A DNA stretch of 64,000 bases, from positions 88,374 to 152,373 of the forward strand of contig NZ_AOMB01000005.1 in assembly GCF_000336675.1 (NCBI RefSeq), given 5' to 3'. Origin of the DNA: Halococcus hamelinensis 100A6. GTDB lineage: Archaea > Halobacteriota > Halobacteria > Halobacteriales > Halococcaceae. The notes beneath the pieces are model-generated. The model saw only the letters and a program-made list of their open reading frames with translations, searched no databases and was not told the origin of the DNA. Position numbers and translations under genes: made by a program. Below, piece after piece: positions 1 through 64,000 of the stretch; the stretch's first letter is position 1; each line of letters starts with the position of its first letter.

Positions 1-393
1 GAGACCGAAACGACCGTCGAGTTCGTCGACGGCGCGACGGGGATCTTCGAGGCCGCACGCGAGACGTGGGACGAGGCCCGTCGGGAGGGGCAGGCGATGA
101 ACTCCCGAGTGACCAGGGACACCGACGGCGAACCGAACGGGGTGGTCTACACCTTCGCGAAACAGTCGGGCGAACGCGACCTCTTCGCCGAGTTTCGGGA
201 CGGCATCACCCCGCTCGAACCGCTCGTCGACCGGCTCGCGGAGGGTGCGGAGCCGCCGTTCGCGGGCTTCGTCATCCGGCCGGCGGACGAACCGTTCGTC
301 CTCGTCGCGCTCGCGATCGACCGGGCGGGGCCGCTCGCCGAGACCATCCGCGAGACCTACGCCGGGGCCGCCCGAACGACGCACGGTTTATAG
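1..393 (+). CDS. Hypothetical protein, 3' part (start outside window)
   Basis: The reading frame is open from the first base and ends at TAA 391-393, so the gene starts upstream. About 130 residues are visible. They are acidic, with no membrane segment, no cysteine and no motif I recognise. The ATG at 97 is internal to this frame and need not be a start, because codons 1-32 have the same acidic, GC3-rich composition. The next gene follows after 23 nt, so the two may be co-transcribed. Function is unknown. Confidence 0.6.
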   Translation, partial: ETETTVEFVDGATGIFEAARETWDEARREGQAMNSRVTRDTDGEPNGVVYTFAKQSGERDLFAEFRDGITPLEPLVDRLAEGAEPPFAGFVIRPADEPFVLVALAIDRAGPLAETIRETYAGAARTTHGL

Positions 394-416
394 GACGGGC
401 CGGTGAAGGGCGCGGT

Positions 417-710
417 ATGCTCGACGAGGCAGACCGCACGGACCTGGAGAACGTTCGGCTGCGGCTCCGCGTGCTGAGCGGGATGCACAAGCTCGACGCG
501 ATCGAACACGCCGACGACCTCACCGACCGCGAAGCGGCCGAGCGGGAGGGGAAAAGCGTCGCCTACGGCAAGGCCGCCGACCACATCGCGGCGGTGCTCG
601 ACGGCGAGTACGAACAAGCCGGGATCAACGACCTCGTCTCCGAACTCCCCGCCGACTGGAGCCTCAACCTCCTCCGCTACGCCGCCTACAGCGAACGCAC
701 GGACGACTGA
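417..710 (+). CDS. Hypothetical protein (97 aa)
   Basis: A small soluble, mostly helical acidic protein starting at ATG 417. The frame is open further upstream (to about 66), but that stretch overlaps the preceding gene and reads as arginine-rich out-of-frame sequence, so I chose the internal ATG. It has no cysteines and no membrane segment. It looks like a haloarchaeal protein of unknown function; I do not recognise a family. Confidence 0.6.
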   Translation: MLDEADRTDLENVRLRLRVLSGMHKLDAIEHADDLTDREAAEREGKSVAYGKAADHIAAVLDGEYEQAGINDLVSELPADWSLNLLRYAAYSERTDD

Positions 711-787
711 GGGCGGGAAGGACTACGGTCGGAAAATTCGCGGTCGAAATGGATAGTGTTATTTGAGGTTTGGGTGTGGAAATTTAT

Positions 788-1657
788 ATGGGTACGATCT
801 CCGCGGTTTCGAGCGCCGGTGCGGCACTGCGTCGGAATCCTATCATCTTCGCGGCGATGGTCGTCGTCGTGGGAGTCAGCTTACTCTCGACCGTCGTCCA
901 GTTCCTCCCCATAGCAAACGACCCCCTCGTTTCCAGCCTGCTCAGCATGGCCATCTCGCTCGTCGTCACGGTGTTCGTCTACCCGTTCGTCGAAGGCGGG
1001 ATCATCGGGATGGCGCACGAGGGCGTGGTCGGCCGCACGGGCTTCGGGACGTTCCTCAGTGAAGGCCGTGAGAACTACGTCGGGCTCCTGCTCGCGAACA
1101 TACTGCTGTTCGCGATTTTCATCGCGACCGGCATCGTCTACCTCATCGTCTCGGTCGTGATCGCGCTCGTCGCCGGGTTCGCGGTGGGTGGCGGGGGCGG
1201 CGGCGGGTTCGCGGGCGGTGTGGGGCTCGGCGCGGGGCTCGTCTTCACCGGCATCTCGGCGCTCCTCATCATCGGACTCCTGCTGGTGCCGTTCTTCCTC
1301 CAGTTCTACCAGGCGGCGATCGTCGTCGACGACGCCGGCGTCACGGACTCGTTCCGGCGGAGCGCGGGGCTGGTTCGAGCGAACTTCGCGAAGACCCTCG
1401 GCTACAACGTCATCGCCCTGCTCGTCAACCTCGTTTCCGTCATCCCGATCCTCTACTACGTCGTTACCCAAGTGTCCGTCTCGGACGCGCCGGCGAACGC
1501 CGCCGCGAACGGATTCCTCGGAACGTCGCCGTCCGGCGGACTCGTGTTCTTCGTCGCCTGGGGCGTACTGTCGTTCTTGATCGGTGCGTTCCTGCGAACC
1601 TACTACGTGGCTTACTACACGGATAGAACCGAGGGACGACCCGAACCCACCGCCTGA
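788..1657 (+). CDS. Polytopic membrane protein with a glycine-run loop
   Basis: Starts at ATG 788; a TTG 18 nt upstream is less likely. The 289-residue product has about six hydrophobic segments. An uninterrupted glycine run of seven residues lies near residue 140, between the central segments. The last third contains a charged stretch (DSFRRSAGLVRANFAKTLGYN) typical of haloarchaeal DUF-type membrane proteins related to the glycerophosphodiesterase membrane-domain fold. No catalytic motif is visible. It is a single gene, convergent with aconitase. Function unknown. Confidence 0.7.
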   Translation: MGTISAVSSAGAALRRNPIIFAAMVVVVGVSLLSTVVQFLPIANDPLVSSLLSMAISLVVTVFVYPFVEGGIIGMAHEGVVGRTGFGTFLSEGRENYVGLLLANILLFAIFIATGIVYLIVSVVIALVAGFAVGGGGGGGFAGGVGLGAGLVFTGISALLIIGLLLVPFFLQFYQAAIVVDDAGVTDSFRRSAGLVRANFAKTLGYNVIALLVNLVSVIPILYYVVTQVSVSDAPANAAANGFLGTSPSGGLVFFVAWGVLSFLIGAFLRTYYVAYYTDRTEGRPEPTA

Positions 1658-1808
1658 ACCACGAACGCACCGGTCGGTGAGCGAGGTCGACGCGAACCGG
1701 ACGGCGAACCGTCGACGTGTAGGTCACGAGACGTTCTCTCAGGGCTGTCTCGATTCGAGTGCCAGCGGTACCGCGGTTCGCTAAAAAATTCGAAGTTCGG
1801 GTAGCCGG

Positions 1809-3770
1809 TCAGTCGTCGGCGGGGGCCGCGCCCGAGCTCCCTTCCTGCTGGGCCTTCGTGTGGGGCAGCTTGCCGCCGTCGGCGAGGATCTCGCGCTCGC
1901 GTTCGGAGGCCTTGAGGGTGCCCGTCGCTTCCCAGTCGTCGTTCACGCGGATCGTGAACTCGGTCTCGCCGGAGCGGACGGCCTCGTCGACGTCGTCGAC
2001 GATCTCGATGTCGTCGCCCTGGTCGATCTTCCCGTAGGTGTCCTCGTCGATCTCCAGCGGCAGGAGCCCGAAGTTGAAGAGGTTCGCCTTGTGGATCCGG
2101 GCGAAGCTCTGGGCGAGGACGCCCTCGACGCCGAGGTACATCGGACAGAGCGCCGCGTGCTCGCGCGAGGAGCCCTGGCCGTAGTTCTCGCCGGCCACGA
2201 GGAAGCCACCGTCGGAATCCAGTGCGCGCTGGGCGAACTCCTCGTCGACCCGCGAGAGGGTGAACTCCGAGAGCTTCGGGATGTTCGACCGGTACATCAG
2301 GATGTCCTGGGTCGCGGGGATGATGTGGTCGGTCGTGATGTTGTCGTCCATCTTGAGGAGCGCCGGTCCGCCGAGATGGGATTCGAGCGGGTCCTTCAGG
2401 GGCACGTCGCCGATGTTCGGGCCCTTCACGAGGCCGTCGTCGACCGCGTTGTCGGGGGCGATGAGGTCGGCGGTCGAGCCGTCGTAGACGTCCGCCATCT
2501 CGAAGCCGGGGTCCTCGACGTCGTCGAGGTCGCGCGGGTCGGTGATCTCGCCGGTGAGCGCCGCCGCGGTGGCGACCTCGGGCGAGCAGAGGTAGACCGA
2601 GTCGTCCTCGATACCCGAGCGGCCCTCGAAGTTCCGGTTGAACGTCCGGAGGCTCACCGAGTCGGAGGCGGGGACGTGACCGATGCCGATGCAGGCCCCA
2701 CACGTCGCCTCGGAGAAGTTGACGCCGGCCGCCATCAGTTCGGCGCTCCAGCCCTCACGGGCGAGGAGCTCCGAGGACTGCTTCGAACCGGGCGCGATGA
2801 TCATGTCGGTGCGCTTGTCGATCTCGCGGCCTTCGAGCATCTTCGCCGCAGGCAGGATGTCCTCGTAGGCACCGTTGGTACAGGAGCCGATCATGACCTG
2901 GTCGACGTCCGTCCCGGCGACTTCACTGACGGGGACGACGTTGTCGGGCATCGACGGCGTGGCGATCAGGGGTTCGAGGTCGTCGAGGTCCACGACGATC
3001 TCGTCGGCGTACTCGGCGTCGTCGTCCGCCGAGAGGTCGACGTACTCGTCCTCGCGTTCGAGCCGCGAGAGGAACTCCTTGGTGTTGTCGTCGGTCGGGA
3101 AGATCGAGGTGGTCGCGCCGAGCTCGGTCCCCATGTTGGTGATGGTGGTCCGCTCGGGCACGGAGAGGCTCTCGATGCCGGGGCCGGTGTATTCGAGCAC
3201 CTTGCCGACGCCGCCCTTCACCGAGAGCTCGCCGAGGAGGTGGAGGATGACGTCCTTGGCGGTCGCCCACTCGGGGAGTTCGCCTTCGAGACGGACGCTC
3301 ACGACTTCCGGCATCTCGATGTAGTAGGGACCGCCGCCCATCGCGACGGCGACGTCCAGTCCACCCGAACCGATAGCGAGCTCGCCCATGCCGCCGGGCG
3401 TCGGGGTGTGGCTGTCCGAACCGAGCATCGTCTTGCCGGGTGCGGCGAAGCGTTCCTTGTGGACCTGGTGGCAGATACCGTTGCCCGGGCGCGAGAAGTG
3501 CGCGCCGAACGTGCCCGCCGCCGACCGGAGGAAGCGGTGGTCGTCGGAGTTCTTGAAGTCGAACTGGTAGGTCTGGTGGTCGCAGTACTGTGCCGCGAGT
3601 TCGGTCTGGACCTCGTCGAGGCCGAGCGCCTCGAACTGGAGCCAGACGAGCGTCCCCGTCGTGTCCTGGGTCAGGACCTGGTCGATCTCGATCCCGATCT
3701 CCTCGCCGGTTTCGAGTTCACCTTCGACGAGGTGGTCGGAGAGGATCTTCTCCGTTAGCGTTTTTCCCAT
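1809..3770 (-). CDS. acn: Aconitate hydratase
   Basis: Interconverts citrate and isocitrate in the cytoplasmic TCA cycle. The 653-residue protein has the aconitase layout: N-terminal domains with the SDSHTPTPGGMG signature, the first 4Fe-4S cysteine in GSCTNG, the other two in ATCGACIG, and a C-terminal swivel domain with GENYGQGSSREHAAL. Length fits the short archaeal form. The start at ATG 3768-3770 follows a clear TATA box. Transcribed alone and divergently from the dUTPase gene. Homoaconitase or isopropylmalate isomerase would be shorter or split, so aconitase is the firm call. Confidence 0.95.
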   Translation of the reverse strand: MGKTLTEKILSDHLVEGELETGEEIGIEIDQVLTQDTTGTLVWLQFEALGLDEVQTELAAQYCDHQTYQFDFKNSDDHRFLRSAAGTFGAHFSRPGNGICHQVHKERFAAPGKTMLGSDSHTPTPGGMGELAIGSGGLDVAVAMGGGPYYIEMPEVVSVRLEGELPEWATAKDVILHLLGELSVKGGVGKVLEYTGPGIESLSVPERTTITNMGTELGATTSIFPTDDNTKEFLSRLEREDEYVDLSADDDAEYADEIVVDLDDLEPLIATPSMPDNVVPVSEVAGTDVDQVMIGSCTNGAYEDILPAAKMLEGREIDKRTDMIIAPGSKQSSELLAREGWSAELMAAGVNFSEATCGACIGIGHVPASDSVSLRTFNRNFEGRSGIEDDSVYLCSPEVATAAALTGEITDPRDLDDVEDPGFEMADVYDGSTADLIAPDNAVDDGLVKGPNIGDVPLKDPLESHLGGPALLKMDDNITTDHIIPATQDILMYRSNIPKLSEFTLSRVDEEFAQRALDSDGGFLVAGENYGQGSSREHAALCPMYLGVEGVLAQSFARIHKANLFNFGLLPLEIDEDTYGKIDQGDDIEIVDDVDEAVRSGETEFTIRVNDDWEATGTLKASEREREILADGGKLPHTKAQQEGSSGAAPADD

Positions 3771-3797
3771 AGCACGTACTCATCCGCCACCCATCGG

Positions 3798-3821
3798 TAT
3801 AAATCCCGTGCGTTTCGCACG
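3798..3821 (-). promoter_or_regulatory. acn promoter: TATA box plus adjoining inverted repeat
   Basis: Read on the minus strand, ATTTATA (3798-3804) is a good haloarchaeal TATA box about 30 nt before the acn ATG. Directly upstream of it, over the expected BRE site, lies a perfect inverted repeat: CGTGCG (3807-3812), a 3-nt spacer, CGCACG (3816-3821). Box and repeat are seen; an operator role is inference. Confidence 0.5.
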
Positions 3822-3912
3822 AAAGACCGCCATACATCGCAAGTCTTGCCGCTCCGCTCGCCGCCGACGTCGACTCCGATACGGCTTTGTGTGCGGATAG
3901 AAACGGGGCGAT

Positions 3913-4407
3913 ATGTACAAAAGCGGCGCGTTCGTCGCCGAGCACGTCACGCCCGTCACCGACGAACAGGTCCAACCCAACGGGGTGGACCTCACGCTCG
4001 AAGCCGTCTTCGAACAGCGCGAACCCGGCCGTATCGGCATCGAGGGCAAGGAGGTCGGTGTGCGCCACCGCCGACGTGAACACGTCGTCGAGGGCTTCGG
4101 TGAAAACGACGCCACCGACCCCTACTACCTCCCACCGGGTGGGTACGTCGCCCGTTACACCGAGATCGTCCGGATCCCGGAGGGGCACGTGGGCTTCATC
4201 TATCCCCGGTCGTCGTTGCTGCGCAACTCGTGCATGCTGAACACCGCGGTCTGGGACGCGGGCTACGAGGGCCGCGGGGAGGGGCTGCTCCAGGTCCACC
4301 ACGACATCGAGATCGAACGCGGCGCGCGGGTCGCACAACTGGTACTCTGCGAGGCCGACCACGACGACGTCTACGACGGGAGCTATCAGGGCGAGAACGT
4401 CGAGTGA
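3913..4407 (+). CDS. dut: dUTP diphosphatase of the dCTP deaminase/dUTPase family
   Basis: Hydrolyses dUTP to dUMP and pyrophosphate, keeping uracil out of DNA. The 164-residue protein has the family motifs PRSSLLRNS (about residues 99-107) and NTAVWDAGYEGRGEG (about 112-126), the trimer active-site loops. Haloarchaeal members of this family are usually annotated as dUTPase, but related archaeal enzymes also deaminate dCTP, so bifunctionality is not excluded. Starts at ATG 3913, divergent from acn and convergent with pspA. Confidence 0.85.
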   Translation: MYKSGAFVAEHVTPVTDEQVQPNGVDLTLEAVFEQREPGRIGIEGKEVGVRHRRREHVVEGFGENDATDPYYLPPGGYVARYTEIVRIPEGHVGFIYPRSSLLRNSCMLNTAVWDAGYEGRGEGLLQVHHDIEIERGARVAQLVLCEADHDDVYDGSYQGENVE

Positions 4408-4449
4408 ACGGCGAACGAAGGAGGGTCCGGACGGTCGGCGGCGGGCGGG

Positions 4450-5304
4450 TTAGTTCGAGTCCTCGTTCTGGAGCTCTTCGAGTTCGGCCTCGACCTCGGG
4501 GTCGGCGGGTTCGTCGCCGCCCGCGTTCGAGCTGCCGTCGTCCGTGTCGGTGGTCTCGGCCTCGGCGGTCTCCGTTTCGGTTTCGGTGGAGCTGCTCGAC
4601 GATCCACCCTCACCCATCTCTCCCCGGAGGGTTTCGAGTTCGGCCTCGACCTCGCTGTCGGTGCTGAGCGATTCGAGCTCGCGGTCGATGCTGTCTTGGT
4701 CCGAGAGGGCGTCCTCGAAGGCCCCCGACTCCTCGAGTTCGTCCATCGCTTCGGCGCGGGCCTCCATGTCCTCGGTGCGCTCGTTGGCGCGCTCGATCGA
4801 CCGCCCGACGTCCTCCATCTCGTCGCCCGCCCCGGTCATCGCCTCCGACACCCTGGTGCTCGCCTCGGCGGCCTCGTAGCGCGCCTTCATGGTCTCCTTC
4901 TGGGTCCGGAACTCCTCGATCCGGCCCTGGAGGGTGTTCTTCTTCTCGACCAGCTGGTCCTGGGTTTGTTGGAGGTCCGCGATCTGGCCTTCGAGGTCCT
5001 CGATCTGGGTCATCTTCTGTTTCTTCTTTTCGAGGGCCTGCCGCGCGAGGTCGTCGCGGTCCTGGCGCACCGCCTCCCGGGCCTGCTCGTTGTGCTTGTC
5101 GACGTTCTCCTCCAGACGGCGTTTCTGGATCTCGAGGCGCTTCTTCTGAGTGGTGAGGTCCGCGATCCCGCCTTTCACGTCCTGTAGCTGGTCGCGGAGC
5201 TGTTCGTAGGAGTAATCAAGCGCCTCGCCGGGGTCCTCGGCGTTGTTGAGGATCGCGTTGAGCCGCGACCGGACCACGTACGACGCGCGTGAAAGGATGC
5301 CCAT
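4450..5304 (-). CDS. pspA: PspA/IM30 (Vipp1) family membrane-stress protein
   Basis: Peripheral inner-membrane protein of the ESCRT-III-related PspA family, which stabilises stressed membranes. It begins with an amphipathic stretch (MGILSRASYVVRSRLNAILN) followed by coiled coil over roughly residues 25-190, as in the family. The last 60-70 residues are a Ser/Thr/Glu-rich acidic tail with two related acidic segments (SEVEAELETL near 215 and PEVEAELEEL near 270), longer than in bacterial PspA. No psp regulator lies beside it. Confidence 0.88.
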   Translation of the reverse strand: MGILSRASYVVRSRLNAILNNAEDPGEALDYSYEQLRDQLQDVKGGIADLTTQKKRLEIQKRRLEENVDKHNEQAREAVRQDRDDLARQALEKKKQKMTQIEDLEGQIADLQQTQDQLVEKKNTLQGRIEEFRTQKETMKARYEAAEASTRVSEAMTGAGDEMEDVGRSIERANERTEDMEARAEAMDELEESGAFEDALSDQDSIDRELESLSTDSEVEAELETLRGEMGEGGSSSSSTETETETAEAETTDTDDGSSNAGGDEPADPEVEAELEELQNEDSN

Positions 5305-5359
5305 ACCGGCCCCTAGCGTCCCGCCATCTTAAAACACCGCCCGTTCGCAGACGAGGCCG

Positions 5360-5959
5360 ATGACCGTGGCTATTCCCGGCGGGCGCGACGTCCGCGGAAC
5401 GCTCGACACGCCCGAGGGCACGAACCAGAACGACCGCCTCGACCGGCTCGTCGTGGCGTGCCCGCCCCACCCACAGGACGGCGGCACCCGTTCGGACCAG
5501 CGGCTCACCGCCGTGAGCGACGCGCTTTGTGAGCGGGGAATCGCCTGCCTCCGATTCGACTACGGAGCCTGGGACGAGGGCCGCGGCGAACAGGAGGACG
5601 CCAAAAACGCCGTCGAGTGGGCACGCGAGCGCGCGGGTCAGGTCGGATTGTTCGGGTTCAGTTTCGGCGCGACGATGGCGCTGTGCGCCGCGAGCGATAT
5701 CGAGGGGCTCTGGGGAGTGTGTGCGCTCGCGCCCGACCGGGGCGAGGGGGAGAGCGACGCGGTGGCCGCGCTCGACGGGATCGACTGTCCAGTGACGGTC
5801 CTCTACGCCGAGCGCGATACGACCGCCGACTGGGAGCCCGTCGTCGAGCGCGCCCGCGACCTCGACATCGCTGTCGAGGGACTGTCGGCCGACCACTTCT
5901 TCCTCGGCCAGGCGGGGAAGGTCGCGGTGCGGGTCGTGGCGTTCTTCGAGGAGCGCTGA
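5360..5959 (+). CDS. Alpha/beta hydrolase (dienelactone hydrolase-like)
   Basis: A compact 199-residue alpha/beta hydrolase. The nucleophile elbow GFSFGA lies near residues 97-102, an aspartate follows a strand (YAERDTTADW), and the C-terminal histidine is in SADHFFLGQ. There is no signal peptide, so it acts in the cytoplasm. The substrate cannot be told. Convergent with the downstream ABC permease gene. Confidence 0.8.
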   Translation: MTVAIPGGRDVRGTLDTPEGTNQNDRLDRLVVACPPHPQDGGTRSDQRLTAVSDALCERGIACLRFDYGAWDEGRGEQEDAKNAVEWARERAGQVGLFGFSFGATMALCAASDIEGLWGVCALAPDRGEGESDAVAALDGIDCPVTVLYAERDTTADWEPVVERARDLDIAVEGLSADHFFLGQAGKVAVRVVAFFEER

Positions 5960-5978
5960 ACCGCTCCGGAACGCGCCC

Positions 5979-6767
5979 TCACTCCGTCAGCCCGTAGCCG
6001 CGTTTGAACAGCAGGACGTCGACGACGACCATCACCGCCGCCGCGACGGCGAGCACGACGAGCGAGACCGTCGGGTCGATGTCCGCGGTCCCGAGGAAGC
6101 CATAGCGCAGCCCGTCGACCATGTAGACCATCGGATTGAGGAGCGAGACGGTCTGCCAGATGGGGGGCAGCGCCGAGAGCGGGTAGAAGACCGCCCCGAA
6201 GAACACCAGCGGCCGGATGATGAACTGGTTCATCACCGTGAGGTAGTCGAAGTCCTCCGCCCAGAGACCGCCGAGAACGCCGAAGGCCGCAAAGAGCACC
6301 GTTATCACGAGCACGAAGGCGACGGCGTAGACCGGATGGGTCGTGCTCACCGGCGGCACGCCGGGGTCGAGGTTCGTAAAGACCACCCCGACGAGCGTGA
6401 CGAGCGCCGCGATGACGATCCCGCGGAGCGCGCTCGCCGAGATGTACGAGCCGACCATCTCGACGTACGACAGCGGCGCGGTCTGGACCTCGTGGATGTA
6501 CTTGTTCCAGCGACCGTGGAAGATGGTGAAGGAGGCGTTCTGGAAGGCGTCGCTGGTCGCGCCGAGCACGACGAGTCCAGGCAGGATGAAGAGGATGTAG
6601 GGCGTCCCGCCGGTCGCGTCGATCCGCCCGCCGAGGATCACCCCGAAGACCACGAAGTAGAGCGCGTTGGTGATCACGGGCGGCAGGAACGTGTTCCACG
6701 GTCGCCGGACGTACCGGAGCACCTCGCGCCGGAGCAGGGTTCGCGCGCCCGTCGAGACCACGCTCAC
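5979..6767 (-). CDS. ABC-2 type transporter, permease
   Basis: Membrane half of an ABC exporter: 262 residues with about six membrane segments and the ABC-2 layout of an N-terminal RREVLRYVRRPW helix followed by two sets of three segments. Its start overlaps the stop of the upstream ATPase gene by 4 nt, so the two form one translationally coupled unit. Substrate unknown; similar pairs export drugs, lipids or polysaccharide. Confidence 0.88.
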   Translation of the reverse strand: MSVVSTGARTLLRREVLRYVRRPWNTFLPPVITNALYFVVFGVILGGRIDATGGTPYILFILPGLVVLGATSDAFQNASFTIFHGRWNKYIHEVQTAPLSYVEMVGSYISASALRGIVIAALVTLVGVVFTNLDPGVPPVSTTHPVYAVAFVLVITVLFAAFGVLGGLWAEDFDYLTVMNQFIIRPLVFFGAVFYPLSALPPIWQTVSLLNPMVYMVDGLRYGFLGTADIDPTVSLVVLAVAAAVMVVVDVLLFKRGYGLTE

Positions 6768-7756
6768 AGCGAGGCCTCCGGCGCGGCGGCCTCGGTGTCC
6801 CGCTCGGAGTCGTCGGGATCGCCGTTCGCCGTCTCCTCGTCGTCGTGGCCCGTCAGCGAGATGAACACCTCTTCGAGCGAGGTCCGCGAGATATCGACGT
6901 CGACCACGGTGTGGCCCTGGCGGTCGAGGTCCCGGACGAGTTCTGGGGTGACTTCGCCGCCCGAGGCCGCCGAGACGGTGAGGAGGTCGCCGTCGAGGCC
7001 GACGTCGGTGACGCGGTCGTCCGTGACGGTCGGGGTCGAGGCCGGCGGGTCGCGGAGCCGGAGCCGGACGGTGTCGTCGCCCTTCGCCATGAGTTCGGCC
7101 GGGCTCGCGACCGTGACTTTCTGGCCCTCGTCCATGATGGCGACCTCGTCACAGAGCTGTTCGGCCTCCTCGATGTAGTGGGTCGTCAGGAGCACAGTCA
7201 ATCCGTCCTCGTTGAGGTCGGTGATGATCTCCCAGAGGTCGTGGCGGAGTTCGACGTCGACGCCGGCGGTGGGTTCGTCGAGGATCAGGAGGTCGGGCTC
7301 GGAGACCAGCGCGCGGGCGAGCATGAACCGACGCTTCATCCCGCCGGAGAGCCAGTCGAACCGTGAGTCGCGCTTGTCGTAGATGCCCACCGTTTTGAGC
7401 GCCTCGTCGGCGCGGCGGCGGGCTTCCTCGCCGTTGATGCCGTGGTAGCCCGCCTGGTGGAGCAGGACTTCGCGAACCGGGAAGAACCGGTCGACGTTGA
7501 ACTCCTGGGGTGCGAGCCCGATCCGCGAGCGCACCTCGCGGTAGTCGGCCTCGACGTCGTTGCCGAACACCAGCGCCTCGCCGCCGGATTTCGAGACCAG
7601 CCCGACGAGGATGTTGATGAAGGTGGTCTTGCCCGCGCCGTTCGGCCCGAGCAGCCCGAAGAACTCGCCCTGCTCGATGTCGAGCGAGAGGCCGTCGAGC
7701 GCCTGCACGTCGCCGTAGTTCTTCGTGAGATCGGTCGTCGAGATGGCAGATGGCAC
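6764..7756 (-). CDS. ABC transporter ATP-binding protein (DrrA/NatA type)
   Basis: ATPase partner of the ABC-2 permease. The 330-residue protein shows Walker A GPNGAGKTT, signature LSGGMKRR, Walker B LLILDEPTAG and switch histidine TTHYIEEAEQ. After the ATPase core (about residue 225) comes a 100-residue C-terminal domain as in DrrA-type exporters, ending in an acidic tail. First gene of the pair, and divergent from the MFS gene. Confidence 0.92.
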   Translation of the reverse strand: MPSAISTTDLTKNYGDVQALDGLSLDIEQGEFFGLLGPNGAGKTTFINILVGLVSKSGGEALVFGNDVEADYREVRSRIGLAPQEFNVDRFFPVREVLLHQAGYHGINGEEARRRADEALKTVGIYDKRDSRFDWLSGGMKRRFMLARALVSEPDLLILDEPTAGVDVELRHDLWEIITDLNEDGLTVLLTTHYIEEAEQLCDEVAIMDEGQKVTVASPAELMAKGDDTVRLRLRDPPASTPTVTDDRVTDVGLDGDLLTVSAASGGEVTPELVRDLDRQGHTVVDVDISRTSLEEVFISLTGHDDEETANGDPDDSERDTEAAAPEASL

Positions 7757-7875
7757 TACGCGAACGGAGGCGTGGGAGTCGATTAAGGGTGTTGACCACG
7801 GCGAATCGAACCGGGCACAGACCGAGACAAACGAAAAGCGAAACGCGCTTTTCCGGGCTTGGGTAACGGGACGGA

Positions 7876-9135
7876 GTGTCCGCCTCCACCGAACGTCGAA
7901 GCCAGTTTCTCGCGCTCTATCTCGTTCGGTTCGCGGGGCGCTTTGGCTACTCGACGCTCATCGTTCTCCTCCCCTACTACGTCAACCGGCTCCACGCCTC
8001 CGGGCTGACGACCGGGCTGTTCTACTCGGGCTTCACCGCCGCCCAGTTCCTCGCGGTCGTGCCGCTGGCGTGGGCGGGCGACCGCTACGACAAACGCGTC
8101 GTGCTGGGTGGCTGTCTCGCCGTCGGGGCCGTCGTCTACGCGCTCTTCACGCAGGTCGTCTCGCCGGCGACCCTCGTCGGCATCCGCGCGCTCCAAGGCA
8201 TCGTGGTGGTCGGGATCGGCCTCCTGACGCTGGCGTTCGTCGGCGAACTCGCCAGCAAGGAGACCCGCGCGAACGTCATCGGGAAGTCCAACGCCGCGCG
8301 CTTCGCCGCCGCCATCGCGGGGAGTCTCACCGCCGGCGTGGTCTACCAGCATTCGGGCTTCGCGTTCGTCTTCTGGCCCCTCGTCGGGCTCTACGTCCTC
8401 ACCTTCCTCGCGGTCGTCTTCGTGCTCGAATCCGACGAGACCACCATCCGCGGGATCCCCTTCACCGGCCTCGCGTTCAACCGCCGCATCCGCACCCTCA
8501 GCGTCTTCCGGGCGCAGTACTCGGTCGCCGTCACCCTCGTCCGGACGTGGGTGCCACTGTTCGCGGGCGTGGTCGCCGCCCGCGGCGGCCTGGAAATGGT
8601 CCCGATCGCCGTCACACTGGTCATCACCGCCGAGAAGCTCGCGAACCTCGTGCTCCAACCGACGATCGGGTCGCTCTCGGATCGATATGGACGGGCGCTG
8701 TTCGTCTTCGTCGGCGGCGGTACGTATGGGATCGTCGCGCTCGCCGTACCCTTCACCCCGGCCGTCGGGACGGCGCTCGGCCTCCCCGATGCGATCCCCG
8801 CGGTCGGCTACGTCTCGGCCGCGTTCGTGCCCCTTCTGGTACTCAACGCCCTGCTCGGCGTCACCGAGGCATTCCGCGAACCAGCGAGCATGGCGCTGTT
8901 CGCCGACGAGGGTAGCGACGACGACGAGAGCGGCGTGGCCGCGAGCTTCGGCATCCGCGACCTCGTCTGGCGACCCGGGAGCCTCGTCGCACCCGTCGTC
9001 GGCGGCTGGCTCATGAGCTCGGTCGGGATGGCGTGGGTGTTCTACCTCGGCGGGCTGGTCGCCGTCAGCGGCTCCCTCAGCTTCCTGTTCGCCCTCGTGC
9101 GCGCCCACGGCCGCGGCGCGCTCACCGAGTGGTAG
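7876..9135 (+). CDS. Major facilitator superfamily transporter
   Basis: A 419-residue carrier with about 12 hydrophobic segments and the MFS loop motif (WAGDRYDKRVVLGG after segment 2, SDRYGRALFVF in the second half). The start is GTG 7876, the first start codon in frame that keeps the charged N-terminus (STERRSQF) ahead of segment 1. An acidic loop (DEGSDDDESGV) lies near residue 340. Neighbours give no substrate. Confidence 0.87.
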   Translation: MSASTERRSQFLALYLVRFAGRFGYSTLIVLLPYYVNRLHASGLTTGLFYSGFTAAQFLAVVPLAWAGDRYDKRVVLGGCLAVGAVVYALFTQVVSPATLVGIRALQGIVVVGIGLLTLAFVGELASKETRANVIGKSNAARFAAAIAGSLTAGVVYQHSGFAFVFWPLVGLYVLTFLAVVFVLESDETTIRGIPFTGLAFNRRIRTLSVFRAQYSVAVTLVRTWVPLFAGVVAARGGLEMVPIAVTLVITAEKLANLVLQPTIGSLSDRYGRALFVFVGGGTYGIVALAVPFTPAVGTALGLPDAIPAVGYVSAAFVPLLVLNALLGVTEAFREPASMALFADEGSDDDESGVAASFGIRDLVWRPGSLVAPVVGGWLMSSVGMAWVFYLGGLVAVSGSLSFLFALVRAHGRGALTEW

Positions 9136-9178
9136 CCATCCCGATAGCACATCGGAATCGACCTCGGTGGACCGGGGC

Positions 9179-9520
9179 TCAGAGCAGCAGCTGCACGGTC
9201 CAGAGCACGACCATCCCGATACCGATGGTCGCGAACATGTTCCTCGTTCGCCACGCCACCACCACGGCGAGCCCGGCCGCGAGGAGCTTCGCCGGTTCGT
9301 AGACGAGGTGTGGCGTCGGTGCGGCCGAGAGCGAGAGTATCGAGGGGACGGCGAGCGCGGCGAACACCGTCACCGGGATGAACCGGAGGGTCCCCGTGAG
9401 ACGCGGCGGCACCCGCTCCAGCCGGCCGATCAACGGGAGGAACGAGAGCCGGAAGAGGTACGTCGCCACCCCCACGACGGCGATGACCAACCAGACAGCC
9501 GCTGTGGTGTACTCGGCCAT
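9179..9520 (-). CDS. azlD: AzlD-type branched-chain amino acid exporter small subunit
   Basis: A 113-residue protein with four hydrophobic segments and the AzlD/YgaH signature (TYLFRLSFLPLIGR near residue 20, RTRNMFATIGIGM near the end). It pairs with AzlC to export branched-chain amino acids or similar compounds. The ATG overlaps the azlC stop by one base (TAATG), which indicates translational coupling. Confidence 0.87.
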   Translation of the reverse strand: MAEYTTAAVWLVIAVVGVATYLFRLSFLPLIGRLERVPPRLTGTLRFIPVTVFAALAVPSILSLSAAPTPHLVYEPAKLLAAGLAVVVAWRTRNMFATIGIGMVVLWTVQLLL

Positions 9521-10272
9521 TACCCCGACCCCCCGTTCGTGGCGTCCCCGCCGTCCGAACGCGGCTCACGGTCGACCGTCGGGAACGTCCCTCGATGGAC
9601 CTCGACCGCCACGCCAGCGGCGATCCCGACGAGCGCCGCCGCCACGAGACTCAGGTTGAACGGCAGGACGGCGGCGACGAGGCTCACGACCGCCGCGACG
9701 AGCGCGGCGACCCCGGTCGAGCGGTCGTCGAGCGTCGTGAACAGCAGCGCCAGGTAGGTGAGCGGGATGGCGAACTCGAGGGAGAGCCCTGCGGGGAGGT
9801 TCGCCCCGAGGACTATCCCGAGCCCGGTGCTCGCCACCCAGGTCGTCAGCATCGCGACCCCGGAGCCGAGGTAGAACCGTTTGTAATGTCGGGCGTCGGG
9901 GCCCGAGTTCCGGAACTCGGTGATGGCGACCGCGTAGGTCTCGTCGTTGAGGAAGTACGCGCTCACCCACTTGGCGGGACCGCTGAACCGCCGGAAGTAC
10001 GGCGCGATCGACGCGCTGTACATGGTGTGCCGGACGTTCATGACGACGGCCGTCATGACCACCACCGCGACGGGCGCGCCCTGCCCCATGAGGTCGATGG
10101 CCGCGAGCTGGGCCGCGCCGGCGAAGACGAGGACCGACATCCCGACCATCTCGACGGGCGAGAGCCCGACGTTCGAGGCGGTCACCCCGACGATCAGCCC
10201 GAACGGGAGAACCCCGAGGAGAAGCGGGGCAGTGGCCTTCGCGCCGGCGACGAAGTCGTATCGGGCGCTCAT
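9520..10272 (-). CDS. azlC: AzlC-type branched-chain amino acid exporter large subunit
   Basis: Large membrane subunit of the AzlCD exporter, about 250 residues with LPFGLIVGVTA in the first segment and VMNVRHTMYSASIAPYFR in the middle, both hallmarks of AzlC. I use ATG 10272 (MSARYDF); a GTG three codons upstream (10281) is possible. Divergent from the HTH regulator at 10407, which is a candidate local regulator, though nothing in the sequence links them beyond position. Confidence 0.88.
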   Translation of the reverse strand: MSARYDFVAGAKATAPLLLGVLPFGLIVGVTASNVGLSPVEMVGMSVLVFAGAAQLAAIDLMGQGAPVAVVVMTAVVMNVRHTMYSASIAPYFRRFSGPAKWVSAYFLNDETYAVAITEFRNSGPDARHYKRFYLGSGVAMLTTWVASTGLGIVLGANLPAGLSLEFAIPLTYLALLFTTLDDRSTGVAALVAAVVSLVAAVLPFNLSLVAAALVGIAAGVAVEVHRGTFPTVDREPRSDGGDATNGGSG

Positions 10273-10370
10273 CCCGTCCACCGTCCATGCGTGAGATTCG
10301 TCATGAACGGACGAACGAACGGGACGGCGATAGATGGACGACCAACGATAGCAGGTGTGTCGAACAAACG

Positions 10371-10377
10371 CTATATG
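10371..10377 (+). promoter_or_regulatory. TATA-like box for the HTH regulator
   Basis: CTATATG lies 30-36 nt before the ATG at 10407, in an otherwise GC-rich stretch. The distance suits a leaderless or nearly leaderless haloarchaeal transcript. Confidence 0.4.
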
Positions 10378-10406
10378 CGACGGCCCCCCACCCCTCGAAC
10401 AGGTGT

Positions 10407-11138
10407 ATGAACGCTTCCGGTAGTGCGCTCCGAGTCACGTTGGACGTCTGGCATCCGAACTGCTGGACGATACGAACGACCGAGCGAGTCGACGTCGGGT
10501 TTCTCGCCTACGGCGTGTATTCGCGGGTGGACGGACGGGCGACGACGCACGTCACGGTCTACGGCGATACCCGGGCGACGATCGAGCGGGCCCTCGACGT
10601 GGTCGACGGGTTCGAGTCGGTGTATCGGATGTCGGGGATGAAGGGCGGGTACGACCGTCGGCCGGCGGTCACACCGCCGGGCAACGCGAGCCGCGACCTC
10701 CTCGTCGAGCACGACGGGGAGACACAGATCAGCGAGGCGTTCTTCGCGAGGGGGTTCGCGCACGCCGAACGAACGGACATCCACGACGGCAGCGAACGGT
10801 GGACGCTCCTCTCGAACGACGACCGCGAGACGATCCAGGACCACTTCGCGGCGATCCGCAAGGAGGAGGGCGCGGAGATCGCGGTTCAGGGGATAGAACG
10901 AGCGACGAACCCGTCGAACGGCGGCGCGGAACCGCTCCCCCTCGGTCGGCTCTCCCACCGCCAGCGGGAGGTGTTCCGGCTCGCTCGTGACCGCGGCTAC
11001 TATCGCTGGCCGACCGAGACGCCGGCCGAGGAGCTCGCCGACGAGTTGGGTATCACCACCTCGACGCTCCACGAACACCTCTACAAAGCCGAGCAGAAGC
11101 TCCTGGACCGGTCGGAGCCGGACGATGCCGAACCGTAG
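10407..11138 (+). CDS. Bacterio-opsin activator-type HTH regulator
   Basis: Haloarchaeal transcription factor of the Bat/HTH_10 type, 243 residues. The N-terminal half is an alpha/beta sensing region without a recognised ligand motif. The C-terminal 60 residues carry the HTH_10 pattern LSHRQREVFRLARDRGYY ... ETPAEELADELGITTSTLHEHLYKAEQKLL. The frame extends upstream to 10287, but that part has poor composition, and ATG 10407 has a TATA-like box at the right distance. Target genes unknown; it faces azlC divergently. Confidence 0.85.
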   Translation: MNASGSALRVTLDVWHPNCWTIRTTERVDVGFLAYGVYSRVDGRATTHVTVYGDTRATIERALDVVDGFESVYRMSGMKGGYDRRPAVTPPGNASRDLLVEHDGETQISEAFFARGFAHAERTDIHDGSERWTLLSNDDRETIQDHFAAIRKEEGAEIAVQGIERATNPSNGGAEPLPLGRLSHRQREVFRLARDRGYYRWPTETPAEELADELGITTSTLHEHLYKAEQKLLDRSEPDDAEP

Positions 11139-12883
<1,745 letters not shown>

Positions 12884-12884
<1 letters not shown>

Positions 12885-13801
12885 TGGTCGACCCAGCGGA
12901 GTTCATCGACGAGGCGGTCGCGGAGATCGAAGCGGCGGTCGGCGACGCGAGCGCGGTGATCGCGCTCTCCGGTGGTGTGGACTCGTCCGTGGCGGCGGCG
13001 CTGGCCTACGAGGCGCTCGGCGACCGACTCACGCCCGTCTACGTCGACACGGGTCTGATGCGCAAAGGCGAGACCGAACAGGTCGCGGAGACCTTCTCCT
13101 ACATGGAGAGCCTCGAGATCGTCCACGCCCAGGAGCGCTTTCTCGACGCGCTCGCGGGCGTGACGGACCCGGAGGAGAAACGCCACGTCGTGGGCGAGCG
13201 GTTCATCCGCGAACTCGAAACCGAGGCGCGCGAGACGGACGCCGACTACCTCGTGCAGGGGACCATCTACCCCGACCGGATCGAGTCGGAGGGGAACATC
13301 AAGTCCCATCACAACGTCGGCGGCCTCCCCGACCGAGTCGATTTCGAGGGGATCGTCGAACCCGTCCGGGACCTCTACAAGGACGAGGTCCGCGAGGTCG
13401 CCCGCGAACTCGGTCTCGACGACCTCGTGGCCGAACGGATGCCGTTCCCGGGTCCGGGCCTCGCGGTCCGGGTGCTCGGTGAGGTCACCGAAGAAAAACT
13501 CCACGTCGCCCGCGAGGCGACCCACGTCGTCGAGGAGGAACTGGAGGAGTACGAGCCCTGGCAGGCGCTCGCGGCGGTCATCGGGAAGGCCACGGGCGTG
13601 AAAGGCGACAACCGGGTCCACGGCTGGGTCGTCTCCGTCCGGGCGGTCGACTCCCGCGACGGCATGACCGCCCGCGCCCTCGAAGTCGACTGGGACACCC
13701 TCCAGCGCCTCCAGAGTCGTATCACGGGATCGCTCGACAACGTCTCGCGCGTCGTCTACGACGTGACCCACAAACCGCCCGCGACCATCGAGTACGAGTG
13801 A
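12884..13801 (+). CDS. guaAb: GMP synthase subunit B (ATP pyrophosphatase)
   Basis: Aminates XMP to GMP. Archaea split GMP synthase, and this 305-residue protein is the synthetase half: PP-loop [10 protein letters not shown] near residue 30, DTGLMRKGE, and the C-terminal dimer region ending in PPATIEYE. The separate glutaminase subunit (guaAa) is not in the window. It starts in a TGATG overlap with pyrG and ends in another with the next gene, so the three are coupled. Confidence 0.95.
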
Positions 13802-14139
13802 TGGCGGGGGAACGAAACGCGGTCGTCGCGGGTCCGGACCTCGACGGTCTCGGCGACGCGCTCGAAGCCGAGGGGGTCGCGGTCTCGCGCGTCGACGGCC
13901 TCGCCAACCGCCCGGCGCTCGAGGACGCCGGTATCAACGAGGCCGACGTCTTCGTCCTCACCGACGTCGGCCAGGCCACCTCGATCCCGGTGGTGGTGGA
14001 CCTAGTGGGACGGATCAGGATCGTCGTCTACTCGCGCGATTCGCTGCCGGAGTTCGCGAAGGGCCAGGCCGACCTCCTCGTGGATCCGGCCCTGCTCGAT
14101 GCGAAAACCGTGGCCGAAGAACTCACTGCGGACGGCTAG
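13801..14139 (+). CDS. Small conserved protein at the end of the pyrG-guaAb operon
   Basis: A 112-residue soluble protein that looks like half a Rossmann fold: a strand-turn start (NAVVAGPDLDGLGDALEAEG), then VFVLTDVGQATSIPVV and IRIVVYSRDSLPEFAKGQ. From memory, similar small proteins follow guaA in other haloarchaea and are sometimes mislabelled CTP synthetase; it has neither CTP synthase domain. The ATG overlaps the guaAb stop (TGATG). Function unknown. Confidence 0.75.
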   Translation: MAGERNAVVAGPDLDGLGDALEAEGVAVSRVDGLANRPALEDAGINEADVFVLTDVGQATSIPVVVDLVGRIRIVVYSRDSLPEFAKGQADLLVDPALLDAKTVAEELTADG

Positions 14140-14462
14140 AACGACGAGATCAGGTCGTCGACGCTCTCGTCGCCCTCGACGTGGCGTTCGTTGTAGGCCT
14201 CCATGAACTCGCGAGCGGTGCCGATGGCGGCATCGCGGCCCTCGATCTCCTCGCGGAGGACCTCCGGCCCGTCGCCTTCGGTCCGGATCGCGTTCACCTG
14301 CCAGACGTCCTGGTCGGTGTCGGCGGCGTTCGTCGCGGGCTGGAGGTGGAGCTCTAGGGCGTCGCGCTCGTACTGGATCGGCTGTTGTGGGTTGTACTGG
14401 CCACCCTGTTGGTCGGTATCCTCGATTCGATCCCAGCCGTTCGGCAGGTCGTCGGTGCTCAT
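14136..14462 (-). CDS. Hypothetical acidic protein (108 aa)
   Basis: A small soluble acidic protein without cysteines or membrane segments. The N-terminus is glutamine-rich (DQQGGQYNPQQPIQYE), followed by alternating strands and a helix (EGRDAAIGTAREFMEAYNERH). It converges with the guaAb operon and overlaps its last gene by 4 nt. I do not recognise the family. Confidence 0.65.
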   Translation of the reverse strand: MSTDDLPNGWDRIEDTDQQGGQYNPQQPIQYERDALELHLQPATNAADTDQDVWQVNAIRTEGDGPEVLREEIEGRDAAIGTAREFMEAYNERHVEGDESVDDLISSF

Positions 14463-14504
14463 CGTCCCATCCCTCGCCGCCCGGGACCAAAGCGTCCCCG
14501 TTCT

Positions 14505-15176
14505 TCAGCGATCGGCGGCGAGGTCCGCGAGGCGCGCGTCGCCCTCGCGGACGAACGGTACGCCGTGGCCCATCCCGAGCACCGAGAAGTCGGGGACCCG
14601 GTCGTCGACCGACCGGATGCTCTCGGCGACGGCGTCGGTGTCGTGGCTCATCGCCCAGCCGGAGGGGGTGAGCCGTCCGGACCCCTCGAAGACGAGGTCG
14701 CCGAAGAAGCCCGCCGAGCGCTCCTCGCTCACGAACGCGATGTGGCCGGGGGTGTGGCCCGGGGTGTGGTAGGCCGTGAAGGTTCCCACGGTGTCGCCGT
14801 CGGCGACGACCTCGACGGGGAGGTCGGGCGTGTCGACGAACGGGCCCGCCGCGCGCTGGAACGCGCCCTTTCGGTTGCCGAGTCGGGGTTTCTCGTCCCC
14901 GGTGAGAAGCGCCGCGTCCGCCCGCCCGGCGTGGACCGTGGCGTCGAGGTCGTCGAGTTTCGAGAGCGCGCCGACGTGGTCGAAGTCGTAGTGGGTGAGC
15001 AGCACGCGCTCGATCTCCCCCACCCGGTGTCCCGTCGCCTCGGCCTCGGCCTCGATGGTCGCGGCGTCGAACGGCGTGCCGGCATCGATCAGAGTGAGCA
15101 CGTCGTCCTCGACGAGGTAGGCGTTCACGCCCGAGAGCTCGAACCACCAGATGCCGTCCGCGAGCTGGGTCGCCAT
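14505..15176 (-). CDS. Metallo-beta-lactamase-fold hydrolase
   Basis: A 223-residue MBL-fold protein. The metal motif reads THYDFDHVG, so the usual HxHxDH has aspartate at its second histidine position. HTPGHTPGHIAF supplies the next histidine, and LGMGHGVPF is the late histidine region. It is of glyoxalase II or lactonase size, but the substrate cannot be named. It lies 37 nt downstream of the aldo/keto reductase on the same strand and may share its transcript. Confidence 0.85.
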   Translation of the reverse strand: MATQLADGIWWFELSGVNAYLVEDDVLTLIDAGTPFDAATIEAEAEATGHRVGEIERVLLTHYDFDHVGALSKLDDLDATVHAGRADAALLTGDEKPRLGNRKGAFQRAAGPFVDTPDLPVEVVADGDTVGTFTAYHTPGHTPGHIAFVSEERSAGFFGDLVFEGSGRLTPSGWAMSHDTDAVAESIRSVDDRVPDFSVLGMGHGVPFVREGDARLADLAADR

Positions 15177-15213
15177 ACCGTGCCTTCGACCGGCGAGCGG
15201 AAAGCTCCCGGGG

Positions 15214-16032
15214 TCAGAACGGGAGCCGCGCCCGGACGAAGCTCGATGCGGTGCGGGTGGTCGAGGGCCGCCGGATCGCCCGCATCTCCTCGTCGGTGAG
15301 TTCGAAATCGAAGACCGCGAGGTTGGCCTCGATGTGTTCCGGCGAGGTGGACTTCGGGATCGTCGAGACGTTCTCCTGTTGGATCAGCCACCGGAAGGCG
15401 ACCTGAGCCGACGTCTTGTCGTAGCGCGCGCCGATCTCGCTCAGCAGGGGGTCCGAGGCCGCGCCGCCGTGGGCCAGCGGGCTGTAGGCCGTCAGCATGA
15501 TATCGTGTATCTGGCAGTAATCCAGCACCGTAGACTGGTCCCAGAAGGGGTGGTACATCACCTGGTTCGTGAGGATCGGCGCGTCGGCGAGCTCGCGGGC
15601 CGCGTGGAGGCGCTCGACCCCGAAGTTCGAGACGCCGATGTGGTCGACCAGTCCGTCGTCGACGAGTTCGTCCATCGCGCCGAGGGTCTCTCCGAGTTCG
15701 ACGCCCCGGTTCGGCTGGTGGATCAGGAGGAGGTCGACCGAATCGGTCTGGAGCTTCCGGAGGCTGGTCTCCGTCGACTCGATCACCGAATCGTGGTCGC
15801 GGTTTCCCATCGCGAGCTTCGTGGTGAGGAAGACGTCGTCGCGGTCGACGGCCGCACCCGAGATCGCCGCGCCGACCTGGCGCTCGTTGCCGTACATCTG
15901 GGCGGTGTCGATGTGGCGGTAGCCACAATCGAGCGCGGTCGCGACCGCACGCCGGCAGGTCGGGCCCTTCATGCGCCACGTGCCGAGGCCGAGCGCCGGG
16001 ATCTCGGTGTCCTGAACGGTAACGTACTCCAT
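15214..16032 (-). CDS. Aldo/keto reductase
   Basis: NADPH-dependent carbonyl reductase of the AKR (beta/alpha)8 family, 272 residues. The tetrad can be placed: Asp and Tyr in DTAQMYGNE (about residues 44-52), Lys in LTTKLAMG (about 72) and His in LLIHQPN (about 105). Cofactor residues sit in IPKSTSPEHIEANL near the end. It is smaller than the second AKR in this window (28764-29816) and belongs to the 2,5-diketogluconate reductase-like branch. Substrate unknown. Confidence 0.9.
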   Translation of the reverse strand: MEYVTVQDTEIPALGLGTWRMKGPTCRRAVATALDCGYRHIDTAQMYGNERQVGAAISGAAVDRDDVFLTTKLAMGNRDHDSVIESTETSLRKLQTDSVDLLLIHQPNRGVELGETLGAMDELVDDGLVDHIGVSNFGVERLHAARELADAPILTNQVMYHPFWDQSTVLDYCQIHDIMLTAYSPLAHGGAASDPLLSEIGARYDKTSAQVAFRWLIQQENVSTIPKSTSPEHIEANLAVFDFELTDEEMRAIRRPSTTRTASSFVRARLPF

Positions 16033-16129
16033 GTCCGGACGACGGCCGGCCGGCGTATATACTGTGGCCCGGCGGAGAGTTTCGCGGATCGGCGAAAGCG
16101 CTACCCGGTCCGCACCCTGCGTTCGGGGT

Positions 16130-16444
16130 GTGCTCGATACCTATCCGGACCTCGACCCCGACGAGGGCGAGGTGCTGACCGAGGAACTCCTCGTGACCGA
16201 CGACGTGCTCGTGAAGGCGTTCGTGCTGGGCCCCGGCGCGGCCGTGGAGCCACACGCCCACGAGGACGCTACCAACGTCTTCCACGTGCTCGACGGGACG
16301 GTGGTCGTGACCCGCGACGAGGACGAGGAGACGGTTTCGGCACCGGGCGTGGTCCCGAACGAGCGCGGCGCGGTCCACGGCGCGCGCAACGAGACCGACG
16401 CGGTGGCGGTGCTGACGGCGAGCCTCTGTCCGCTGCCGTCCTGA
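16130..16444 (+). CDS. Cupin domain protein
   Basis: A single-cupin protein of about 104 residues starting at GTG 16130. The longer upstream frame is arginine-rich and overlaps the divergent AKR promoter region. Cupin motif 1 is PHAHEDATNVFHVLDG, with two His and a Glu as metal ligands; motif 2 is degenerate (NERGAVHGARNE). Probably a small metal-binding protein of unknown substrate. Convergent with moaB, 1 nt apart. Confidence 0.75.
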   Translation: MLDTYPDLDPDEGEVLTEELLVTDDVLVKAFVLGPGAAVEPHAHEDATNVFHVLDGTVVVTRDEDEETVSAPGVVPNERGAVHGARNETDAVAVLTASLCPLPS

Positions 16445-16445
16445 C

Positions 16446-17060
16446 TCAGTTCCCGTCCGAATCCGAATCGGAGTCCGTATCGCCGTCGTCCGCGTTCTCG
16501 TCCTCGACGTCCTCGTCGCGTTTCGCGAGGCCCGCGAGGTGGCCCGCCTCCGCGGTGACGATCTCGGCCCCGAGGCTCGCCGCGTTCTCGCTCCCGGGGA
16601 GACAGAACGCCGGGACGCCCTCGATGACCCCGGCCGTGGCACGGGTGGCGACCACGCGGGTGCCGACCTCCTCGCGCGAGCGCGCCCGGAAGAGTTCGCC
16701 GAAGCCGGGGAGTCGTTTGTCGAAGAGGGGGCCGACCGCCTCGACGGTGACGTCGTCGGGCGTTACTCCCGTGCCGCCGGTGGTGACGACCACGTCCACG
16801 TCGTCGCGATTGACGAGGGAGTTCACGCGGTCCTGCACCCCGTCGTAATCGTCGTCGACGAGCTCGCGGGTGGCGACCGAGCCACCGTCGTCCTCGATCG
16901 CGGCCACGATGGCGTCGCCCGCGGGGTCGTCGTCGAGGTGTCTGGACGTGGAGACCGTGATCAGCGCGACGGCGACCGGGTCGAAGTCGTGGTGGGCGTG
17001 GTCGGGTTCGTCGCCGTGGTCGTGGTGATGGTGGTCGTCGTGATCGTCTGAGTCCGCCAT
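16446..17060 (-). CDS. moaB: MoaB/MogA-family molybdopterin adenylyltransferase
   Basis: Adenylylates molybdopterin before molybdenum insertion. The core (about residues 28-180) has the family motif TTGGTGVTPDDVTVEAV and the later PGFGELFR ... FCLPGS region. Two extensions are odd: an N-terminal stretch of about 25 residues with at least nine His interleaved with Asp, likely metal-binding, and an acidic Asp/Ser tail. No other moa/mob gene is nearby. Confidence 0.9.
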   Translation of the reverse strand: MADSDDHDDHHHHDHGDEPDHAHHDFDPVAVALITVSTSRHLDDDPAGDAIVAAIEDDGGSVATRELVDDDYDGVQDRVNSLVNRDDVDVVVTTGGTGVTPDDVTVEAVGPLFDKRLPGFGELFRARSREEVGTRVVATRATAGVIEGVPAFCLPGSENAASLGAEIVTAEAGHLAGLAKRDEDVEDENADDGDTDSDSDSDGN

Positions 17061-17176
17061 GCGCTCGGATCGGTCGTCGCGAATAAAACGTCCCGCATCG
17101 CTTTTGTCCGGCCCGCTCGTCGAATCGGTATGAACTGGGGCCGACGCCGGGGTCGGACGGGGTGTGGTCGCGCGCG

Positions 17177-17464
17177 ATGAGCGACGAGTCCGTTCGCGAC
17201 CCCGTGGCCGACCGGCCCCGAAGCGAGTACGACGAGGTCGCCGCCGGCGCGGCCGACCGCGAGTTCGACTGGCGGGGCTGGACGCTGGTGGGGATGGTGA
17301 TCCTCGCCTTCATCGTCGCCCCGGCGGCGATCTACTGGCTGGCCGCCTCGGGCGAGAGCCTCGCCGTGCTCGGTCTGACCTGGCGCGATACCTTCCTCGT
17401 GGTACCGTTCGTTCCCGCGCTCGTGCTCGGGCTCACCGCCATCTGGGCCACCGCCCGCGCCTGA
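17177..17464 (+). CDS. Small membrane protein with two hydrophobic segments
   Basis: 95 residues: an acidic N-terminal 35 residues, then two hydrophobic segments (about 38-57 and 68-90) joined by a short loop. Starts at ATG 17177; a GTG at 17162 is possible. Divergent from moaB. No family recognised. Confidence 0.65.
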   Translation: MSDESVRDPVADRPRSEYDEVAAGAADREFDWRGWTLVGMVILAFIVAPAAIYWLAASGESLAVLGLTWRDTFLVVPFVPALVLGLTAIWATARA

Positions 17465-17833
17465 ATCGGCTCCCGGTCGACCGCCGTGCGGTGCGGTTGC
17501 TGTGGGGTGGCGCGCGCTCGCGGTCGTGCGTGAGCGATAGCGAACGCCGACCGCGGATCGGCGTGTGAGGGATGAGCACCGCAGGGAGTGAGTGAAACGA
17601 ACGAGCGAGGAGCACAGTCGGCTGGGGAGGCGTGTGGCCGGTGCTGGGCGGTTTGCGGTTCTCATTTGCACCAGCATCAGCGCGGTCCTGAAACGAGCGA
17701 AGACGTGGCCTCGGTAGCGAACGATATCGTATCACCGTCAGCGCGGTCCAGAAACAACTGAGAGTGTATCACCGTTAGCGCGGTTCTAAAAACGAGCGAC
17801 GGCAACCGATGATTTGCCGGAACGGTGCGTTCG
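17465..17833. repeat. Gene-free gap with three degenerate direct repeats
   Basis: This gap holds no convincing gene. Three copies of a roughly 26-nt sequence are visible at about 17672-17697, 17731-17756 and 17767-17796, with shared core (A/T)CACCGT(C/T)AGCGCGGT and a trailing AAA. The first copy is the most diverged. Unit spacing is about 59 and 36 nt. Between 17500 and 17620 are palindrome-like GAGCGA/TCGCTC words resembling those of the large repeat elsewhere in the window. The array ends next to the 3' end of the ThDP enzyme gene. Confidence 0.55.
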
Positions 17834-19414
17834 TTACTCGACGGGAACTTCCACCAGCGCCATCTCGTCGTTCGGCACCACGGTTTCGAGCGTCTCGCCG
17901 AGCTCGTCCCACGTCTCGGGCCGGTACCCCTCGATCCCGAAGCTCTCGGCGAAGGTCGTGAAGTCGGGGTTCGAGAGTTTCGTGCCGGTGCTCTCGCTCC
18001 GGTGGTCCTCCTGTTTCTCGGAGATCAGCCCGTAGTCGTTGTCGTTGAACAGCAGGATGGTGAAGCCACAGCCCAGTCGGGTCGCGGTCTCGATCTCCGC
18101 ACCGTTCATCAGGAAGCCGCCGTCGCCGGTTGCGGCCACCACGTTCGAGTCGACGGCGAGGTCGGCGGCCACCGCGCCGGGAACCGAGATCCCCATCGTC
18201 GCCAGCCCGTTCGAGATGATGCAGGTGTTCGGCTCGTAGGTCGGGTAGTTCTGGGCGATCCGCATCTTGTGGCTGCCGGTATCGGAGAGCAAAACGTCGG
18301 AATCGTCCATCGCCTCCCGGAGGAGGGGCAGGGTGCGCTCGACGCTGAACGGTTCACCGTCCTCGGGGTCGCGGGTCACATCGTCGAGGATCGACTCCCG
18401 GAGGTCGGCGTACCAGTCGGTGTCGGTGGCGATCGCCTCGTCGTACTCCTGGATCGCCCGGAGGCCCGCCGAGACGTCCGAGACGACCTCGGCCTGGGGG
18501 TTGTAGTGCTCGTAGACCTCGGCGGGTTCGAAGTCGAGGTGGACGATCCGCTTTTCGAGGTCGGGGTTCCAGTTCTCGGGGTCGTGCTCGGCGATGTCGT
18601 AGCCCACGGCGAAGACGACGTCGGCGCGTTCGATCGCGGTCTGGGCCTGGTCGTCGTCGCCCGAATCGAGGGTGAACAGCGAGTGGTCGTCGGCGTCCGA
18701 GACCGCGCCCTTGCCCATGTAGGTTCCGATGACTGGGATGTTCGTCTCCTCGACGAACGACCGGAGCCGTTCGGACGAGCGGGTCCGGATGCCGCCGTTG
18801 CCGGCCAGAACGATCGGGCGGTCGGCGTCGGCGAGCAGCGAGGCGGCGCGTTCGACGGCTTTCTGGTCGGGACTGGGTCGGCGCACGCGTTCGCGGGGGC
18901 GGATCGGGCGGCCCTCGGCGTCCTCGGCCGCGACGTCCTCGGGGAACTCCATGTGGGTCGCGCCGGGTTTCTCGTACTCGGCGAGTTTGAACGCCTTCCG
19001 CACCGACTCGTGGATGATCTCCGGTTCGGTGATCTGGGTGTTCCACTTCGTGACGGGTTCGAAGAGGTCCACCACGTCGAGGCGCTGGTGGCTCTCCTGG
19101 TGGAGGCGTTCGAGGCCGCCCTGTCCCGTGATCGCGACCAGCGGGCTCTTGTCGAGCTGGGCGTCCGCGACCCCGGTGAGGAGGTTGGTCGCGCCCGGAC
19201 CGAGGGTTGAGAGACAGACGCCGGCCTCGCCGGTGAGCCGACCGTGTACGTCCGCCATGAACGCCGCGCCCTGTTCGTGGCGGACCGGGACGAACTCCAC
19301 CGTCGACTCGCGCATCGAGAACAGGATGTCCTCCAGCTCCTCGCCCGGGACGCCGAACACCCTGTCGACGCCCTCGACTTCGAGACACCTGACGAGCAGG
19401 TCGGAAGCTTGCAT
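17834..19414 (-). CDS. Thiamine diphosphate-dependent enzyme, acetolactate synthase-like
   Basis: A 526-residue ThDP enzyme of the acetohydroxyacid synthase/AlsS group. The catalytic Glu is in VRHEQGAAFMADVHGR (about residue 47), the middle Rossmann domain follows, and the C-terminal ThDP motif is GDGGFLMNGAE ... LLFNDNDYG. No small ACT subunit gene (ilvN) is adjacent, so catabolic acetolactate synthase or another 2-oxoacid ThDP enzyme is as likely as the biosynthetic IlvB. Divergent from the PrpD-family gene. Confidence 0.83.
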   Translation of the reverse strand: MQASDLLVRCLEVEGVDRVFGVPGEELEDILFSMRESTVEFVPVRHEQGAAFMADVHGRLTGEAGVCLSTLGPGATNLLTGVADAQLDKSPLVAITGQGGLERLHQESHQRLDVVDLFEPVTKWNTQITEPEIIHESVRKAFKLAEYEKPGATHMEFPEDVAAEDAEGRPIRPRERVRRPSPDQKAVERAASLLADADRPIVLAGNGGIRTRSSERLRSFVEETNIPVIGTYMGKGAVSDADDHSLFTLDSGDDDQAQTAIERADVVFAVGYDIAEHDPENWNPDLEKRIVHLDFEPAEVYEHYNPQAEVVSDVSAGLRAIQEYDEAIATDTDWYADLRESILDDVTRDPEDGEPFSVERTLPLLREAMDDSDVLLSDTGSHKMRIAQNYPTYEPNTCIISNGLATMGISVPGAVAADLAVDSNVVAATGDGGFLMNGAEIETATRLGCGFTILLFNDNDYGLISEKQEDHRSESTGTKLSNPDFTTFAESFGIEGYRPETWDELGETLETVVPNDEMALVEVPVE

Positions 19415-19534
19415 GGGAAACTCGACGGGTGCGACTCACAAGACTCCACCGGACCGACGAAAGACGGACAGGACCGCCTCGCAGCGGACGCAGCCGCGAC
19501 AATCCTTTTCCCCCGTCCGGGAGTAGCCCCAGGT

Positions 19535-20887
19535 ATGACAACCACCGACGAGATCGCGGGGTTCGTGGGGTCGGTCGACGACGACGGCTTCCCCGAGGAC
19601 GTCCGCGAGGAGCTGAAAAAGCGCGTGCTCGATTCGGTCGGCATCGCGGTCGGCGCGATGGACGCCGACGCGACGCGAATCGTTCGCGACACCGTCGAGA
19701 CCACCGCGTCGGGCGAGGCGGCGCGGCTCTGGGGTTCCGATACCCGCGCCAGCCCGACCGGCGCGGCGATGTACAACACCGCGCTCACGCGTTATCTCGA
19801 CTTCATGGACTCGTTCCTCGCGCCGGGCGAGACCCCGCATCCGAGCGACAACATCGCGAGCCTCGTGGCCTGTGGCGAGTACACCGATGCCACCGGTCGG
19901 GAGCTCATCGAGGCCGTCGGGGTGGCCTACGAACTCCAGGCCGAACTCGCCTGGAACGCGCCGGTTCGGGACAAGGGCTGGGACCACGTCACCCACACCG
20001 TTATCTCGGCGGCCGCCGGCTCGGGCAAAATTCTGGGGCTCGACCACGAGCAACTCAGAAATGCCGTCGGGATCGCTGGAACCGCCCACAACGCGCTCCG
20101 GGTGACGAGGACTGGCGGGATCAACGAGTGGAAGGGCATCGCGAGCGCGAACGCCGCCCGGAACGCGGTCTACTCGGCGCTGCTCGCCGGGAACGGCATG
20201 GAAGGTCCCATCGACCTCTTCGAGGGCCAGAAGGGCTGGAAGCAGACCATCTCGGGCGGGTTCGAGGTGGACCTCGACCCGTCCTGCGAGCGCGTCTTCG
20301 ACACCATGACGAAACGCTACGTCGCCGAGACCTACGCTCAGTCCGCCGTCGAGGGTGTCATCGAACTCGCCGAAACCGCGGACATCGACCCCAACCAGGT
20401 GAACTCGATCCACCTCGATACGTTCCACGGCGCGAAGCTCATCATCGGCGGCGGCGAGGGGAGCCGCTACGAGGTCGAGACCAAGGCCCAGGCCGACCAC
20501 TCCCTGCCCTACATGCTCGCGGCGGCGCTCATCGACCGCGAACTCACCAACGACGCCTACGACGAGGAGCGCATCCAGCGCGACGACGTACAACAGCTCC
20601 TTCGGAAGGTCGAGGTCGAGGAGGACGACGACCTCACCGAGCGCTTCGAGAACGGCGAGATGCCCGCCGTGGTCGACATCGAACTCGGGGACGACTCGAC
20701 GCGCCACGTCGAGAAGGACGCCTTCAGCGGCCACCCCACCCAGCCGATGACGTGGGAGCAGGTCGAGGAGAAGTTCGAGACCATGACCAGGGAGCGCTAC
20801 GACGAGAACCAGCGAGCCGAGATCGTCGACGTCGTCAGGAACCTCGAAACCCACGACGTGGCGGACCTCGTCGACCTCCTCGATTGA
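19535..20887 (+). CDS. MmgE/PrpD family protein
   Basis: A 450-residue member of the 2-methylcitrate dehydratase (PrpD)/MmgE family, also known for cis-aconitate decarboxylase activity. Visible are the helical N-domain, the GAAMYNTALTRYLDFMDSF and HPSDNIASLVA regions and a C-terminal alpha/beta domain (SGHPTQPMTWEQVEEKF). The start at ATG 19535 is chosen because the longer frame overlaps the divergent gene. With the ThDP enzyme and the dehydrogenase operon alongside, this stretch concerns 2-oxoacid or propionyl metabolism; the exact reaction is not shown. Confidence 0.85.
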   Translation: MTTTDEIAGFVGSVDDDGFPEDVREELKKRVLDSVGIAVGAMDADATRIVRDTVETTASGEAARLWGSDTRASPTGAAMYNTALTRYLDFMDSFLAPGETPHPSDNIASLVACGEYTDATGRELIEAVGVAYELQAELAWNAPVRDKGWDHVTHTVISAAAGSGKILGLDHEQLRNAVGIAGTAHNALRVTRTGGINEWKGIASANAARNAVYSALLAGNGMEGPIDLFEGQKGWKQTISGGFEVDLDPSCERVFDTMTKRYVAETYAQSAVEGVIELAETADIDPNQVNSIHLDTFHGAKLIIGGGEGSRYEVETKAQADHSLPYMLAAALIDRELTNDAYDEERIQRDDVQQLLRKVEVEEDDDLTERFENGEMPAVVDIELGDDSTRHVEKDAFSGHPTQPMTWEQVEEKFETMTRERYDENQRAEIVDVVRNLETHDVADLVDLLD

Positions 20888-20932
20888 GCGGCGGTGGTCG
20901 CGGTATATGGTCGGCTTGAATGTGCCGGGAGT

Positions 20933-20943
20933 CGCTTTTAGCC
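20933..20943 (+). promoter_or_regulatory. TATA-like box upstream of the 2-oxoacid dehydrogenase operon
   Basis: CGCTTTTAGCC is the only AT-rich word in the 162-nt gap before E1alpha. It lies about 110 nt before the ATG, which would leave a leader of roughly 80 nt, unusually long for this window. Weak evidence. Confidence 0.3.
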
Positions 20944-21049
20944 GCTGGCGTCGGTGTGTCCGGTGTTGGCGAGCATCGATTTCCGGTCGGTGAGTGCGTA
21001 CGACCGGCAGGAGGGTCGACGAGCCGCGAGCGGAGTACGTGATCGAATC

Positions 21050-22183
21050 ATGGTAGAATGGACGGAACACGAGCCGCCGGAGGGACAGTATCAGGTTCTC
21101 GATGCCGAGGGAGCGCTTGACGGCGACCCGCCCGAGTTCGAGGAGGACGAACTCGTGGGGATGTACCGCACGATGGTCGCGACCCGCACCCTCGAAGAGA
21201 AGATGTTGAACATGCAGCGCAGCGGGGAGGCCAGCCTCATCGCGCGGTCGCTGGGCGAGGAGGCGACCCCGCTCGGTTGTGCCGCCGCGCTCGCGCCCGA
21301 CGACTGGGTCTTCTACACCTATCGACAGAACCCCGCACTGCTCTACTGGGACTACCCGATGGCCCACATCATCGCGAGCACGATGGGCGCGGAACCGGAG
21401 ACGATGAACGAACACCTCGGCGACCTCGACGCGGAGGTGAACTTCTCGCCGGATTACACCCCCGTCGGGGTGAACACCACCAACGCCGTCGGGATGGCGA
21501 TGGCCGACAAGTTCAACGACCGTGAGACGGTCTCGATGGCGTTCATCGGCGACGGTTCCACCAGCGAGGGCTCGTTCCACGACGCGATGAACTTCGCGGG
21601 CGTGTTCGAGCCGCCGGTCGTGATCGTCTGTCAGAACAACCAGTGGGCGATCTCCGAACCCTCCCACCGCCAGACCGGCTCGGAGACGTTCGCCCAGAAG
21701 GGGGAGGCCTACGGCATCCCCCACGAGCGCGTCGACGGCAACGATATCTTCGCGGTTCGCGAGAAGGCCGAGGAGGCCGTCGAACGCGCCCGCAACGGGG
21801 ATGGGCCGACGTTCATCGAGTGCGTGACCTACCGGATGGAGGAGCACAACACCTCCGACAACCCCGACGTCTACCGCGATCCCGAGGAACAACGCGAGGA
21901 GTGGGCCGAGCGCGACCCGCTCGACCGGTACGAGACCTACCTCCGCGAGGAGGGGGTGCTCGACGACGACCTCGCCGAGGAGATCGAGGCCGAACTCGAC
22001 GAGGAGGTCTCGGCGGCGGTCGAGGCGGCACGCGGGGTTCCCGATTCGGAGCCCGAGCGGATGTTCGACCACCACCTCCACGGCGACTCGTGGGCCCAGG
22101 CCCACCAGCGAAAAGAGCTCGAACGCGAGCAGAGCGGGAAGAATCCGTTCACGGACTTCACCGGGGAGGGGTTCGATGAGTGA
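21050..22183 (+). CDS. pdhA: 2-oxoacid dehydrogenase E1 component, alpha subunit
   Basis: ThDP-binding subunit of E1, which decarboxylates a 2-oxoacid and acylates the lipoyl arm of E2. In the 377-residue protein the ThDP motif GDGSTSEGSFHDAMNFAG ... CQNN is intact (about residues 166-200), and TYRMEEHNTSDNP matches the phosphorylation-loop region. The start ATG 21050 cuts off an unlikely upstream extension. Haloarchaea usually oxidise pyruvate with a ferredoxin oxidoreductase, so branched-chain 2-oxoacids are a plausible substrate despite the pdh name. Confidence 0.9.
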   Translation: MVEWTEHEPPEGQYQVLDAEGALDGDPPEFEEDELVGMYRTMVATRTLEEKMLNMQRSGEASLIARSLGEEATPLGCAAALAPDDWVFYTYRQNPALLYWDYPMAHIIASTMGAEPETMNEHLGDLDAEVNFSPDYTPVGVNTTNAVGMAMADKFNDRETVSMAFIGDGSTSEGSFHDAMNFAGVFEPPVVIVCQNNQWAISEPSHRQTGSETFAQKGEAYGIPHERVDGNDIFAVREKAEEAVERARNGDGPTFIECVTYRMEEHNTSDNPDVYRDPEEQREEWAERDPLDRYETYLREEGVLDDDLAEEIEAELDEEVSAAVEAARGVPDSEPERMFDHHLHGDSWAQAHQRKELEREQSGKNPFTDFTGEGFDE

Positions 22184-23201
22184 GATCTACCCGGCCCCCG
22201 AAGCCGACCACGACACCGGGGACGAGGCCGAGGAGGTCGACCTCGTGACCGCGGTGAACTACGCCCTCCACCAGGAGATGGAGCGCGAGGAGTCGGTCCG
22301 GATGATCGGCTACGACATCGGCCCCATCGGCGGGGTCTTCCGGGCGACGCAAGGTCTTCTGGAGGAGTACGGCGAGGAGCGCGTGATCGACACCCCGCTC
22401 GCGGAGAACGGTATTCTGGGGACCGCAGTGGGAATGGCGATGGCGGGCGAGCGGATCGTCCCCGAGATCCAGTTCATGGGCTTCTCCTACCCCGCCTTCG
22501 GCCAGTTCATGTACGCGATGGCGAAGATGTACGACCGAACGGGTGGGGACATCGAACTCCCGATGACCCTCCGGATGGCCTACGGCGGCGGGGTCAAAGC
22601 CCTCGAATATCACCAGGAGTCCACCGAAACCTACTACGCCCACACGCCGGGTGTGCGGGTGGTCTGCCCGAGCACGCCCTATCAGGCGAAGGGGTTGCTC
22701 GCGGCGAGCATCCGTGACGACGATCCCGTCGTCTTCCTCGAACCCAAACGGATCTACCGCGGCGGGAGTCAGGCCGTACCTACAGAAGAGTACACCCTGC
22801 CGCTCGACGAGGCCCGACTGGTTCGCGAGGGCGAGGACGTCACGGTACTAACGTGGGGCGCGATGGTGCGCCACGCGGTCGCGGCGAGCGACGAGGTAGA
22901 TGCGGACGTCGAGGTCGTGGACATGCGGTCGCTAGCCCCGCTCGACGTCGAGACGGTGCTCGAATCGGTGAAGAAGACGGGGCGATGCGTCGTGCTCCAC
23001 GAGGCGCGCCGGAGCCTCGGCCTCGGCGCGGAGCTCTCGGCGCTGGTCAACGAGTACGCGCTCGACCGGCTGAAAGCGCCCGTGAAACGCGCGACGGGCT
23101 ACGACGTCCACTTCCCGGGCCACGACATCGAGGACGACTACCTGCCGGACGCAGAGCGCGCGCAGTACGCCATCGAGGCGGTGATGAACTATGAATTCTG
23201 A
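22176..23201 (+). CDS. pdhB: 2-oxoacid dehydrogenase E1 component, beta subunit
   Basis: Partner of E1alpha, 341 residues of the transketolase pyrimidine-binding and C-terminal type. Motifs include DTPLAENGILGTAVGMAMAG, EIQFMGFSYPAFGQ and a C-terminal VVDMRSLAPLDVETV. The gene starts inside the last 8 nt of E1alpha, so the two are translated together. The 63-nt gap to E2 is the largest in the operon. Confidence 0.92.
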   Translation: MSEIYPAPEADHDTGDEAEEVDLVTAVNYALHQEMEREESVRMIGYDIGPIGGVFRATQGLLEEYGEERVIDTPLAENGILGTAVGMAMAGERIVPEIQFMGFSYPAFGQFMYAMAKMYDRTGGDIELPMTLRMAYGGGVKALEYHQESTETYYAHTPGVRVVCPSTPYQAKGLLAASIRDDDPVVFLEPKRIYRGGSQAVPTEEYTLPLDEARLVREGEDVTVLTWGAMVRHAVAASDEVDADVEVVDMRSLAPLDVETVLESVKKTGRCVVLHEARRSLGLGAELSALVNEYALDRLKAPVKRATGYDVHFPGHDIEDDYLPDAERAQYAIEAVMNYEF

Positions 23202-23264
23202 ATCACACGGACGACCCACGAACCGCACGGCGACCGCCACGACCCGAATCGCTGGGGACGAGCG

Positions 23265-24701
23265 ATGAGCTACGAGTTCGAACTTCCGGACCCCGGAGAG
23301 GGGCTGACCGAGGCCGAGATCGTCTCCTGGCAGGTCGCGGAGGGCGACGAGGTCGCGGAGGACGACGTGCTCGCGGAGGTCGAAACGGACAAAGCCGTCA
23401 CCGAGGTCCCGTCGCCGGTCGCGGGGACGGTGACGGAGATCACCGCCGAGGAGGGCGAGACGGTGGACGTCGGCACGGTCATCGTCGTCTTCGATGGCGA
23501 CGACGAGGACGGGTCGGCCGACGGAGAAGCCGAAGACGAAGCAGAGGACGAGGAAGCCTCCGAGGACGAGAGCGGGGAGGCGGAACCCGAGGACGGTCAG
23601 GAAGAAGCGGGCGAGGAGGAGGACGGAGACCAAGCGGACGAGGGGAGCGAGGGCGACGAGCCGAAACAGGCCGTCACGAAGGTCGGTGAGGGTGACGGAC
23701 CAGAGGAATCCGAATCGACGGAGGACGAGGGCGACGAGGAGTCGGAACCCGAAACCGGCGACGGACGGGTGTTCGCCGCGCCGAGCACCCGGCGCTACGC
23801 TCGCGAGGAGGGCGTCGACCTCGGCGACGTCGACGGCTCCGGCCCCAACGGGCGGGTGCTCCGCGAGGACATCGACGCGCACGCGGGTGAGGAGGGTGGC
23901 GACGGCGGCGAGACTGCGGAGGCCGAGTCCCCCGAGTCGGACGGCACGGGAGACCTCCACCCGAGCGTCGACATCGAACCCACGGCGGTCGACGAGGACG
24001 AGTCGCGCTCCGAGCGCTACGACCTCTCGGGGCTGCGGGCGCGGATAGCGGAGAACATGACGCGTTCGAAGACCGTCACCGCCCACCTCACCTCGGAGTT
24101 CGAGGCGGATGCCACGGAACTCGTCGCGCTGAAAGAGCGGCTCGACGAGAAACACGACGTCCACATCACCTACACGCCGATCCTCCTGAAGGCGATCGTG
24201 CCAGCCCTCAAGGAGTTCCCGCTGATGAACGCCAGCATCGACGATACGACGGGAGAGATCGTCGAGAAACACTACTACAACGTCGGCTTCGCGACCCACA
24301 CGGAGAACGGGCTGATGGTCCCAGTCATCGAGGACGTCGACCAGAAGTCGCTGGTGGAGGTCGCGACGGAGCTGAACGACCTCGCCGAGCAGGCCCGCGA
24401 GCGATCCATCGACGTCGCGGACCTCCAGGGCGGGACGTTCACGGTCACCAACCTCGCGCTCGACGGGGAGCACCGTACCGGCGGGACGCCGGTGATCAAC
24501 CACCCCGAAGCCGCGATCTTGGGCATCGAACCCATCGCGGACAAGCCGGTCGCGGTCGACGGCGAGGTCGAGGTCCAGACCCGGATCCCGCTCTCGCTCT
24601 CGTTCGACCACCGCCTCATCGACGGCGTGACCGCGAACCGGTTCATGGAGCGACTCATCGAGGGGATCGAGGACCCCGACATCCTGCTCTCGCGGCTCTG
24701 A
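23265..24701 (+). CDS. pdhC: 2-oxoacid dehydrogenase E2 (dihydrolipoyl acyltransferase)
   Basis: Core acyltransferase of the complex, 478 residues. Order: one lipoyl domain (Lys43 in EVETDKAV), a very acidic Glu/Asp linker of about 80 residues (about 82-165), a peripheral-subunit binding domain ([15 protein letters not shown] ... GRVLREDI), a second acidic linker, and the catalytic domain ending with the active site DHRLIDG. The E3 gene that normally follows is absent; the next gene is IMPACT on the other strand. Confidence 0.93.
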
Positions 24702-24781
24702 GCCGGCTTCTCGAACGGATCCCGGTGCGGTCGGTGCACGGTCCGAATCGAACGCGACGGTCGACCGAACGTCCGGCCGAA

Positions 24782-25387
24782 CTACTCGTCGGCGTCGATG
24801 TCGGCCCGGCCGCTGGTGGCGCTCAGGAGTCGGTCACGGAGGTCGTCGCTCTCGGCCGTCGGTACCCGAACCCGGAACCCGACGCGTTCGTCGTAGCGCG
24901 CCTCGAACTCGACGGCCGCGCTCTCGAGGATCCCCCGAACGAGCCCGGAATCGTCGTACTCGACCTCGACGACGACCGTCTCGTGAGGTCGTGATTCGAC
25001 GACCCCCGCGTCCTCGACCGCTGTTTTCACGGCGCGGGCGTAGGCGCGCGCGAGGCCGCCCACCCCGAGGTTCGTCCCCCCGTAGTAGCGCGTGACGACG
25101 ACCGCGACGTTTTCGAGCGCCTCGCGCTGGAGCACGGTGAGCGTGGGTTTGCCCGCCGAGCCACCGGGTTCGCCGTCGTCGTTCGAGTACTCACGGAGCG
25201 GGTCGGTCCGAACCCGGTAGGCGGGGACGTTGTGGGTCGCGTCGGCGTACTGAGTGGTGATCTCCTCGACGAACGTCTCCGCCTCCGCGACGGACTCGAC
25301 CGGCGCGATGCGACCGACGAACCGCGAGCCGCGCTCCTCGAAGGCGGCCTCGCCGCGGGTCCCGACGGTTCGGTAGGTCTCGTTCAC
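24782..25387 (-). CDS. IMPACT/YigZ family protein
   Basis: A 201-residue two-domain protein of the YigZ/IMPACT family. The N-domain carries RGSRFVGRIAPVES, then NVPAYRV and DDGEPGGSAGKPTL; YYGGTNLGVGGLARAY closes the domain. The C-domain is a ferredoxin-like fold (VEVEYDDSGLVRGILE). In eukaryotes the family modulates GCN2; in archaea the role is unknown. Its ATG overlaps the stop of the upstream ACT regulator by 4 nt. Confidence 0.9.
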   Translation of the reverse strand: MNETYRTVGTRGEAAFEERGSRFVGRIAPVESVAEAETFVEEITTQYADATHNVPAYRVRTDPLREYSNDDGEPGGSAGKPTLTVLQREALENVAVVVTRYYGGTNLGVGGLARAYARAVKTAVEDAGVVESRPHETVVVEVEYDDSGLVRGILESAAVEFEARYDERVGFRVRVPTAESDDLRDRLLSATSGRADIDADE

Positions 25388-25887
25388 TCCAGTTCGAGCC
25401 GGCGGACGAACGCCATCTCCCGGATCTCGGTGAGGGCCTCGCCCGGGAGCGGGTCGTCGGTGATGACCGAGAGCGTCGGGACGTCGGTGAACTCCGGGTC
25501 CTCGCTGATCGTCTGGCGGATCGACACCCCGTGGTCGGCGATCGCGCCCGTGATCGCAGCGACGATCCCCGAAGCTTCGGCGTCGGCGACTTCGACGGTG
25601 AGTACCGAGAGATCGAGCACCGGCGCGAGGTCCCGGAGGCTCGGCACCGCCGAGATGTTGTGGAAGATGGGTCGGAGTTCGTCGTCGGCCAGCAGCGCGT
25701 CGGTGGTCGAGTCCACGACGCGTCTGTCGACGCCGACCTCCGCGGCGACCTGGGTGTTCGGGATTTCGATGCCCCCCGAGACCACCCGACCGCTCTCGTT
25801 CACCGAGAAGCCGCGTTCGAGCAGGAGCCGGACGACGGCCTGCTGGCCCGGACTGCCGGCGAACTTCGCCATGATCTCGTCGAACAT
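25384..25887 (-). CDS. HTH and ACT domain regulator of amino acid metabolism
   Basis: A 167-residue protein with an N-terminal winged-helix-like part (IPNTQVAAEVGVDRRVVDSTTDALL) and a C-terminal ACT domain (LTVEVADAEASGIVAAITGAIADHGVSIRQTISEDP), the usual layout of predicted archaeal amino acid-responsive regulators. ATG 25887 is chosen over longer frames because it gives the expected MFDEIMAKF start. Coupled to the IMPACT gene; ligand and targets not known. Confidence 0.82.
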   Translation of the reverse strand: MFDEIMAKFAGSPGQQAVVRLLLERGFSVNESGRVVSGGIEIPNTQVAAEVGVDRRVVDSTTDALLADDELRPIFHNISAVPSLRDLAPVLDLSVLTVEVADAEASGIVAAITGAIADHGVSIRQTISEDPEFTDVPTLSVITDDPLPGEALTEIREMAFVRRLELE

Positions 25888-25919
25888 CGTCTCTACACCT
25901 CCGTATCGCATCCGGAGGG

Positions 25920-26375
25920 TTAATTCAACTGGTCGGCCTCCTCCAGCGTGCGCTCGGTCCCGGATCGCCGCCATTCGGCTGCGTTCTCGCGGGTTTCGGT
26001 GTTGAGGAGCACGTCGAGCTTCCGCTCGAACTGTGTCTCGGTGAGTTCGCCACGGGCGTAGCGTTCGCGGAGTGTCGCGAGGCTATCGGCATTCCGGCTG
26101 CTCTGGTCGGCCGTCTCCTCGCCGTACCAGTGAGGGTACCGATCGCGCCAGTACTGGTCGGCGTAGTAGCCGAGATCGGCCGTCCGCCCCCCATGCCGAT
26201 AGTACGTGAGCACGGCGAGGAAGGGCACGAGGAGGATGCCGACGGCGATGACGACGTCCGCCAGCGCGAGCCCGAGGATCGAGAGCGAGAGGAAGAGCAG
26301 CCCCACCGCGACCGCCCCGCCGGTCCCGACGGTCAACGAACGTTCGAACGCTGTGTGGTCGGTCGGTTTCGGCAC
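25920..26375 (-). CDS. Membrane protein with SHOCT-like C-terminal motif
   Basis: About 151 residues from GTG 26375, with two adjacent hydrophobic segments near residues 18-55, a Tyr-rich linker (LGYYADQYWRDRYPHWYGEE) and a short helical motif LRERYARGELTETQFERKLD, the SHOCT pattern. The frame continues to a GTG at 26414; I prefer 26375 because TACTTTTC sits about 25 nt before it. Function unknown; SHOCT modules are thought to mediate oligomerisation. Confidence 0.7.
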   Translation of the reverse strand: MPKPTDHTAFERSLTVGTGGAVAVGLLFLSLSILGLALADVVIAVGILLVPFLAVLTYYRHGGRTADLGYYADQYWRDRYPHWYGEETADQSSRNADSLATLRERYARGELTETQFERKLDVLLNTETRENAAEWRRSGTERTLEEADQLN

Positions 26376-26458
26376 GGCGATCGACTGACGGCCCACCGAA
26401 AAGTACCTTTCCACTGGTTCCCCCCGGATGACCGAACCCGTCGGCAGGGGTCGAGCCG

Positions 26459-27049
26459 CTACTCGGAGAGGGTGCCCTTCGTGCTCGGGGCCCCCTCGCG
26501 GCGGTCGTCGGGCCGGGTGGCGTCGTCGAGCGCGCGCGCGACGGCCTTGAACAGCGCCTCGATCTCGTGGTGGGCGTTCTCGCCGGAGACCTCCGTGTGG
26601 AGGGTCAAGTTGGCGTTCGTCGCGAGCGACCGGAAGAAGTGGGGGGCCATCGCGCTCGTGAACTCGCCCACTCGGCCCTGGGAGAATTCCCCCTCGAACT
26701 CGAACAGCGGTCGACCCGAGACGTCGACCACCACTCCGGCGACCGCCTCGTCGAGGGGGACCTTCCGGTCCGCGAAGCGAGCGATTCCGGTGCGGTCGCC
26801 GAGCGCCTCGTCGAAGGCCTCGCCGAGCGTGATCGCGACGTCCTCGGTCGTGTGGTGGTCGTCGATGTGGAGGTCGCCGTCACAGGAGACCTCGAGGTCG
26901 AACAAGCCGTGTTTCGCGAACGAATCCAGCATATGGTCGAGGAAGCCGATCCCGGTGTCCGCGGTCGACTCGCCGTCGCCGTCGACCGCGAGCGTCACCT
27001 CGATCGTGGTTTCGGCCGTCTCGCGCGCCACGGTCGCACGCCTGGTCAT
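26459..27049 (-). CDS. hisB: Imidazoleglycerol-phosphate dehydratase
   Basis: Seventh step of histidine synthesis, turning IGP into imidazole acetol phosphate. The 196-residue protein has the two metal-binding histidine motifs typical of the enzyme ([13 protein letters not shown] and [16 protein letters not shown] in the first half, [15 protein letters not shown] in the second). Starts at ATG 27049. It is transcribed with hisA, 54 nt upstream. Monofunctional: no phosphatase domain. Confidence 0.95.
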
Positions 27050-27103
27050 GTGAGCCCTCGGCGCAGCGGGCATAAGGCGGTTTTGTTCGGCGGGACGTGG
27101 CGC

Positions 27104-27832
27104 TCAGTCCTCGGCGAGCGCCGTGATGGCGTCCCCGAGCGTGAACCGGCCCTCGTAGAGCGCGGTGCCGACGACGGCCGCGCTCGCGCCGGCGTCGCGG
27201 AGGGTCCGGACGTCGTCGAGGGTCTCGACCCCCCCACTCGCGACCACCGGGATCGAGACCGCCTCGGCGAGCCGGCTCACGCGGTCGGCGCGGACGCCCG
27301 CGAGCCGCCCCTCGACGTCGACGTCGGTGAACAAGATTCCGGCCGCGCCGCGCTCCTCGTAGCCCGCTGCGGCTTCGACGGGATCTATTCCTGTGCCCTC
27401 CGTCCAACCCGAGACCACGACCTCGCCGTCGCTGGCGTCGAGGCTCACGACCACGCTCCCGGGGTGGGTGTCGCTGATCGCCGCGACGACCTCGGGGTTC
27501 TCGACCGCGGCCGTGCCCAGGATTACCCGGTCGACGCCGGCATCGAGGAGGGAGCGGGCGTCGGCCGCGGTTCGGATGCCGCCGCCGAGCTGAACAGGGA
27601 TATCGACGGTCTCGACGACCCGCTCGATCGCGGTCGCGTTGCGCCGCTCGCCGTCGAACGCCCCGTCGAGGTCGACGAGGTGGAGGGTACGCGCCCCCGC
27701 CGCGACCCAGCGTTCGGCCGCCTCGACCGGGTCGCCGTAGGCGCTCTCGCTACCGCGCTCGCCGCCGACGAGCTGGACCACCTGCCCGCCTTCGATGTCG
27801 ACCGCGGGAACGACCTCGAACGTCTCGAACAT
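27104..27832 (-). CDS. hisA: ProFAR isomerase (HisA)
   Basis: Isomerises ProFAR to PRFAR in histidine synthesis. It is a 242-residue (beta/alpha)8 barrel with catalytic Asp in [14 protein letters not shown] near residue 10, [21 protein letters not shown] and the second-half phosphate motif [13 protein letters not shown]. First gene of hisA-hisB. A TTTAGG box at about 27856-27861 on the minus strand lies about 25 nt before the start. Confidence 0.95.
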
Positions 27833-28038
27833 GGTTCGTCTACACGGTCGGGCGGCCTAAACGCACTGAAAACGTGGCGAGTGATCCCGGACGGAATGAA
27901 TATACGGCAGCGATAGCAGCGATCCCCATCGCCTGTTTCCCGGTCACTGGAACCGCCGTCGATCTCCACGCTGAGGTTTGGGCGAGCCGAATTCGGGAAC
28001 GAAAACATCTAACACCTTCGGGGGAGAACGGGCTGTTG

Positions 28039-28428
28039 ATGCCTACCGTAGAATACGTCAACTACGAAGTGGTCGACGACCAGGGCTGGAACGTTGAAGA
28101 CGACGACCTCTTCGAGAAGGCCGCGGACGCCGGACTCGACGAGGAGGATTACGGCGAGATCGACGTCAACGAGTCCGAGTACATCCTCGAAGCCGCAGAA
28201 GCACAGGGCTACGACTGGCCCTTCTCGTGCCGGGCGGGCGCGTGTGCGAACTGCGCGTCGATCCTCAAAGAGGGCGAGATCGACATGGACATGCAGCAGA
28301 TCCTCTCGGACGAGGAAGTCGAGGACCGCAACGTCCGCCTGACCTGCATCGGGTCGCCGGCGGCCGACGAGGTCAAGATCGTCTACAACGCGAAACACCT
28401 CGACTACCTCCAGAACCGCGTCATATAG
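28039..28428 (+). CDS. fer: Haloarchaeal plant-type [2Fe-2S] ferredoxin
   Basis: Main soluble electron carrier of haloarchaea, used by 2-oxoacid ferredoxin oxidoreductases. The 129-residue protein has cluster ligands CRAGACANC (three Cys) plus LTCIG (fourth). The hyperacidic N-terminal insertion ([20 protein letters not shown]) is specific to halophile ferredoxins and aids solubility in salt. ATG 28039 gives the family length. The TAG stop at 28426-28428 is followed 3 nt later by the first copy of the structured repeat. Confidence 0.95.
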
Positions 28429-28430
28429 AG

Positions 28431-28717
28431 GCCCACTTTTTTGCAGGGGGTTGAGGGCCGCGAAGCGGCCCGATTCCCCCGTCCAAAAACCTGTCTTGCT
28501 GAGCAATGCGAAGCAAGGCTCGGAAGACGCTGTGCGTCTTCCGGCGGACTAAAAACTGCCGCTCGCTTGGCCTAACGGCCTCGCTCGCGGTACAATCACT
28601 ACCAATTCCGCACAGCACCGCCGAAGCCCTCAGTCGCTCGTTTCACTCGCTCCTTCGCCCTTCATCCACCAGGAGAGCACGGCTCTCCCGAGCCTCGGCT
28701 CACATTCGTTCGCCGAG
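28431..28717 (+). repeat. Structured 3'-end repeat element, copy A
   Basis: Fills most of the gap between ferredoxin and the convergent AKR gene. It starts GCCCACTTTTTT right after the ferredoxin stop. In order: a GGGGG/CCCCC stem enclosing GGGCCGC-gaa-GCGGCCC (28455-28471), the CTTGCT/AGCAAG stem, the 10-bp stem CGGAAGACGC-tgt-GCGTCTTCCG, GGACTAAAAACTGCCGCTC, a GGCC/GGCC stem, GCGGTACAATCACTA (28587-28601), GCCCTTCATCCACCAGG (28657-28673), a GGAGAGC/GCTCTCC stem and CTCGGC/GCCGAG. No ORF is supported. It aligns along its length with copy C and, except for one missing module, with copy B. Confidence 0.85.
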
Positions 28718-28763
28718 AAGCTGGGCACCACACCGGCCGAAGACGGCCATCGGAATCCGAAGG

Positions 28764-29816
28764 TCAGTCGCCAGCGTACTTCGCGCCGACGGCGTCGAGA
28801 TCGGCTCCATCGACCGACGACCGGAAGCCGTGCATTCCGTCGTCGCGGGTGATGCCGTAGCCGTCCTCGTGGAGTTCGGCGACGCGCTCGAACTCCTCGT
28901 CCGAGAGTCGGGGGGTCTCCGGCGCGGCGGCCCACTCGTCGATGTCGGCGGCGGTGCGGAAGGTCGGCGTCACCGAGGCGACCGCGTCGTGGGCGAGGAG
29001 CCACTGGATCGTGGCCTGGCCCATCGTGCGCTGGCCATCGCGTTCGAGGAATCGGAGCTGCTCCACCTTCTCCCAGCCGGTGTCGTACCACTCGTCGGGC
29101 CGGAAGCCCCGGTGGTCGCCGGCGTCGAGTTCGGTCTCGGGGGTGACCTGCTCGTTGAGGATCCCCGAGGAGTGGGGCACGCGCGGGACCAGGCTGGTCT
29201 CGGCGTCGAGGTCCTCGATGGTCTCGATGAAGTGCTTGCCCGGCACCTGCTCGAAGAGGTTGAACACCACCTGGACGGCGTCGAACTCGTTCTCGATCGC
29301 GGCGTCGCCCTCCGCGAGCCAGCCGATCGAGGGGCCGAGCGCCCAGCCGAGCGCCTCGACCTTGCCCTCCTCCTTGAGTTCGTCGAGGGCTTCGAGAATA
29401 TCACTGTTCACCTCGTCGACGTTCGCGTTGTGGAGCTGGAGGAGTTCGACGTGGTCGGTGCCCAACCTATCGAGGCTCTCCTCGACCGCCTCGTGGATGT
29501 ACTCGGGCGTGATGACCTTCGGGAGTTCGCCGTGGCCGGCCTGTGGGTTGTTGTAGAAGTCGTAGCCGACCTTGGTGGCGATGGCGACCTCGTCGCGGCG
29601 GTCGGCGAACGCCTGGCCGACGAGCTCCTCGCTCCGGCCGTGGCCGTAGACGTCGCCGGTGTCGAAGAAGGTGATCCCCCGGTCGGCGGCGTGACGGAGC
29701 ATCTCGATGCTCTCGCGCTCGCTCCGGTCGCCCCACCAGTCGGTGCCGACGGTCCACGCGCCGAAACCGACCTCGCTGACCTCGACGTCCGAGCCCCCGA
29801 GTTTCCGGTGTCGCAT
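28764..29816 (-). CDS. Aldo/keto reductase (larger type)
   Basis: A 350-residue AKR of the YajO/Tas-like branch. The tetrad is visible: [12 protein letters not shown] (Asp, Tyr), IATKVGYD (Lys) and [11 protein letters not shown] (His). The late cofactor segment is degenerate ([20 protein letters not shown]). Starts at ATG 29816 (MRHRKLGG). It stands alone, divergent from hemL and convergent with ferredoxin across repeat copy A. Substrate unknown. Confidence 0.88.
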
Positions 29817-29961
29817 GGTCGCGGTTGGGCCCGGCCGCACTTATCGGGCGCGGTCAGTGTCCACTGGATGGATCGGTCGAAAGGGGGAGGGCGTCGCGGC
29901 GACGGGTTGGAACGTATCGCCGTTCGACAGTTACATTCCGTCCCCTGTCGTACCCCGGTTC

Positions 29962-31302
29962 ATGAATCGCGAGCGCTCGCGCGACCTCTACGACCGCGCC
30001 CTCTCCGTCCTCGCGGGCGGCGTGAACTCCTCGGTGCGTGCGACCCAGCCCTACCCCGCGTTCGCCGAGCGCGGCGACGGAGCCCACCTCATCGACGCCG
30101 ACGGCAACCGCTACATCGACTACGTGATGGGCTACGGCCCGCTCCTCCTCGGCCACGACCTCCCGGAGTCGGTGCGCGCCGCAGTCCAATCCCACATGAG
30201 CGCGGGGCCGATGTACGGTGCGCCAACTGAGGTCGAGGTCGAACTCGCGGAGTTCGTCGCCCGCCACGTGCCGAGCGTGGAGATGCTGCGGTTCGTGAAC
30301 TCGGGCACCGAGGCCACCGTGTCGGCGGTCCGGCTCGCGCGGGGCTACACCGGCCGTGACAAGGTCGTCGTGATGCAAGGGGGCTACCACGGGGCCCAGG
30401 AGTCGACGCTGGTCGAGGGCTCGCCGGACGCGCCACGGCCCTCCTCGCCGGGGATACCGCAGTCCTTCGCGGCCGAGACCATCCCGGTGCCGTTCAACGA
30501 CACCGAGACCCTCGAAAGCGTCTTCGAGGCCCACGAGGGGGAGATCGCGGCGGTGCTCACCGAACCCCTGCTCGGGAACACCGCGAGCGTGCTGCCGGTC
30601 GAGGGCTATCACGAGCGCCTTCGGGAGTTGTGCGACGACCACGGCGCGCTGCTCGTGTTCGACGAGGTGATGACGGGCTTTCGAGTCGGCGGACTGCAGT
30701 GCGCCCAGGGGAAGTTCGACGTCGAACCCGACCTCACCACGTTCGCGAAGATCATCGGCGGCGGGCTTCCGGCGGGTGCGGTCGGCGGCCCGGCCGAGAT
30801 CGTCGAGTCGTTCACGCCGGCGGGGGACGTCTTCCAGTCCGGGACGTTCTCGGGGCACCCGATGGCGATGGCGGCGGGGCTCGAAACCCTGCGCTACGCC
30901 GCCGAGAACGACGTCTACGACCACGTGAACCGATTGGGCGAGAAGCTGCGATCGGGTATCACCGACATCGTCGACGAGCGCGCGCCGGGCTACACCGTCC
31001 TCGGAACCGAGAGCATGTTCAAGCTCGTCTTCACCCGCGGCGGGTCGGAGGGCGTCGGCGACTCCTGTCGGGCGGGCTGTCGGCAGGAGCCCGACTGCGC
31101 GCGGTTCGAGCGGTGTCCCAAGACCGGCGCGGACGTCGCGAACGCCGAGACCGAGCGCTGGGACCGGCTGTTCAGGCCTGCAATGCGGGATCGGGGAGTC
31201 CTGTTGACCGCGAACCAGATGGAGTCCCAGTTCGTGAGCGACGCCCACACCGAGGAGGACGTCGAGGAGACCCTCGAAGCCTACAAGGCCTACTTCGAGT
31301 GA
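29962..31302 (+). CDS. hemL: Glutamate-1-semialdehyde 2,1-aminomutase
   Basis: Makes 5-aminolevulinate for tetrapyrroles. It is a 446-residue fold-type I PLP enzyme: PLP lysine Lys263 in [31 protein letters not shown] near 111, and [10 protein letters not shown] near 232. It carries a short insertion near residues 367-386 with four cysteines (C369, C373, C379, C385) that is not part of the classical enzyme. hemB, the next step, is 2.5 kb away but not in the same operon. Confidence 0.95.
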
Positions 31303-31477
31303 GCCGCCGTGCGGCGGCGGTGCGGTCGCGGTTTGCGGTGCGGTTGCGGTGCTGTGTCTCGGCGAGCGGAGCGAGGTTCTCCCTCCGGTCGAACCTCGGA
31401 TGTGAACGGTGAACGGAGTGAACCGTGAGCGGTAGCGAGCCGAGACTGTGGTGGCGGGGGCGGTGCGGTCCTGGCGT
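31303..31477. repeat. Extra palindromic tail beyond repeat copy B
   Basis: Rest of the gap after hemL. Read on the minus strand, the end module of copy B is followed by a second CTCGGC...GCCGAG stem. This one encloses nested arms (CGGTTCACTCCGTTCACCG and GAGGTTC-GAACCTC-type words) and ends at about 31358. Immediately after hemL is GAGCCGCCGTGCGGCGGC, a GC-rich hairpin that could terminate hemL. No gene is seen. Confidence 0.5.
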
Positions 31478-31726
31478 CTCGGCGAACGAATGTGAGCCGA
31501 GGCTCAGGGGAGCGGTGCTCCCCTGGTGGATGAAGGGCGAGGCGGGAGTGCGAGTGAAACGAGTACCGCGAGCGGAGCGAGCGCGCCGAGGGCTTCGGCG
31601 GTTGCGGGGATGGTTAGTGGTTGTACCGCGAGCGAGGCGAAGCCGAGTGAGCGGCCCTTTTTAGTCCAGGTTTTTGCGAGGAGTGGTTCGCCGGAGGCGA
31701 ACCCGACGAAGTAAAAAAGTGGGTTC
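31478..31726 (-). repeat. Structured 3'-end repeat element, copy B
   Basis: Reverse-strand copy starting 3 nt after the amt-PII stop with GAACCCACTTTTTT (31713-31726). It keeps the first hairpin in a new sequence (GGTTCGCC-tcc-GGCGAACC), then AAAACCTG, then jumps to GGACTAAAAA, so the module with the CTTGCT and CGGAAGACGC stems is missing. It retains GCGGTACAACCACTAA (31614-31629), GCCCTTCATCCACCAGG (31522-31538), a 9-bp CAGGGGAGC/GCTCCCCTG stem and CTCGGC/GCCGAG. Confidence 0.85.
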
Positions 31727-33448
31727 TTAGACCGCGTCTGGCCCGTGCGTGCCGGTCCGGATCTGGGCGGCGTCCTCGACGGGCGTGACGAACACCTTGC
31801 CGTCGCCGGGTTCACCGGTCGAAGCCCGCTCGACGATGGCGTCGACCACGTCCTCGGCGGGGATCTCGGCGACCACACACTCGATCTTGACCTTCTGGTG
31901 GAGGTCCACGGTGTACTCCTCGCCGCGCCACTGGCCCTTCGTGACCGGCTGGCTGCCCCGGCCGGAGACGTTCGTCACCGTGAGCGAGGGCGCGCCGGCT
32001 TCCGAGAGCGCGCTCTTGACTGCGTTGAGCTTCTCCGGGCGGACGACGGCGGTGATCATCTTGAGCTCCCCGTCGTTGGGTTCGCCTCCGTCGGTCCGGA
32101 TCGTCTCGTCGTCGATCGAGCGGACCATCCCACCGTCGGCGACGGGACCGCCCGAGTCGCCGAAGCCGAACTCGGGGTAGGTGTCGACGCCGTGTTCGGA
32201 GCTATCGAGTCCGTTGCGTTCGTGTTCGGGGGTGACGCGTGCCTGGCCGGCCGCCTTGAACGCGTAGAAGACCGCCGCGGTCGCGAGGATCGTCCAGCCG
32301 CCGATGACGGTGACGCCGACGACCTGGACGATGAGCTGCGTGACGGAGAAACCGCCCACCGCGAAGAACGGGAAGAGAACCGCGCCCATCGCGCCGGCCG
32401 AGCCGTGGACCGGGTAGACCGCACAGACGTCGTCGATCTTGAGGCGTTTTTCGACGAACGAGAAGACGATCGGGAGCTGACCGCCCGCGAGCAGCCCGAG
32501 GACCATCGCGCCCCACCACGTCACGGCGTCCGTGACGCTGGTGATGACCACGAGGCCCGCGAGCATCCCGTTGGCGACGAAGAGGGTGTCGACCTTCTCG
32601 CTCTTGAGCAACGAGACGCCGGCGGCACCGAGCGCGCCGGTCCCCATCGCGAGCGTGGTCGTGAGCGCGACCCGACCGACGGTGCTCGCGAACGCGCCGA
32701 GCGCGAGCGTGTCGTTCTCGGCGGTGAACACCGTCGCCGCCGTGCCGACGTTGAAGCCGTACCAGCCGAAACAGAGGATGAGGGTGCCGAGCACCGCGAA
32801 CGTCATCGAGTGACCGGGGATCACGTTCGCGCTGCCGTCGTCGTTGTAGCGGTCGATCCGGGGACCGATGACCCACGCCGCGGTGAGACCGGCGACCCCA
32901 CCCATGCCGTGGACGATCATGCCGCCCGCGAAGTCGTGGAAACCGACGCCCATGAAGTCGGCGAGGAAGCCGCCGCCCCAGGTGACGCCCGTCACGACGG
33001 GGTAGATGACCGCAGCGAGCAGGAAGGTGTAGGTGACGTAGGCCCGGAGCTTACACCGCCCCGCGACCGCACCCGAGACGATCGTGGCGGCGGTCATCGC
33101 GAACACCGCGCTGAACAGCCAGCCGACCCACGCGGTGGGGTCCGCGGGCGCGATGACGCTACCGAACGCCCCGCCGATATCGACCCCGCCGCCGCCCGTC
33201 AGCCCGGCCACGACCGTCGAGACCGCCGCGCCGACGAGGAAGAAGGCCACGACGCCGATCGACCACGTCAGCATGTTCTTCGTGAGCTGGTTGGCGACGT
33301 TCTTCGCCCTGACCTGACCGGCCTCCAACATCGCGAAGCCCGCGTGCATGAAGAAGATCAGGAAGGTCACCGTCAACACCCAGACGTTGTTCACCCCGTC
33401 GGCGAGCACCCCGACGTCGAGCCCGGACTGGAGCAGCACGTCGGTCAT
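31727..33448 (-). CDS. amtB: Ammonium transporter fused to a PII (GlnK) domain
   Basis: A 573-residue fusion. Residues 1 to about 415 form an Amt/Rh channel of about 11 segments with both pore histidines visible ([14 protein letters not shown] and [10 protein letters not shown]). An acidic linker follows, then a complete PII domain from residue 463 to 573: [13 protein letters not shown]-loop [20 protein letters not shown] with the uridylylation-site tyrosine position (Tyr512), B-loop [11 protein letters not shown] and C-loop IRTG. In most prokaryotes GlnK is a separate protein that plugs the channel under nitrogen sufficiency. No other nitrogen gene is adjacent. Confidence 0.95.
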
Positions 33449-33788
33449 TTCCGGATCACCTGCCCAGATACATCGTAAATCGGTAGCTGTTCGTTCGGAT
33501 TATTCGTCGTTTTGACCATGTTCGTGGTCCCCATCACGCGAAGACGTCTGGAAGTGATAGTATATAAATATTCCACCTGTCGAGGGAGTGTTCAAGCCAC
33601 ATACGGTAAACATGTGTTCAATATTGAAGTGTATCTATACCATATTAGGTTCCGTCCGGTCGGAAACGCCCGCGCTCCGTTCGCGAAAACTTGTGATCCG
33701 TATTCGTCGATTCGATCGTGACCTATCGTGCCGGCCTCGCGCGCGCCCCGACACGACGTGTTTCGTGGCGTTATCGAACAGTCGGAAG
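33449..33788. promoter_or_regulatory. AT-rich upstream region of amt-PII with TATA box and palindrome
   Basis: No supported gene lies here. For the minus strand, TTTATATA at 33562-33568 is the best TATA box and would give a leader of about 90 nt; GAATAATCC near 33500 is a weaker, closer alternative. A perfect 12-nt palindrome TTCAATATTGAA lies at 33617-33628, about 50 nt upstream of the TATA box. Nitrogen control of this promoter is expected from the gene but is inference. An ORF at 33512-33721 looks accidental. Confidence 0.45.
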
Positions 33789-34817
33789 TCAGAGCCGTTC
33801 GGCGACGCGCTCGGCGAAGTAGGTGAGGATCAGGTCCGCGCCGGCGCGTTTGATCGACAACAGCGATTCGAGCGCTACCTCGTCGAGGTCGAGCCAGCCC
33901 TTCTCGGCGGCGGCGTGGAGCATCGCGTACTCGCCGGAGACGTTGTAGGCCGCCACCGGGTAGTCGGTGTGGTCGCGGACCTGCCGCACGACGTCGAGGT
34001 AGGGCAGCGCGGGTTTGACCATCAGCACGTCCGCGCCCTCCTCGACGTCGAGGTCGACCTCCCGGAGCGCCTCGCGCGCGTTCGCGGGGTCCATCTGGTA
34101 GTGCCGGCGGTCGCCGAAGGCGGGGGCACCGTCCGCGGCGTCGCGGAAGGGACCGTAGAACGCGCTCTCGTACTTCGCGGCGTAGGACATGACCGGGACG
34201 GCCTCGTAGCCCGCACCGTCGAGCGCCCCCCGAATGGCACCCACCATGCCGTCGGTCGCGCTGCTCGGCGCGACCATGTCCGCGCCCGCCGCGGCGTGGC
34301 TCTCGGCGACCTTCCCCAGGAGGTCGAGGGTCGCGTCGTTGTCGACGGTGAGGTCGGGCCGCCCGTCACCCATCGTCGTCCCGCCGTCGGTGGCGGTTCC
34401 CTCCCACCGCTCGTACGCCTCGTCGGTGAGCACCCCGCAGTGACCGTGCTGGGTGTACTCACAGAGACAGACATCGGTGATCGCGAAGACGTCGGTCTCG
34501 TCCGTGATCGCCCGGAGCGCGCGCTGGACCACGCCGTCGTCGGCCCAGGCCCGGGTGCCGCGTTCGTCCTTCGATTCGGGGATGCCGAAGACCATCACGC
34601 TCTCGACGCCGGTCGCCTCGACCTCGGCGACGCGTTCGGCGGCCTGGCTCACGGGGACGCGCTCGTGACCCGGCATCGACTCGATCGGGACCCGCTCGTC
34701 GGTCGTCGCATCGACGAACACCGGCGCGATGAGGTCGGTCGGTCGGAGGTCGGTCTCGCGAACGAGGCCGCGGAGGCCGTCCCGACGAAGCCGCCGCGGG
34801 CGATGGGTGAGGTCCAT
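33789..34817 (-). CDS. hemB: Delta-aminolevulinic acid dehydratase (porphobilinogen synthase)
   Basis: Condenses two 5-aminolevulinates to porphobilinogen. The 342-residue barrel has both Schiff-base lysine regions (MSYAAKYESAFYGPFRDA and VLMVKPALPYLD) and the zinc-type cysteine cluster ITDVCLCEYTQHGHCG, so it is a Zn-dependent form. Starts at ATG 34817; the longer upstream frame is out-of-frame sequence of the divergent gene. Confidence 0.95.
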   Translation of the reverse strand: MDLTHRPRRLRRDGLRGLVRETDLRPTDLIAPVFVDATTDERVPIESMPGHERVPVSQAAERVAEVEATGVESVMVFGIPESKDERGTRAWADDGVVQRALRAITDETDVFAITDVCLCEYTQHGHCGVLTDEAYERWEGTATDGGTTMGDGRPDLTVDNDATLDLLGKVAESHAAAGADMVAPSSATDGMVGAIRGALDGAGYEAVPVMSYAAKYESAFYGPFRDAADGAPAFGDRRHYQMDPANAREALREVDLDVEEGADVLMVKPALPYLDVVRQVRDHTDYPVAAYNVSGEYAMLHAAAEKGWLDLDEVALESLLSIKRAGADLILTYFAERVAERL

Positions 34818-34896
34818 GTCGAACGGACGACCGCGAGCGGCAAAACCCCCGCGGCGTGACGGAACTGATTTAGGAGCCACCGAAGTAGCTCCGGCG

Positions 34897-35424
34897 ATGC
34901 TCGGGCCGGCCCTCCAGATAGCCGAGATGCCGCAACTCCTGCGGGATCTCCTCGATTCGGAGTACGCGTTCGTGGCACTCCTCTGCGTGTTCGTGCTCGA
35001 AGGCGCGATGTTGATGTACTTCATGCCGAGCGAGGCGATCGTGCCGATCTCGATCGGGCTGCTGGGGGGGACCGTCCCCGAGATCGCCGCCATCATCGGG
35101 GTCGCCGTGGTGGGGGCGACGATCGGACAGACCGCGCTGTTCACGCTCGCGAAGCGCGGCGGCCGGGAGTGGCTCCTCGAGAAGCGGTGGTTCCGGGTGA
35201 GCGACGAACGCCTCGCGACCTTCGACGGGTGGTTCGACCGCTGGGGCCCCCTCGTCGTCCCGGTGAGCAACTCCCTGCTGTTCACGCGCGGGATGCTCAC
35301 CGTCCCCGCGGGCTTCGCCGAGATGCGAACCCGGCAGTTCGTGGTGCTCTCGGCGGTCGGCACCCTCGTCTTCGAGAGCGCGCTCGCGGCGCTCTCGCTC
35401 GGCGTCATCGAGTGGCTGCTCTGA
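34897..35424 (+). CDS. DedA/VTT-domain membrane protein
   Basis: A 175-residue protein with about four or five hydrophobic segments. It has the VTT/DedA pattern: an acidic residue in an early segment (LEGAMLMYFMPSEAIVP), a glycine-rich GVAVVGATIGQTALF stretch and the re-entrant motif FTRGMLTVPAGFAEM. DedA proteins are linked to lipid scrambling and membrane homeostasis. ATG 34897 is 79 nt from the divergent hemB. Confidence 0.8.
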   Translation: MLGPALQIAEMPQLLRDLLDSEYAFVALLCVFVLEGAMLMYFMPSEAIVPISIGLLGGTVPEIAAIIGVAVVGATIGQTALFTLAKRGGREWLLEKRWFRVSDERLATFDGWFDRWGPLVVPVSNSLLFTRGMLTVPAGFAEMRTRQFVVLSAVGTLVFESALAALSLGVIEWLL

Positions 35425-35433
35425 CGGAACGGG

Positions 35434-37602
35434 TCAGTCGTCGGCCGGTGCCGTCCCCGCCGTCGAGTCGGTTCCCGTCCCCGAGTTCGGTCCCGTTCGT
35501 CCACCGGCCTCGATCGCCTCGGCGAGGAGTTCGGAGAGCCCGACGACTTCGATCTCCTCCTCGAAGTTCCCCGTCTTGCGACCGTCCTCGTACATCGTCA
35601 TGCACATCGGGCAGGCGACGACGAACTTCTCGACTCCCGACCCCGCATCCGTGTCCTCTAGGGCCTCCCGGAGGCGCTCCTCGCTGGGTTTGGGCTCCTC
35701 GTCGAAGTCCATCCAGAGCCCGCCACCGCCGCCACCACAGCAAAACGAGTTCGCCCGGTTCCTGGGCATCTCGTCGAGCGTACACCCGGTTCGGCGGATC
35801 AGGTCGCGCGGGGCCTCGAACTCGTCGTTCATCCGGCCGAGGTGGCACGGGTCGTGGTAAGTGACGGTATAGTCGAGTTCGGTTCCGGAGAGGTCGATCC
35901 GTCCGGTCTCCGCGAGTTCCTGCACCACCTGGGTGTAGTGGTGGACGTCGATCTCGCCCTCGGCGTTCCACTCGACGCCGTCGAGTTCGGGATACTCGTT
36001 CTCGAACGTGTTGTAGCTGTGGGGGTCGGTACAAACGAGTTTCTCGAACTCACACGCCTCGAACGCGGCGGCGTTGTCCTCGGCGAGCATCTCATAGAGG
36101 CCCTCCTCACCGACTCGCCGAACGTCGTTGCCGTCGTTCTGCTCGTCCTCGTAGAGGATCCCGTAGGAGACCCCGGAGTGTTCGAGGATGGTCGCGAGCG
36201 AGCGTGCCACTCGTCTGTTGCGCTCGTCGTAGGAGGGGTAGTCGCCGACGTACCAGAGGTACTCGACCTCCTGATCGCGGGCGTCGGGCACCTCGAAATC
36301 CAGCGCCTCGACCCAGTCGGGGCGTTTGCGTTCGGGGTCGCCGAAGGAGTTGCCCTGCTGGAAGACGTCCATCATGGTTTCTTGAACGTTGTCGTCCATC
36401 TCGCCCATCTCGGTCAGCCGGCGGTTCATCTCCGTGAACTGCGGGACGTGTTCGATGTCGACGGGACAGGCGTCCATGCAGGCCATACACGACATGCACG
36501 ACTCCATCGTCCGGGAGTCGATCACGCTCGTACCGCCGTCGGCCACGATGTCCTTCGTCTCGCCGCCCGCGTCCACCGACTCGCGGTAGTTCTTCAGGTC
36601 GAGGATCACGTTCCGTGGATCGAGCGGCCGGCCCGCCGCCTTCGCGGGGCAGACCGACGAACACCGGCCGCACTTGGTGCAGGCGTCGTGGTCGAGGCGC
36701 TGTCGCCAGGACATGTCCTCCACTTCGGTGAAGCCGATCTCGTCGGGCGCGGCGTCTGCGGGCACCCCCGGCAGACGAACACCGGCCTTCTCGTCGCGGG
36801 TCACGACGTTCGCGAAGCTCGAGATCATGTGGAAGGGTTTGGCGTAGGGGACCCACGCGACGAACCCGAGCGCCAAGAGTGAATGCGACCACCACGCCGC
36901 CGGGTAGAGGGCGGTCGCGAGGCTCTGGGAGACGCCGGCGGCGCGGAGGGCGTCCGCGACGAACCAGCCGACGAAGCTCACCGTCTCGAAGCTCGGGAAG
37001 CCGGTCGCGAGGATGCGGAGGCCTTCGAGGAGGTAGCCACCCACGCCGAGGAAGAAGAGCACCCAGACGAAGCCGCCGTCCTCGAGGCTGGTGTGACGAC
37101 CCCAAAGCCGGTCGGTCCGAACGACGTGTCGGCGGTAGATCGCCATCCCCAGTCCGACCACGAACAGGAAGCCGAGCGCGTCCATTATCAACGAGTAGGA
37201 GAGGTAGAAATCGCCGACGAAGAACGACTGCTCCTCGCCGAGCAGCCCGGTCACGAGCCGGTAGCCGTCCATGTCGATCCCGAGGATCGTGGTGCCGATC
37301 AGCAGGGTGAGAAAGCCCCACATGATGAAGGTGTGCATCAGCCCGCCGTAGAGGTCGCGGTCGAACTGGTTGCGGTTCGAGAGCACCGTACTCGCGGCGC
37401 TCGCCACCCGGCCGGGGAGGTCGTCGAGCCGCTCGAACGCGTCGTCGGGCCCCCGGGCGTAGCGCGCGAACCGGTCGTAGACCCCATAGAGGAAGAGCAC
37501 GACCGCGAGCGCCGCGAGGAAGTAAAACACCGCCTTCCCCACCGGGCCCACCAGCCAGAACGTCTCCCGGGTGACGGTTCCGGCCTGGAGTGGAAGTATC
37601 AT
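35434..37602 (-). CDS. Cytochrome b/Fe-S/CCG-domain oxidoreductase (HdrDE-like)
   Basis: A 722-residue membrane oxidoreductase. The N-terminal third has five or six membrane segments of the NarI/HdrE cytochrome b type with histidines in LMHTFIMWG and WWSHSLLA. Two 4Fe-4S motifs follow (CTKCGRCSSVCPAKA and CMSCMACMDACPVDIE), then two CCG-type cysteine domains (second one with HDPCHLGR and a CCGGGGGG stretch), as in heterodisulfide reductase HdrD. In non-methanogens such fusions are thought to pass electrons between the quinone pool and a soluble donor such as ETF; the partner is not shown here. Confidence 0.88.
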   Translation of the reverse strand: MILPLQAGTVTRETFWLVGPVGKAVFYFLAALAVVLFLYGVYDRFARYARGPDDAFERLDDLPGRVASAASTVLSNRNQFDRDLYGGLMHTFIMWGFLTLLIGTTILGIDMDGYRLVTGLLGEEQSFFVGDFYLSYSLIMDALGFLFVVGLGMAIYRRHVVRTDRLWGRHTSLEDGGFVWVLFFLGVGGYLLEGLRILATGFPSFETVSFVGWFVADALRAAGVSQSLATALYPAAWWSHSLLALGFVAWVPYAKPFHMISSFANVVTRDEKAGVRLPGVPADAAPDEIGFTEVEDMSWRQRLDHDACTKCGRCSSVCPAKAAGRPLDPRNVILDLKNYRESVDAGGETKDIVADGGTSVIDSRTMESCMSCMACMDACPVDIEHVPQFTEMNRRLTEMGEMDDNVQETMMDVFQQGNSFGDPERKRPDWVEALDFEVPDARDQEVEYLWYVGDYPSYDERNRRVARSLATILEHSGVSYGILYEDEQNDGNDVRRVGEEGLYEMLAEDNAAAFEACEFEKLVCTDPHSYNTFENEYPELDGVEWNAEGEIDVHHYTQVVQELAETGRIDLSGTELDYTVTYHDPCHLGRMNDEFEAPRDLIRRTGCTLDEMPRNRANSFCCGGGGGGLWMDFDEEPKPSEERLREALEDTDAGSGVEKFVVACPMCMTMYEDGRKTGNFEEEIEVVGLSELLAEAIEAGGRTGPNSGTGTDSTAGTAPADD

Positions 37603-37675
37603 TTACTACTGTTAGCGTATCGACCGTCGGGGTTAAATCTTGGCAACAGTTGAGGGACGGCTCCCACACGACCCA

Positions 37676-37987
37676 TCACGCGGCGCGGTAGTACGCGACC
37701 GCGTCGCCGTCCTCGTGGCGCACGCGTTTCTCCGCCACGTCGCGCGAGACGAGGGTTTCGAGCGCCATCTCGACGAGGATCTCCGAGCGCTGTTTCGAGA
37801 CCTGCCAGTCGAGGGCTTCGAGCAGCGCGGCGAGGGGTTCGAACCCCTCGGGCTCCGGGCCGGCGTCGCGAAAGAAGTCGTCGACGCAGTAGGCGTGGGT
37901 TTCGTCGTCGGTGAGGACGTCCCGGACCTGCGTGATGACGTCGCTGGTCGGGTCGGCGGCCTCCCAGTCAGCTGCGTCGAGCACCAT
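37676..37987 (-). CDS. Hypothetical acidic protein (103 aa)
   Basis: A small soluble helical protein from ATG 37987; the longer frame runs into arginine-rich sequence. It has one cysteine (THAYCVDDFF) and a helix with SKQRSEILVEMALETLVSRDVAEKR. No known family recognised. It lies between the oxidoreductase and the biotin transporter genes on the same strand. Confidence 0.6.
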   Translation of the reverse strand: MVLDAADWEAADPTSDVITQVRDVLTDDETHAYCVDDFFRDAGPEPEGFEPLAALLEALDWQVSKQRSEILVEMALETLVSRDVAEKRVRHEDGDAVAYYRAA

Positions 37988-38027
37988 GCGCGGGCTTCGG
38001 GGTCGACGGGCATATATCCAGTGGGCG

Positions 38028-38735
38028 TCAGACCGCCGCCCACGCGAGCAAGCCGCCCGCGACGAGGAGGGCGGGGCCGTCGAGCCTGGACAGGTGGAGG
38101 GCCGGAAGCGTCGGGTTCCACGCGAAACACCGGGCACGGAGCGCGAGTCCCAGCCGATCGGCCCGCCCGAACGCCCGCCCGACGCCCGCGGCGGCGACGA
38201 TCCGCATCCGTTCGACCAGCGGACGTTCGGTGCCGAGACGCGCCCGCATCGCCGTTCGCGCGCCCCTGAGGTCGGCCAACAACACCGGCAGGAACCGAAA
38301 GACCAGCGCCACGCCGACCCCGAGCAGCCGGCCCGTCCGCCCCGGGATCGTCCGCTGGATCGCGGCGCGCGAATCCCGGACCGGCGTCGTCCGGACGTAG
38401 GCCGTGCTCACCACCAGCACGAGCAGGACCCGGTAGCTCGCCAGCGCCGGTCCGCTGGCCTCGGAGAGGGCGACCCACGGCGGGCCGAGCGTGAGCGCCG
38501 CGACCGCCGGCCCGGCGACGAGGAAGGGGAGCGCGTACCGCACCTCGAGGAGCGAGTCGACCGGTGAGGTCGACGCGGCGGCGAGGACGACGGCCGCGAT
38601 GCCGGTCGCGACGACGAGCCCACGCGGGGTGGTGTGGGCGAACGCCGCGACCGCGAACCCCACCTGAACGGCGAGCTTCGTTCGCGGGTCGAGCCGGTGA
38701 GCAACCGAGTCGCCGGGTTCGTACGCCAGGGTCAC
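38028..38735 (-). CDS. bioN: Biotin ECF transporter, transmembrane protein BioN (EcfT)
   Basis: Coupling membrane protein of the biotin energy-coupling-factor transporter, 235 residues with about five or six segments. The two Ala-Arg coupling motifs of EcfT/CbiQ are visible (TAMRARLGTERP and LALRARCF). GTG start overlaps the bioM stop (GTGA). Third gene of bioY-bioM-bioN. Confidence 0.87.
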   Translation of the reverse strand: MTLAYEPGDSVAHRLDPRTKLAVQVGFAVAAFAHTTPRGLVVATGIAAVVLAAASTSPVDSLLEVRYALPFLVAGPAVAALTLGPPWVALSEASGPALASYRVLLVLVVSTAYVRTTPVRDSRAAIQRTIPGRTGRLLGVGVALVFRFLPVLLADLRGARTAMRARLGTERPLVERMRIVAAAGVGRAFGRADRLGLALRARCFAWNPTLPALHLSRLDGPALLVAGGLLAWAAV

Positions 38736-39466
38736 GGGTCCGCTCCGCGGACCGGAACCCGCACGTCGAGCCTCGCCAGTCGGTCGCGGGCGCTCTCGGG
38801 TGCGGCGTCGAGCGCGACCCGACCGTCACGCAGGACAACTACCCGATCGGCGAGCCCGAAGAGATCACGGAGGTCGTGAGTCACGACAACGATGCTCGTC
38901 CCGTCGGCCGAGAGCGCGGCCAACCTGTCGAGGACCGACGCCCGTGCGGGTTCGTCGAGCCCCGCGAACGGCTCGTCGAGTATCAGGTGATCCGGATCCA
39001 TCGCGAGCGCGCCAGCGATCGCGACTCTCGCCTGCTCGCCGCCCGAGAGCCGGTCGATCCGGTCGTCCTCGCGCCCCGCCAGCCGAACCGCCGAGAGCGC
39101 CCGCTCGACCCGCCGGTCGATCGTCTCCCTCGGGAGCCCCAGGTTCTCCGGCCCGAACGCGACGTCCGCGCCGACCGTCGCAGCGACGAAACCGTCCTTC
39201 GGGTCCTGAAACGTCATCGCCACCGTGCTCCGGGCGGCCACGAGGTCGTCGGCCACCGGGACCCCGTTGACCGCGACGGAGCCCGAATCGGGTGTGAGCA
39301 GCCCGTTGAACAGCCGCACCAGGCTCGTCTTCCCCGAGCCGTTAGGGCCCGCGAGCGCCACGAACTCGCCGTCGTCGATGGAGATCGAGACGCCGTCGAC
39401 CGCCGGTCGAGCGCTTCCGTCTTCCCCGTCGCCATAGCGATGGACGAGGTCGCGGGTCTCGATCAT
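38732..39466 (-). CDS. bioM: Biotin ECF transporter, ATPase BioM (EcfA)
   Basis: A 244-residue ABC ATPase: Walker A GPNGSGKTS, Q-loop FQDPKDGF, signature LSGGEQAR, Walker B HLILDEPFAG and switch VVTHDL. Energises biotin uptake together with BioN and BioY. Its ATG at 39466 overlaps the bioY stop and its stop overlaps bioN, so all three are coupled. As a solitary EcfA it would act as a homodimer. Confidence 0.9.
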   Translation of the reverse strand: MIETRDLVHRYGDGEDGSARPAVDGVSISIDDGEFVALAGPNGSGKTSLVRLFNGLLTPDSGSVAVNGVPVADDLVAARSTVAMTFQDPKDGFVAATVGADVAFGPENLGLPRETIDRRVERALSAVRLAGREDDRIDRLSGGEQARVAIAGALAMDPDHLILDEPFAGLDEPARASVLDRLAALSADGTSIVVVTHDLRDLFGLADRVVVLRDGRVALDAAPESARDRLARLDVRVPVRGADP

Positions 39467-40041
39467 TCGGTCACGAGCGCGTCGCTTCTGACGATCCCGA
39501 CCGCGGCGGCGGCCTTCAGCGCCTCCGCCGGCAGGAACGCCGCCGCGCCGGTCAGGAACGCTTCCACGGGTCCGAGCTGCTGGGTCACCATCAGCCCGAG
39601 GGTTCCAGAGGTGTAGATCACGACGATGCCGGCGACGAGTGCGACGACGAGCCGAACGAGGCCCACTCGACCGGGTTCGACCGCCGACCGGCCGTAGGCG
39701 AGGCCGCCGATGACCGCCGCGCCGAGGGGGTACGACCAGAGATAGCCAGCGGTCGGGCCGAGGAGGACCCCGAGTCCCGCGGTACCGAGTGCGAAGACCG
39801 GTGCGCCGAGCGCGCCCGCGAGGAGGTAGAGCCCACAGGCCGCCGCCCCCCAGACCGGGCCACAGAACAGGCCCGCGAGGAACACCCCGAGGACCTGCAG
39901 CGTCACGGGCGCGGGCGAGAGGGGATACGGGAACGCCACGTAGGCGAAGGCCCCCAGCAGCGCCGCGAACAGCGCCGCCCGCGCGAGGTTGGCCGCGGTC
40001 TCGTCGCCGACGAGCTCGGTGTCGGTGGTCTCCGTGCTCAT
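39463..40041 (-). CDS. bioY: Biotin transporter substrate-binding subunit BioY
   Basis: S-component that binds biotin: 192 residues, six hydrophobic segments, family motif FPYPLSPAPVTLQVLGVFLAG near residue 40 and GPTAGYLWSYPLGAAVIGGL in the middle. First gene of the bioYMN operon. The ATG lies 11 nt downstream of a perfect BirA-like inverted repeat that surrounds its TATA box. Confidence 0.93.
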   Translation of the reverse strand: MSTETTDTELVGDETAANLARAALFAALLGAFAYVAFPYPLSPAPVTLQVLGVFLAGLFCGPVWGAAACGLYLLAGALGAPVFALGTAGLGVLLGPTAGYLWSYPLGAAVIGGLAYGRSAVEPGRVGLVRLVVALVAGIVVIYTSGTLGLMVTQQLGPVEAFLTGAAAFLPAEALKAAAAVGIVRSDALVTE

Positions 40042-40052
40042 GATGGCGACCT

Positions 40053-40086
40053 TTCGTCAACCCCTCTAATAAGTCTGGTTGACGAA
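40053..40086 (-). promoter_or_regulatory. BirA-like biotin operator around the bioY TATA box
   Basis: TTCGTCAACC (40053-40062), a 14-nt spacer, then GGTTGACGAA (40077-40086): a perfect 10-bp inverted repeat. It resembles the bacterial BirA operator (TTGTAAACC, N14-16, GGTTTACAA) in size, spacing and the AACC/GGTT inner ends. Within the spacer, CTTATTAG read on the minus strand (40066-40073) is a TATA box about 25-30 nt before the bioY ATG. Occupancy would block TBP/TFB. Confidence 0.75.
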
Positions 40087-40109
40087 CCCGGGTTCGGGTC
40101 GCCGGTGGG

Positions 40110-40117
40110 TTTTTATT
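40110..40117 (+). promoter_or_regulatory. TATA box for cmi4
   Basis: TTTTTATT sits 32-39 nt before the cmi4 ATG at 40149, pointing away from bioY. It is 24 nt beyond the biotin operator, so the operator should not cover it. Confidence 0.4.
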
Positions 40118-40148
40118 CGCCGGTGTCAGACGCTTCGTTCGCGTGGCA

Positions 40149-40742
40149 ATGGACGAAAAAACCGAGGAGCTCCGAGACATCTTCATGGACGTCACCGACG
40201 CGTCGAGCGTCACCGAGCGCCAGGAGGACGAGCGGGGGGCGATCGCACCCGAGGGCTCGCCAGACGAGCGTACCGCCGACGTGATCGCGGCGATGGACGA
40301 GCGCTACGAGTTCACGACCGACCTCGACCGCGAGCGGCTCGTCGCCATCGTCCGCGGGTTCTACGAGGACGACGCCGACGCCGAACTCGCCGACGCGGTC
40401 GACGAGTCGCGCCACACCGTCTTCCAGGCCCGAATGGACCTCCACCTCTTTCGGAACGACGACGTCGAGGCCCCGTTCGACCTCGATACCCTCCGCGAGC
40501 GGCTCGAGGACGGGACCGAGGTCGCGGCGGTCGCCGAGGAGTTCGACGTCGACGAGCCGACGGTCCGGCGCTACGGCCGGGTGCTCGAAACCTGGGCCGA
40601 GCGCCGCGCGGTCGGCGACCGTTTCCGGGAGGTCTTCGACGAGATCTACCTCGATGCCGACCTCGAAGACCACACGACCGAGGCCACCCGCGACGGCCTC
40701 GACGAGGCCACCGAGGGGATGGAGAACAACCTCTCGTTCTAA
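40149..40742 (+). CDS. cmi4: Conditioned medium-induced protein 4 homologue
   Basis: A 197-residue acidic soluble protein resembling the haloarchaeal protein named for induction by conditioned medium. It contains a central helical bundle (DRERLVAIVRGFYEDD) and an HTH-like stretch EVAAVAEEFDVDEPTVRRYGRVLETW, so DNA binding is possible. Starts at ATG 40149; a GTG two codons upstream is in frame. The TAA stop is followed 3 nt later by repeat copy C. Confidence 0.75.
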   Translation: MDEKTEELRDIFMDVTDASSVTERQEDERGAIAPEGSPDERTADVIAAMDERYEFTTDLDRERLVAIVRGFYEDDADAELADAVDESRHTVFQARMDLHLFRNDDVEAPFDLDTLRERLEDGTEVAAVAEEFDVDEPTVRRYGRVLETWAERRAVGDRFREVFDEIYLDADLEDHTTEATRDGLDEATEGMENNLSF

Positions 40743-41038
40743 GATCCCACTTTTTGGGGCGGGGGTTGAGCGCGAGCGAAGCGAGCGCGATTCCCCCGCC
40801 CCAAAACCTGTCTTGCTAAGCATCGCGAAGCAAGGCTCGGAAGACGCTTCGCGTCTTCCGGCGGACTAAAAACTGCCGCTCGTTCGCCTGACGGCTCACT
40901 CGCGGTACAACCACTAATCAACCCCGCACAGCACCGCGACCGCTGAAGCCCTCGACTGCTCGCTCCGCTCGCAGTCTCGCCCTTCATCCACCAGGAGACG
41001 AGTTCTCCTGAGCCTCGGCTCGCTATCGCTCGCCGAGA
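40743..41038 (+). repeat. Structured 3'-end repeat element, copy C
   Basis: Starts GATCCCACTTTTT directly after the cmi4 stop and fills the gap to the convergent rps8e. It shows a CGGGGG/CCCCCG outer stem, CTTGCT/AGCAAG, CGGAAGACGC-ttc-GCGTCTTCCG, GGACTAAAAACTGCCGCTC, a GCC/GGC stem, GCGGTACAACCACTAA (40902-40917), GACTGC/GCAGTC, GCCCTTCATCCACCAGG (40980-40996), CAGGAGA/TCTCCTG and CTCGGC/GCCGAG. It matches copy A almost end to end; differences concentrate in hairpin arms and loops. Confidence 0.85.
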
Positions 41039-41094
41039 CGCTCCGTAACCGCACAGCGGCCGCACCGCCACGGCCGCGAGCCGCAAGAATCGAG

Positions 41095-41466
41095 TTACTC
41101 TTCGAGGACGGCGTTGACCTGCCCGTCCTGGCCGGGGCGGGAGGTCACGCGCGCGGTGCCCTCGCCGGTCTCGACGAGCGCGCCCTTCGTGACGATGTTC
41201 CGTCGGACGTAGTTCGGGTTCGCGGGGTTCTCGACCACGTTCTCGATGGTCGTGCTTCGGGTCTCGCCGTCGACGGCGACGGTGGCGCGGTCGGTCGCGA
41301 TCGCCCGGACCTTCGTGGTGTTGCCGCGCGAGGTGACGGTCTTGAGCTTCGGCTCGCCGACGCGGGTCTCGGTGCCCTCGCTGCCGAGCTGGTGTTTGCG
41401 TTTGCCGCGCGTCGGTCGTCGTCGCCCGCCCGTTCGCTTCTTCGTCGAGCGTCCCTGGTCTTTCAT
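41095..41466 (-). CDS. rps8e: 30S ribosomal protein S8e
   Basis: Archaeal/eukaryal small-subunit ribosomal protein, 123 residues. The basic N-terminus (MKDQGRSTKKRTGGRRRP) and TRVGEPKLKTVTSRGNTTKVRA match S8e, and PANPNYVRRNIVTKGA is the conserved second half. ATG 41466 is chosen over an in-frame upstream start at 41475. Single gene, convergent with cmi4 across repeat copy C. Confidence 0.95.
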   Translation of the reverse strand: MKDQGRSTKKRTGGRRRPTRGKRKHQLGSEGTETRVGEPKLKTVTSRGNTTKVRAIATDRATVAVDGETRSTTIENVVENPANPNYVRRNIVTKGALVETGEGTARVTSRPGQDGQVNAVLEE

Positions 41467-41551
41467 ACCTCCCACACGACGAGCGCGCTATTTGAATCGC
41501 TCGATGCGGGTCTATCGGAGCCTTTAGGCCGCTCGACCGTGGCCCTCCCGT

Positions 41552-42001
41552 GTGAGTCTCCGGAGCGCCGTCGCCGCACCGTTTCTGGGTCGTGGCGAGA
41601 TGGAACTCGCCGAGAGCGAGTTCGTGGTAGCGCTCTCGCTCGACCGGGACTGGTTCTCGCCCGACCAGGCCAAACGCCTCGCGGACGTCGCGGTCGGCGA
41701 GGGCCTCCTCGAACGCACCGACGCCGGCCTCGAACCCGGCTTCGACCCGGACGAGGTGACGATCCCCGACGGGTTCGTCCCGAGCGAGGACCTCCTCCGA
41801 CAGCGCTCGACGTTCGAGCGCGTGCTCGACAGCGTGGTGGCCGACGGCACCGAGAAACGCACCGCGGTCGCCGAGATAAACCGGCTCCAGGGCTCGCTCG
41901 GGCTCACCATCGAGGCCGCCGCGGTGGTCTACGCCCGCCGCCGAGGGGTCGACGTCGGCGAGGTGGCCGAACACGCGCTCTCCGAACTCCACGAAGGCTG
42001 A
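41552..42001 (+). CDS. DUF2240 family protein
   Basis: A 149-residue soluble protein from GTG 41552. The layout is an N-terminal helical winged-helix-like part (DWFSPDQAKRLADVAVGEGLLE), a middle linker and a C-terminal helix pair (AEINRLQGSLGLTIEAAAVVYARRRGV), as in archaeal DUF2240 proteins. Function unknown. It converges with the HAD hydrolase. Confidence 0.75.
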   Translation: MSLRSAVAAPFLGRGEMELAESEFVVALSLDRDWFSPDQAKRLADVAVGEGLLERTDAGLEPGFDPDEVTIPDGFVPSEDLLRQRSTFERVLDSVVADGTEKRTAVAEINRLQGSLGLTIEAAAVVYARRRGVDVGEVAEHALSELHEG

Positions 42002-42022
42002 GGAAAGGGACGGCGCGGGAAG

Positions 42023-42673
42023 TTACAAGTCCCCGATGAGTCCGGGGAGGTCGGCGGCGAGCGCGTCGCGTTCGATGCCGGCGTCGGCCTCGGGGACGGC
42101 GTCGCTCCCGTCGAGGATCTGTATCGTCCGGAGCCCCGCGGCGTGGGCACCCCTGATGTCGGCCTCGGGATGGTCGCCGACGTACACCGTCTCGTCGGGC
42201 GCGCTCGACAGCCCGTCGAGGATCGCCGCGAAGGTGCGGTCGTCGGGTTTACCCGCAGCGAGCGAGCCCGTTATCACCACCGTATCGAACAGGTCGGCCC
42301 AGCCGAGCGCGTCGAGTTTGGCCTGCTGGGCGCGGACCGGGCCGTCGGTGAGGAGCCCGACGCGATAGGTTTCCTTGAGGTCGACGACGAGGGCTTCGGC
42401 CCCCTCGACGGGGACGAGCGCCTCCTCGATCGCGTCGCGGTAGGCGTCGGCGAGCGCCGCCGGCGACACAGTACTATCCTCGCCGAGGAGGTCGGCGAAG
42501 ATCGCCTCGCGCGTCTCGTTGGTGAGATGCCGGCGGTGGGCGTCGAGGTAGGCCTCGCGCGAGAACCGGGGCGCGCCGACCGCTTCGGTGGCGTCGTCGA
42601 GGAGCGTCTGGCGGTCGCGGTCGGGAACCGCGAGGGTGTAATCGAGGTCGAACGCGACCGCCGTGACTGGCAT
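42023..42673 (-). CDS. HAD-superfamily hydrolase
   Basis: A 216-residue HAD phosphatase: motif I FDLDYTLAVPD, motif II LLTDGP, motif III Lys in GSLAAGKPDDRTF and motif IV VGDHPEADIRGAHAAG. The helical cap lies between motifs I and II. Starts at ATG 42673. Substrate unknown; similar to haloarchaeal phosphoglycolate phosphatase-like and HAD-IA proteins. Confidence 0.85.
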   Translation of the reverse strand: MPVTAVAFDLDYTLAVPDRDRQTLLDDATEAVGAPRFSREAYLDAHRRHLTNETREAIFADLLGEDSTVSPAALADAYRDAIEEALVPVEGAEALVVDLKETYRVGLLTDGPVRAQQAKLDALGWADLFDTVVITGSLAAGKPDDRTFAAILDGLSSAPDETVYVGDHPEADIRGAHAAGLRTIQILDGSDAVPEADAGIERDALAADLPGLIGDL

Positions 42674-42752
42674 ACCCACAGGATGGAGGCGGGGGGTATC
42701 AGTGTGGCGGACGAGCCGAAAACGGTAGGCCGACCGGTTTCGAGTATCGACC

Positions 42753-43541
42753 ATGTTCTTCGAACGGCTCGGCGCGCGCATCGAGACCGCCGACAGCGTG
42801 CTCTCGGTGGGTCTCGACCCCGACCCCGACCGGCTGCCCGACCACCTCGCCGACCACGACCTCCCACGGTGGGCCTGGGCCCGCCGGATCATCGACGCGA
42901 CCCACGAGCACGCCGCGTGCTACAAGCCCAACGCCGCCTTCTACGAGGACCCGGATGGGTGGCGCGCGCTCCGCGAACTCGTCGCCTACGCCCACGGCAA
43001 GGACGTACCCGTGCTCCTCGACGCCAAACGCGCCGACATCGGCAACACCGCCCGCCAGTACGCCCGCGTGCTCGACACCGTGGACGCCATCACGGTCAAC
43101 CCCTACCTCGGCCGGGATTCGCTCGACCCGTTCCTCTCGCGCACGGACGCCGGCGTGTTCGTGCTGTGTCGGACCTCGAATCCAGGCGGGAGCGACCTCC
43201 AGGACCTCGAACTCGCCACAGACGAGCGCCTCTACGAGCGGGTCGCACGCCTCGCCAGCGGGTGGAACGAGCACGACAACGTGGGACTCGTCGTGGGAGC
43301 CACGACGCCCGACGAGCTCGAACGGGTCAGGGAGGTCGCGCCCGACCTGCCGTTCCTGGTCCCCGGCGTGGGTGCACAAGGTGGCGATGCCGAAGCCGCC
43401 GTCGAGTACGGGCTCGCGGACGGCGTCGGGCTCGTGAACTCCTCGCGGGGGATCACCTTCGCGGGCGAGGGCGAGGACTTCGCGGGGGCGGCCGGCGAGG
43501 CGGCCAAGCGACTCAAACGCCGGCTCAACGAGTTCCGATAG
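42753..43541 (+). CDS. pyrF: Orotidine 5'-phosphate decarboxylase
   Basis: Last step of UMP synthesis. The 262-residue barrel has the longer type-2 layout, with catalytic DAKRADIGNTARQYA (Asp-Lys-Asp), FVLCRTSNPGGSDLQDL, VGATTPDEL and the phosphate loop LVNSSRGITFA. Divergent from the HAD hydrolase and convergent with the membrane hydrolase. Confidence 0.95.
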   Translation: MFFERLGARIETADSVLSVGLDPDPDRLPDHLADHDLPRWAWARRIIDATHEHAACYKPNAAFYEDPDGWRALRELVAYAHGKDVPVLLDAKRADIGNTARQYARVLDTVDAITVNPYLGRDSLDPFLSRTDAGVFVLCRTSNPGGSDLQDLELATDERLYERVARLASGWNEHDNVGLVVGATTPDELERVREVAPDLPFLVPGVGAQGGDAEAAVEYGLADGVGLVNSSRGITFAGEGEDFAGAAGEAAKRLKRRLNEFR

Positions 43542-43547
43542 CGCGGA

Positions 43548-44111
43548 TCAGCTCTCGGTCGCCGACCCCATTGAGGCACCGCGCTGGGTTCGCCAGGCGA
43601 AGAAGACGGCGTTGGCCAGCAAGCCGAGGACGAACAGCCCGATCGTGGCCCAGACCGAATCGTAGTAGAGCACGTCGACGTACGCGATCGGTCCCTGGAC
43701 GACCGGCCAGAGCGGCTCGATCCGGGTCGAGATGTCGGGGGCCGAGAGGATGTCCGCGAACAGGTGGGAGGTCAGCGCGGCCCCGACGGCGATCACGCCC
43801 ATCCAGGTGGCGCGCTGGCTCGCTTTCTTCGAGAACCACCTCGTCCCGCCGAAGACGCGCTTGAGCAACCAGCCGAGGACCGGGCCGAGGATCGCGGTCA
43901 TGACGACGACGGCGAGGAGGGTGTGAACGATGCCGTGGTGGTGGATCTGATTCGGGAACCAGTTCGAGAGGTAGGTGTCGACGTCCGGTACCGGGCCGAA
44001 CCAGAAACCGACGGCGACGAAGAGGGCCGCCGTCCGCTTCTCGTCGATGAACAGCCACGCCGGGGCGAGGAAGATCAACGCCATCCCGAGATGGCCGAGG
44101 GTTTCCGTCAT
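43548..44111 (-). CDS. Membrane-bound metal-dependent hydrolase (YdjM/DUF457-like)
   Basis: A 187-residue protein with about four hydrophobic segments. The family's histidine/aspartate positions are seen in ETLGHLGMAL, PVPDVDTYLS, IHHHGIVHTLLAVV and TSHLFADILSAPD. Members are predicted membrane hydrolases of unknown substrate. Starts at ATG 44111. Confidence 0.82.
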   Translation of the reverse strand: MTETLGHLGMALIFLAPAWLFIDEKRTAALFVAVGFWFGPVPDVDTYLSNWFPNQIHHHGIVHTLLAVVVMTAILGPVLGWLLKRVFGGTRWFSKKASQRATWMGVIAVGAALTSHLFADILSAPDISTRIEPLWPVVQGPIAYVDVLYYDSVWATIGLFVLGLLANAVFFAWRTQRGASMGSATES

Positions 44112-44217
44112 ACGTACCCCCAGCGGAGATAAAGTAAAAGGCTACTGCCTGCGAAACCATCGAAACGCCGGGCTACCGTGCGCGGACGGGCGAACAGACG
44201 GTCGCTTTCAGGTGAAG

Positions 44218-44430
44218 CTAGAACTGGACGTTGTCGTCGACGTCGTCCCGACCGGTTCCATCGGGGTCGCTGGGGCCGCCGGGACCCCCCGACCCGGCGC
44301 TGTCGGTGCAGTCGAGACACAGGCCGAACGCGTCGTCGTAGTGCTGCGCGCAGACGCCGCGGCCACAGCGGTCGCAGGTGCGCTCGGCTTCCCGGCTCTC
44401 GCACACTGCACACAGGGAGGCGACGCTCAT
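44218..44430 (-). CDS. Small zinc-finger protein (70 aa)
   Basis: Six cysteines plus a histidine (CAVCESREAERTCDRCGRGVCAQHYDDAFGLCLDC) form two treble-clef/B-box-like knuckles within the first 45 residues, followed by a flexible Gly/Pro/Asp tail. Start ATG 44430. Haloarchaea encode many such micro zinc fingers; most have no known role. Divergent from the J-domain gene. Confidence 0.78.
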   Translation of the reverse strand: MSVASLCAVCESREAERTCDRCGRGVCAQHYDDAFGLCLDCTDSAGSGGPGGPSDPDGTGRDDVDDNVQF

Positions 44431-44502
44431 GGTTCGAGTTGGGGGTCGAGCGCCTTGAATCTGTGGCGAGACGTTTAGGCCGTTCGACACCCAAGGCCGG
44501 CC

Positions 44503-45015
44503 GTGAGCGCACCGCGGCTCCTCGTCGGTCTCGCGTCGGTGTTCGCGGGATTGACCGTCGTCCTCGCGATACTCGGGTTCGTCTACAGTCCCGTGGTGCT
44601 CGCCGTCGCGGTCCCGTTCGGGGTCGTGACCTACGTTCTCTGGTATCACGTCAGCGGCCGGCTGGGAGAGCGCGTCCGCCGGCAGGCCCGGGCCCCTGGG
44701 TTTCGGGAGACGACCGCGAACCGACGGGCCGGCGGGGGATTCGGGGCTGGGCCGCGGGGCTTTCGCGAGGGACCGACCGGTGGTCGACGGGAGCGGGTCG
44801 GCGGAGCGCGCGGTCCGGGCGGGGGAACCGACGGTCCGAGCGCTGCCGAGGCCTACGAGGTGCTCGGGCTCGACCCCGGTGCGGGCGAGGCGGCGGTCCG
44901 GTCGGCCTACCGCGAGCGGGTGAAACAGGTCCACCCGGATACCGAAGACGGCGACGAACGGCGATTCAGGCGGGTCAACGAAGCCTACGAGCGCCTCACG
45001 AGTGGAAAGCCGTAA
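44503..45015 (+). CDS. Membrane-anchored J-domain protein
   Basis: 170 residues from GTG 44503. Two hydrophobic segments lie near residues 5-45, a Gly/Arg-rich linker follows, and a C-terminal J domain (AYEVLGLDPGAGEAAVRSAYRE) has the catalytic HPD in VKQVHPDTEDGD. It lacks the zinc-finger and substrate domains of DnaJ, so it is a DnaK co-chaperone tethered to the membrane. The next gene, pgp, follows after 24 nt on the same strand. Confidence 0.87.
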   Translation: MSAPRLLVGLASVFAGLTVVLAILGFVYSPVVLAVAVPFGVVTYVLWYHVSGRLGERVRRQARAPGFRETTANRRAGGGFGAGPRGFREGPTGGRRERVGGARGPGGGTDGPSAAEAYEVLGLDPGAGEAAVRSAYRERVKQVHPDTEDGDERRFRRVNEAYERLTSGKP

Positions 45016-45039
45016 GCCCCGCCTGGGCCGAGGAGAGCC

Positions 45040-45738
45040 ATGCCCGAATCGGACCCCGCTCCGCCGCTCGCCGTAGACATCGACGGCACCCTCACCAACC
45101 GAAATCGTGCGGTCGACCCGCGGGTCTTCGACGCCCTCCGGGAGTGGCCCGCGCCCGTGGTGGTGGCGACCGGCAAGGCCGCGCCCTACCCCGTCGCACT
45201 CTGTGAGTTCGTGGGGATCCCAGTGCGAGTGATCGCCGAGAACGGCGGCGTAGTGTGTTTCGACACCGAGGAGTGCGAGGAGTTCGTCGTGGTCGGCGAC
45301 CGCGCGGGGGCCGAACGCGTGGCCGAGCGGTATCGGGAGGCGGGCCACGACCTCGGCTGGGGCGACCTCGACCTCACCAACCGCTGGCGCGAGACCGAAC
45401 TCGCGGTGAGTAGGGAATCACCGCTCGAACCCCTTCGGGAACTGGCCGCCGACGAGGGCCTCCGGGTCTTCGACACCGGCTACGCCTACCACGTTACCTC
45501 TCCCGACGTCGACAAGGGCGAGGGTCTGAAGACCGCCGCCGACCGGCTTGGCCGTGCGCCCGGCGATTTCGTCGCGATAGGGGATTCGGAGAACGACGCC
45601 GCGACGTTCCGCGTGGCAGGCGAATCGTACGCGGTGGCGAACGCCGACGAGACGGCGAAACGGGAGGCGGATTACGTGATGGAGAGTGGGTATGCCGAGG
45701 GGTTCTTGGAAGCGCTTGAAGCGGTTGGTCCGAAGTGA
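45040..45738 (+). CDS. pgp: Phosphoglycolate phosphatase
   Basis: Archaeal HAD-IIB-type phosphatase, 232 residues: motif I VDIDGTLTNRNR, motif II VATGKA, motif III Lys in PDVDKGEGLKTAADR and motif IV VAIGDSENDAATF. Its last 36 codons (from about 45628) occur again, decayed, at 47049-47164, so the 3' end is duplicated around an accessory patch. Confidence 0.9.
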   Translation: MPESDPAPPLAVDIDGTLTNRNRAVDPRVFDALREWPAPVVVATGKAAPYPVALCEFVGIPVRVIAENGGVVCFDTEECEEFVVVGDRAGAERVAERYREAGHDLGWGDLDLTNRWRETELAVSRESPLEPLRELAADEGLRVFDTGYAYHVTSPDVDKGEGLKTAADRLGRAPGDFVAIGDSENDAATFRVAGESYAVANADETAKREADYVMESGYAEGFLEALEAVGPK

Positions 45739-45765
45739 GGTCGGGATAGCGGAACGTACACTATC

Positions 45766-45954
45766 GTGGAAGCGATGCCGACCACTATCGATGATGGGTC
45801 TTTCGTCAGGCGTTTCACATCGAGAGAGGGTGCTTTCGACGTATTTTTCGGCTACGACACCCGAGACCGGGGTACGATGACCTTGATCATCGGATACCCT
45901 CGTACGGAGTACACTCCATCAGGAGCGTCTACAAGACCACTCCCCCGGTGGTAA
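45766..45954 (+). CDS. Doubtful small ORF between pgp and the DMT transporter
   Basis: An open frame of 62 codons (GTG 45766, or ATG 45775) with ordinary composition (TIDDGSFVRRFTSREGAFDV ... TLIIGYPRTEY). It matches nothing I recognise. It overlaps the start of the transporter gene by 7 nt and lies in the patch of fragments between the two pgp ends, so it may be a remnant. Confidence 0.25.
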   Translation: MEAMPTTIDDGSFVRRFTSREGAFDVFFGYDTRDRGTMTLIIGYPRTEYTPSGASTRPLPRW

Positions 45955-46874
45955 GAGGAACCCGGGTACAGTATTGGAACGTCGGACTGTTCGGGCTGTA
46001 CTGCGTGTTCGGGGCACTGGTTTTCATCGGCGCGAAACTCGGGCTCCCGTACGTTCCACCCGTCCTCCTCGCGGCCCTTCGGCTTGACATCGCGGGGATA
46101 GTGTTACTCCCCGTCGTCGGGATGTTCGAGGAGTATCGGCTCCCTCGCACTCGCCGTGACGTACTCGGGGTCGTGCTCACCGGCGTCTTCACCCTCGGCC
46201 TGATGAACACCCTCCTTTTGACTGGGCAACAACACGTGAGCAGTGTCGTCGGGTCGATCGCGTACAGCCTCATGCCCCTTCTCATGACCGGCTTCGCCGT
46301 TCTCGTTCTCCCGACAGCATCGCGCGACTGGGTCGATGCGGTCGGCATCGGCCTCGGGTTGGTCGGCGTGATCGTCGTGATCGGCCCTACCCCCTCGAAC
46401 CTCCTGACGGCGCGTGTGGTCGGGATCGGTATCATGGTATCGAGCGTCGCCATTTTCGCGCTCGGGAGCGTCCTGACCCAGCGACTCGATCCCTCGATAC
46501 CTCGAACCGCGCTCACCGCGTGGGGGGCGCTTCTCGCTGGGGCGTTCAACCACGTCGTGAGCCTCGGCGTCGGTGAGTCGGTCGCTTCGATCGAGTGGAC
46601 GACGGGGACCCTTTCCGCGCTGTTCGTGCTGGGCGTCCTCGCAACGGGGGTACTGTACACGGTCCACTTCGAACTCATCGATCGGATCGGCCCCTCCAGA
46701 ACGAGTCTTACCTTCTATCTGCAACCGATCGTCGCCTCCGTATTCGGATGGCTGCTCTTCGGGGAGCGGGTCGCTCTCGGTGTCTTCGTGGGGTTCGCGG
46801 TCGTGGTCGTAGGGTTCGTGCTCGTCGAACGCCGACCGTTCTGGGCGGCGATGCGACATCGAAAGCCCTGGTGA
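45948..46874 (+). CDS. DMT-superfamily (EamA) transporter
   Basis: A 308-residue drug/metabolite exporter-type protein with ten hydrophobic segments in two EamA halves; the second half ends [20 protein letters not shown], a typical EamA signature. The start at GTG 45948 leaves a short N-terminus before segment 1; a later start is possible. It is the only intact gene in the patch bracketed by the two pgp 3' ends, with somewhat lower GC than its neighbours. Substrate unknown. Confidence 0.85.
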
Positions 46875-46900
46875 GGAACCAGGCACGACCGGACACGGCG

Positions 46901-46999
46901 ATGACCCACATCGCGATTCAGGAGGAACAGGACGGCGCGGCTGTGACGTGGATGGAGCACATCACCGACGAGGAGTACGAGTCGGTATTGGATAGGTGA
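46901..46999 (+). pseudogene. C-terminal fragment of a cupin/carboxymuconolactone-type protein
   Basis: Only 32 codons: [18 protein letters not shown] and [14 protein letters not shown]. This wording is the usual C-terminal end of small cupin proteins (MTHIAIQE...WMEKVTDEQY). The rest of the cupin is absent upstream, where the DMT gene ends at 46874, so this is a truncated remnant. Confidence 0.6.
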
Positions 47000-47048
47000 G
47001 TTATCGTGGCGACTGGGCTGGCGCTATTTTCCAACGATTTCGGTTCCA

Positions 47049-47164
47049 AGTCATGCGCGGTGGCGAAACGGCGACGAGACTGCGAAACGGGCGGCAGATT
47101 ATGTGACGGAGGCTAGGTATATCGAAGATTTTCTGAAGCGCTTAACGTGATCGGGACAGGCTGA
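47049..47164 (+). pseudogene. Decayed duplicate of the pgp 3' end
   Basis: Aligns base by base with pgp 45628-45738. With one extra base near 47066 and one missing near 47140 corrected, it reads SCAVA.GDETAKRAADYVTE, then ARYIEDFLEALNVIGTG and a stop, against SYAVANADETAKREADYVME, then SGYAEGFLEALEAVGPK in pgp. Even the stop codons align. It shows two frameshifts and no start. Confidence 0.75.
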
Positions 47165-47219
47165 GTTTAGATAGTGTGAAACCGCATATTTGTATCGTAT
47201 TGTCCTACTCCAGACAGCA

Positions 47220-47227
47220 GATATATA
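47220..47227 (+). promoter_or_regulatory. TATA box ahead of the broken zinc-ribbon gene
   Basis: GATATATA lies 24-31 nt before ATG 47251 in an AT-rich stretch, an ideal distance for a leaderless start. The promoter looks intact although the gene is frameshifted. Confidence 0.4.
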
Positions 47228-47250
47228 GGATCAGAGATCACAAATTAATC

Positions 47251-47405
47251 ATGACGTACGATGTCGGTGAAAACCAGGTGTAGGAACGTATTGCTGCACC
47301 AATTGCGATTGGGAAGCTGAGCTTGATGATTCGACGGACAGACTCCCTCCATGCAATAATAACAGCTGCCCTAAAAGTCACGACACGGAGTATGTCGACT
47401 GTTAG
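47251..47405 (+). pseudogene. Frameshifted small zinc-ribbon protein
   Basis: From ATG 47251 the frame reads MTYDVGENQV and stops at TAG 47281. In the next frame from there it continues GTYCCTNCDWEAELDDSTDR, then LPPCNNNSCPKSHDTEYVDC and TAG 47403. Joined by one added base near 47281 this is a zinc ribbon of about 50 residues (CxxC ... PPCxxxxC). No start codon exists in the second frame, so the gene is broken or the base is a sequencing error. Confidence 0.6.
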
Positions 47406-47429
47406 AACGGGTTGATTGTCATATCCACT

Positions 47430-47642
47430 ATGAAGCGAACATCAGTCTCGTCAAGCAACCTGAAAAGTGTCGGTTATGACCCACAGCAGTCCCTCCTTGA
47501 GATCGAATTCCACAGCGGGGACGTCTATCAATATCACAACGTCCCAGAACGAATTTACCAACGATTGATGAATGCTGCTTCGCACGGAAGCTACCACCAC
47601 CAGCACATCCGGGATCAGTATCGATATACACAAATTCGATAA
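47430..47642 (+). CDS. KTSC domain protein (70 aa)
   Basis: A short protein from ATG 47430 with the KTSC pattern: SSSNLKSVGYDPQQSLLEIE, FHSGDVYQYHNVPERIYQRL and SHGSYHHQHIRDQY. KTSC domains occur alone or fused to RNA/tRNA-related enzymes; function is not established. The region is AT-richer than the genome, consistent with acquired DNA. Confidence 0.78.
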   Translation: MKRTSVSSSNLKSVGYDPQQSLLEIEFHSGDVYQYHNVPERIYQRLMNAASHGSYHHQHIRDQYRYTQIR

Positions 47643-47740
47643 GAAGTACAGAATCGCCTACGTACCAATCACAATGTGAATAGCCACCACCCCTAACCCA
47701 CCGCACGAAGCTTTTTGCGCTCGCCACGCCATCACCTCAC

Positions 47741-49339
47741 ATGGCCGCCGACCAGGCCATCCTCGAACGGGCGCTCGCCACGGGCGAGCAGGAGGGTGGC
47801 AACGTCGAGTTCAAAGAACGGCTCACGAAGGACCTCCATCTCGCCGACGGCAGACTCGAAAGCCTCGCCGCCCAGCTCCGCCACCGCGTGCTCTCGGGCG
47901 ACGGCGAGGCCATCTACGTCGTCGGCGTCACCGACGATGGAGGACTCGCGGGCATCGAACCCGACGTCTTCTCCGAGACGATGGACGTGCTCTCGCTGCT
48001 GAGCGAGGAGGCCGAGGCGCACATCGAGTCCGTCGACACCTGGGGGATCGAGGGCGGACTCGTCGGCGTCGCGACCATCCACGAGGGCGCGATGATCGAG
48101 GACGACGGCCACATCGTGGTCGGCACGGCGGGCCACGTCGACCACGGCAAGAGCACCCTCGTCGGGAGCCTTGTCACCGGCCAGGCCGACGACGGCGATG
48201 GCGGCACGCGAAGCTACCTCGACGTCCAGCCCCACGAGGTCGAGCGCGGGCTCTCGGCGGATCTGTCCTACGCGGTCTACGGCTTCCGCGACGGCGAGGC
48301 GGTCCACACCCGCAACCCAACCCGCAAGGCCGACCGCGCTACCGTCGTCGAGGAAGCCGATAGACTCGTCTCGTTCGTCGATACGGTGGGCCACGAGCCC
48401 TGGCTCCGAACCACCATCCGCGGGCTCGTCGGACAGAAGCTCGACTACGGGATGCTCACCGTGGCGGCCGACGACGGCCCCACCAAGACCACTCGCGAAC
48501 ACCTCGGGGTCCTGCTCGCCACCGAACTCCCGACACTCGTCGCCATCACGAAGACCGACATGGTGGACGACGAACGCGTCGCCGCGGTCGAGGGCGAGGT
48601 CGAACGCCTCCTCCGCGAGGTCGGCAAGACCCCCCTCTCCGTCGCCCGCCACGGCGTCGACGCCGCGGTCGAGGAGATCAGCGAGACGGTGGTCCCGATC
48701 CTCAGGACTAGCGCGGTCACGATGGACGGGCTCGACGCGCTCGACGAGCTGTTCGAGCGCCTCCCGAAGACCGGGAGCGCCGCCGGCGAGTTCTCGATGT
48801 ACATCGACCGGAGCTACCAGGTCACGGGCGTCGGCGCGGTGGCCTCCGGGACTGTCCGCTCGGGCACCGTCGAGGCGGGCGACGAACTCCTCTTAGGTCC
48901 TTTCCGCGACGGCGTCTTTCGACCCGTCGAGGTCCGCTCGATCGAGATGCACTACCACCGAGTGGATTCGGCGAAGGCCGGTCGGATCGTCGGCATCGCG
49001 TTGAAAGGGGTTCGCGAGGCGGACCTCGAACGCGGGATGGTGCTCCTCCCGCGCGACGCCGACCCCGACCCAGTCAGGAGGTTCGAGGCCGACGTGATGG
49101 TGCTCAACCACCCCACCCGGATCGACGACGGCTACGAACCCGTCGTCCACCTCGAGACCGTGAGCGAGGCCGCCGCCTTCCACCCCACTGGGGGGCAACT
49201 CCTCCCCGGCGACACCGGCTCGACCACCGTCGAGTTCAAGTTCCGACCCTATCTCGTCGAGGAGGGCCAGCGGTTCGTCTTCCGCGAGGGCCAGTCCAAG
49301 GGCGTCGGAACCGTGACGAGCGTGACCCCGGACGAGTAG
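47741..49339 (+). CDS. GTPBP1-family translational GTPase
   Basis: A 532-residue protein: about 125 residues of N-terminal domain, then an EF-Tu-like GTPase with G1 GTAGHVDHGKST, G3 VDTVGHEP and G4 TKTD (instead of NKxD), followed by domain II (QVTGVGAVASGTVRSGTVEAGDELLLGP) and domain III. This is the layout of the archaeal/eukaryal GTPBP1/2 group, related to eEF1A and linked in eukaryotes to ribosome rescue and mRNA decay. Start ATG 47741. No translation gene is adjacent. Confidence 0.87.
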   Translation: MAADQAILERALATGEQEGGNVEFKERLTKDLHLADGRLESLAAQLRHRVLSGDGEAIYVVGVTDDGGLAGIEPDVFSETMDVLSLLSEEAEAHIESVDTWGIEGGLVGVATIHEGAMIEDDGHIVVGTAGHVDHGKSTLVGSLVTGQADDGDGGTRSYLDVQPHEVERGLSADLSYAVYGFRDGEAVHTRNPTRKADRATVVEEADRLVSFVDTVGHEPWLRTTIRGLVGQKLDYGMLTVAADDGPTKTTREHLGVLLATELPTLVAITKTDMVDDERVAAVEGEVERLLREVGKTPLSVARHGVDAAVEEISETVVPILRTSAVTMDGLDALDELFERLPKTGSAAGEFSMYIDRSYQVTGVGAVASGTVRSGTVEAGDELLLGPFRDGVFRPVEVRSIEMHYHRVDSAKAGRIVGIALKGVREADLERGMVLLPRDADPDPVRRFEADVMVLNHPTRIDDGYEPVVHLETVSEAAAFHPTGGQLLPGDTGSTTVEFKFRPYLVEEGQRFVFREGQSKGVGTVTSVTPDE

Positions 49340-49474
49340 CGCTCGCAGGCGACCGCCCCAGTCCGAAGCCACCTCGGGTCGGTGGGACGGACGACCGGCA
49401 GCCGTGGGCCGCGGCGATCCGATCCGTCGTCGCTTTGACCGTCGGCGTCGAACGGGCGGTCGAACATCGATGCG

Positions 49475-51295
49475 ATGAGTGATTCGAAGCACGGTAGCGA
49501 CGCCGGAACCCCATCACCGGGGCGACGAACGACGCCGGTCCGACACACCGTGCTGTGTCTTACGGCGGTGGTCCTGCTCGCAGCGGGGACCTACCGCGGC
49601 ACGACCGGCTACTGGTTCGTCGCCGCCGACAGCCTCACGCTCATCGAGACGAGCCGGGTCCGGAGCCTCGCCGACCTCGTCGACCTCTTCACCCAGCCGC
49701 TGATGCACGGCTCGTCGTTCACCGACATCGCCCTCTTCTATCGTCCGGTATCGAGTCTCTCGTACGCGGCCGATTACGCCCTCTGGGGGCTCAGACCGGC
49801 GGGCTACCACCTCACGAACGTCGTCCTGCACGCCGTCGCGGCGGCGCTCGTGACGCTCGTCGTCGCCGACCTGACCTCACGGCTCGCGGTCGGCACGCTC
49901 GGCGGTGGCCTGTTCGCCGTTCACCCGCTCACCGTGGGCCTCGTTCCGGCGATCCCCCGACGCCAGGACGTTCTGCTCACCATCTTCGTGCTCGTGACGG
50001 TGGGCCTCTTCGTTCGGGGTCGGCGCGAGGACCGCCCCCGACTGCTCGGGGGCGCGCTGGTCGCGTACGCCCTCGCACTGGGGGCGAAGGAGACCGCACT
50101 GGCCGTTCCGCTGGTGGTGTTCGCGTGGGTGGCCATCGACCGGGCGGGGCCCTGGCGGACCCGCGTCCGGCACGCGATCCCGGCGACGCTCCCCTTCGTC
50201 GGCGTGACGGCGGTCTACGTCGCCGTTCGCCTCGCCGTCCTCGGCGGCCTCGGCGGCTACCGGGGCGGGACCGGTTCGGGACCGGGCGGCTCCATCGCGT
50301 TCCTCCCCCTGAAGCTCCTCCTGTGGCTCGGCCAGCCGACGAGCCTCGTCGAAACCGTGCCGAGCGGTCTTCGGGGGGTCGCGTTGGTCCTCGTCGCGAG
50401 CGGGGTGCTCGTCGGGGCCCTGCTGGTTCGGCGCGCCCGCCGCCACCTCGATCCGTCCGCGCTCCGTTCGTGGCGGGTCTGCCTCGCGCTGTTCGCCGCG
50501 TTCTGCTGTGCGCTCGCGCTCACCGAGCGGTCCGGCACGGCGGCGCTGGTCGACGGCGGGTCGAGCACGGTGGCCCGGTACCTCGTCGACTCGCTGTTCG
50601 TGGGCGGCTGTCTCGCGGGGCTGCTGGCGGCGGCGCGCACCGCCGACCCGTTCGACGCCGCGACCCGGCGGCTGGTCGGTTTCTTCGCGAGCTGGCTCGT
50701 CGCGGTCCCCGGCCTCCTCGTCGTGACGGGGGCCGGGCTGGGGACCCCCCTCGAACTGGGCGACCAGATCCAGACGGGCTACCTCTGTCTGGTTCCCGCG
50801 ATGGCGGGGCTCTCGCTGGTCGCGGTCGCGGCCGGCGAGCGGGTCGTCGCGGCCGGTCGCTCGAACGCGCTCCGCCCCGACGCGAACCTCGTTGCCGTCG
50901 GCTTCGCCGCCGCGCTGGTCGCTTCGCTGGTCGTGACCTCGCCGCTCGTTCACCCGTACCCCGAGTGGGAGGAGAAGGGCGAGATGAACCAGCAGGAACT
51001 CACCGAGCTCGAGGACGGTGCCGACGCCCTCGCGCTGACCGCCGCCGTCTCGGCGGACGGCCGCTCGGACCCCGAGGACGAAACCGGTCCGATGGCGTCC
51101 TCGATCGGGCGTCTGAGCGATTACTCAGTGGCGGCGTGGCTCCGACTGCGGACCTCGGCGTGGCACGGGCACGTGCCGACGAGCGACGGCGACGGCGACG
51201 AATCGGCCGTTCCACGGGACACGTTCCGTCCGGAGTGGCGGGTGGGAGCGCACGATGGGTCGATGGGGAGGGACGAGGTCGTAACCGGGCCGTAG
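49475..51295 (+). CDS. Large membrane protein, TMTC/GT-C glycosyltransferase-like
   Basis: A 606-residue protein with about 12 membrane segments and a C-terminal soluble tail of about 120 residues. Early extracellular motifs FYRPVSSLSYAADYALWG, RPAGYHLTNVVLHAVAAALV and HPLTVGLVPAIPRRQDVL resemble the TMTC/DUF1736-type GT-C mannosyltransferases that use polyprenyl-phosphate sugars. A role in protein or lipid glycosylation at the cell surface is inference. There are no TPR repeats, unlike TMTC. Confidence 0.6.
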   Translation: MSDSKHGSDAGTPSPGRRTTPVRHTVLCLTAVVLLAAGTYRGTTGYWFVAADSLTLIETSRVRSLADLVDLFTQPLMHGSSFTDIALFYRPVSSLSYAADYALWGLRPAGYHLTNVVLHAVAAALVTLVVADLTSRLAVGTLGGGLFAVHPLTVGLVPAIPRRQDVLLTIFVLVTVGLFVRGRREDRPRLLGGALVAYALALGAKETALAVPLVVFAWVAIDRAGPWRTRVRHAIPATLPFVGVTAVYVAVRLAVLGGLGGYRGGTGSGPGGSIAFLPLKLLLWLGQPTSLVETVPSGLRGVALVLVASGVLVGALLVRRARRHLDPSALRSWRVCLALFAAFCCALALTERSGTAALVDGGSSTVARYLVDSLFVGGCLAGLLAAARTADPFDAATRRLVGFFASWLVAVPGLLVVTGAGLGTPLELGDQIQTGYLCLVPAMAGLSLVAVAAGERVVAAGRSNALRPDANLVAVGFAAALVASLVVTSPLVHPYPEWEEKGEMNQQELTELEDGADALALTAAVSADGRSDPEDETGPMASSIGRLSDYSVAAWLRLRTSAWHGHVPTSDGDGDESAVPRDTFRPEWRVGAHDGSMGRDEVVTGP

Positions 51296-51354
51296 CGATG
51301 CCGGAACGACCCGCCGGTATCGGGCCTGCACGTCCCTCGGGCCGGACGCCGACC

Positions 51355-52029
51355 CTATCGCCGCCACGGCGGCGACGCTAGGTCCGTCATCGAGTCGAGG
51401 ACGTAGTCGGGCTCCGGGTCGGGAACCGAGCCGTCGTCGAGCCACGCGCTCCGGAGGCCGGCGGCCCGCGCGCCGGCGATGTCGGCGGCGAGCGAGTTGC
51501 CGACGTGGACGCTCGATCCCGGGTCGGCGTCGAGCGCGTCGAGCGCCCGGTGGAACGGCTCGGGGTCGGGTTTGGCGGGCGCGTCGTAGCCGGCGTGGAC
51601 CACGACCTCGAACGCGTCGTCGAGGTCGAGGCCGGCCAGTTTCTGGGCCTGCATCGCCGGCGCGCCGTTCGTGACGACCCCGACGCGATGCTCGTCGGCC
51701 AGCGCCGCGACCGCCTCGCGCGCCCCCGGCAGGAACCGGACGTTGCGGTGGTCGCGCTCGGCGGTGTAGGCCTCGGCGACCGCGCGGCCGAGTTCGGGGT
51801 CGTACCCGCGGTCGGCGGCGAGCGCGGCGAAACACGCCGCGCGGAGTTCGTCGGCCGAATCCGTGGTCGCGGTGAACTCGTCGTATCGCGCGTAGTAGTC
51901 CTCGATCCCGAAGAAGGGCGTCACGTCCCGAGCCTCGAACGAGGCCGCGAGGAGTTCGTTGCCGGGCCGACGGTACTCACAGAGCGTGCCGTCGATGTCG
52001 AATAGAACCGTGTCGACCGGCGGGGTCAT
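51355..52029 (-). CDS. HAD-superfamily hydrolase
   Basis: A 224-residue HAD-IA hydrolase: motif I LFDIDGTLCEY, motif II VVTNGAPAMQAQK, motif III YDAPAKPDPEPFHRAL and motif IV VGNSLAADIAGARAAG (aspartate replaced by Asn-Ser ahead of AAD). The helical cap is complete. Start ATG 52029. Downstream of mch and the 159-residue gene on the same strand, 31 nt away, so probably co-transcribed. Substrate unknown. Confidence 0.85.
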   Translation of the reverse strand: MTPPVDTVLFDIDGTLCEYRRPGNELLAASFEARDVTPFFGIEDYYARYDEFTATTDSADELRAACFAALAADRGYDPELGRAVAEAYTAERDHRNVRFLPGAREAVAALADEHRVGVVTNGAPAMQAQKLAGLDLDDAFEVVVHAGYDAPAKPDPEPFHRALDALDADPGSSVHVGNSLAADIAGARAAGLRSAWLDDGSVPDPEPDYVLDSMTDLASPPWRR

Positions 52030-52060
52030 GCGGTGAGCGAAGGCGCGCCGCGACCAAAAG

Positions 52061-52540
52061 TCAGACGGCGCGGTAGCCGGCGTCGACCCGCTCGGCGAGC
52101 CCGAACACGACGGCCCATTCGAGGAGCCGCCGGACGCGCTCGCGCCAGTCGGACCGCCAGCCCGGCGACCGATTGCGTTCCCACGTCGGCACCGTCCCGC
52201 GAACGTGCTCGAAAACCCCGTCGACGTCGCGCGGGCCATCGGTTTCGAGGGCGTCGAGTACGGTACCGGCCGCGAACACGCGTTCGCGGAACGCGCGGGC
52301 GAGCGCCGCGTCGTCGGCCGCGTCGAGGAGGCGACGGTAGCCCGAACCCGTCTCCTCGACGAGGCCGAGCGCCCGGAGAAAGGTGATCCACTCGCGGGCG
52401 ACCTCGCGCGAACCGACGTCGGTCGCCTCGACCACGCGGGCACAGCAGTCGTCCTCGCTCCCCGGCACCAGCGGGAGCGCCGCGCTCGCCTCGCGGACGA
52501 ACGCCAGCGACCGGGGTTCGGGGGCGACCTTGAACCTCAC
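52061..52540 (-). CDS. Winged-helix-like protein coupled to mch
   Basis: 159 residues from GTG 52540, which overlaps the mch stop (GTGA). It seems to contain two winged-helix-like units: ARVVEATDVGSREVAREWIT, then FLRALGLVEETGSGYR, and later RERVRRLLEWAVVFGLAERVDAGYRAV. The tight coupling to mch suggests a linked role, but nothing else defines it. It has two adjacent cysteines (DDCCARV). Confidence 0.65.
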   Translation of the reverse strand: MRFKVAPEPRSLAFVREASAALPLVPGSEDDCCARVVEATDVGSREVAREWITFLRALGLVEETGSGYRRLLDAADDAALARAFRERVFAAGTVLDALETDGPRDVDGVFEHVRGTVPTWERNRSPGWRSDWRERVRRLLEWAVVFGLAERVDAGYRAV

Positions 52541-53469
52541 AGCTCGAACGACTCGGCGAGGACCGCGTGGTCGGTCGCGCCGAAGGTGTGGGTCGGCCCG
52601 CCGACCACGTCGACGGTGACCTGGGCGGGCGCGAACAAGCCATCGGGAAGGTCCGCGAACGACCAGTCGACGTCGTCGAAGATCGCCTCGAACGGCGTGC
52701 CGTACTCGTCGGCGGCGGTCGAGGGGAGGTCGGCGAACCGCTCGAAGTCCTCGGCGACGGTGAAGTGGACCCGGCCGCCGTAGGCGAGCGCGTCGTTGGT
52801 CCTTGCGAGCGCGGTCGTCTCGTCGCCGGCGACCGGTGGGATCGGTGCGTCGGCGGCCACCGAGCGGATGTCGAGCGGGTCGTAGCCGAGATCCACGAGC
52901 CGGACGGTCGCGAGTTCGGCGGCGCGCGCGCCGACCGTGACGCTCCCGACGAGGCTCGCGGTCGGCACGCTGAGGAGGAAGAGGGAGTTGGCGGGGAGCG
53001 CGGCCCGGTCGGCGATGTGTTCGGCGACCTGCTCGGTCGGGAGGGCGTCGGCTTCGAGCGCGAGCACGCCGAAGTCGAAGTCGTCGCCGTAGCCGATCCG
53101 CGCGAAGACGTCCTCGTCGGCGACCAGGGCGCGCGCCGGCCCGCTCCCGAGCCCTTCGTAGTCCTCGACGCTCAGCTCCCAGCCCGCCTTCTGGGCGCAG
53201 AGCAACGCGAGCGCGGGCCGGTCGGTGGTGAGTTCGACGTGGGGCAGCGGCGCGTCGGCGACGGTCCCCATCCGGGTTCCGACGGTGGCGAGGCCGGCGG
53301 TCTGGATCTCCGCCAGCAACAGCCCAGCCTCGTAGCCGCCCGCCACGCCGTGGCCGAAGTCGAACACCGTCGTCCCGTTGTCGAGTTCGTCGGCGGCGAT
53401 CCCGAGCTCGTCGGCGAAGTCGAGCGCCTCGTCGACGAGTTCGAGCGCCATTCGATTGAGGCTCTCCAT
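52537..53469 (-). CDS. mch: Methenyltetrahydromethanopterin cyclohydrolase
   Basis: Interconverts 5,10-methenyl- and 10-formyl/5-formyl-tetrahydropterin. The 310-residue protein has the Mch landmarks HVELTTDRPALALLCAQKAG, LGSGPARAL, GGRVHFTV and a C-terminal FAPAQVTVDV. It is a methanogen C1 enzyme kept by non-methanogenic haloarchaea, where it probably serves folate-type C1 metabolism. Start ATG 53469. Confidence 0.93.
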   Translation of the reverse strand: MESLNRMALELVDEALDFADELGIAADELDNGTTVFDFGHGVAGGYEAGLLLAEIQTAGLATVGTRMGTVADAPLPHVELTTDRPALALLCAQKAGWELSVEDYEGLGSGPARALVADEDVFARIGYGDDFDFGVLALEADALPTEQVAEHIADRAALPANSLFLLSVPTASLVGSVTVGARAAELATVRLVDLGYDPLDIRSVAADAPIPPVAGDETTALARTNDALAYGGRVHFTVAEDFERFADLPSTAADEYGTPFEAIFDDVDWSFADLPDGLFAPAQVTVDVVGGPTHTFGATDHAVLAESFEL

Positions 53470-53551
53470 GGCGACGCGTTCGCCCGGGGCTCTCAACCCT
53501 CTGTCGGTCCCGGGCGCGAAGGATTTTGCGTCCGCGGCCCGTAGACGGCCT

Positions 53552-54505
53552 ATGGCCCACCTCGGACGCCGCGTGCTCGCCATCGGGGCGGGCACGTGGC
53601 TCCTCGTCACCGCGCTCCTCGCCGCCGCGACGGGCTACGGGCTGCTCCGCGCGCTCGTGCTCGACGGGAGCCTCGGGACGGTGCTCGTCGTCGCGATCGG
53701 CGCGGCGCTCGCGCTCGGCTACCTGAGCTACCGCTCCGGCAGCCAGCGCCTTCTCAGTCGTCTAGGCGCGACGCCGTTGTCGACGACGGCCGCGCCGGGC
53801 GTCCACGCGAGCCTCGACCGCCTCGCCGACCGGATGGCTGTCGACGCGCCCGCGCTCTACGTCGCGCGTCTCGGCCAGCCGAACGCGTTCGCGCTCGGGC
53901 GCGACACGCTTGTGGTCGACCGCTCGCTGCTTCGCCTCCTCGGCCCGGCCGAACTCGAAGCCATCCTCGCCCACGAACTCGCCCACCTCGCGGGCCGCGA
54001 CACGCTCGTCCAGACGCTCGCCAACAGCCTCCTCAGAACCGTGACCGGCCTCGCGCTGGTCCTGTTCGCGCCGTTCGTCGCGGTCTTCGGGGTGGCCTGC
54101 TGGGGGCTCTCACTCCTGCTCGGCCGGCCGATGCGGGGTGCCGGAAGCGTCGCGAGCGGGCCGCGCCGCGCGGCGATGCGGCTCCTCGTGGGTCTCGTCA
54201 CCGGGCCGACCGTCGCGCTCCGGGCGTACTCGCGCCGCCGTGAGTACGCCGCCGACGAACGCGCGGTCGACGTCCTCGACGACCCGCTGGCGCTCGCGCG
54301 GGCGCTCAGGACGATCCAGCGCGCCACCGAACCCGGCTTCGGGCTGTTCTCGTGGCTGTTCGGCGACGTCGAACGCGAACGGAGCCCGCTCGAACGCACG
54401 TTCGCGACCCACCCGCCGACCGACGACCGGATCGAGCGGGTTCGCGAGGCCGCCCGGACGCGCGGCGGGTCGGAAACGGGCCGCGGCCGTATCGAGGTCA
54501 ACTGA
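53552..54505 (+). CDS. htpX: M48 (HtpX-like) membrane metalloprotease
   Basis: A 317-residue zinc protease of membrane quality control. It has two N-terminal segments, zinc site HELAH (the HExxH motif) near residue 144, a hydrophobic pair after it, and the third ligand Glu in RRREYAADERAV (about 231). The ending HPPTDDRIERVRE matches the family. Divergent from mch by 82 nt. Confidence 0.9.
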   Translation: MAHLGRRVLAIGAGTWLLVTALLAAATGYGLLRALVLDGSLGTVLVVAIGAALALGYLSYRSGSQRLLSRLGATPLSTTAAPGVHASLDRLADRMAVDAPALYVARLGQPNAFALGRDTLVVDRSLLRLLGPAELEAILAHELAHLAGRDTLVQTLANSLLRTVTGLALVLFAPFVAVFGVACWGLSLLLGRPMRGAGSVASGPRRAAMRLLVGLVTGPTVALRAYSRRREYAADERAVDVLDDPLALARALRTIQRATEPGFGLFSWLFGDVERERSPLERTFATHPPTDDRIERVREAARTRGGSETGRGRIEVN

Positions 54506-54562
54506 GGAATCGATCGCGGTTTCCGGGACCGCCAACGCGAACGTTGAAGGGACCGACGGTCG

Positions 54563-54775
54563 ATGTCCGGCCAACCGATGGGGAGACTCGATTCGTTCTC
54601 GGAGCGGCCACTGAGCTCGCGGGTCGCGCTGATAAACATGGGGCTCGACGTCGTCGGGATCGCCGTCAGTTTCGCGCTCTATCTCCTGTTCGGGGTCAAC
54701 CTGCTCCTCGGGTTCCTCGTGACGATCATCGCGAGCGCCGTAATCGCGGGCGGCTACTTCCTCGTCAACCGATAG
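54563..54775 (+). CDS. Small two-segment membrane protein (70 aa)
   Basis: Two hydrophobic segments (about residues 25-44 and 48-67) after a polar N-terminus. ATG 54563 or 54578 (second Met). Possibly co-transcribed with htpX, 57 nt upstream. No family recognised. Confidence 0.6.
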   Translation: MSGQPMGRLDSFSERPLSSRVALINMGLDVVGIAVSFALYLLFGVNLLLGFLVTIIASAVIAGGYFLVNR

Positions 54776-54812
54776 CGCGGCGGTCGGCGGGCTCGGAAAC
54801 CCCGTATCGCGT

Positions 54813-55127
54813 CTACTCGCGGTCGCTCCGGGCGGCGTGACCGAGTTCGCGTTCGACCGCGTCGACCTTCTCACCGGCCGTCGTGGTCGCCGTGCGCTTG
54901 TCGTCGACCTTGAGCACCGTGCTCACGCGGTCGCCGTCGACGGCCTCGTGGGCGGCGCGCGCGGCCGCAAACAGCTCCGCCGCGGTGTCGGTTTCGATCA
55001 CCGTACCCATCGGGTTGGTCTCGTAGGTCACGTCGAACTCGTCGAGCGCCGCGACGGCCTTCGCGACCTCGCCCGCCATGCTTCCCTCCCGAACCGGGGC
55101 CACGCTGAGGAGTGCGACCACTGTCAT
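54813..55127 (-). CDS. MTH1187 family thiamine-binding protein
   Basis: A 104-residue ferredoxin-like fold protein of the MTH1187/YkoF (DUF77) family: start VVALLSVAPVREGS, middle FDVTYETNPMGTVIET, end VSTVLKVDDKR. Members bind thiamine or its pyrimidine part and are often linked to thiamine transport. Starts at ATG 55127; 24 nt upstream is another in-frame start. Divergent from the alpha/beta hydrolase. Confidence 0.83.
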   Translation of the reverse strand: MTVVALLSVAPVREGSMAGEVAKAVAALDEFDVTYETNPMGTVIETDTAAELFAAARAAHEAVDGDRVSTVLKVDDKRTATTTAGEKVDAVERELGHAARSDRE

Positions 55128-55200
55128 GGGGGCCGAACGGGCGCGCGCCACCTAACCCTGCCGCCACCACCGTTATGGGTTCGACGGCCACACACGGGTC

Positions 55201-56070
55201 ATGGAATCGGCCCGCGTGACGGCCAACGGCATCGAATTCGCGTACCACGAGTGGGGCGACGGCGACCGGCTCGCGCTCTGCCTCCACGGCTTCCCCGACG
55301 ACGCCGGGACGTTCGACACGCTCGCGCCGCGGCTCGCGGATGCGGGGTTCACCGTCGTCGCGCCCTTCATGCGCGGCTACGGTTCCACCGGCCCCGCCCC
55401 CGACGGCGACTACTCGGCGAGCGCGCTCGGCCGCGACGCGCTCGCGCTCGCCGACGCGCTCGGTGGGGATCTCGACCTCGTGGATCCCATCGTCGTCGGC
55501 CACGACTGGGGTGCCGTGGCGGCCTACGCCGCGGCGACCATCGACCCCGAGGCGTTCACCCACCTCGTCGGGATGGCCGTCCCGCCGGGCTTCCCGACGA
55601 ACGCCCTCGGCCACCCGCGCCAGTGGCTCCGGAGCTGGTACATGGGCTTCTTCCAGCTTCCCGACCTCCCCGAACGCGCGCTCCGGGCCGAGGGGTTCGC
55701 GCTGGTCGAACTCCTCTGGGGGCTCTGGAGCCCGACCTGGGACTACCCCGAAGCGCGCATCGAGAGCGTGCGGGAGACGTTTCGCACGCCGGGAACCGTC
55801 GCGGCCGCGCTGGCGTACTACCGCCAGCTCGCCCGCGGGCTGGTGGCGCGGAACCCGTTCGCGGACCGTGACGGCAGCGGTATCGAGGTGCCGGGGCTGG
55901 TGGTCGCCGGCGCGGACGACGGCTGCATCGGCTCCGAACTCTTCGCCGACGTCGACGACGCCTTCGCGGCCGACAGTCGGGCGGTCGCGGTTCGCGGGGC
56001 GGGCCACTTCGTGCATCGCGAGCGCCCCGCGGTCGTGGCCGAGGAGGTCACGAGCTTCGTCGGGCGCTGA
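55201..56070 (+). CDS. Alpha/beta hydrolase (epoxide hydrolase-like)
   Basis: A 289-residue enzyme with an aspartate nucleophile in VVGHDWGAVAA (about residue 103), oxyanion-hole HGFPDD (about 31-36), acid in GADDGCIGSE and base His in GAGHFVHRERP. The GHDWG elbow marks the epoxide hydrolase/haloalkane dehalogenase branch. A cap domain lies between about 130 and 210. Followed 39 nt later by the FAD oxidoreductase on the same strand. Confidence 0.85.
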   Translation: MESARVTANGIEFAYHEWGDGDRLALCLHGFPDDAGTFDTLAPRLADAGFTVVAPFMRGYGSTGPAPDGDYSASALGRDALALADALGGDLDLVDPIVVGHDWGAVAAYAAATIDPEAFTHLVGMAVPPGFPTNALGHPRQWLRSWYMGFFQLPDLPERALRAEGFALVELLWGLWSPTWDYPEARIESVRETFRTPGTVAAALAYYRQLARGLVARNPFADRDGSGIEVPGLVVAGADDGCIGSELFADVDDAFAADSRAVAVRGAGHFVHRERPAVVAEEVTSFVGR

Positions 56071-56109
56071 GACCACAACACACATTCGCGCCGGTCGAGG
56101 AGTCGGGAT

Positions 56110-57483
56110 ATGATCGGCATCGTCGGCGGCGGCATCTCGGGGCTCGCCGCGGCCTATCGGCTCCAGACGGCGGGCCACGAGGTGCGCGTGTTCGAGGCGA
56201 GCGGGGACGTCGGCGGTCTCGCCGCGACCTACGAGACCCGGGGCGACCGGATCGAGGCGTTCTACCACCACCTCTCGAAGTCCGAGGAGACCATCGTCGA
56301 CCTCGCCGAGGAACTCGGGCTCGGCGACGCGGTCGAGTGGCGGCTCGGGAAGAACGCCTACTACGTCGATGGAACGGTCCACCCGATGGACACCCCCTGG
56401 GAGATCCTCGCCTACCCTCATCTCTCGCTCTACGACACGTTCCGGCTCGGGATGTTGACCCTCGACATCGACGTCCGCGGCGGGGTCCCGACGTTCGACA
56501 GCTACGAGGACCTCCGGGACTACGAGGACGTCCCCATCACGGAGTTCCTGCTCGACCACACCACCCGCGGGGTCTACGAGAACTTCTTCGAACCCCTCCT
56601 GGAGGCCAAGTTCGGCTCGCGGCGCGACGACGTGAGTGCGGCCTGGCTGCTGGGGCGGATCAAGTTCCGCGGCGAGCGCGACCTCCTGCGCGGCGAGTTC
56701 CTGGGCTACTTCGAGGGGGGCTTCCACCGGCTCGTCGACGCGCTGGTCGCCGCCGTCGGGCGCGAGAACGTCGTGACGGACGCGCGCGTCACGGACCTCG
56801 CCATCGAGAACGGCGCGGTCGAGTCGCTGACGGCCGAGACGGACACGGGCACCGAGACCCACGCCGTCGACGACGTCGTGGTGGCGGCGATGCCCAACGT
56901 ACTAGAAGACCTCACGGGATACGCCTGTGAGATCGATTTCCAGGGTACCGTCTGCTCGGTGCTCTCGCTCTCGGAGCCGGTGATGGACACCTACTGGCTC
57001 AACATCGCCGACGAGGCTCCCTTCGGCGCGCTGATCGAACACACCAACTTCGTCCCGCCGGAGCGCTACGGCGACGAACACCTCCTCTACGCCGTGAGCT
57101 ACGTACAGGACCCCGAAGAGCCGATCTGGCGGATGGACGACGCGGCCGTCGAGGAGACCTGGCTGATGGGCATCGAGGACCTCTTTCCGGACTTCGACCG
57201 CGGCTCCGTGAACTGGGTGAAAACCGCGAGAAACCCGCGGACGGCACCGGTCTACGAGCGCGGCTACCTCGACATGGTGGTGCCCTACGACCTCGGCGAC
57301 GCGGTCGCGGAGGGCGTCTACTACGCCGGGATGGCGAGCCGGGCGCAGTACCCCGAACGCAGTCTCAACGGCGGGATCCTCGCCGGCTTCGCCTGTGCCG
57401 ACCGGATCGCCGAGGGGGACGGACCCGGCCCCCGGCCGCGAACGAGCGACGGGGTCGGGGCGGTCGGCGACGGGGGTCGATAA
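56110..57483 (+). CDS. FAD-dependent amine oxidase/protoporphyrinogen oxidase-like protein
   Basis: A 457-residue flavoprotein with N-terminal FAD motif GIVGGGISGLAAAYRL and the second dinucleotide-contact region FEASGDVGGLAATYE. The C-terminal MASRAQYPERSLNGGILAG closes the FAD domain. In haloarchaea this family is often next to glycosylation genes and annotated as protoporphyrinogen oxidase-like or UDP-galactopyranose mutase-like. No glycosylation gene is adjacent. The substrate is open. Confidence 0.83.
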   Translation: MIGIVGGGISGLAAAYRLQTAGHEVRVFEASGDVGGLAATYETRGDRIEAFYHHLSKSEETIVDLAEELGLGDAVEWRLGKNAYYVDGTVHPMDTPWEILAYPHLSLYDTFRLGMLTLDIDVRGGVPTFDSYEDLRDYEDVPITEFLLDHTTRGVYENFFEPLLEAKFGSRRDDVSAAWLLGRIKFRGERDLLRGEFLGYFEGGFHRLVDALVAAVGRENVVTDARVTDLAIENGAVESLTAETDTGTETHAVDDVVVAAMPNVLEDLTGYACEIDFQGTVCSVLSLSEPVMDTYWLNIADEAPFGALIEHTNFVPPERYGDEHLLYAVSYVQDPEEPIWRMDDAAVEETWLMGIEDLFPDFDRGSVNWVKTARNPRTAPVYERGYLDMVVPYDLGDAVAEGVYYAGMASRAQYPERSLNGGILAGFACADRIAEGDGPGPRPRTSDGVGAVGDGGR

Positions 57484-57499
57484 CGGGGTACGGGCCGGT

Positions 57500-57946
57500 T
57501 CAGTGGATGTCGAGTTCGCCCTCGTCGTCCGTTGGCTCGGCGTCCCACTGGAGCGTGAACGCGACGGTTTCGTGGCTGCCGGATTCGAGCATGCCGGCCG
57601 TGGAGTCGACCGCGACCTCGAACTGGATCGTCTCGGGCGGGTTGACCGTCGCGCTGTCGTTGCCGAGCGTGAACGTCACGCGCTCGTTGGAGCCAGCCGA
57701 TTCCGCCTGATCACGTCGAGTGGTCTCGTCCACCTCGTCCGTCGCGGCCGTCGTCTCCGACCCCGACGACGACGACGCCGCGTCGTTCCCCGTCGTCTGT
57801 GCCGCATCGTTCTCGGTTGTCTGTGCCGCGTCGTCCCCGATCGTCCGTGTCGCGTCGTCGGTACCACCGAGTTTGTCGGCGAACCGGTGGAGATACGTCG
57901 CGACGTCCGTCCGGCTCATCTCGCGTTCGGTTTTGATGTCCGCCAT
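57500..57946 (-). CDS. Amphi-Trp domain protein with octapeptide repeats
   Basis: A 148-residue protein. The N-terminal MADIKTEREMSRTDVATYL and the C-terminal strand region (RVTFTLGNDSATVNPPETI ... VAFTLQWDAE) are the two halves of the amphi-Trp domain. Between them is an inserted low-complexity linker with about four copies of an eight-residue unit (DDATRTIG, DDAAQTTE, NDAAQTTG, NDAASSSS) coded by a 24-nt DNA repeat at 57775-57860. Function unknown. Start ATG 57946. Confidence 0.8.
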   Translation of the reverse strand: MADIKTEREMSRTDVATYLHRFADKLGGTDDATRTIGDDAAQTTENDAAQTTGNDAASSSSGSETTAATDEVDETTRRDQAESAGSNERVTFTLGNDSATVNPPETIQFEVAVDSTAGMLESGSHETVAFTLQWDAEPTDDEGELDIH

Positions 57947-58068
57947 GGCACCCCTCCGGGTACCGACCGACGTAGCCCCTCCCCGCGCGCTCGCCTGGGG
58001 TTTATACCCCACCGGGTCCTCGCCGCACCCTCCTCCACCGGGTTCTCACCGCATCCGCCTCGTCGGTC

Positions 58069-58731
58069 TCAGTCCTCCTCGTCGAGCGAGCCCCACCCCA
58101 ACGCGTTCCGGACGAAGTTGCGGTGGCCCCGGCGGAGTCGTTCGGAGACGGACTGATACGAGATCCCGAACTCCTCGGCGAGCCCCTGGAGGTCGATCCC
58201 GCGGGGGATGTCGTAGTAGCCGAGTTCGAGCGCCGTGACGAGCGTCACGTACTGGCTCTCGGTGAGCCCGAAGCGACCGTGACGGGTGCTGTCGAGTTCG
58301 TAGACCTGCTTGAGGTCGATGGAGAAATCAGCGGCCTCGCAGAAGTCGTGGGTGGTCGCGAGCGAGTCCCGCGTCGGGAACAGCACGCGAAACCGCCATC
58401 GGCCGTCGCCGCCGCGGGCGTCGAGCACCGTCGCCTCCTCCTCGACGAGGATGTGGATCAGCACCCGGATCCGGTAGGTCCACGTCATCCGGTAGAGGAA
58501 CTCCCCGTCGAGTTCCTCCAGCAGCGTGACGTGCTCGACGCTCGGGTCGTTCTCCAGCGCGTCCGAGAGCGCCGAGAGGTCGTCACACCGCACCCAGAGG
58601 TACGGGATCGCGGAGTTCCGATTGCGGGCGACCACCTGAACCACCTCGAAACGGGCGTCCGGCAGCGTATCGAGGGTCTCCCACAGCGCGAACTCGTCGG
58701 CGGGGAGTTCGAGTTCCGCGATCGTCGTCAT
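58069..58731 (-). CDS. Bacterio-opsin activator-type HTH regulator
   Basis: A 220-residue haloarchaeal regulator. The N-terminal sensing region (residues about 1-155) has no known ligand motif. The C-terminal HTH_10 domain reads RFGLTESQYVTLVTALELGYY, then IDLQGLAEEFGISYQSVSER and LRRGHRNFVRNAL. ATG 58731 is supported by a TATA box 25-34 nt upstream. Divergent from the mechanosensitive-type gene at 58965, a possible target by position only. Confidence 0.87.
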   Translation of the reverse strand: MTTIAELELPADEFALWETLDTLPDARFEVVQVVARNRNSAIPYLWVRCDDLSALSDALENDPSVEHVTLLEELDGEFLYRMTWTYRIRVLIHILVEEEATVLDARGGDGRWRFRVLFPTRDSLATTHDFCEAADFSIDLKQVYELDSTRHGRFGLTESQYVTLVTALELGYYDIPRGIDLQGLAEEFGISYQSVSERLRRGHRNFVRNALGWGSLDEED

Positions 58732-58755
58732 ACCTGACCGACGGCGGACGCCGAC

Positions 58756-58765
58756 GTATAATTTC
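58756..58765 (-). promoter_or_regulatory. TATA box of the HTH regulator
   Basis: AAATTATACG (minus strand) lies 25-34 nt before ATG 58731, giving a leaderless transcript. It stands out in a GC-rich gap. Confidence 0.5.
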
Positions 58766-58964
58766 CCCGCCCGGTGTTGGGCGGTCGTCGACCGCACTCC
58801 GTTCGACCCCGAGCCTGTACTTTCAGGTACATCGGGTTCGTCGGGGAATATCTTCGGGTCGGGCCTGTATGTCCAGCGTGCGTTCTTATCGTTCGTGGCA
58901 GTGTATTCGCTGGTGTCGGGCGCTCACAGCGGCGGTATCGCCGTGAGCGACCCGCGAGACAACT

Positions 58965-60008
58965 ATGAAATACTCGTACACAGTCAACGACGGTATCGTT
59001 CTCCAGCAGGTCCCCCAGTACCTCCAGGACACGGTCGCGAACATCATCGGGGCGCTCCCCGCGATCGTCGCCGCGATAGTCATCCTGGTCATCGGGCTCG
59101 TCGTCGGGCGGATCCTCGGCGGCGTGGTCGAGCGGGTCGTCAGACGGATCAACCCCGGTCAGTACACCCAGGGGACCCCGCTCGCCCGGCGTGACGTCGA
59201 CGGCGACGTCGCGCAAGCGCTCGGCGACCTCGCGAAGTACATCGTCTACTTCCTCGCGCTCTTGCTGGCGCTCGACCAGGTCAACCTCCCGATCCCCGGC
59301 GACGTGCTCTCGGACATCACCACCGCCGGGCTTCGCGTGGTCGTCGCGGCGGCCATCCTGGTCGCCGGGTTCGCGGTCGGCCGGTTCGTCGGCGATGTCG
59401 TCACGGGCATCGTCGACGGGTTCGGGTTCGACAGCTACCTCCGTGGGACGCCGCTCGCCACGGTGACGGCGTCGGTCGGCGGCGTCGGGCGGGCGGTCGG
59501 CGTGGTCGTCGAGCTCCTGGTCTACTACTTCGCGGTGGTCGCCGCGGTCGACGCGCTCCAGTTCCCGGCGCTCGCGCGTCCCCTGGGCGCGTTCGTCGGC
59601 CAGCTCCCGCTCATCGTCGCCGGACTGCTCGTGCTCGTCGTCGGGATCTACCTCGCCGACGTGATCGGCGACTTCGTCGCGGGCATCGACCGGAGCCGGG
59701 CGACCGACATCGTGGGCATGGTCGTCCAGTTGTTCGTCTACTACGTGGTCGTCGTGTTCGCGCTCGACACCGCGGGCTTCGACACCACGGTGCTCCTCAC
59801 CCTGCTCAACACGGTCGTGATAGCGTTCTTCGGGGCGCTCGGGGTCGCGCTCGCGCTCGCGGTCGGCATCGGCGTCGGCTGGGGCAGCAAGGACTACGTC
59901 GCCGAGAACATCGACGACTGGATGCGGCGCGCACGCGGCAGCGCCGCCGACCTCGCCGAGGAGGACTCGGGGACCGACGAGGGCTTCGACTCGCCGCCGA
60001 GCGACTGA
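58965..60008 (+). CDS. Mechanosensitive-channel-like protein with repeated TM helices
   Basis: A 347-residue protein with about eight hydrophobic segments built from repeated conserved TM-helix units: IVAAIVILVIGLVVGRILGG, VVVAAAILVAGFAVGRFVGD and IVAGLLVLVVGIYLADVIGD. Each unit is followed by an amphipathic stretch. A short acidic tail follows. These repeats occur in small-conductance mechanosensitive channel relatives, but the MscS beta domain itself is not visible, so channel function is inferred. Confidence 0.8.
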   Translation: MKYSYTVNDGIVLQQVPQYLQDTVANIIGALPAIVAAIVILVIGLVVGRILGGVVERVVRRINPGQYTQGTPLARRDVDGDVAQALGDLAKYIVYFLALLLALDQVNLPIPGDVLSDITTAGLRVVVAAAILVAGFAVGRFVGDVVTGIVDGFGFDSYLRGTPLATVTASVGGVGRAVGVVVELLVYYFAVVAAVDALQFPALARPLGAFVGQLPLIVAGLLVLVVGIYLADVIGDFVAGIDRSRATDIVGMVVQLFVYYVVVVFALDTAGFDTTVLLTLLNTVVIAFFGALGVALALAVGIGVGWGSKDYVAENIDDWMRRARGSAADLAEEDSGTDEGFDSPPSD

Positions 60009-60037
60009 GTCGCGGTCCCTGTATCGACGCACAACGA

Positions 60038-60046
60038 CTTTTTACG
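60038..60046 (+). promoter_or_regulatory. TATA-like box for the AI-2E family gene
   Basis: CTTTTTACG lies 22-30 nt before ATG 60068, so the gene may have its own leaderless transcript despite following another gene on the same strand. Confidence 0.35.
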
Positions 60047-60067
60047 GTCTCCCGACCTTCGCGTGAC

Positions 60068-61357
60068 ATGGCCTCCTCTCCCCTCGGCGACTACGACCGC
60101 TCGCGGATCCCGATGTGGATCGCGGCGGTCGTGCTGGTCTTCGCGCTCTCGTTCATCGTCTGGAAGTACATCGGCACGTTCATCCTCGGGCTGTTCGTCT
60201 ACTACATCACCCGCCCGATCCATCGCCGGCTCTACATGGTCATCCGGAACCAGAGCCTCAGCGCAATAGTCTCCCTGCTCACGATCGCGGTCCCGGTGAT
60301 CTTCCTGATCGGCTATACGGTCTACGTCGGGGCGATCCAGCTCGCGACGTTCGCCGAGAGCGCGGACCTCCAGCCCGTGCTCGACGCACTCCAGCCCTAC
60401 GTCGGCGACCTGAGCACGACGAGCGCATCGAGCACCGACCCCGACGCGGTGCTGTCGTCGCTGACGAACGACCCCCAGCAGTTCCTGAGCGGCGGCGCGG
60501 TGGACACGGCGAACCAAGCGCTCGCCCCCGTCTTCGGCTACCTCGGTGCGTTCGGTAACGGGCTGATCCAGCTGTTCGTGGTGCTCGCGTTCGCCTTCTA
60601 CCTCCTCCGCGACGACCACAAGCTCGCGGCGTGGTTCCGCAACGAGCTCGCGGGCGAGGGCTCGCCGGTCCACGCCTACCTGAAGGAGGTCGACCACAAC
60701 CTGATGACGATCTACTTCGGGAACATCCTCAACGCCTTCGCCACGGCGATCCTCGCGGTGGCCTTCTACAACGGCCTCAACGTCTTCAGCCCCGCCGAGA
60801 TCGCCGTCCCCGCCCCGACCCTGCTCGGCGTCCTCACCGGCGTCGGCAGCCTGATACCGGTCGTCGGGATGAAGATCGTCTACGTCCCGGTCGCGCTCCT
60901 GCTCGCGGTCGAGGCACTGCTCCAGAACCCCGCACTGATCTGGTTCCCCCTCGTGTTCGCGGCGGTCTCGCTGGTGATCGTGGACACCATCCCCGACCTG
61001 ATCCTCCGGCCGTACGTCTCGGGTCGGGACCTCCACACCGGCGCGGTGATGATCGCCTACATCATCGGGCCGCTGCTGTTCGGGTGGTACGGTCTGTTCC
61101 TCGGGCCGCTGATCCTGGTGCTCGTGGTCCACTTCGCGCGGATCCTGCTGCCCGAACTCGTCCGCGGCGAGCCCGTCACCGCGAGCGCGACCGCGGGCAA
61201 CCCGCTCGACCCGAACGACAACGTCTACTCGCCCGACCCCGCACCCGTCGACCCCGACGAAGCGGAGGTGGAGCGAGATTCGAGCGCGACCGACGACGGC
61301 GAATCCGCCGACGACCGCAACACCGCCTCGGGCGGGCCGTCCGACACCGACGACTGA
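60068..61357 (+). CDS. AI-2E family transporter
   Basis: A 429-residue membrane protein with about seven or eight segments and family motifs: LGLFVYYITRPIHRRLY early, FVVLAFAFYLLRDDHKL in the middle, and the late GPLLFGWYGLFLGPLILVLV. The last 70 residues form an acidic cytoplasmic tail. Members export autoinducer-2 in bacteria or act as Na+/H+ antiporters; in haloarchaea a Na+/H+ role is at least as likely. Confidence 0.87.
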   Translation: MASSPLGDYDRSRIPMWIAAVVLVFALSFIVWKYIGTFILGLFVYYITRPIHRRLYMVIRNQSLSAIVSLLTIAVPVIFLIGYTVYVGAIQLATFAESADLQPVLDALQPYVGDLSTTSASSTDPDAVLSSLTNDPQQFLSGGAVDTANQALAPVFGYLGAFGNGLIQLFVVLAFAFYLLRDDHKLAAWFRNELAGEGSPVHAYLKEVDHNLMTIYFGNILNAFATAILAVAFYNGLNVFSPAEIAVPAPTLLGVLTGVGSLIPVVGMKIVYVPVALLLAVEALLQNPALIWFPLVFAAVSLVIVDTIPDLILRPYVSGRDLHTGAVMIAYIIGPLLFGWYGLFLGPLILVLVVHFARILLPELVRGEPVTASATAGNPLDPNDNVYSPDPAPVDPDEAEVERDSSATDDGESADDRNTASGGPSDTDD

Positions 61358-61397
61358 GAGCGCAGCGTTATCCGAACGGAGGGCGAACGGTTCGGCG

Positions 61398-62366
61398 ATG
61401 AAGGCCATCGAGGTGACGGAGTTCGGCGACAGCAACGTCATCGAGGCAACCGAGCGCGACGCGCCCGAACCGGGTCCGGGCGAGGTCCGGGTCGCGGTCG
61501 AGGCGGTCGGGGTGAACTTCGCGGACATCATGCAGCGCCGCGGCCACTACCACGGCGGGCCGAAACCGCCCTACGTCCCCGGGATGGAGGCCGCGGGCAC
61601 TATCGACGCCGTCGGCGACGACGTCGAGCGCGAGGTCGGCGAGCGCGTCGTGGCGATGACCAACCAGGCCTACGCCGAGTCGGTCACCGCGGACGCCGCG
61701 GGGCTGTTCGACGTGCCCGAATCGATGGCGTTCGCCGAGGCGGCGGGCTTTCCGGTCCAGTTCCTGACGGCGCACAACACCCTCTTCGAGTGGGGCGGGC
61801 TGGAGGAGGGCGAGCGGGTGCTGGTCCACGCCGCCGCGGGCGGGGTCGGGACCGCCGCCGTCCAGCTCGCGAGCGAGGCCGGTGCGGAGGTCTTCGGCAC
61901 CGCGAGCACCCAGGAGAAACGCGACCTCGCCGAACGCCTCGGCGCGGACCACCTGATCGACTACACGGAGACGGACTTCGCCGAGGCGGTCAACGAGGAG
62001 ACCGACGGCGAGGGTGTGGACCTCGTGCTCGACGGCATCGGCGGCGAGACGAGTCAGCAGAGCCTCGACTGCCTCGCCCACGGCGGGCGGATGGTCGCCT
62101 ACGGCGCGGCGAGCGGTCAACCGGGCCAGCTCGACACGAGCACGCTGTTGTTCAACAACTTCAGCATCTACGGCTACCACCTCGGCCAGGCGATGCAGCG
62201 CGACCCGGGCCGCGTGCTCGGCGCGGTCGACCACCTCACGGAGCTGCTCACCGGTGGGGACCTCGAAGTCGTAGTCGGCGAGACGTTCCCGCTCTCGGAG
62301 GCGGCGGCCGCCCACGAGTACATCGAGAACCGCGAGAGTTCGGGAAAAGTCGTCCTCGAACCCTAA
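61398..62366 (+). CDS. Quinone oxidoreductase/zinc-free alcohol dehydrogenase family
   Basis: A 322-residue MDR-family NADPH:quinone reductase. N-domain VNFADIMQRRGHY, PPYVPGMEAAGTIDAVG; cofactor domain with LVHAAAGGVGTAAVQLA. The zinc-binding cysteines of alcohol dehydrogenases are absent, fitting the quinone reductase (QOR) branch. Convergent with mptE, overlapping by 4 nt. Confidence 0.87.
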   Translation: MKAIEVTEFGDSNVIEATERDAPEPGPGEVRVAVEAVGVNFADIMQRRGHYHGGPKPPYVPGMEAAGTIDAVGDDVEREVGERVVAMTNQAYAESVTADAAGLFDVPESMAFAEAAGFPVQFLTAHNTLFEWGGLEEGERVLVHAAAGGVGTAAVQLASEAGAEVFGTASTQEKRDLAERLGADHLIDYTETDFAEAVNEETDGEGVDLVLDGIGGETSQQSLDCLAHGGRMVAYGAASGQPGQLDTSTLLFNNFSIYGYHLGQAMQRDPGRVLGAVDHLTELLTGGDLEVVVGETFPLSEAAAAHEYIENRESSGKVVLEP

Positions 62367-63052
62367 CCGACCGGCAACGCGCTGGTATCGATCCCCTCGC
62401 GCCGACCGTCGAGCACCGAGAACCGCTCGCCACGGCGCTGTTCGAGCCAGTAGAGCAACCGCTCGGCCCAGGCCAGTTTTCGACGTTTCGTCGCATCCAC
62501 AGAATCGTCGTCGAGATCCCAGCCGGCGAATTGCAACTCACTCACCCCGCAATGGTCGGCGAGAAAGGCCGCGCGGTCGCCGTCGGTGAACCCACCGAAA
62601 TTCCCCACCGCCTCCATCGGCGCGGCCTGGGTGGTCGCGAGCACGTTCCGGGTATCGAGGTCGGGGACCACGCGCTCGACCAAATCCCGATTGTCGCCGT
62701 GGGCGTGGACCGCGACCGCGGTTCCATCGTGGGAGAGCCGTTTCGCGGTTTCGGGGTTCTTGTCGAGGTCCGTCACCATGCAGTCGACCCCGACGCCGCA
62801 GTCGAGACAGCGGTCGGCGGCGGTCGAGGCGGCGAATATCCTGTGGAATTCGTCGAGTTCATCGAGATCCGATTCGAGCGAGGGGCCCGCACCGGCGACC
62901 ACGACGGGTTCGCCGGCGACATCGAGACGAGCAGTGTCGAACGGTTGGGCGAACTCGGCGAGCCGGTCGCGAACCGCCTCGTCGGCGGCGCGCTGGAAGC
63001 CGAAGTCCGCGAGGACCGCCTCGTAGACGGGTTCCCATTCGGCGAAGTTCAT
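62363..63052 (-). CDS. mptE: 6-hydroxymethylpterin diphosphokinase (MptE type)
   Basis: Activates hydroxymethyl-dihydropterin to its diphosphate, the archaeal replacement for FolK. The 229-residue DUF115 protein has VVVAGAGPSLESDLDEL near residue 50, MVTDLDKNPETAKRLSHDG and AVHAHGDNRDLVERVVPDL. Its ATG overlaps the folP stop (ATGA), so kinase and dihydropteroate synthase are made together, which supports the pathway assignment. Confidence 0.9.
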   Translation of the reverse strand: MNFAEWEPVYEAVLADFGFQRAADEAVRDRLAEFAQPFDTARLDVAGEPVVVAGAGPSLESDLDELDEFHRIFAASTAADRCLDCGVGVDCMVTDLDKNPETAKRLSHDGTAVAVHAHGDNRDLVERVVPDLDTRNVLATTQAAPMEAVGNFGGFTDGDRAAFLADHCGVSELQFAGWDLDDDSVDATKRRKLAWAERLLYWLEQRRGERFSVLDGRREGIDTSALPVG

Positions 63053-63882
63053 CGCTGGGCGGTCGGGTCCGCGAGGTCGGAAGCGCCGAGCGCGTCGCCG
63101 ATGAGGGCGGCGTCGCGGGTCTCGGCCACGTCGTGAGTCCGGATCACGTTCGCGCCGCGCTCGACCGCGAGGGCGGTCGCCGCGAGGCTCGCGGGGAGGC
63201 GCTCGTCGGTCTCCCGACCCACGACCTCGCCGAGGAAGTTCTTCCGATTTATCGAGACCAGCATGGGGCGAGCGAGGTCGCGGAACTCCCCCAGCCGATG
63301 GAAGATCTCGCGGTCGTCGTCGAGGGTCTTGGCCTCACTCCAGCCGCCGAAGGCGGGGTCGACGATCGTTTCGTCCGTGAGGTCACGGGCGAGCGCGTCG
63401 TGGATCTCGTCGACGGACGTGAGTGCCCCTGGTCTAGTGAGATCGGGCGGGCTTGCCATCTTCACCACTGCGGCATCGCGGGCCTCACAGGTCGGTGCCA
63501 TCTCCGGGTCCGCGAAGCCACAGATGTCGTTCACCATGTCGAAGCCCGCATCGAGCGCGGCTGCGGCGACCTCGTGATACCGGGTCTCGATCGAGAACAC
63601 CGCGTCGCGCGCGGTCCGGTCGAGGGTTTCGAGCGCGGTGTCGAGCCGGTCGAGCTCCTCGTCGGCCGAGAGCACCTCGAAGCGCTTGTTGGCGGATTCG
63701 AGCCCGATATCGACGATGTCCGCACCCTCCTCGACGAGGCCATCGACGTAGCTCGCGGCCTCGTCCGGGTCGGTGAACACGCTCGGGTCGTAGGTCGACT
63801 CGTCGCTGACGTTGAGCACGCCCATGACCCGCGGCGGATGGTCGTCGCCGATAGGGAGTCCGGCGGCCTCGACGGTCTGCAT
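63049..63882 (-). CDS. folP: Dihydropteroate synthase
   Basis: Joins hydroxymethyl-pterin diphosphate to p-aminobenzoate. The 277-residue barrel has MGVLNVSDES, VDIGLESANKRF, NDICGFADPE, DPAFGGWSEAKT, SINRKNFLGEV and RTHDVAETRDA, so the order of the DHPS motifs is kept. Several differ from the bacterial consensus: SIETR for SIDT and the loop NVSDESTYD. Start ATG 63882. First gene of folP-mptE. Confidence 0.87.
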   Translation of the reverse strand: MQTVEAAGLPIGDDHPPRVMGVLNVSDESTYDPSVFTDPDEAASYVDGLVEEGADIVDIGLESANKRFEVLSADEELDRLDTALETLDRTARDAVFSIETRYHEVAAAALDAGFDMVNDICGFADPEMAPTCEARDAAVVKMASPPDLTRPGALTSVDEIHDALARDLTDETIVDPAFGGWSEAKTLDDDREIFHRLGEFRDLARPMLVSINRKNFLGEVVGRETDERLPASLAATALAVERGANVIRTHDVAETRDAALIGDALGASDLADPTAQR

Positions 63883-63919
63883 GGTCGATATCGGGGGTGG
63901 AGCCACAAAGACGGCCCGA

Positions 63920-64000
63920 TTACGGACGGGGCTCGCGTCCGACGTTCGGCGCGAATCGGTCGTGGAGCACCGTCTCGCAGGTGTACGAGCAGACGTGATA
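63920..64000 (-). CDS. Zinc-finger-like protein, 3' end only
   Basis: The last 26 codons of a minus-strand gene running off the window. The visible piece reads YHVCSYTCETVLHDRFAPN and ends in TAA 63920-63922. The Cys-x3-Cys with nearby His suggests the second half of a small zinc finger. Nothing more can be said. Confidence 0.5.
   Translation of the reverse strand, partial: YHVCSYTCETVLHDRFAPNVGREPRP

Follow-up and report, generated by a model that had tools for sequence, protein, structure and literature searches.

The bacterial REP, BIME and REPIN repeats have a tetranucleotide beside the foot of an imperfect palindrome; they are extragenic, often lie just 3' of genes, occur in high copy number and are linked to RAYT (Y1) transposases. 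Single-strand elements of the IS200/IS605 type have a target word on their left and the same word at their right end. Tn7, which goes in behind glmS, and the tRNA-targeting integrative elements are known to insert safely at gene 3' ends. In haloarchaea, the palindrome-associated transposable elements (PATEs) of Haloquadratum walsbyi comprise several families, and the small mobile repeats (SMR) of Haloquadratum carry prominent terminal inverted repeats (PMC3119063). In Haloferax volcanii intergenic transcript 3' ends are found at T stretches, and inserting T5C led to 95% termination in vivo (PMC7237163).

The window analysed here, a stretch of 64,000 nucleotides from Halococcus hamelinensis 100A6, carries three copies of an element of which no description was found in the literature covered, which excludes most subscription journals. 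On balance we regard it as an undescribed non-autonomous interspersed repeat of the Halobacteria, targeted to the word CTAR, with an anatomy like that of IS200/IS605 or REP elements and with a probable role as a two-way terminator; we hold this reading with moderate confidence. With REP, BIME and REPIN it shares the tetranucleotide adjoining a palindrome, the extragenic position and the high copy number, but it has two or three hairpins where they have one, an archaeal host, and CTAR in place of GTAG. Tn7 and the tRNA-targeting elements read a specific gene sequence, whereas the genes beside this element are unrelated and have only a 4-base word in common. SMR are likewise about 110 bp long, numerous and non-coding, but have terminal inverted repeats, which are absent from the two ends of the element's core. 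The Haloferax volcanii terminators (PMC7237163) share the T stretch shortly behind the gene; they are bare T stretches or single hairpins, whereas here homologous copies are dispersed and have T-runs on either strand.

The features of the window are as follows, R1 and R2 being covariance models of two forms of the core, A2 and A1 respectively.

28426 to 28428, plus strand: TAG stop codon of the ferredoxin gene (NCBIfam Frdxn_Halo), 3 nt upstream of copy 1, by sequence reading and NCBIfam
28432 to 28601, plus strand: core of copy 1, composed of CCCACTTTTTT, a variable hairpin GGGGG..CCCCC, AAAAACCTG, a nested insert, GGACTAAAAA (28546-28555), a second stem and GCGGTACAATCACTA (28587-28601); R2 match at 28546-28601
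28494 to 28545, plus strand: nested double-hairpin insert in the core of copy 1, CTTGC..GCAAG and GGAAGACGC..GCGTCTTCC, absent from copy 2 and from most copies
28602 to 28735, plus strand: Halococcus-specific 3' modules of copy 1, a ACCGCACCGC-like linker, GCCGAAGCCCTC..hairpin, CCTTCATCCACCAGG (28659-28673) and a GAGCCTCGGC..GCCGAG hairpin; the right edge is blurred
31727 to 31729, minus strand: TAA stop codon of the Amt-PII fusion gene, 3 nt upstream of copy 2, by sequence reading
31615 to 31723, minus strand: core of copy 2, complete and uninterrupted, the best R2 match of the window (110 bits)
31478 to 31614, minus strand: 3' modules of copy 2, with CCTTCATCCACCAGG at 31522-31536, by sequence comparison
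40740 to 40742, plus strand: TAA stop codon of the gene at 40149-40742, which is without NCBIfam match, 3 nt upstream of copy 3
40746 to 40916, plus strand: core of copy 3 with nested double-hairpin insert, ending in GCGGTACAACCACTA (40902-40916), by R2 match and sequence reading
40917 to 41038, plus strand: 3' modules of copy 3, with CCTTCATCCACCAGG at 40981-40995, by sequence comparison
17518 to 17616, minus strand: alternative 3' module alone, without core, GCCACACGCCTCCCCAGCCGACTG..GGTGCTCATCCCTC..CGACCGCGAGCGCGCGCC, a weak R1 match (E=0.019) compared by eye

The genes 5' of copies 1, 2 and 3 encode a halobacterial ferredoxin, the Amt-PII fusion and a protein without NCBIfam match, and the convergent partners are, in the same order, an oxidoreductase, hemL and ribosomal protein eS8. 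The earlier note had described three copies of one element with conserved boxes, without ORF and without terminal inverted repeats, and all of this was borne out: the same boxes follow in identical order in all three copies, GCGGTACAAYCACTA and CCTTCATCCACCAGG each occur exactly three times in the window where 0.04-0.10 occurrences are expected, and none of the copies has an ORF of its own. The word CCCACTTTTT does stand 3 nt behind the stop codon in all three, reading in the direction of the preceding gene, with the correction that copy 1 starts at 28432 and not at 28431. What has to be given up is the element as one unit of three copies, as the copies are mosaics of a class-wide core and genus-specific 3' modules, with a nested hairpin insert in copies 1 and 3, and the genome holds about 90 of them. 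Read antisense, the CTTCATCCACCAGG box gives rise to spurious ORFs with a WWMKGE motif (window positions 28630-29091, 31425-31664 and 40739-41992), and ORFs of this type may be annotated as haloarchaeal hypothetical proteins.

The class-wide conserved unit is a hairpin core of 105-135 bp, running from CCCAC to CACTA; the longer element of the window is this core plus the Halococcus-specific 3' modules. Copies read side by side have a modular build, in which the core is joined by one or the other of two 3' modules and by nested hairpin inserts. The first stem of the core is CCAC(C/T)TTTTGC...GCAAAANGTGG and contains runs of T4-T6 on each strand; the last stem, CCGCTCG...CGAGCGG, closes in TACAAYCACTA. 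Two forms exist, A1 with ..AAAAACCTGGACTAAAAA and A2 with CCCACCTTTTGCTGC..CTGGCAAAATGTGGATCAAAAGC, the latter having a second, variable hairpin, and the core thus consists of two or three hairpins in a row. No conservation is seen in the 2-3 nt that separate CTAR from the stem. Among the genomes analysed the 3' modules are found in Halococcus only, and the alternative 3' module is apparently a separate repeat family that received core insertions. Repeats of 26-30 bp lie on both sides of the core in L265, L268 and L286 (L numbers are our locus handles). Two opposite orientations are seen for the variable hairpin in the first stem, GGGGGTTGAG..GATTCCCCC versus GGGGGAATC..CTCAACCCCC (L230 and L232 versus L276, L309 and L244), as if its loop had been inverted between its own arms.

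The predicted pairing is accompanied by compensatory changes. In a structure-free MAFFT alignment of the host copies of the A2 core, double changes are present in 12 of 32 predicted pairs. In an alignment of 46 distinct copies, mostly from other genera, which was fitted to the model and leans towards the structure, 96.5% of cells are paired and 23 of the 32 pairs show double changes; none of 500 shuffles of this alignment reached as high a value, and sliding the partners destroys the signal. The covariation shows that the palindromes are maintained, be it as RNA, as DNA or via template-directed palindrome correction, and is no proof of an RNA function on its own. If the element gave rise to a trans-acting or ligand-binding RNA, such strong compensatory changes would be accounted for, but a DNA-level function or palindrome correction leaves the same pattern, the roughly 90 copies lie at unrelated genes, Rfam 15 has no match in the window at gathering score, and the T-run at the 5' end would shorten the transcript; we consider such an RNA highly improbable.

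The core has no terminal inverted repeats, the CCCAC of the left end pairing within the first stem and the CACTA of the right end having no complement at the left end. As the two ends carry no inverted repeats and no short duplication was seen at the junctions by eye, a MITE or an IS end family was rejected. It is less easy to draw the border towards the PATEs. Like them, the element is non-coding, lacks terminal inverted repeats, has palindromes near its termini, which here covary, and occurs in many diverged copies with nested small repeats. It could therefore be a PATE, that is a palindromic derivative of IS200/IS605, too short to code and moved by a Y1 transposase, and so belong to an already described haloarchaeal category; the short target word CTAR on the left, which recurs at the opposite end of the element, agrees with this. 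PATEs are, however, reported as several families of Haloquadratum, whereas the core is one family conserved across most genera of Halobacteria, with a strong placement at TAA and TAG stops, and we regard this assignment as rather unlikely. The element resembles an IS200/IS605 derivative in its anatomy, and membership is not claimed.

The covariance-model search that the earlier note had asked for was run, and the family is far larger than three and class-wide. The host genome, whose ferredoxin has its nearest relatives in Halococcus, is a 3.42 Mb draft of 46 contigs, analysed on stretches around matches; DNA and pattern searches together give about 90 merged places, a few of them possibly due to chance. 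With more candidates scored, R1 finds 79 matches in the host and 6 to 24 in other single genomes; the 46 host matches of R2 partly overlap with those of R1. Each of ten Halococcus genomes has at least 42 matches. R1 matched 232 of 292 Halobacteria genomes and 68 of 77 genera, with E-values outside Halococcus as low as 6e-23, and R2, run within the class, matched 126 of 145 genomes. In a phylum-wide draw with R1 all 31 positive genomes belonged to the order of the host, and about 200 genomes of other classes gave no R1 match. Model E-values are rough, per-genome counts are lower bounds, and the copies from other genera discussed below are best-scoring matches, not a random sample. Some copies in the draft assemblies contain N-joins; the single N joins within duplicated element parts in L256, L275, L286, L306 and L311 are probably assembly artefacts at repeats. 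A viral origin was rejected, since there is no match among 50,697 phage records, and 19 pattern matches in IMG/VR are mostly AT-rich and do not contain the element. Nine matches in haloarchaeal plasmids show no special enrichment, and a plasmid link was likewise dropped.

Gene positions are approximate; they come from a simple caller that uses codon usage and was trained on the window. Fifty host copies have a 5' neighbour in sense orientation; 36 start -1 to 9 nt from the end of that gene, 17 of these at 3 nt and 11 at 2 nt, and the rest lie farther away; stop +3, put forward as an exact anchor, is thus the commonest spacing and not a rule. Among 89 copies of other genera, 44 of the 65 with a sense 5' gene lie within -3 to +5 nt of it. 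The earlier note had named a lack of preference for position or orientation as what would tell against it; the preference found is strong and class-wide. The filling of convergent gaps holds for the three window copies and not in general, as 76 classified host copies divide into 29 convergent, 34 tandem and 13 divergent positions. Several copies start 0-3 nt after the 3' end of a tRNA. With a divergent 5' neighbour, 14 of 22 host copies begin 34-45 nt upstream of that gene's start codon, with a mode of 39; in other genera 5 of 18 fall in this range, at 37, 39, 39, 39 and 44 nt. Haloarchaeal transcripts are largely leaderless and have their core promoter (BRE/TATA) at roughly -38 to -25, and a peak at about 39 nt would hence correspond to the outer edge of the promoter. 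In L324, L334 and L344, from three genera that belong to one family, the core lies antisense between an apparent trpE and trpG, with its left end 2-4 nt from the trpG coding start, apparently a conserved old insertion in an operon. In L411, L413 and L415, which concern one gene, the insertion has altered the last codons, and the frame now stops in, or exactly at, the right end of the antisense element (TAGTGATTG..).

The stops adjoining the element are not a random choice of stops. TAA or TAG is found in 35 of 36 host cases and 40 of 44 in other genera (75 of 80 together), compared with 83 of 195 and 64 of 128 in the remaining genes of the same loci, which is about half (Fisher 8e-11 and 7e-7, respectively). 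C precedes the adjoining stop in 26 of 36 host cases and 31 of 44 in other genera, about 70%, against 78 of 195 and 50 of 128, about 40%, in control genes. CTAR occurs within 8 bp before the left end of 22 of 60 host copies, compared with 0.2% of random 8-mers, and 24 of the 60 have CTAA at the right end. A reader of stop codons or a mere 3' spacing rule is disfavoured, because neither would choose among stops or depend on the preceding base, as a CTAR target does. These biases, with the tRNA ends, the divergent promoters and the CTAA at the element's own right end, speak against the anchoring to stop codons as such that had been suggested, and point to a CTAR target as the better explanation of stop adjacency; CTAR is rare outside TAA and TAG stops in these GC-rich genomes, which would place most copies directly behind a gene.

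CTAR accounts for only few of the promoter-adjacent copies, though their spacing is equally sharp. The insertion machinery might sense the edges of transcription units, which would be the positions behind stops and behind the 3' ends of tRNAs and, some 39 nt ahead of leaderless genes, the upstream border of the core promoter; the element would then build insulated gene borders that are also breakpoints for shuffling. We think this quite unlikely.

The history of the copies combines retention with exchange. In other Halococcus genomes, 23 of 36 5' neighbours of copies have an ortholog beside a host copy, 21 of them on the same side and strand, while chance would give about 4% if, by estimate, some 150 of 3,500 genes border copies. 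From one genus to another the neighbours are mostly different. The ferredoxin end carries a copy in the host, H. thailandensis, two Halomarina species and one Halobacteriales MAG, and a degraded one in H. morrhuae (80 genomes inspected); at two other genes, congeners with the element occur alongside congeners without it, which points to gain and loss at orthologous genes. At several loci the 5' gene corresponds to one host copy and the 3' gene to another (L208 matches L263 and L246; L226 matches L235 and L280), as if recombination through the element had swapped the partner genes. Among the loci compared there was no clean pair of empty and filled site with an exact junction. That copies have long stayed at the same ends and sides of genes, the ferredoxin end among them, that neighbours were exchanged at the element and that both strands have T-runs would all suit a 3'-end terminator or insulator cassette owned by the host, under selection, spread only by recombination and gene conversion, and with its spacing explained by function. 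Yet a functional spacer predicts neither TAA and TAG over TGA nor a C before the stop, copies lie inside other repeats and 39 nt upstream of divergent genes, and the majority of neighbours change from genus to genus, which makes such a cassette unlikely.

Direct repeats of 13-113 bp flank 14 of the 89 copies from other genera, 12 of them of at least 28 bp, while 75 copies are without and 0 of 267 mismatched flank pairs have such repeats. What is repeated is in most cases the end of the adjacent gene or of a tRNA. A reading of these repeats as target-site duplications of 24-112 bp was withdrawn, since a further element, or the remnant of one, follows the duplicate in L375, L376, L453, L459 and L400, which makes tandem duplication at least as good an explanation and suggests it for these five loci; at the remaining loci, tandem and target duplication are both possible. 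L375 and L459 contain arrays of several cores with partial copies of the neighbouring gene's 3' end in between. That hairpin slippage, duplicating a gene's 3' end with its element, should be the way of multiplication, without any insertion, draws on these flanking repeats and second elements. It covers local copies only and not the dispersal to about 90 unrelated genes, none of the 44 sense-stop copies has such repeats, and L374, L351, L355, L348 and L347 have no second element and could be insertions with long target duplication; as a general account slippage is very doubtful.

For the CTAR-targeted repeat, the mechanism would be as follows. The element would insert a few bases 3' of CTAR, hence mostly behind genes, and would be transposed by an enzyme supplied in trans. 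Neither a transposase nor an autonomous relative came up; the 38 neighbour genes adjoining by their stop were scanned against Pfam, and the 25 families listed for them include no transposase. The idea that these neighbours are themselves transposon genes was abandoned, all 38 looking like ordinary genes in the families listed. Once in place the element could act as a two-way transcription terminator shielding convergent or tandem neighbours, because the T4-T6 runs on both strands of the first stem lie right behind the stop; judged from the sequence, these runs probably terminate transcription. Of a 3'-UTR RNA module, a terminator-targeting mobile repeat and a spreading insulator, the three possibilities raised at the outset, a mobile repeat at gene ends fits best, and a terminator or insulator role is plausible from the T-runs.

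If borne out, the element would be a haloarchaeal counterpart of REP and BIME, conserved, structured and of high copy number, which sits between genes and can set transcript ends. It appears to act as a rearrangement breakpoint, and may explain why haloarchaeal annotations contain some odd short hypothetical proteins and some exchanged gene neighbours. Its presence in most of the genera searched makes termination, target choice and transposition directly testable.
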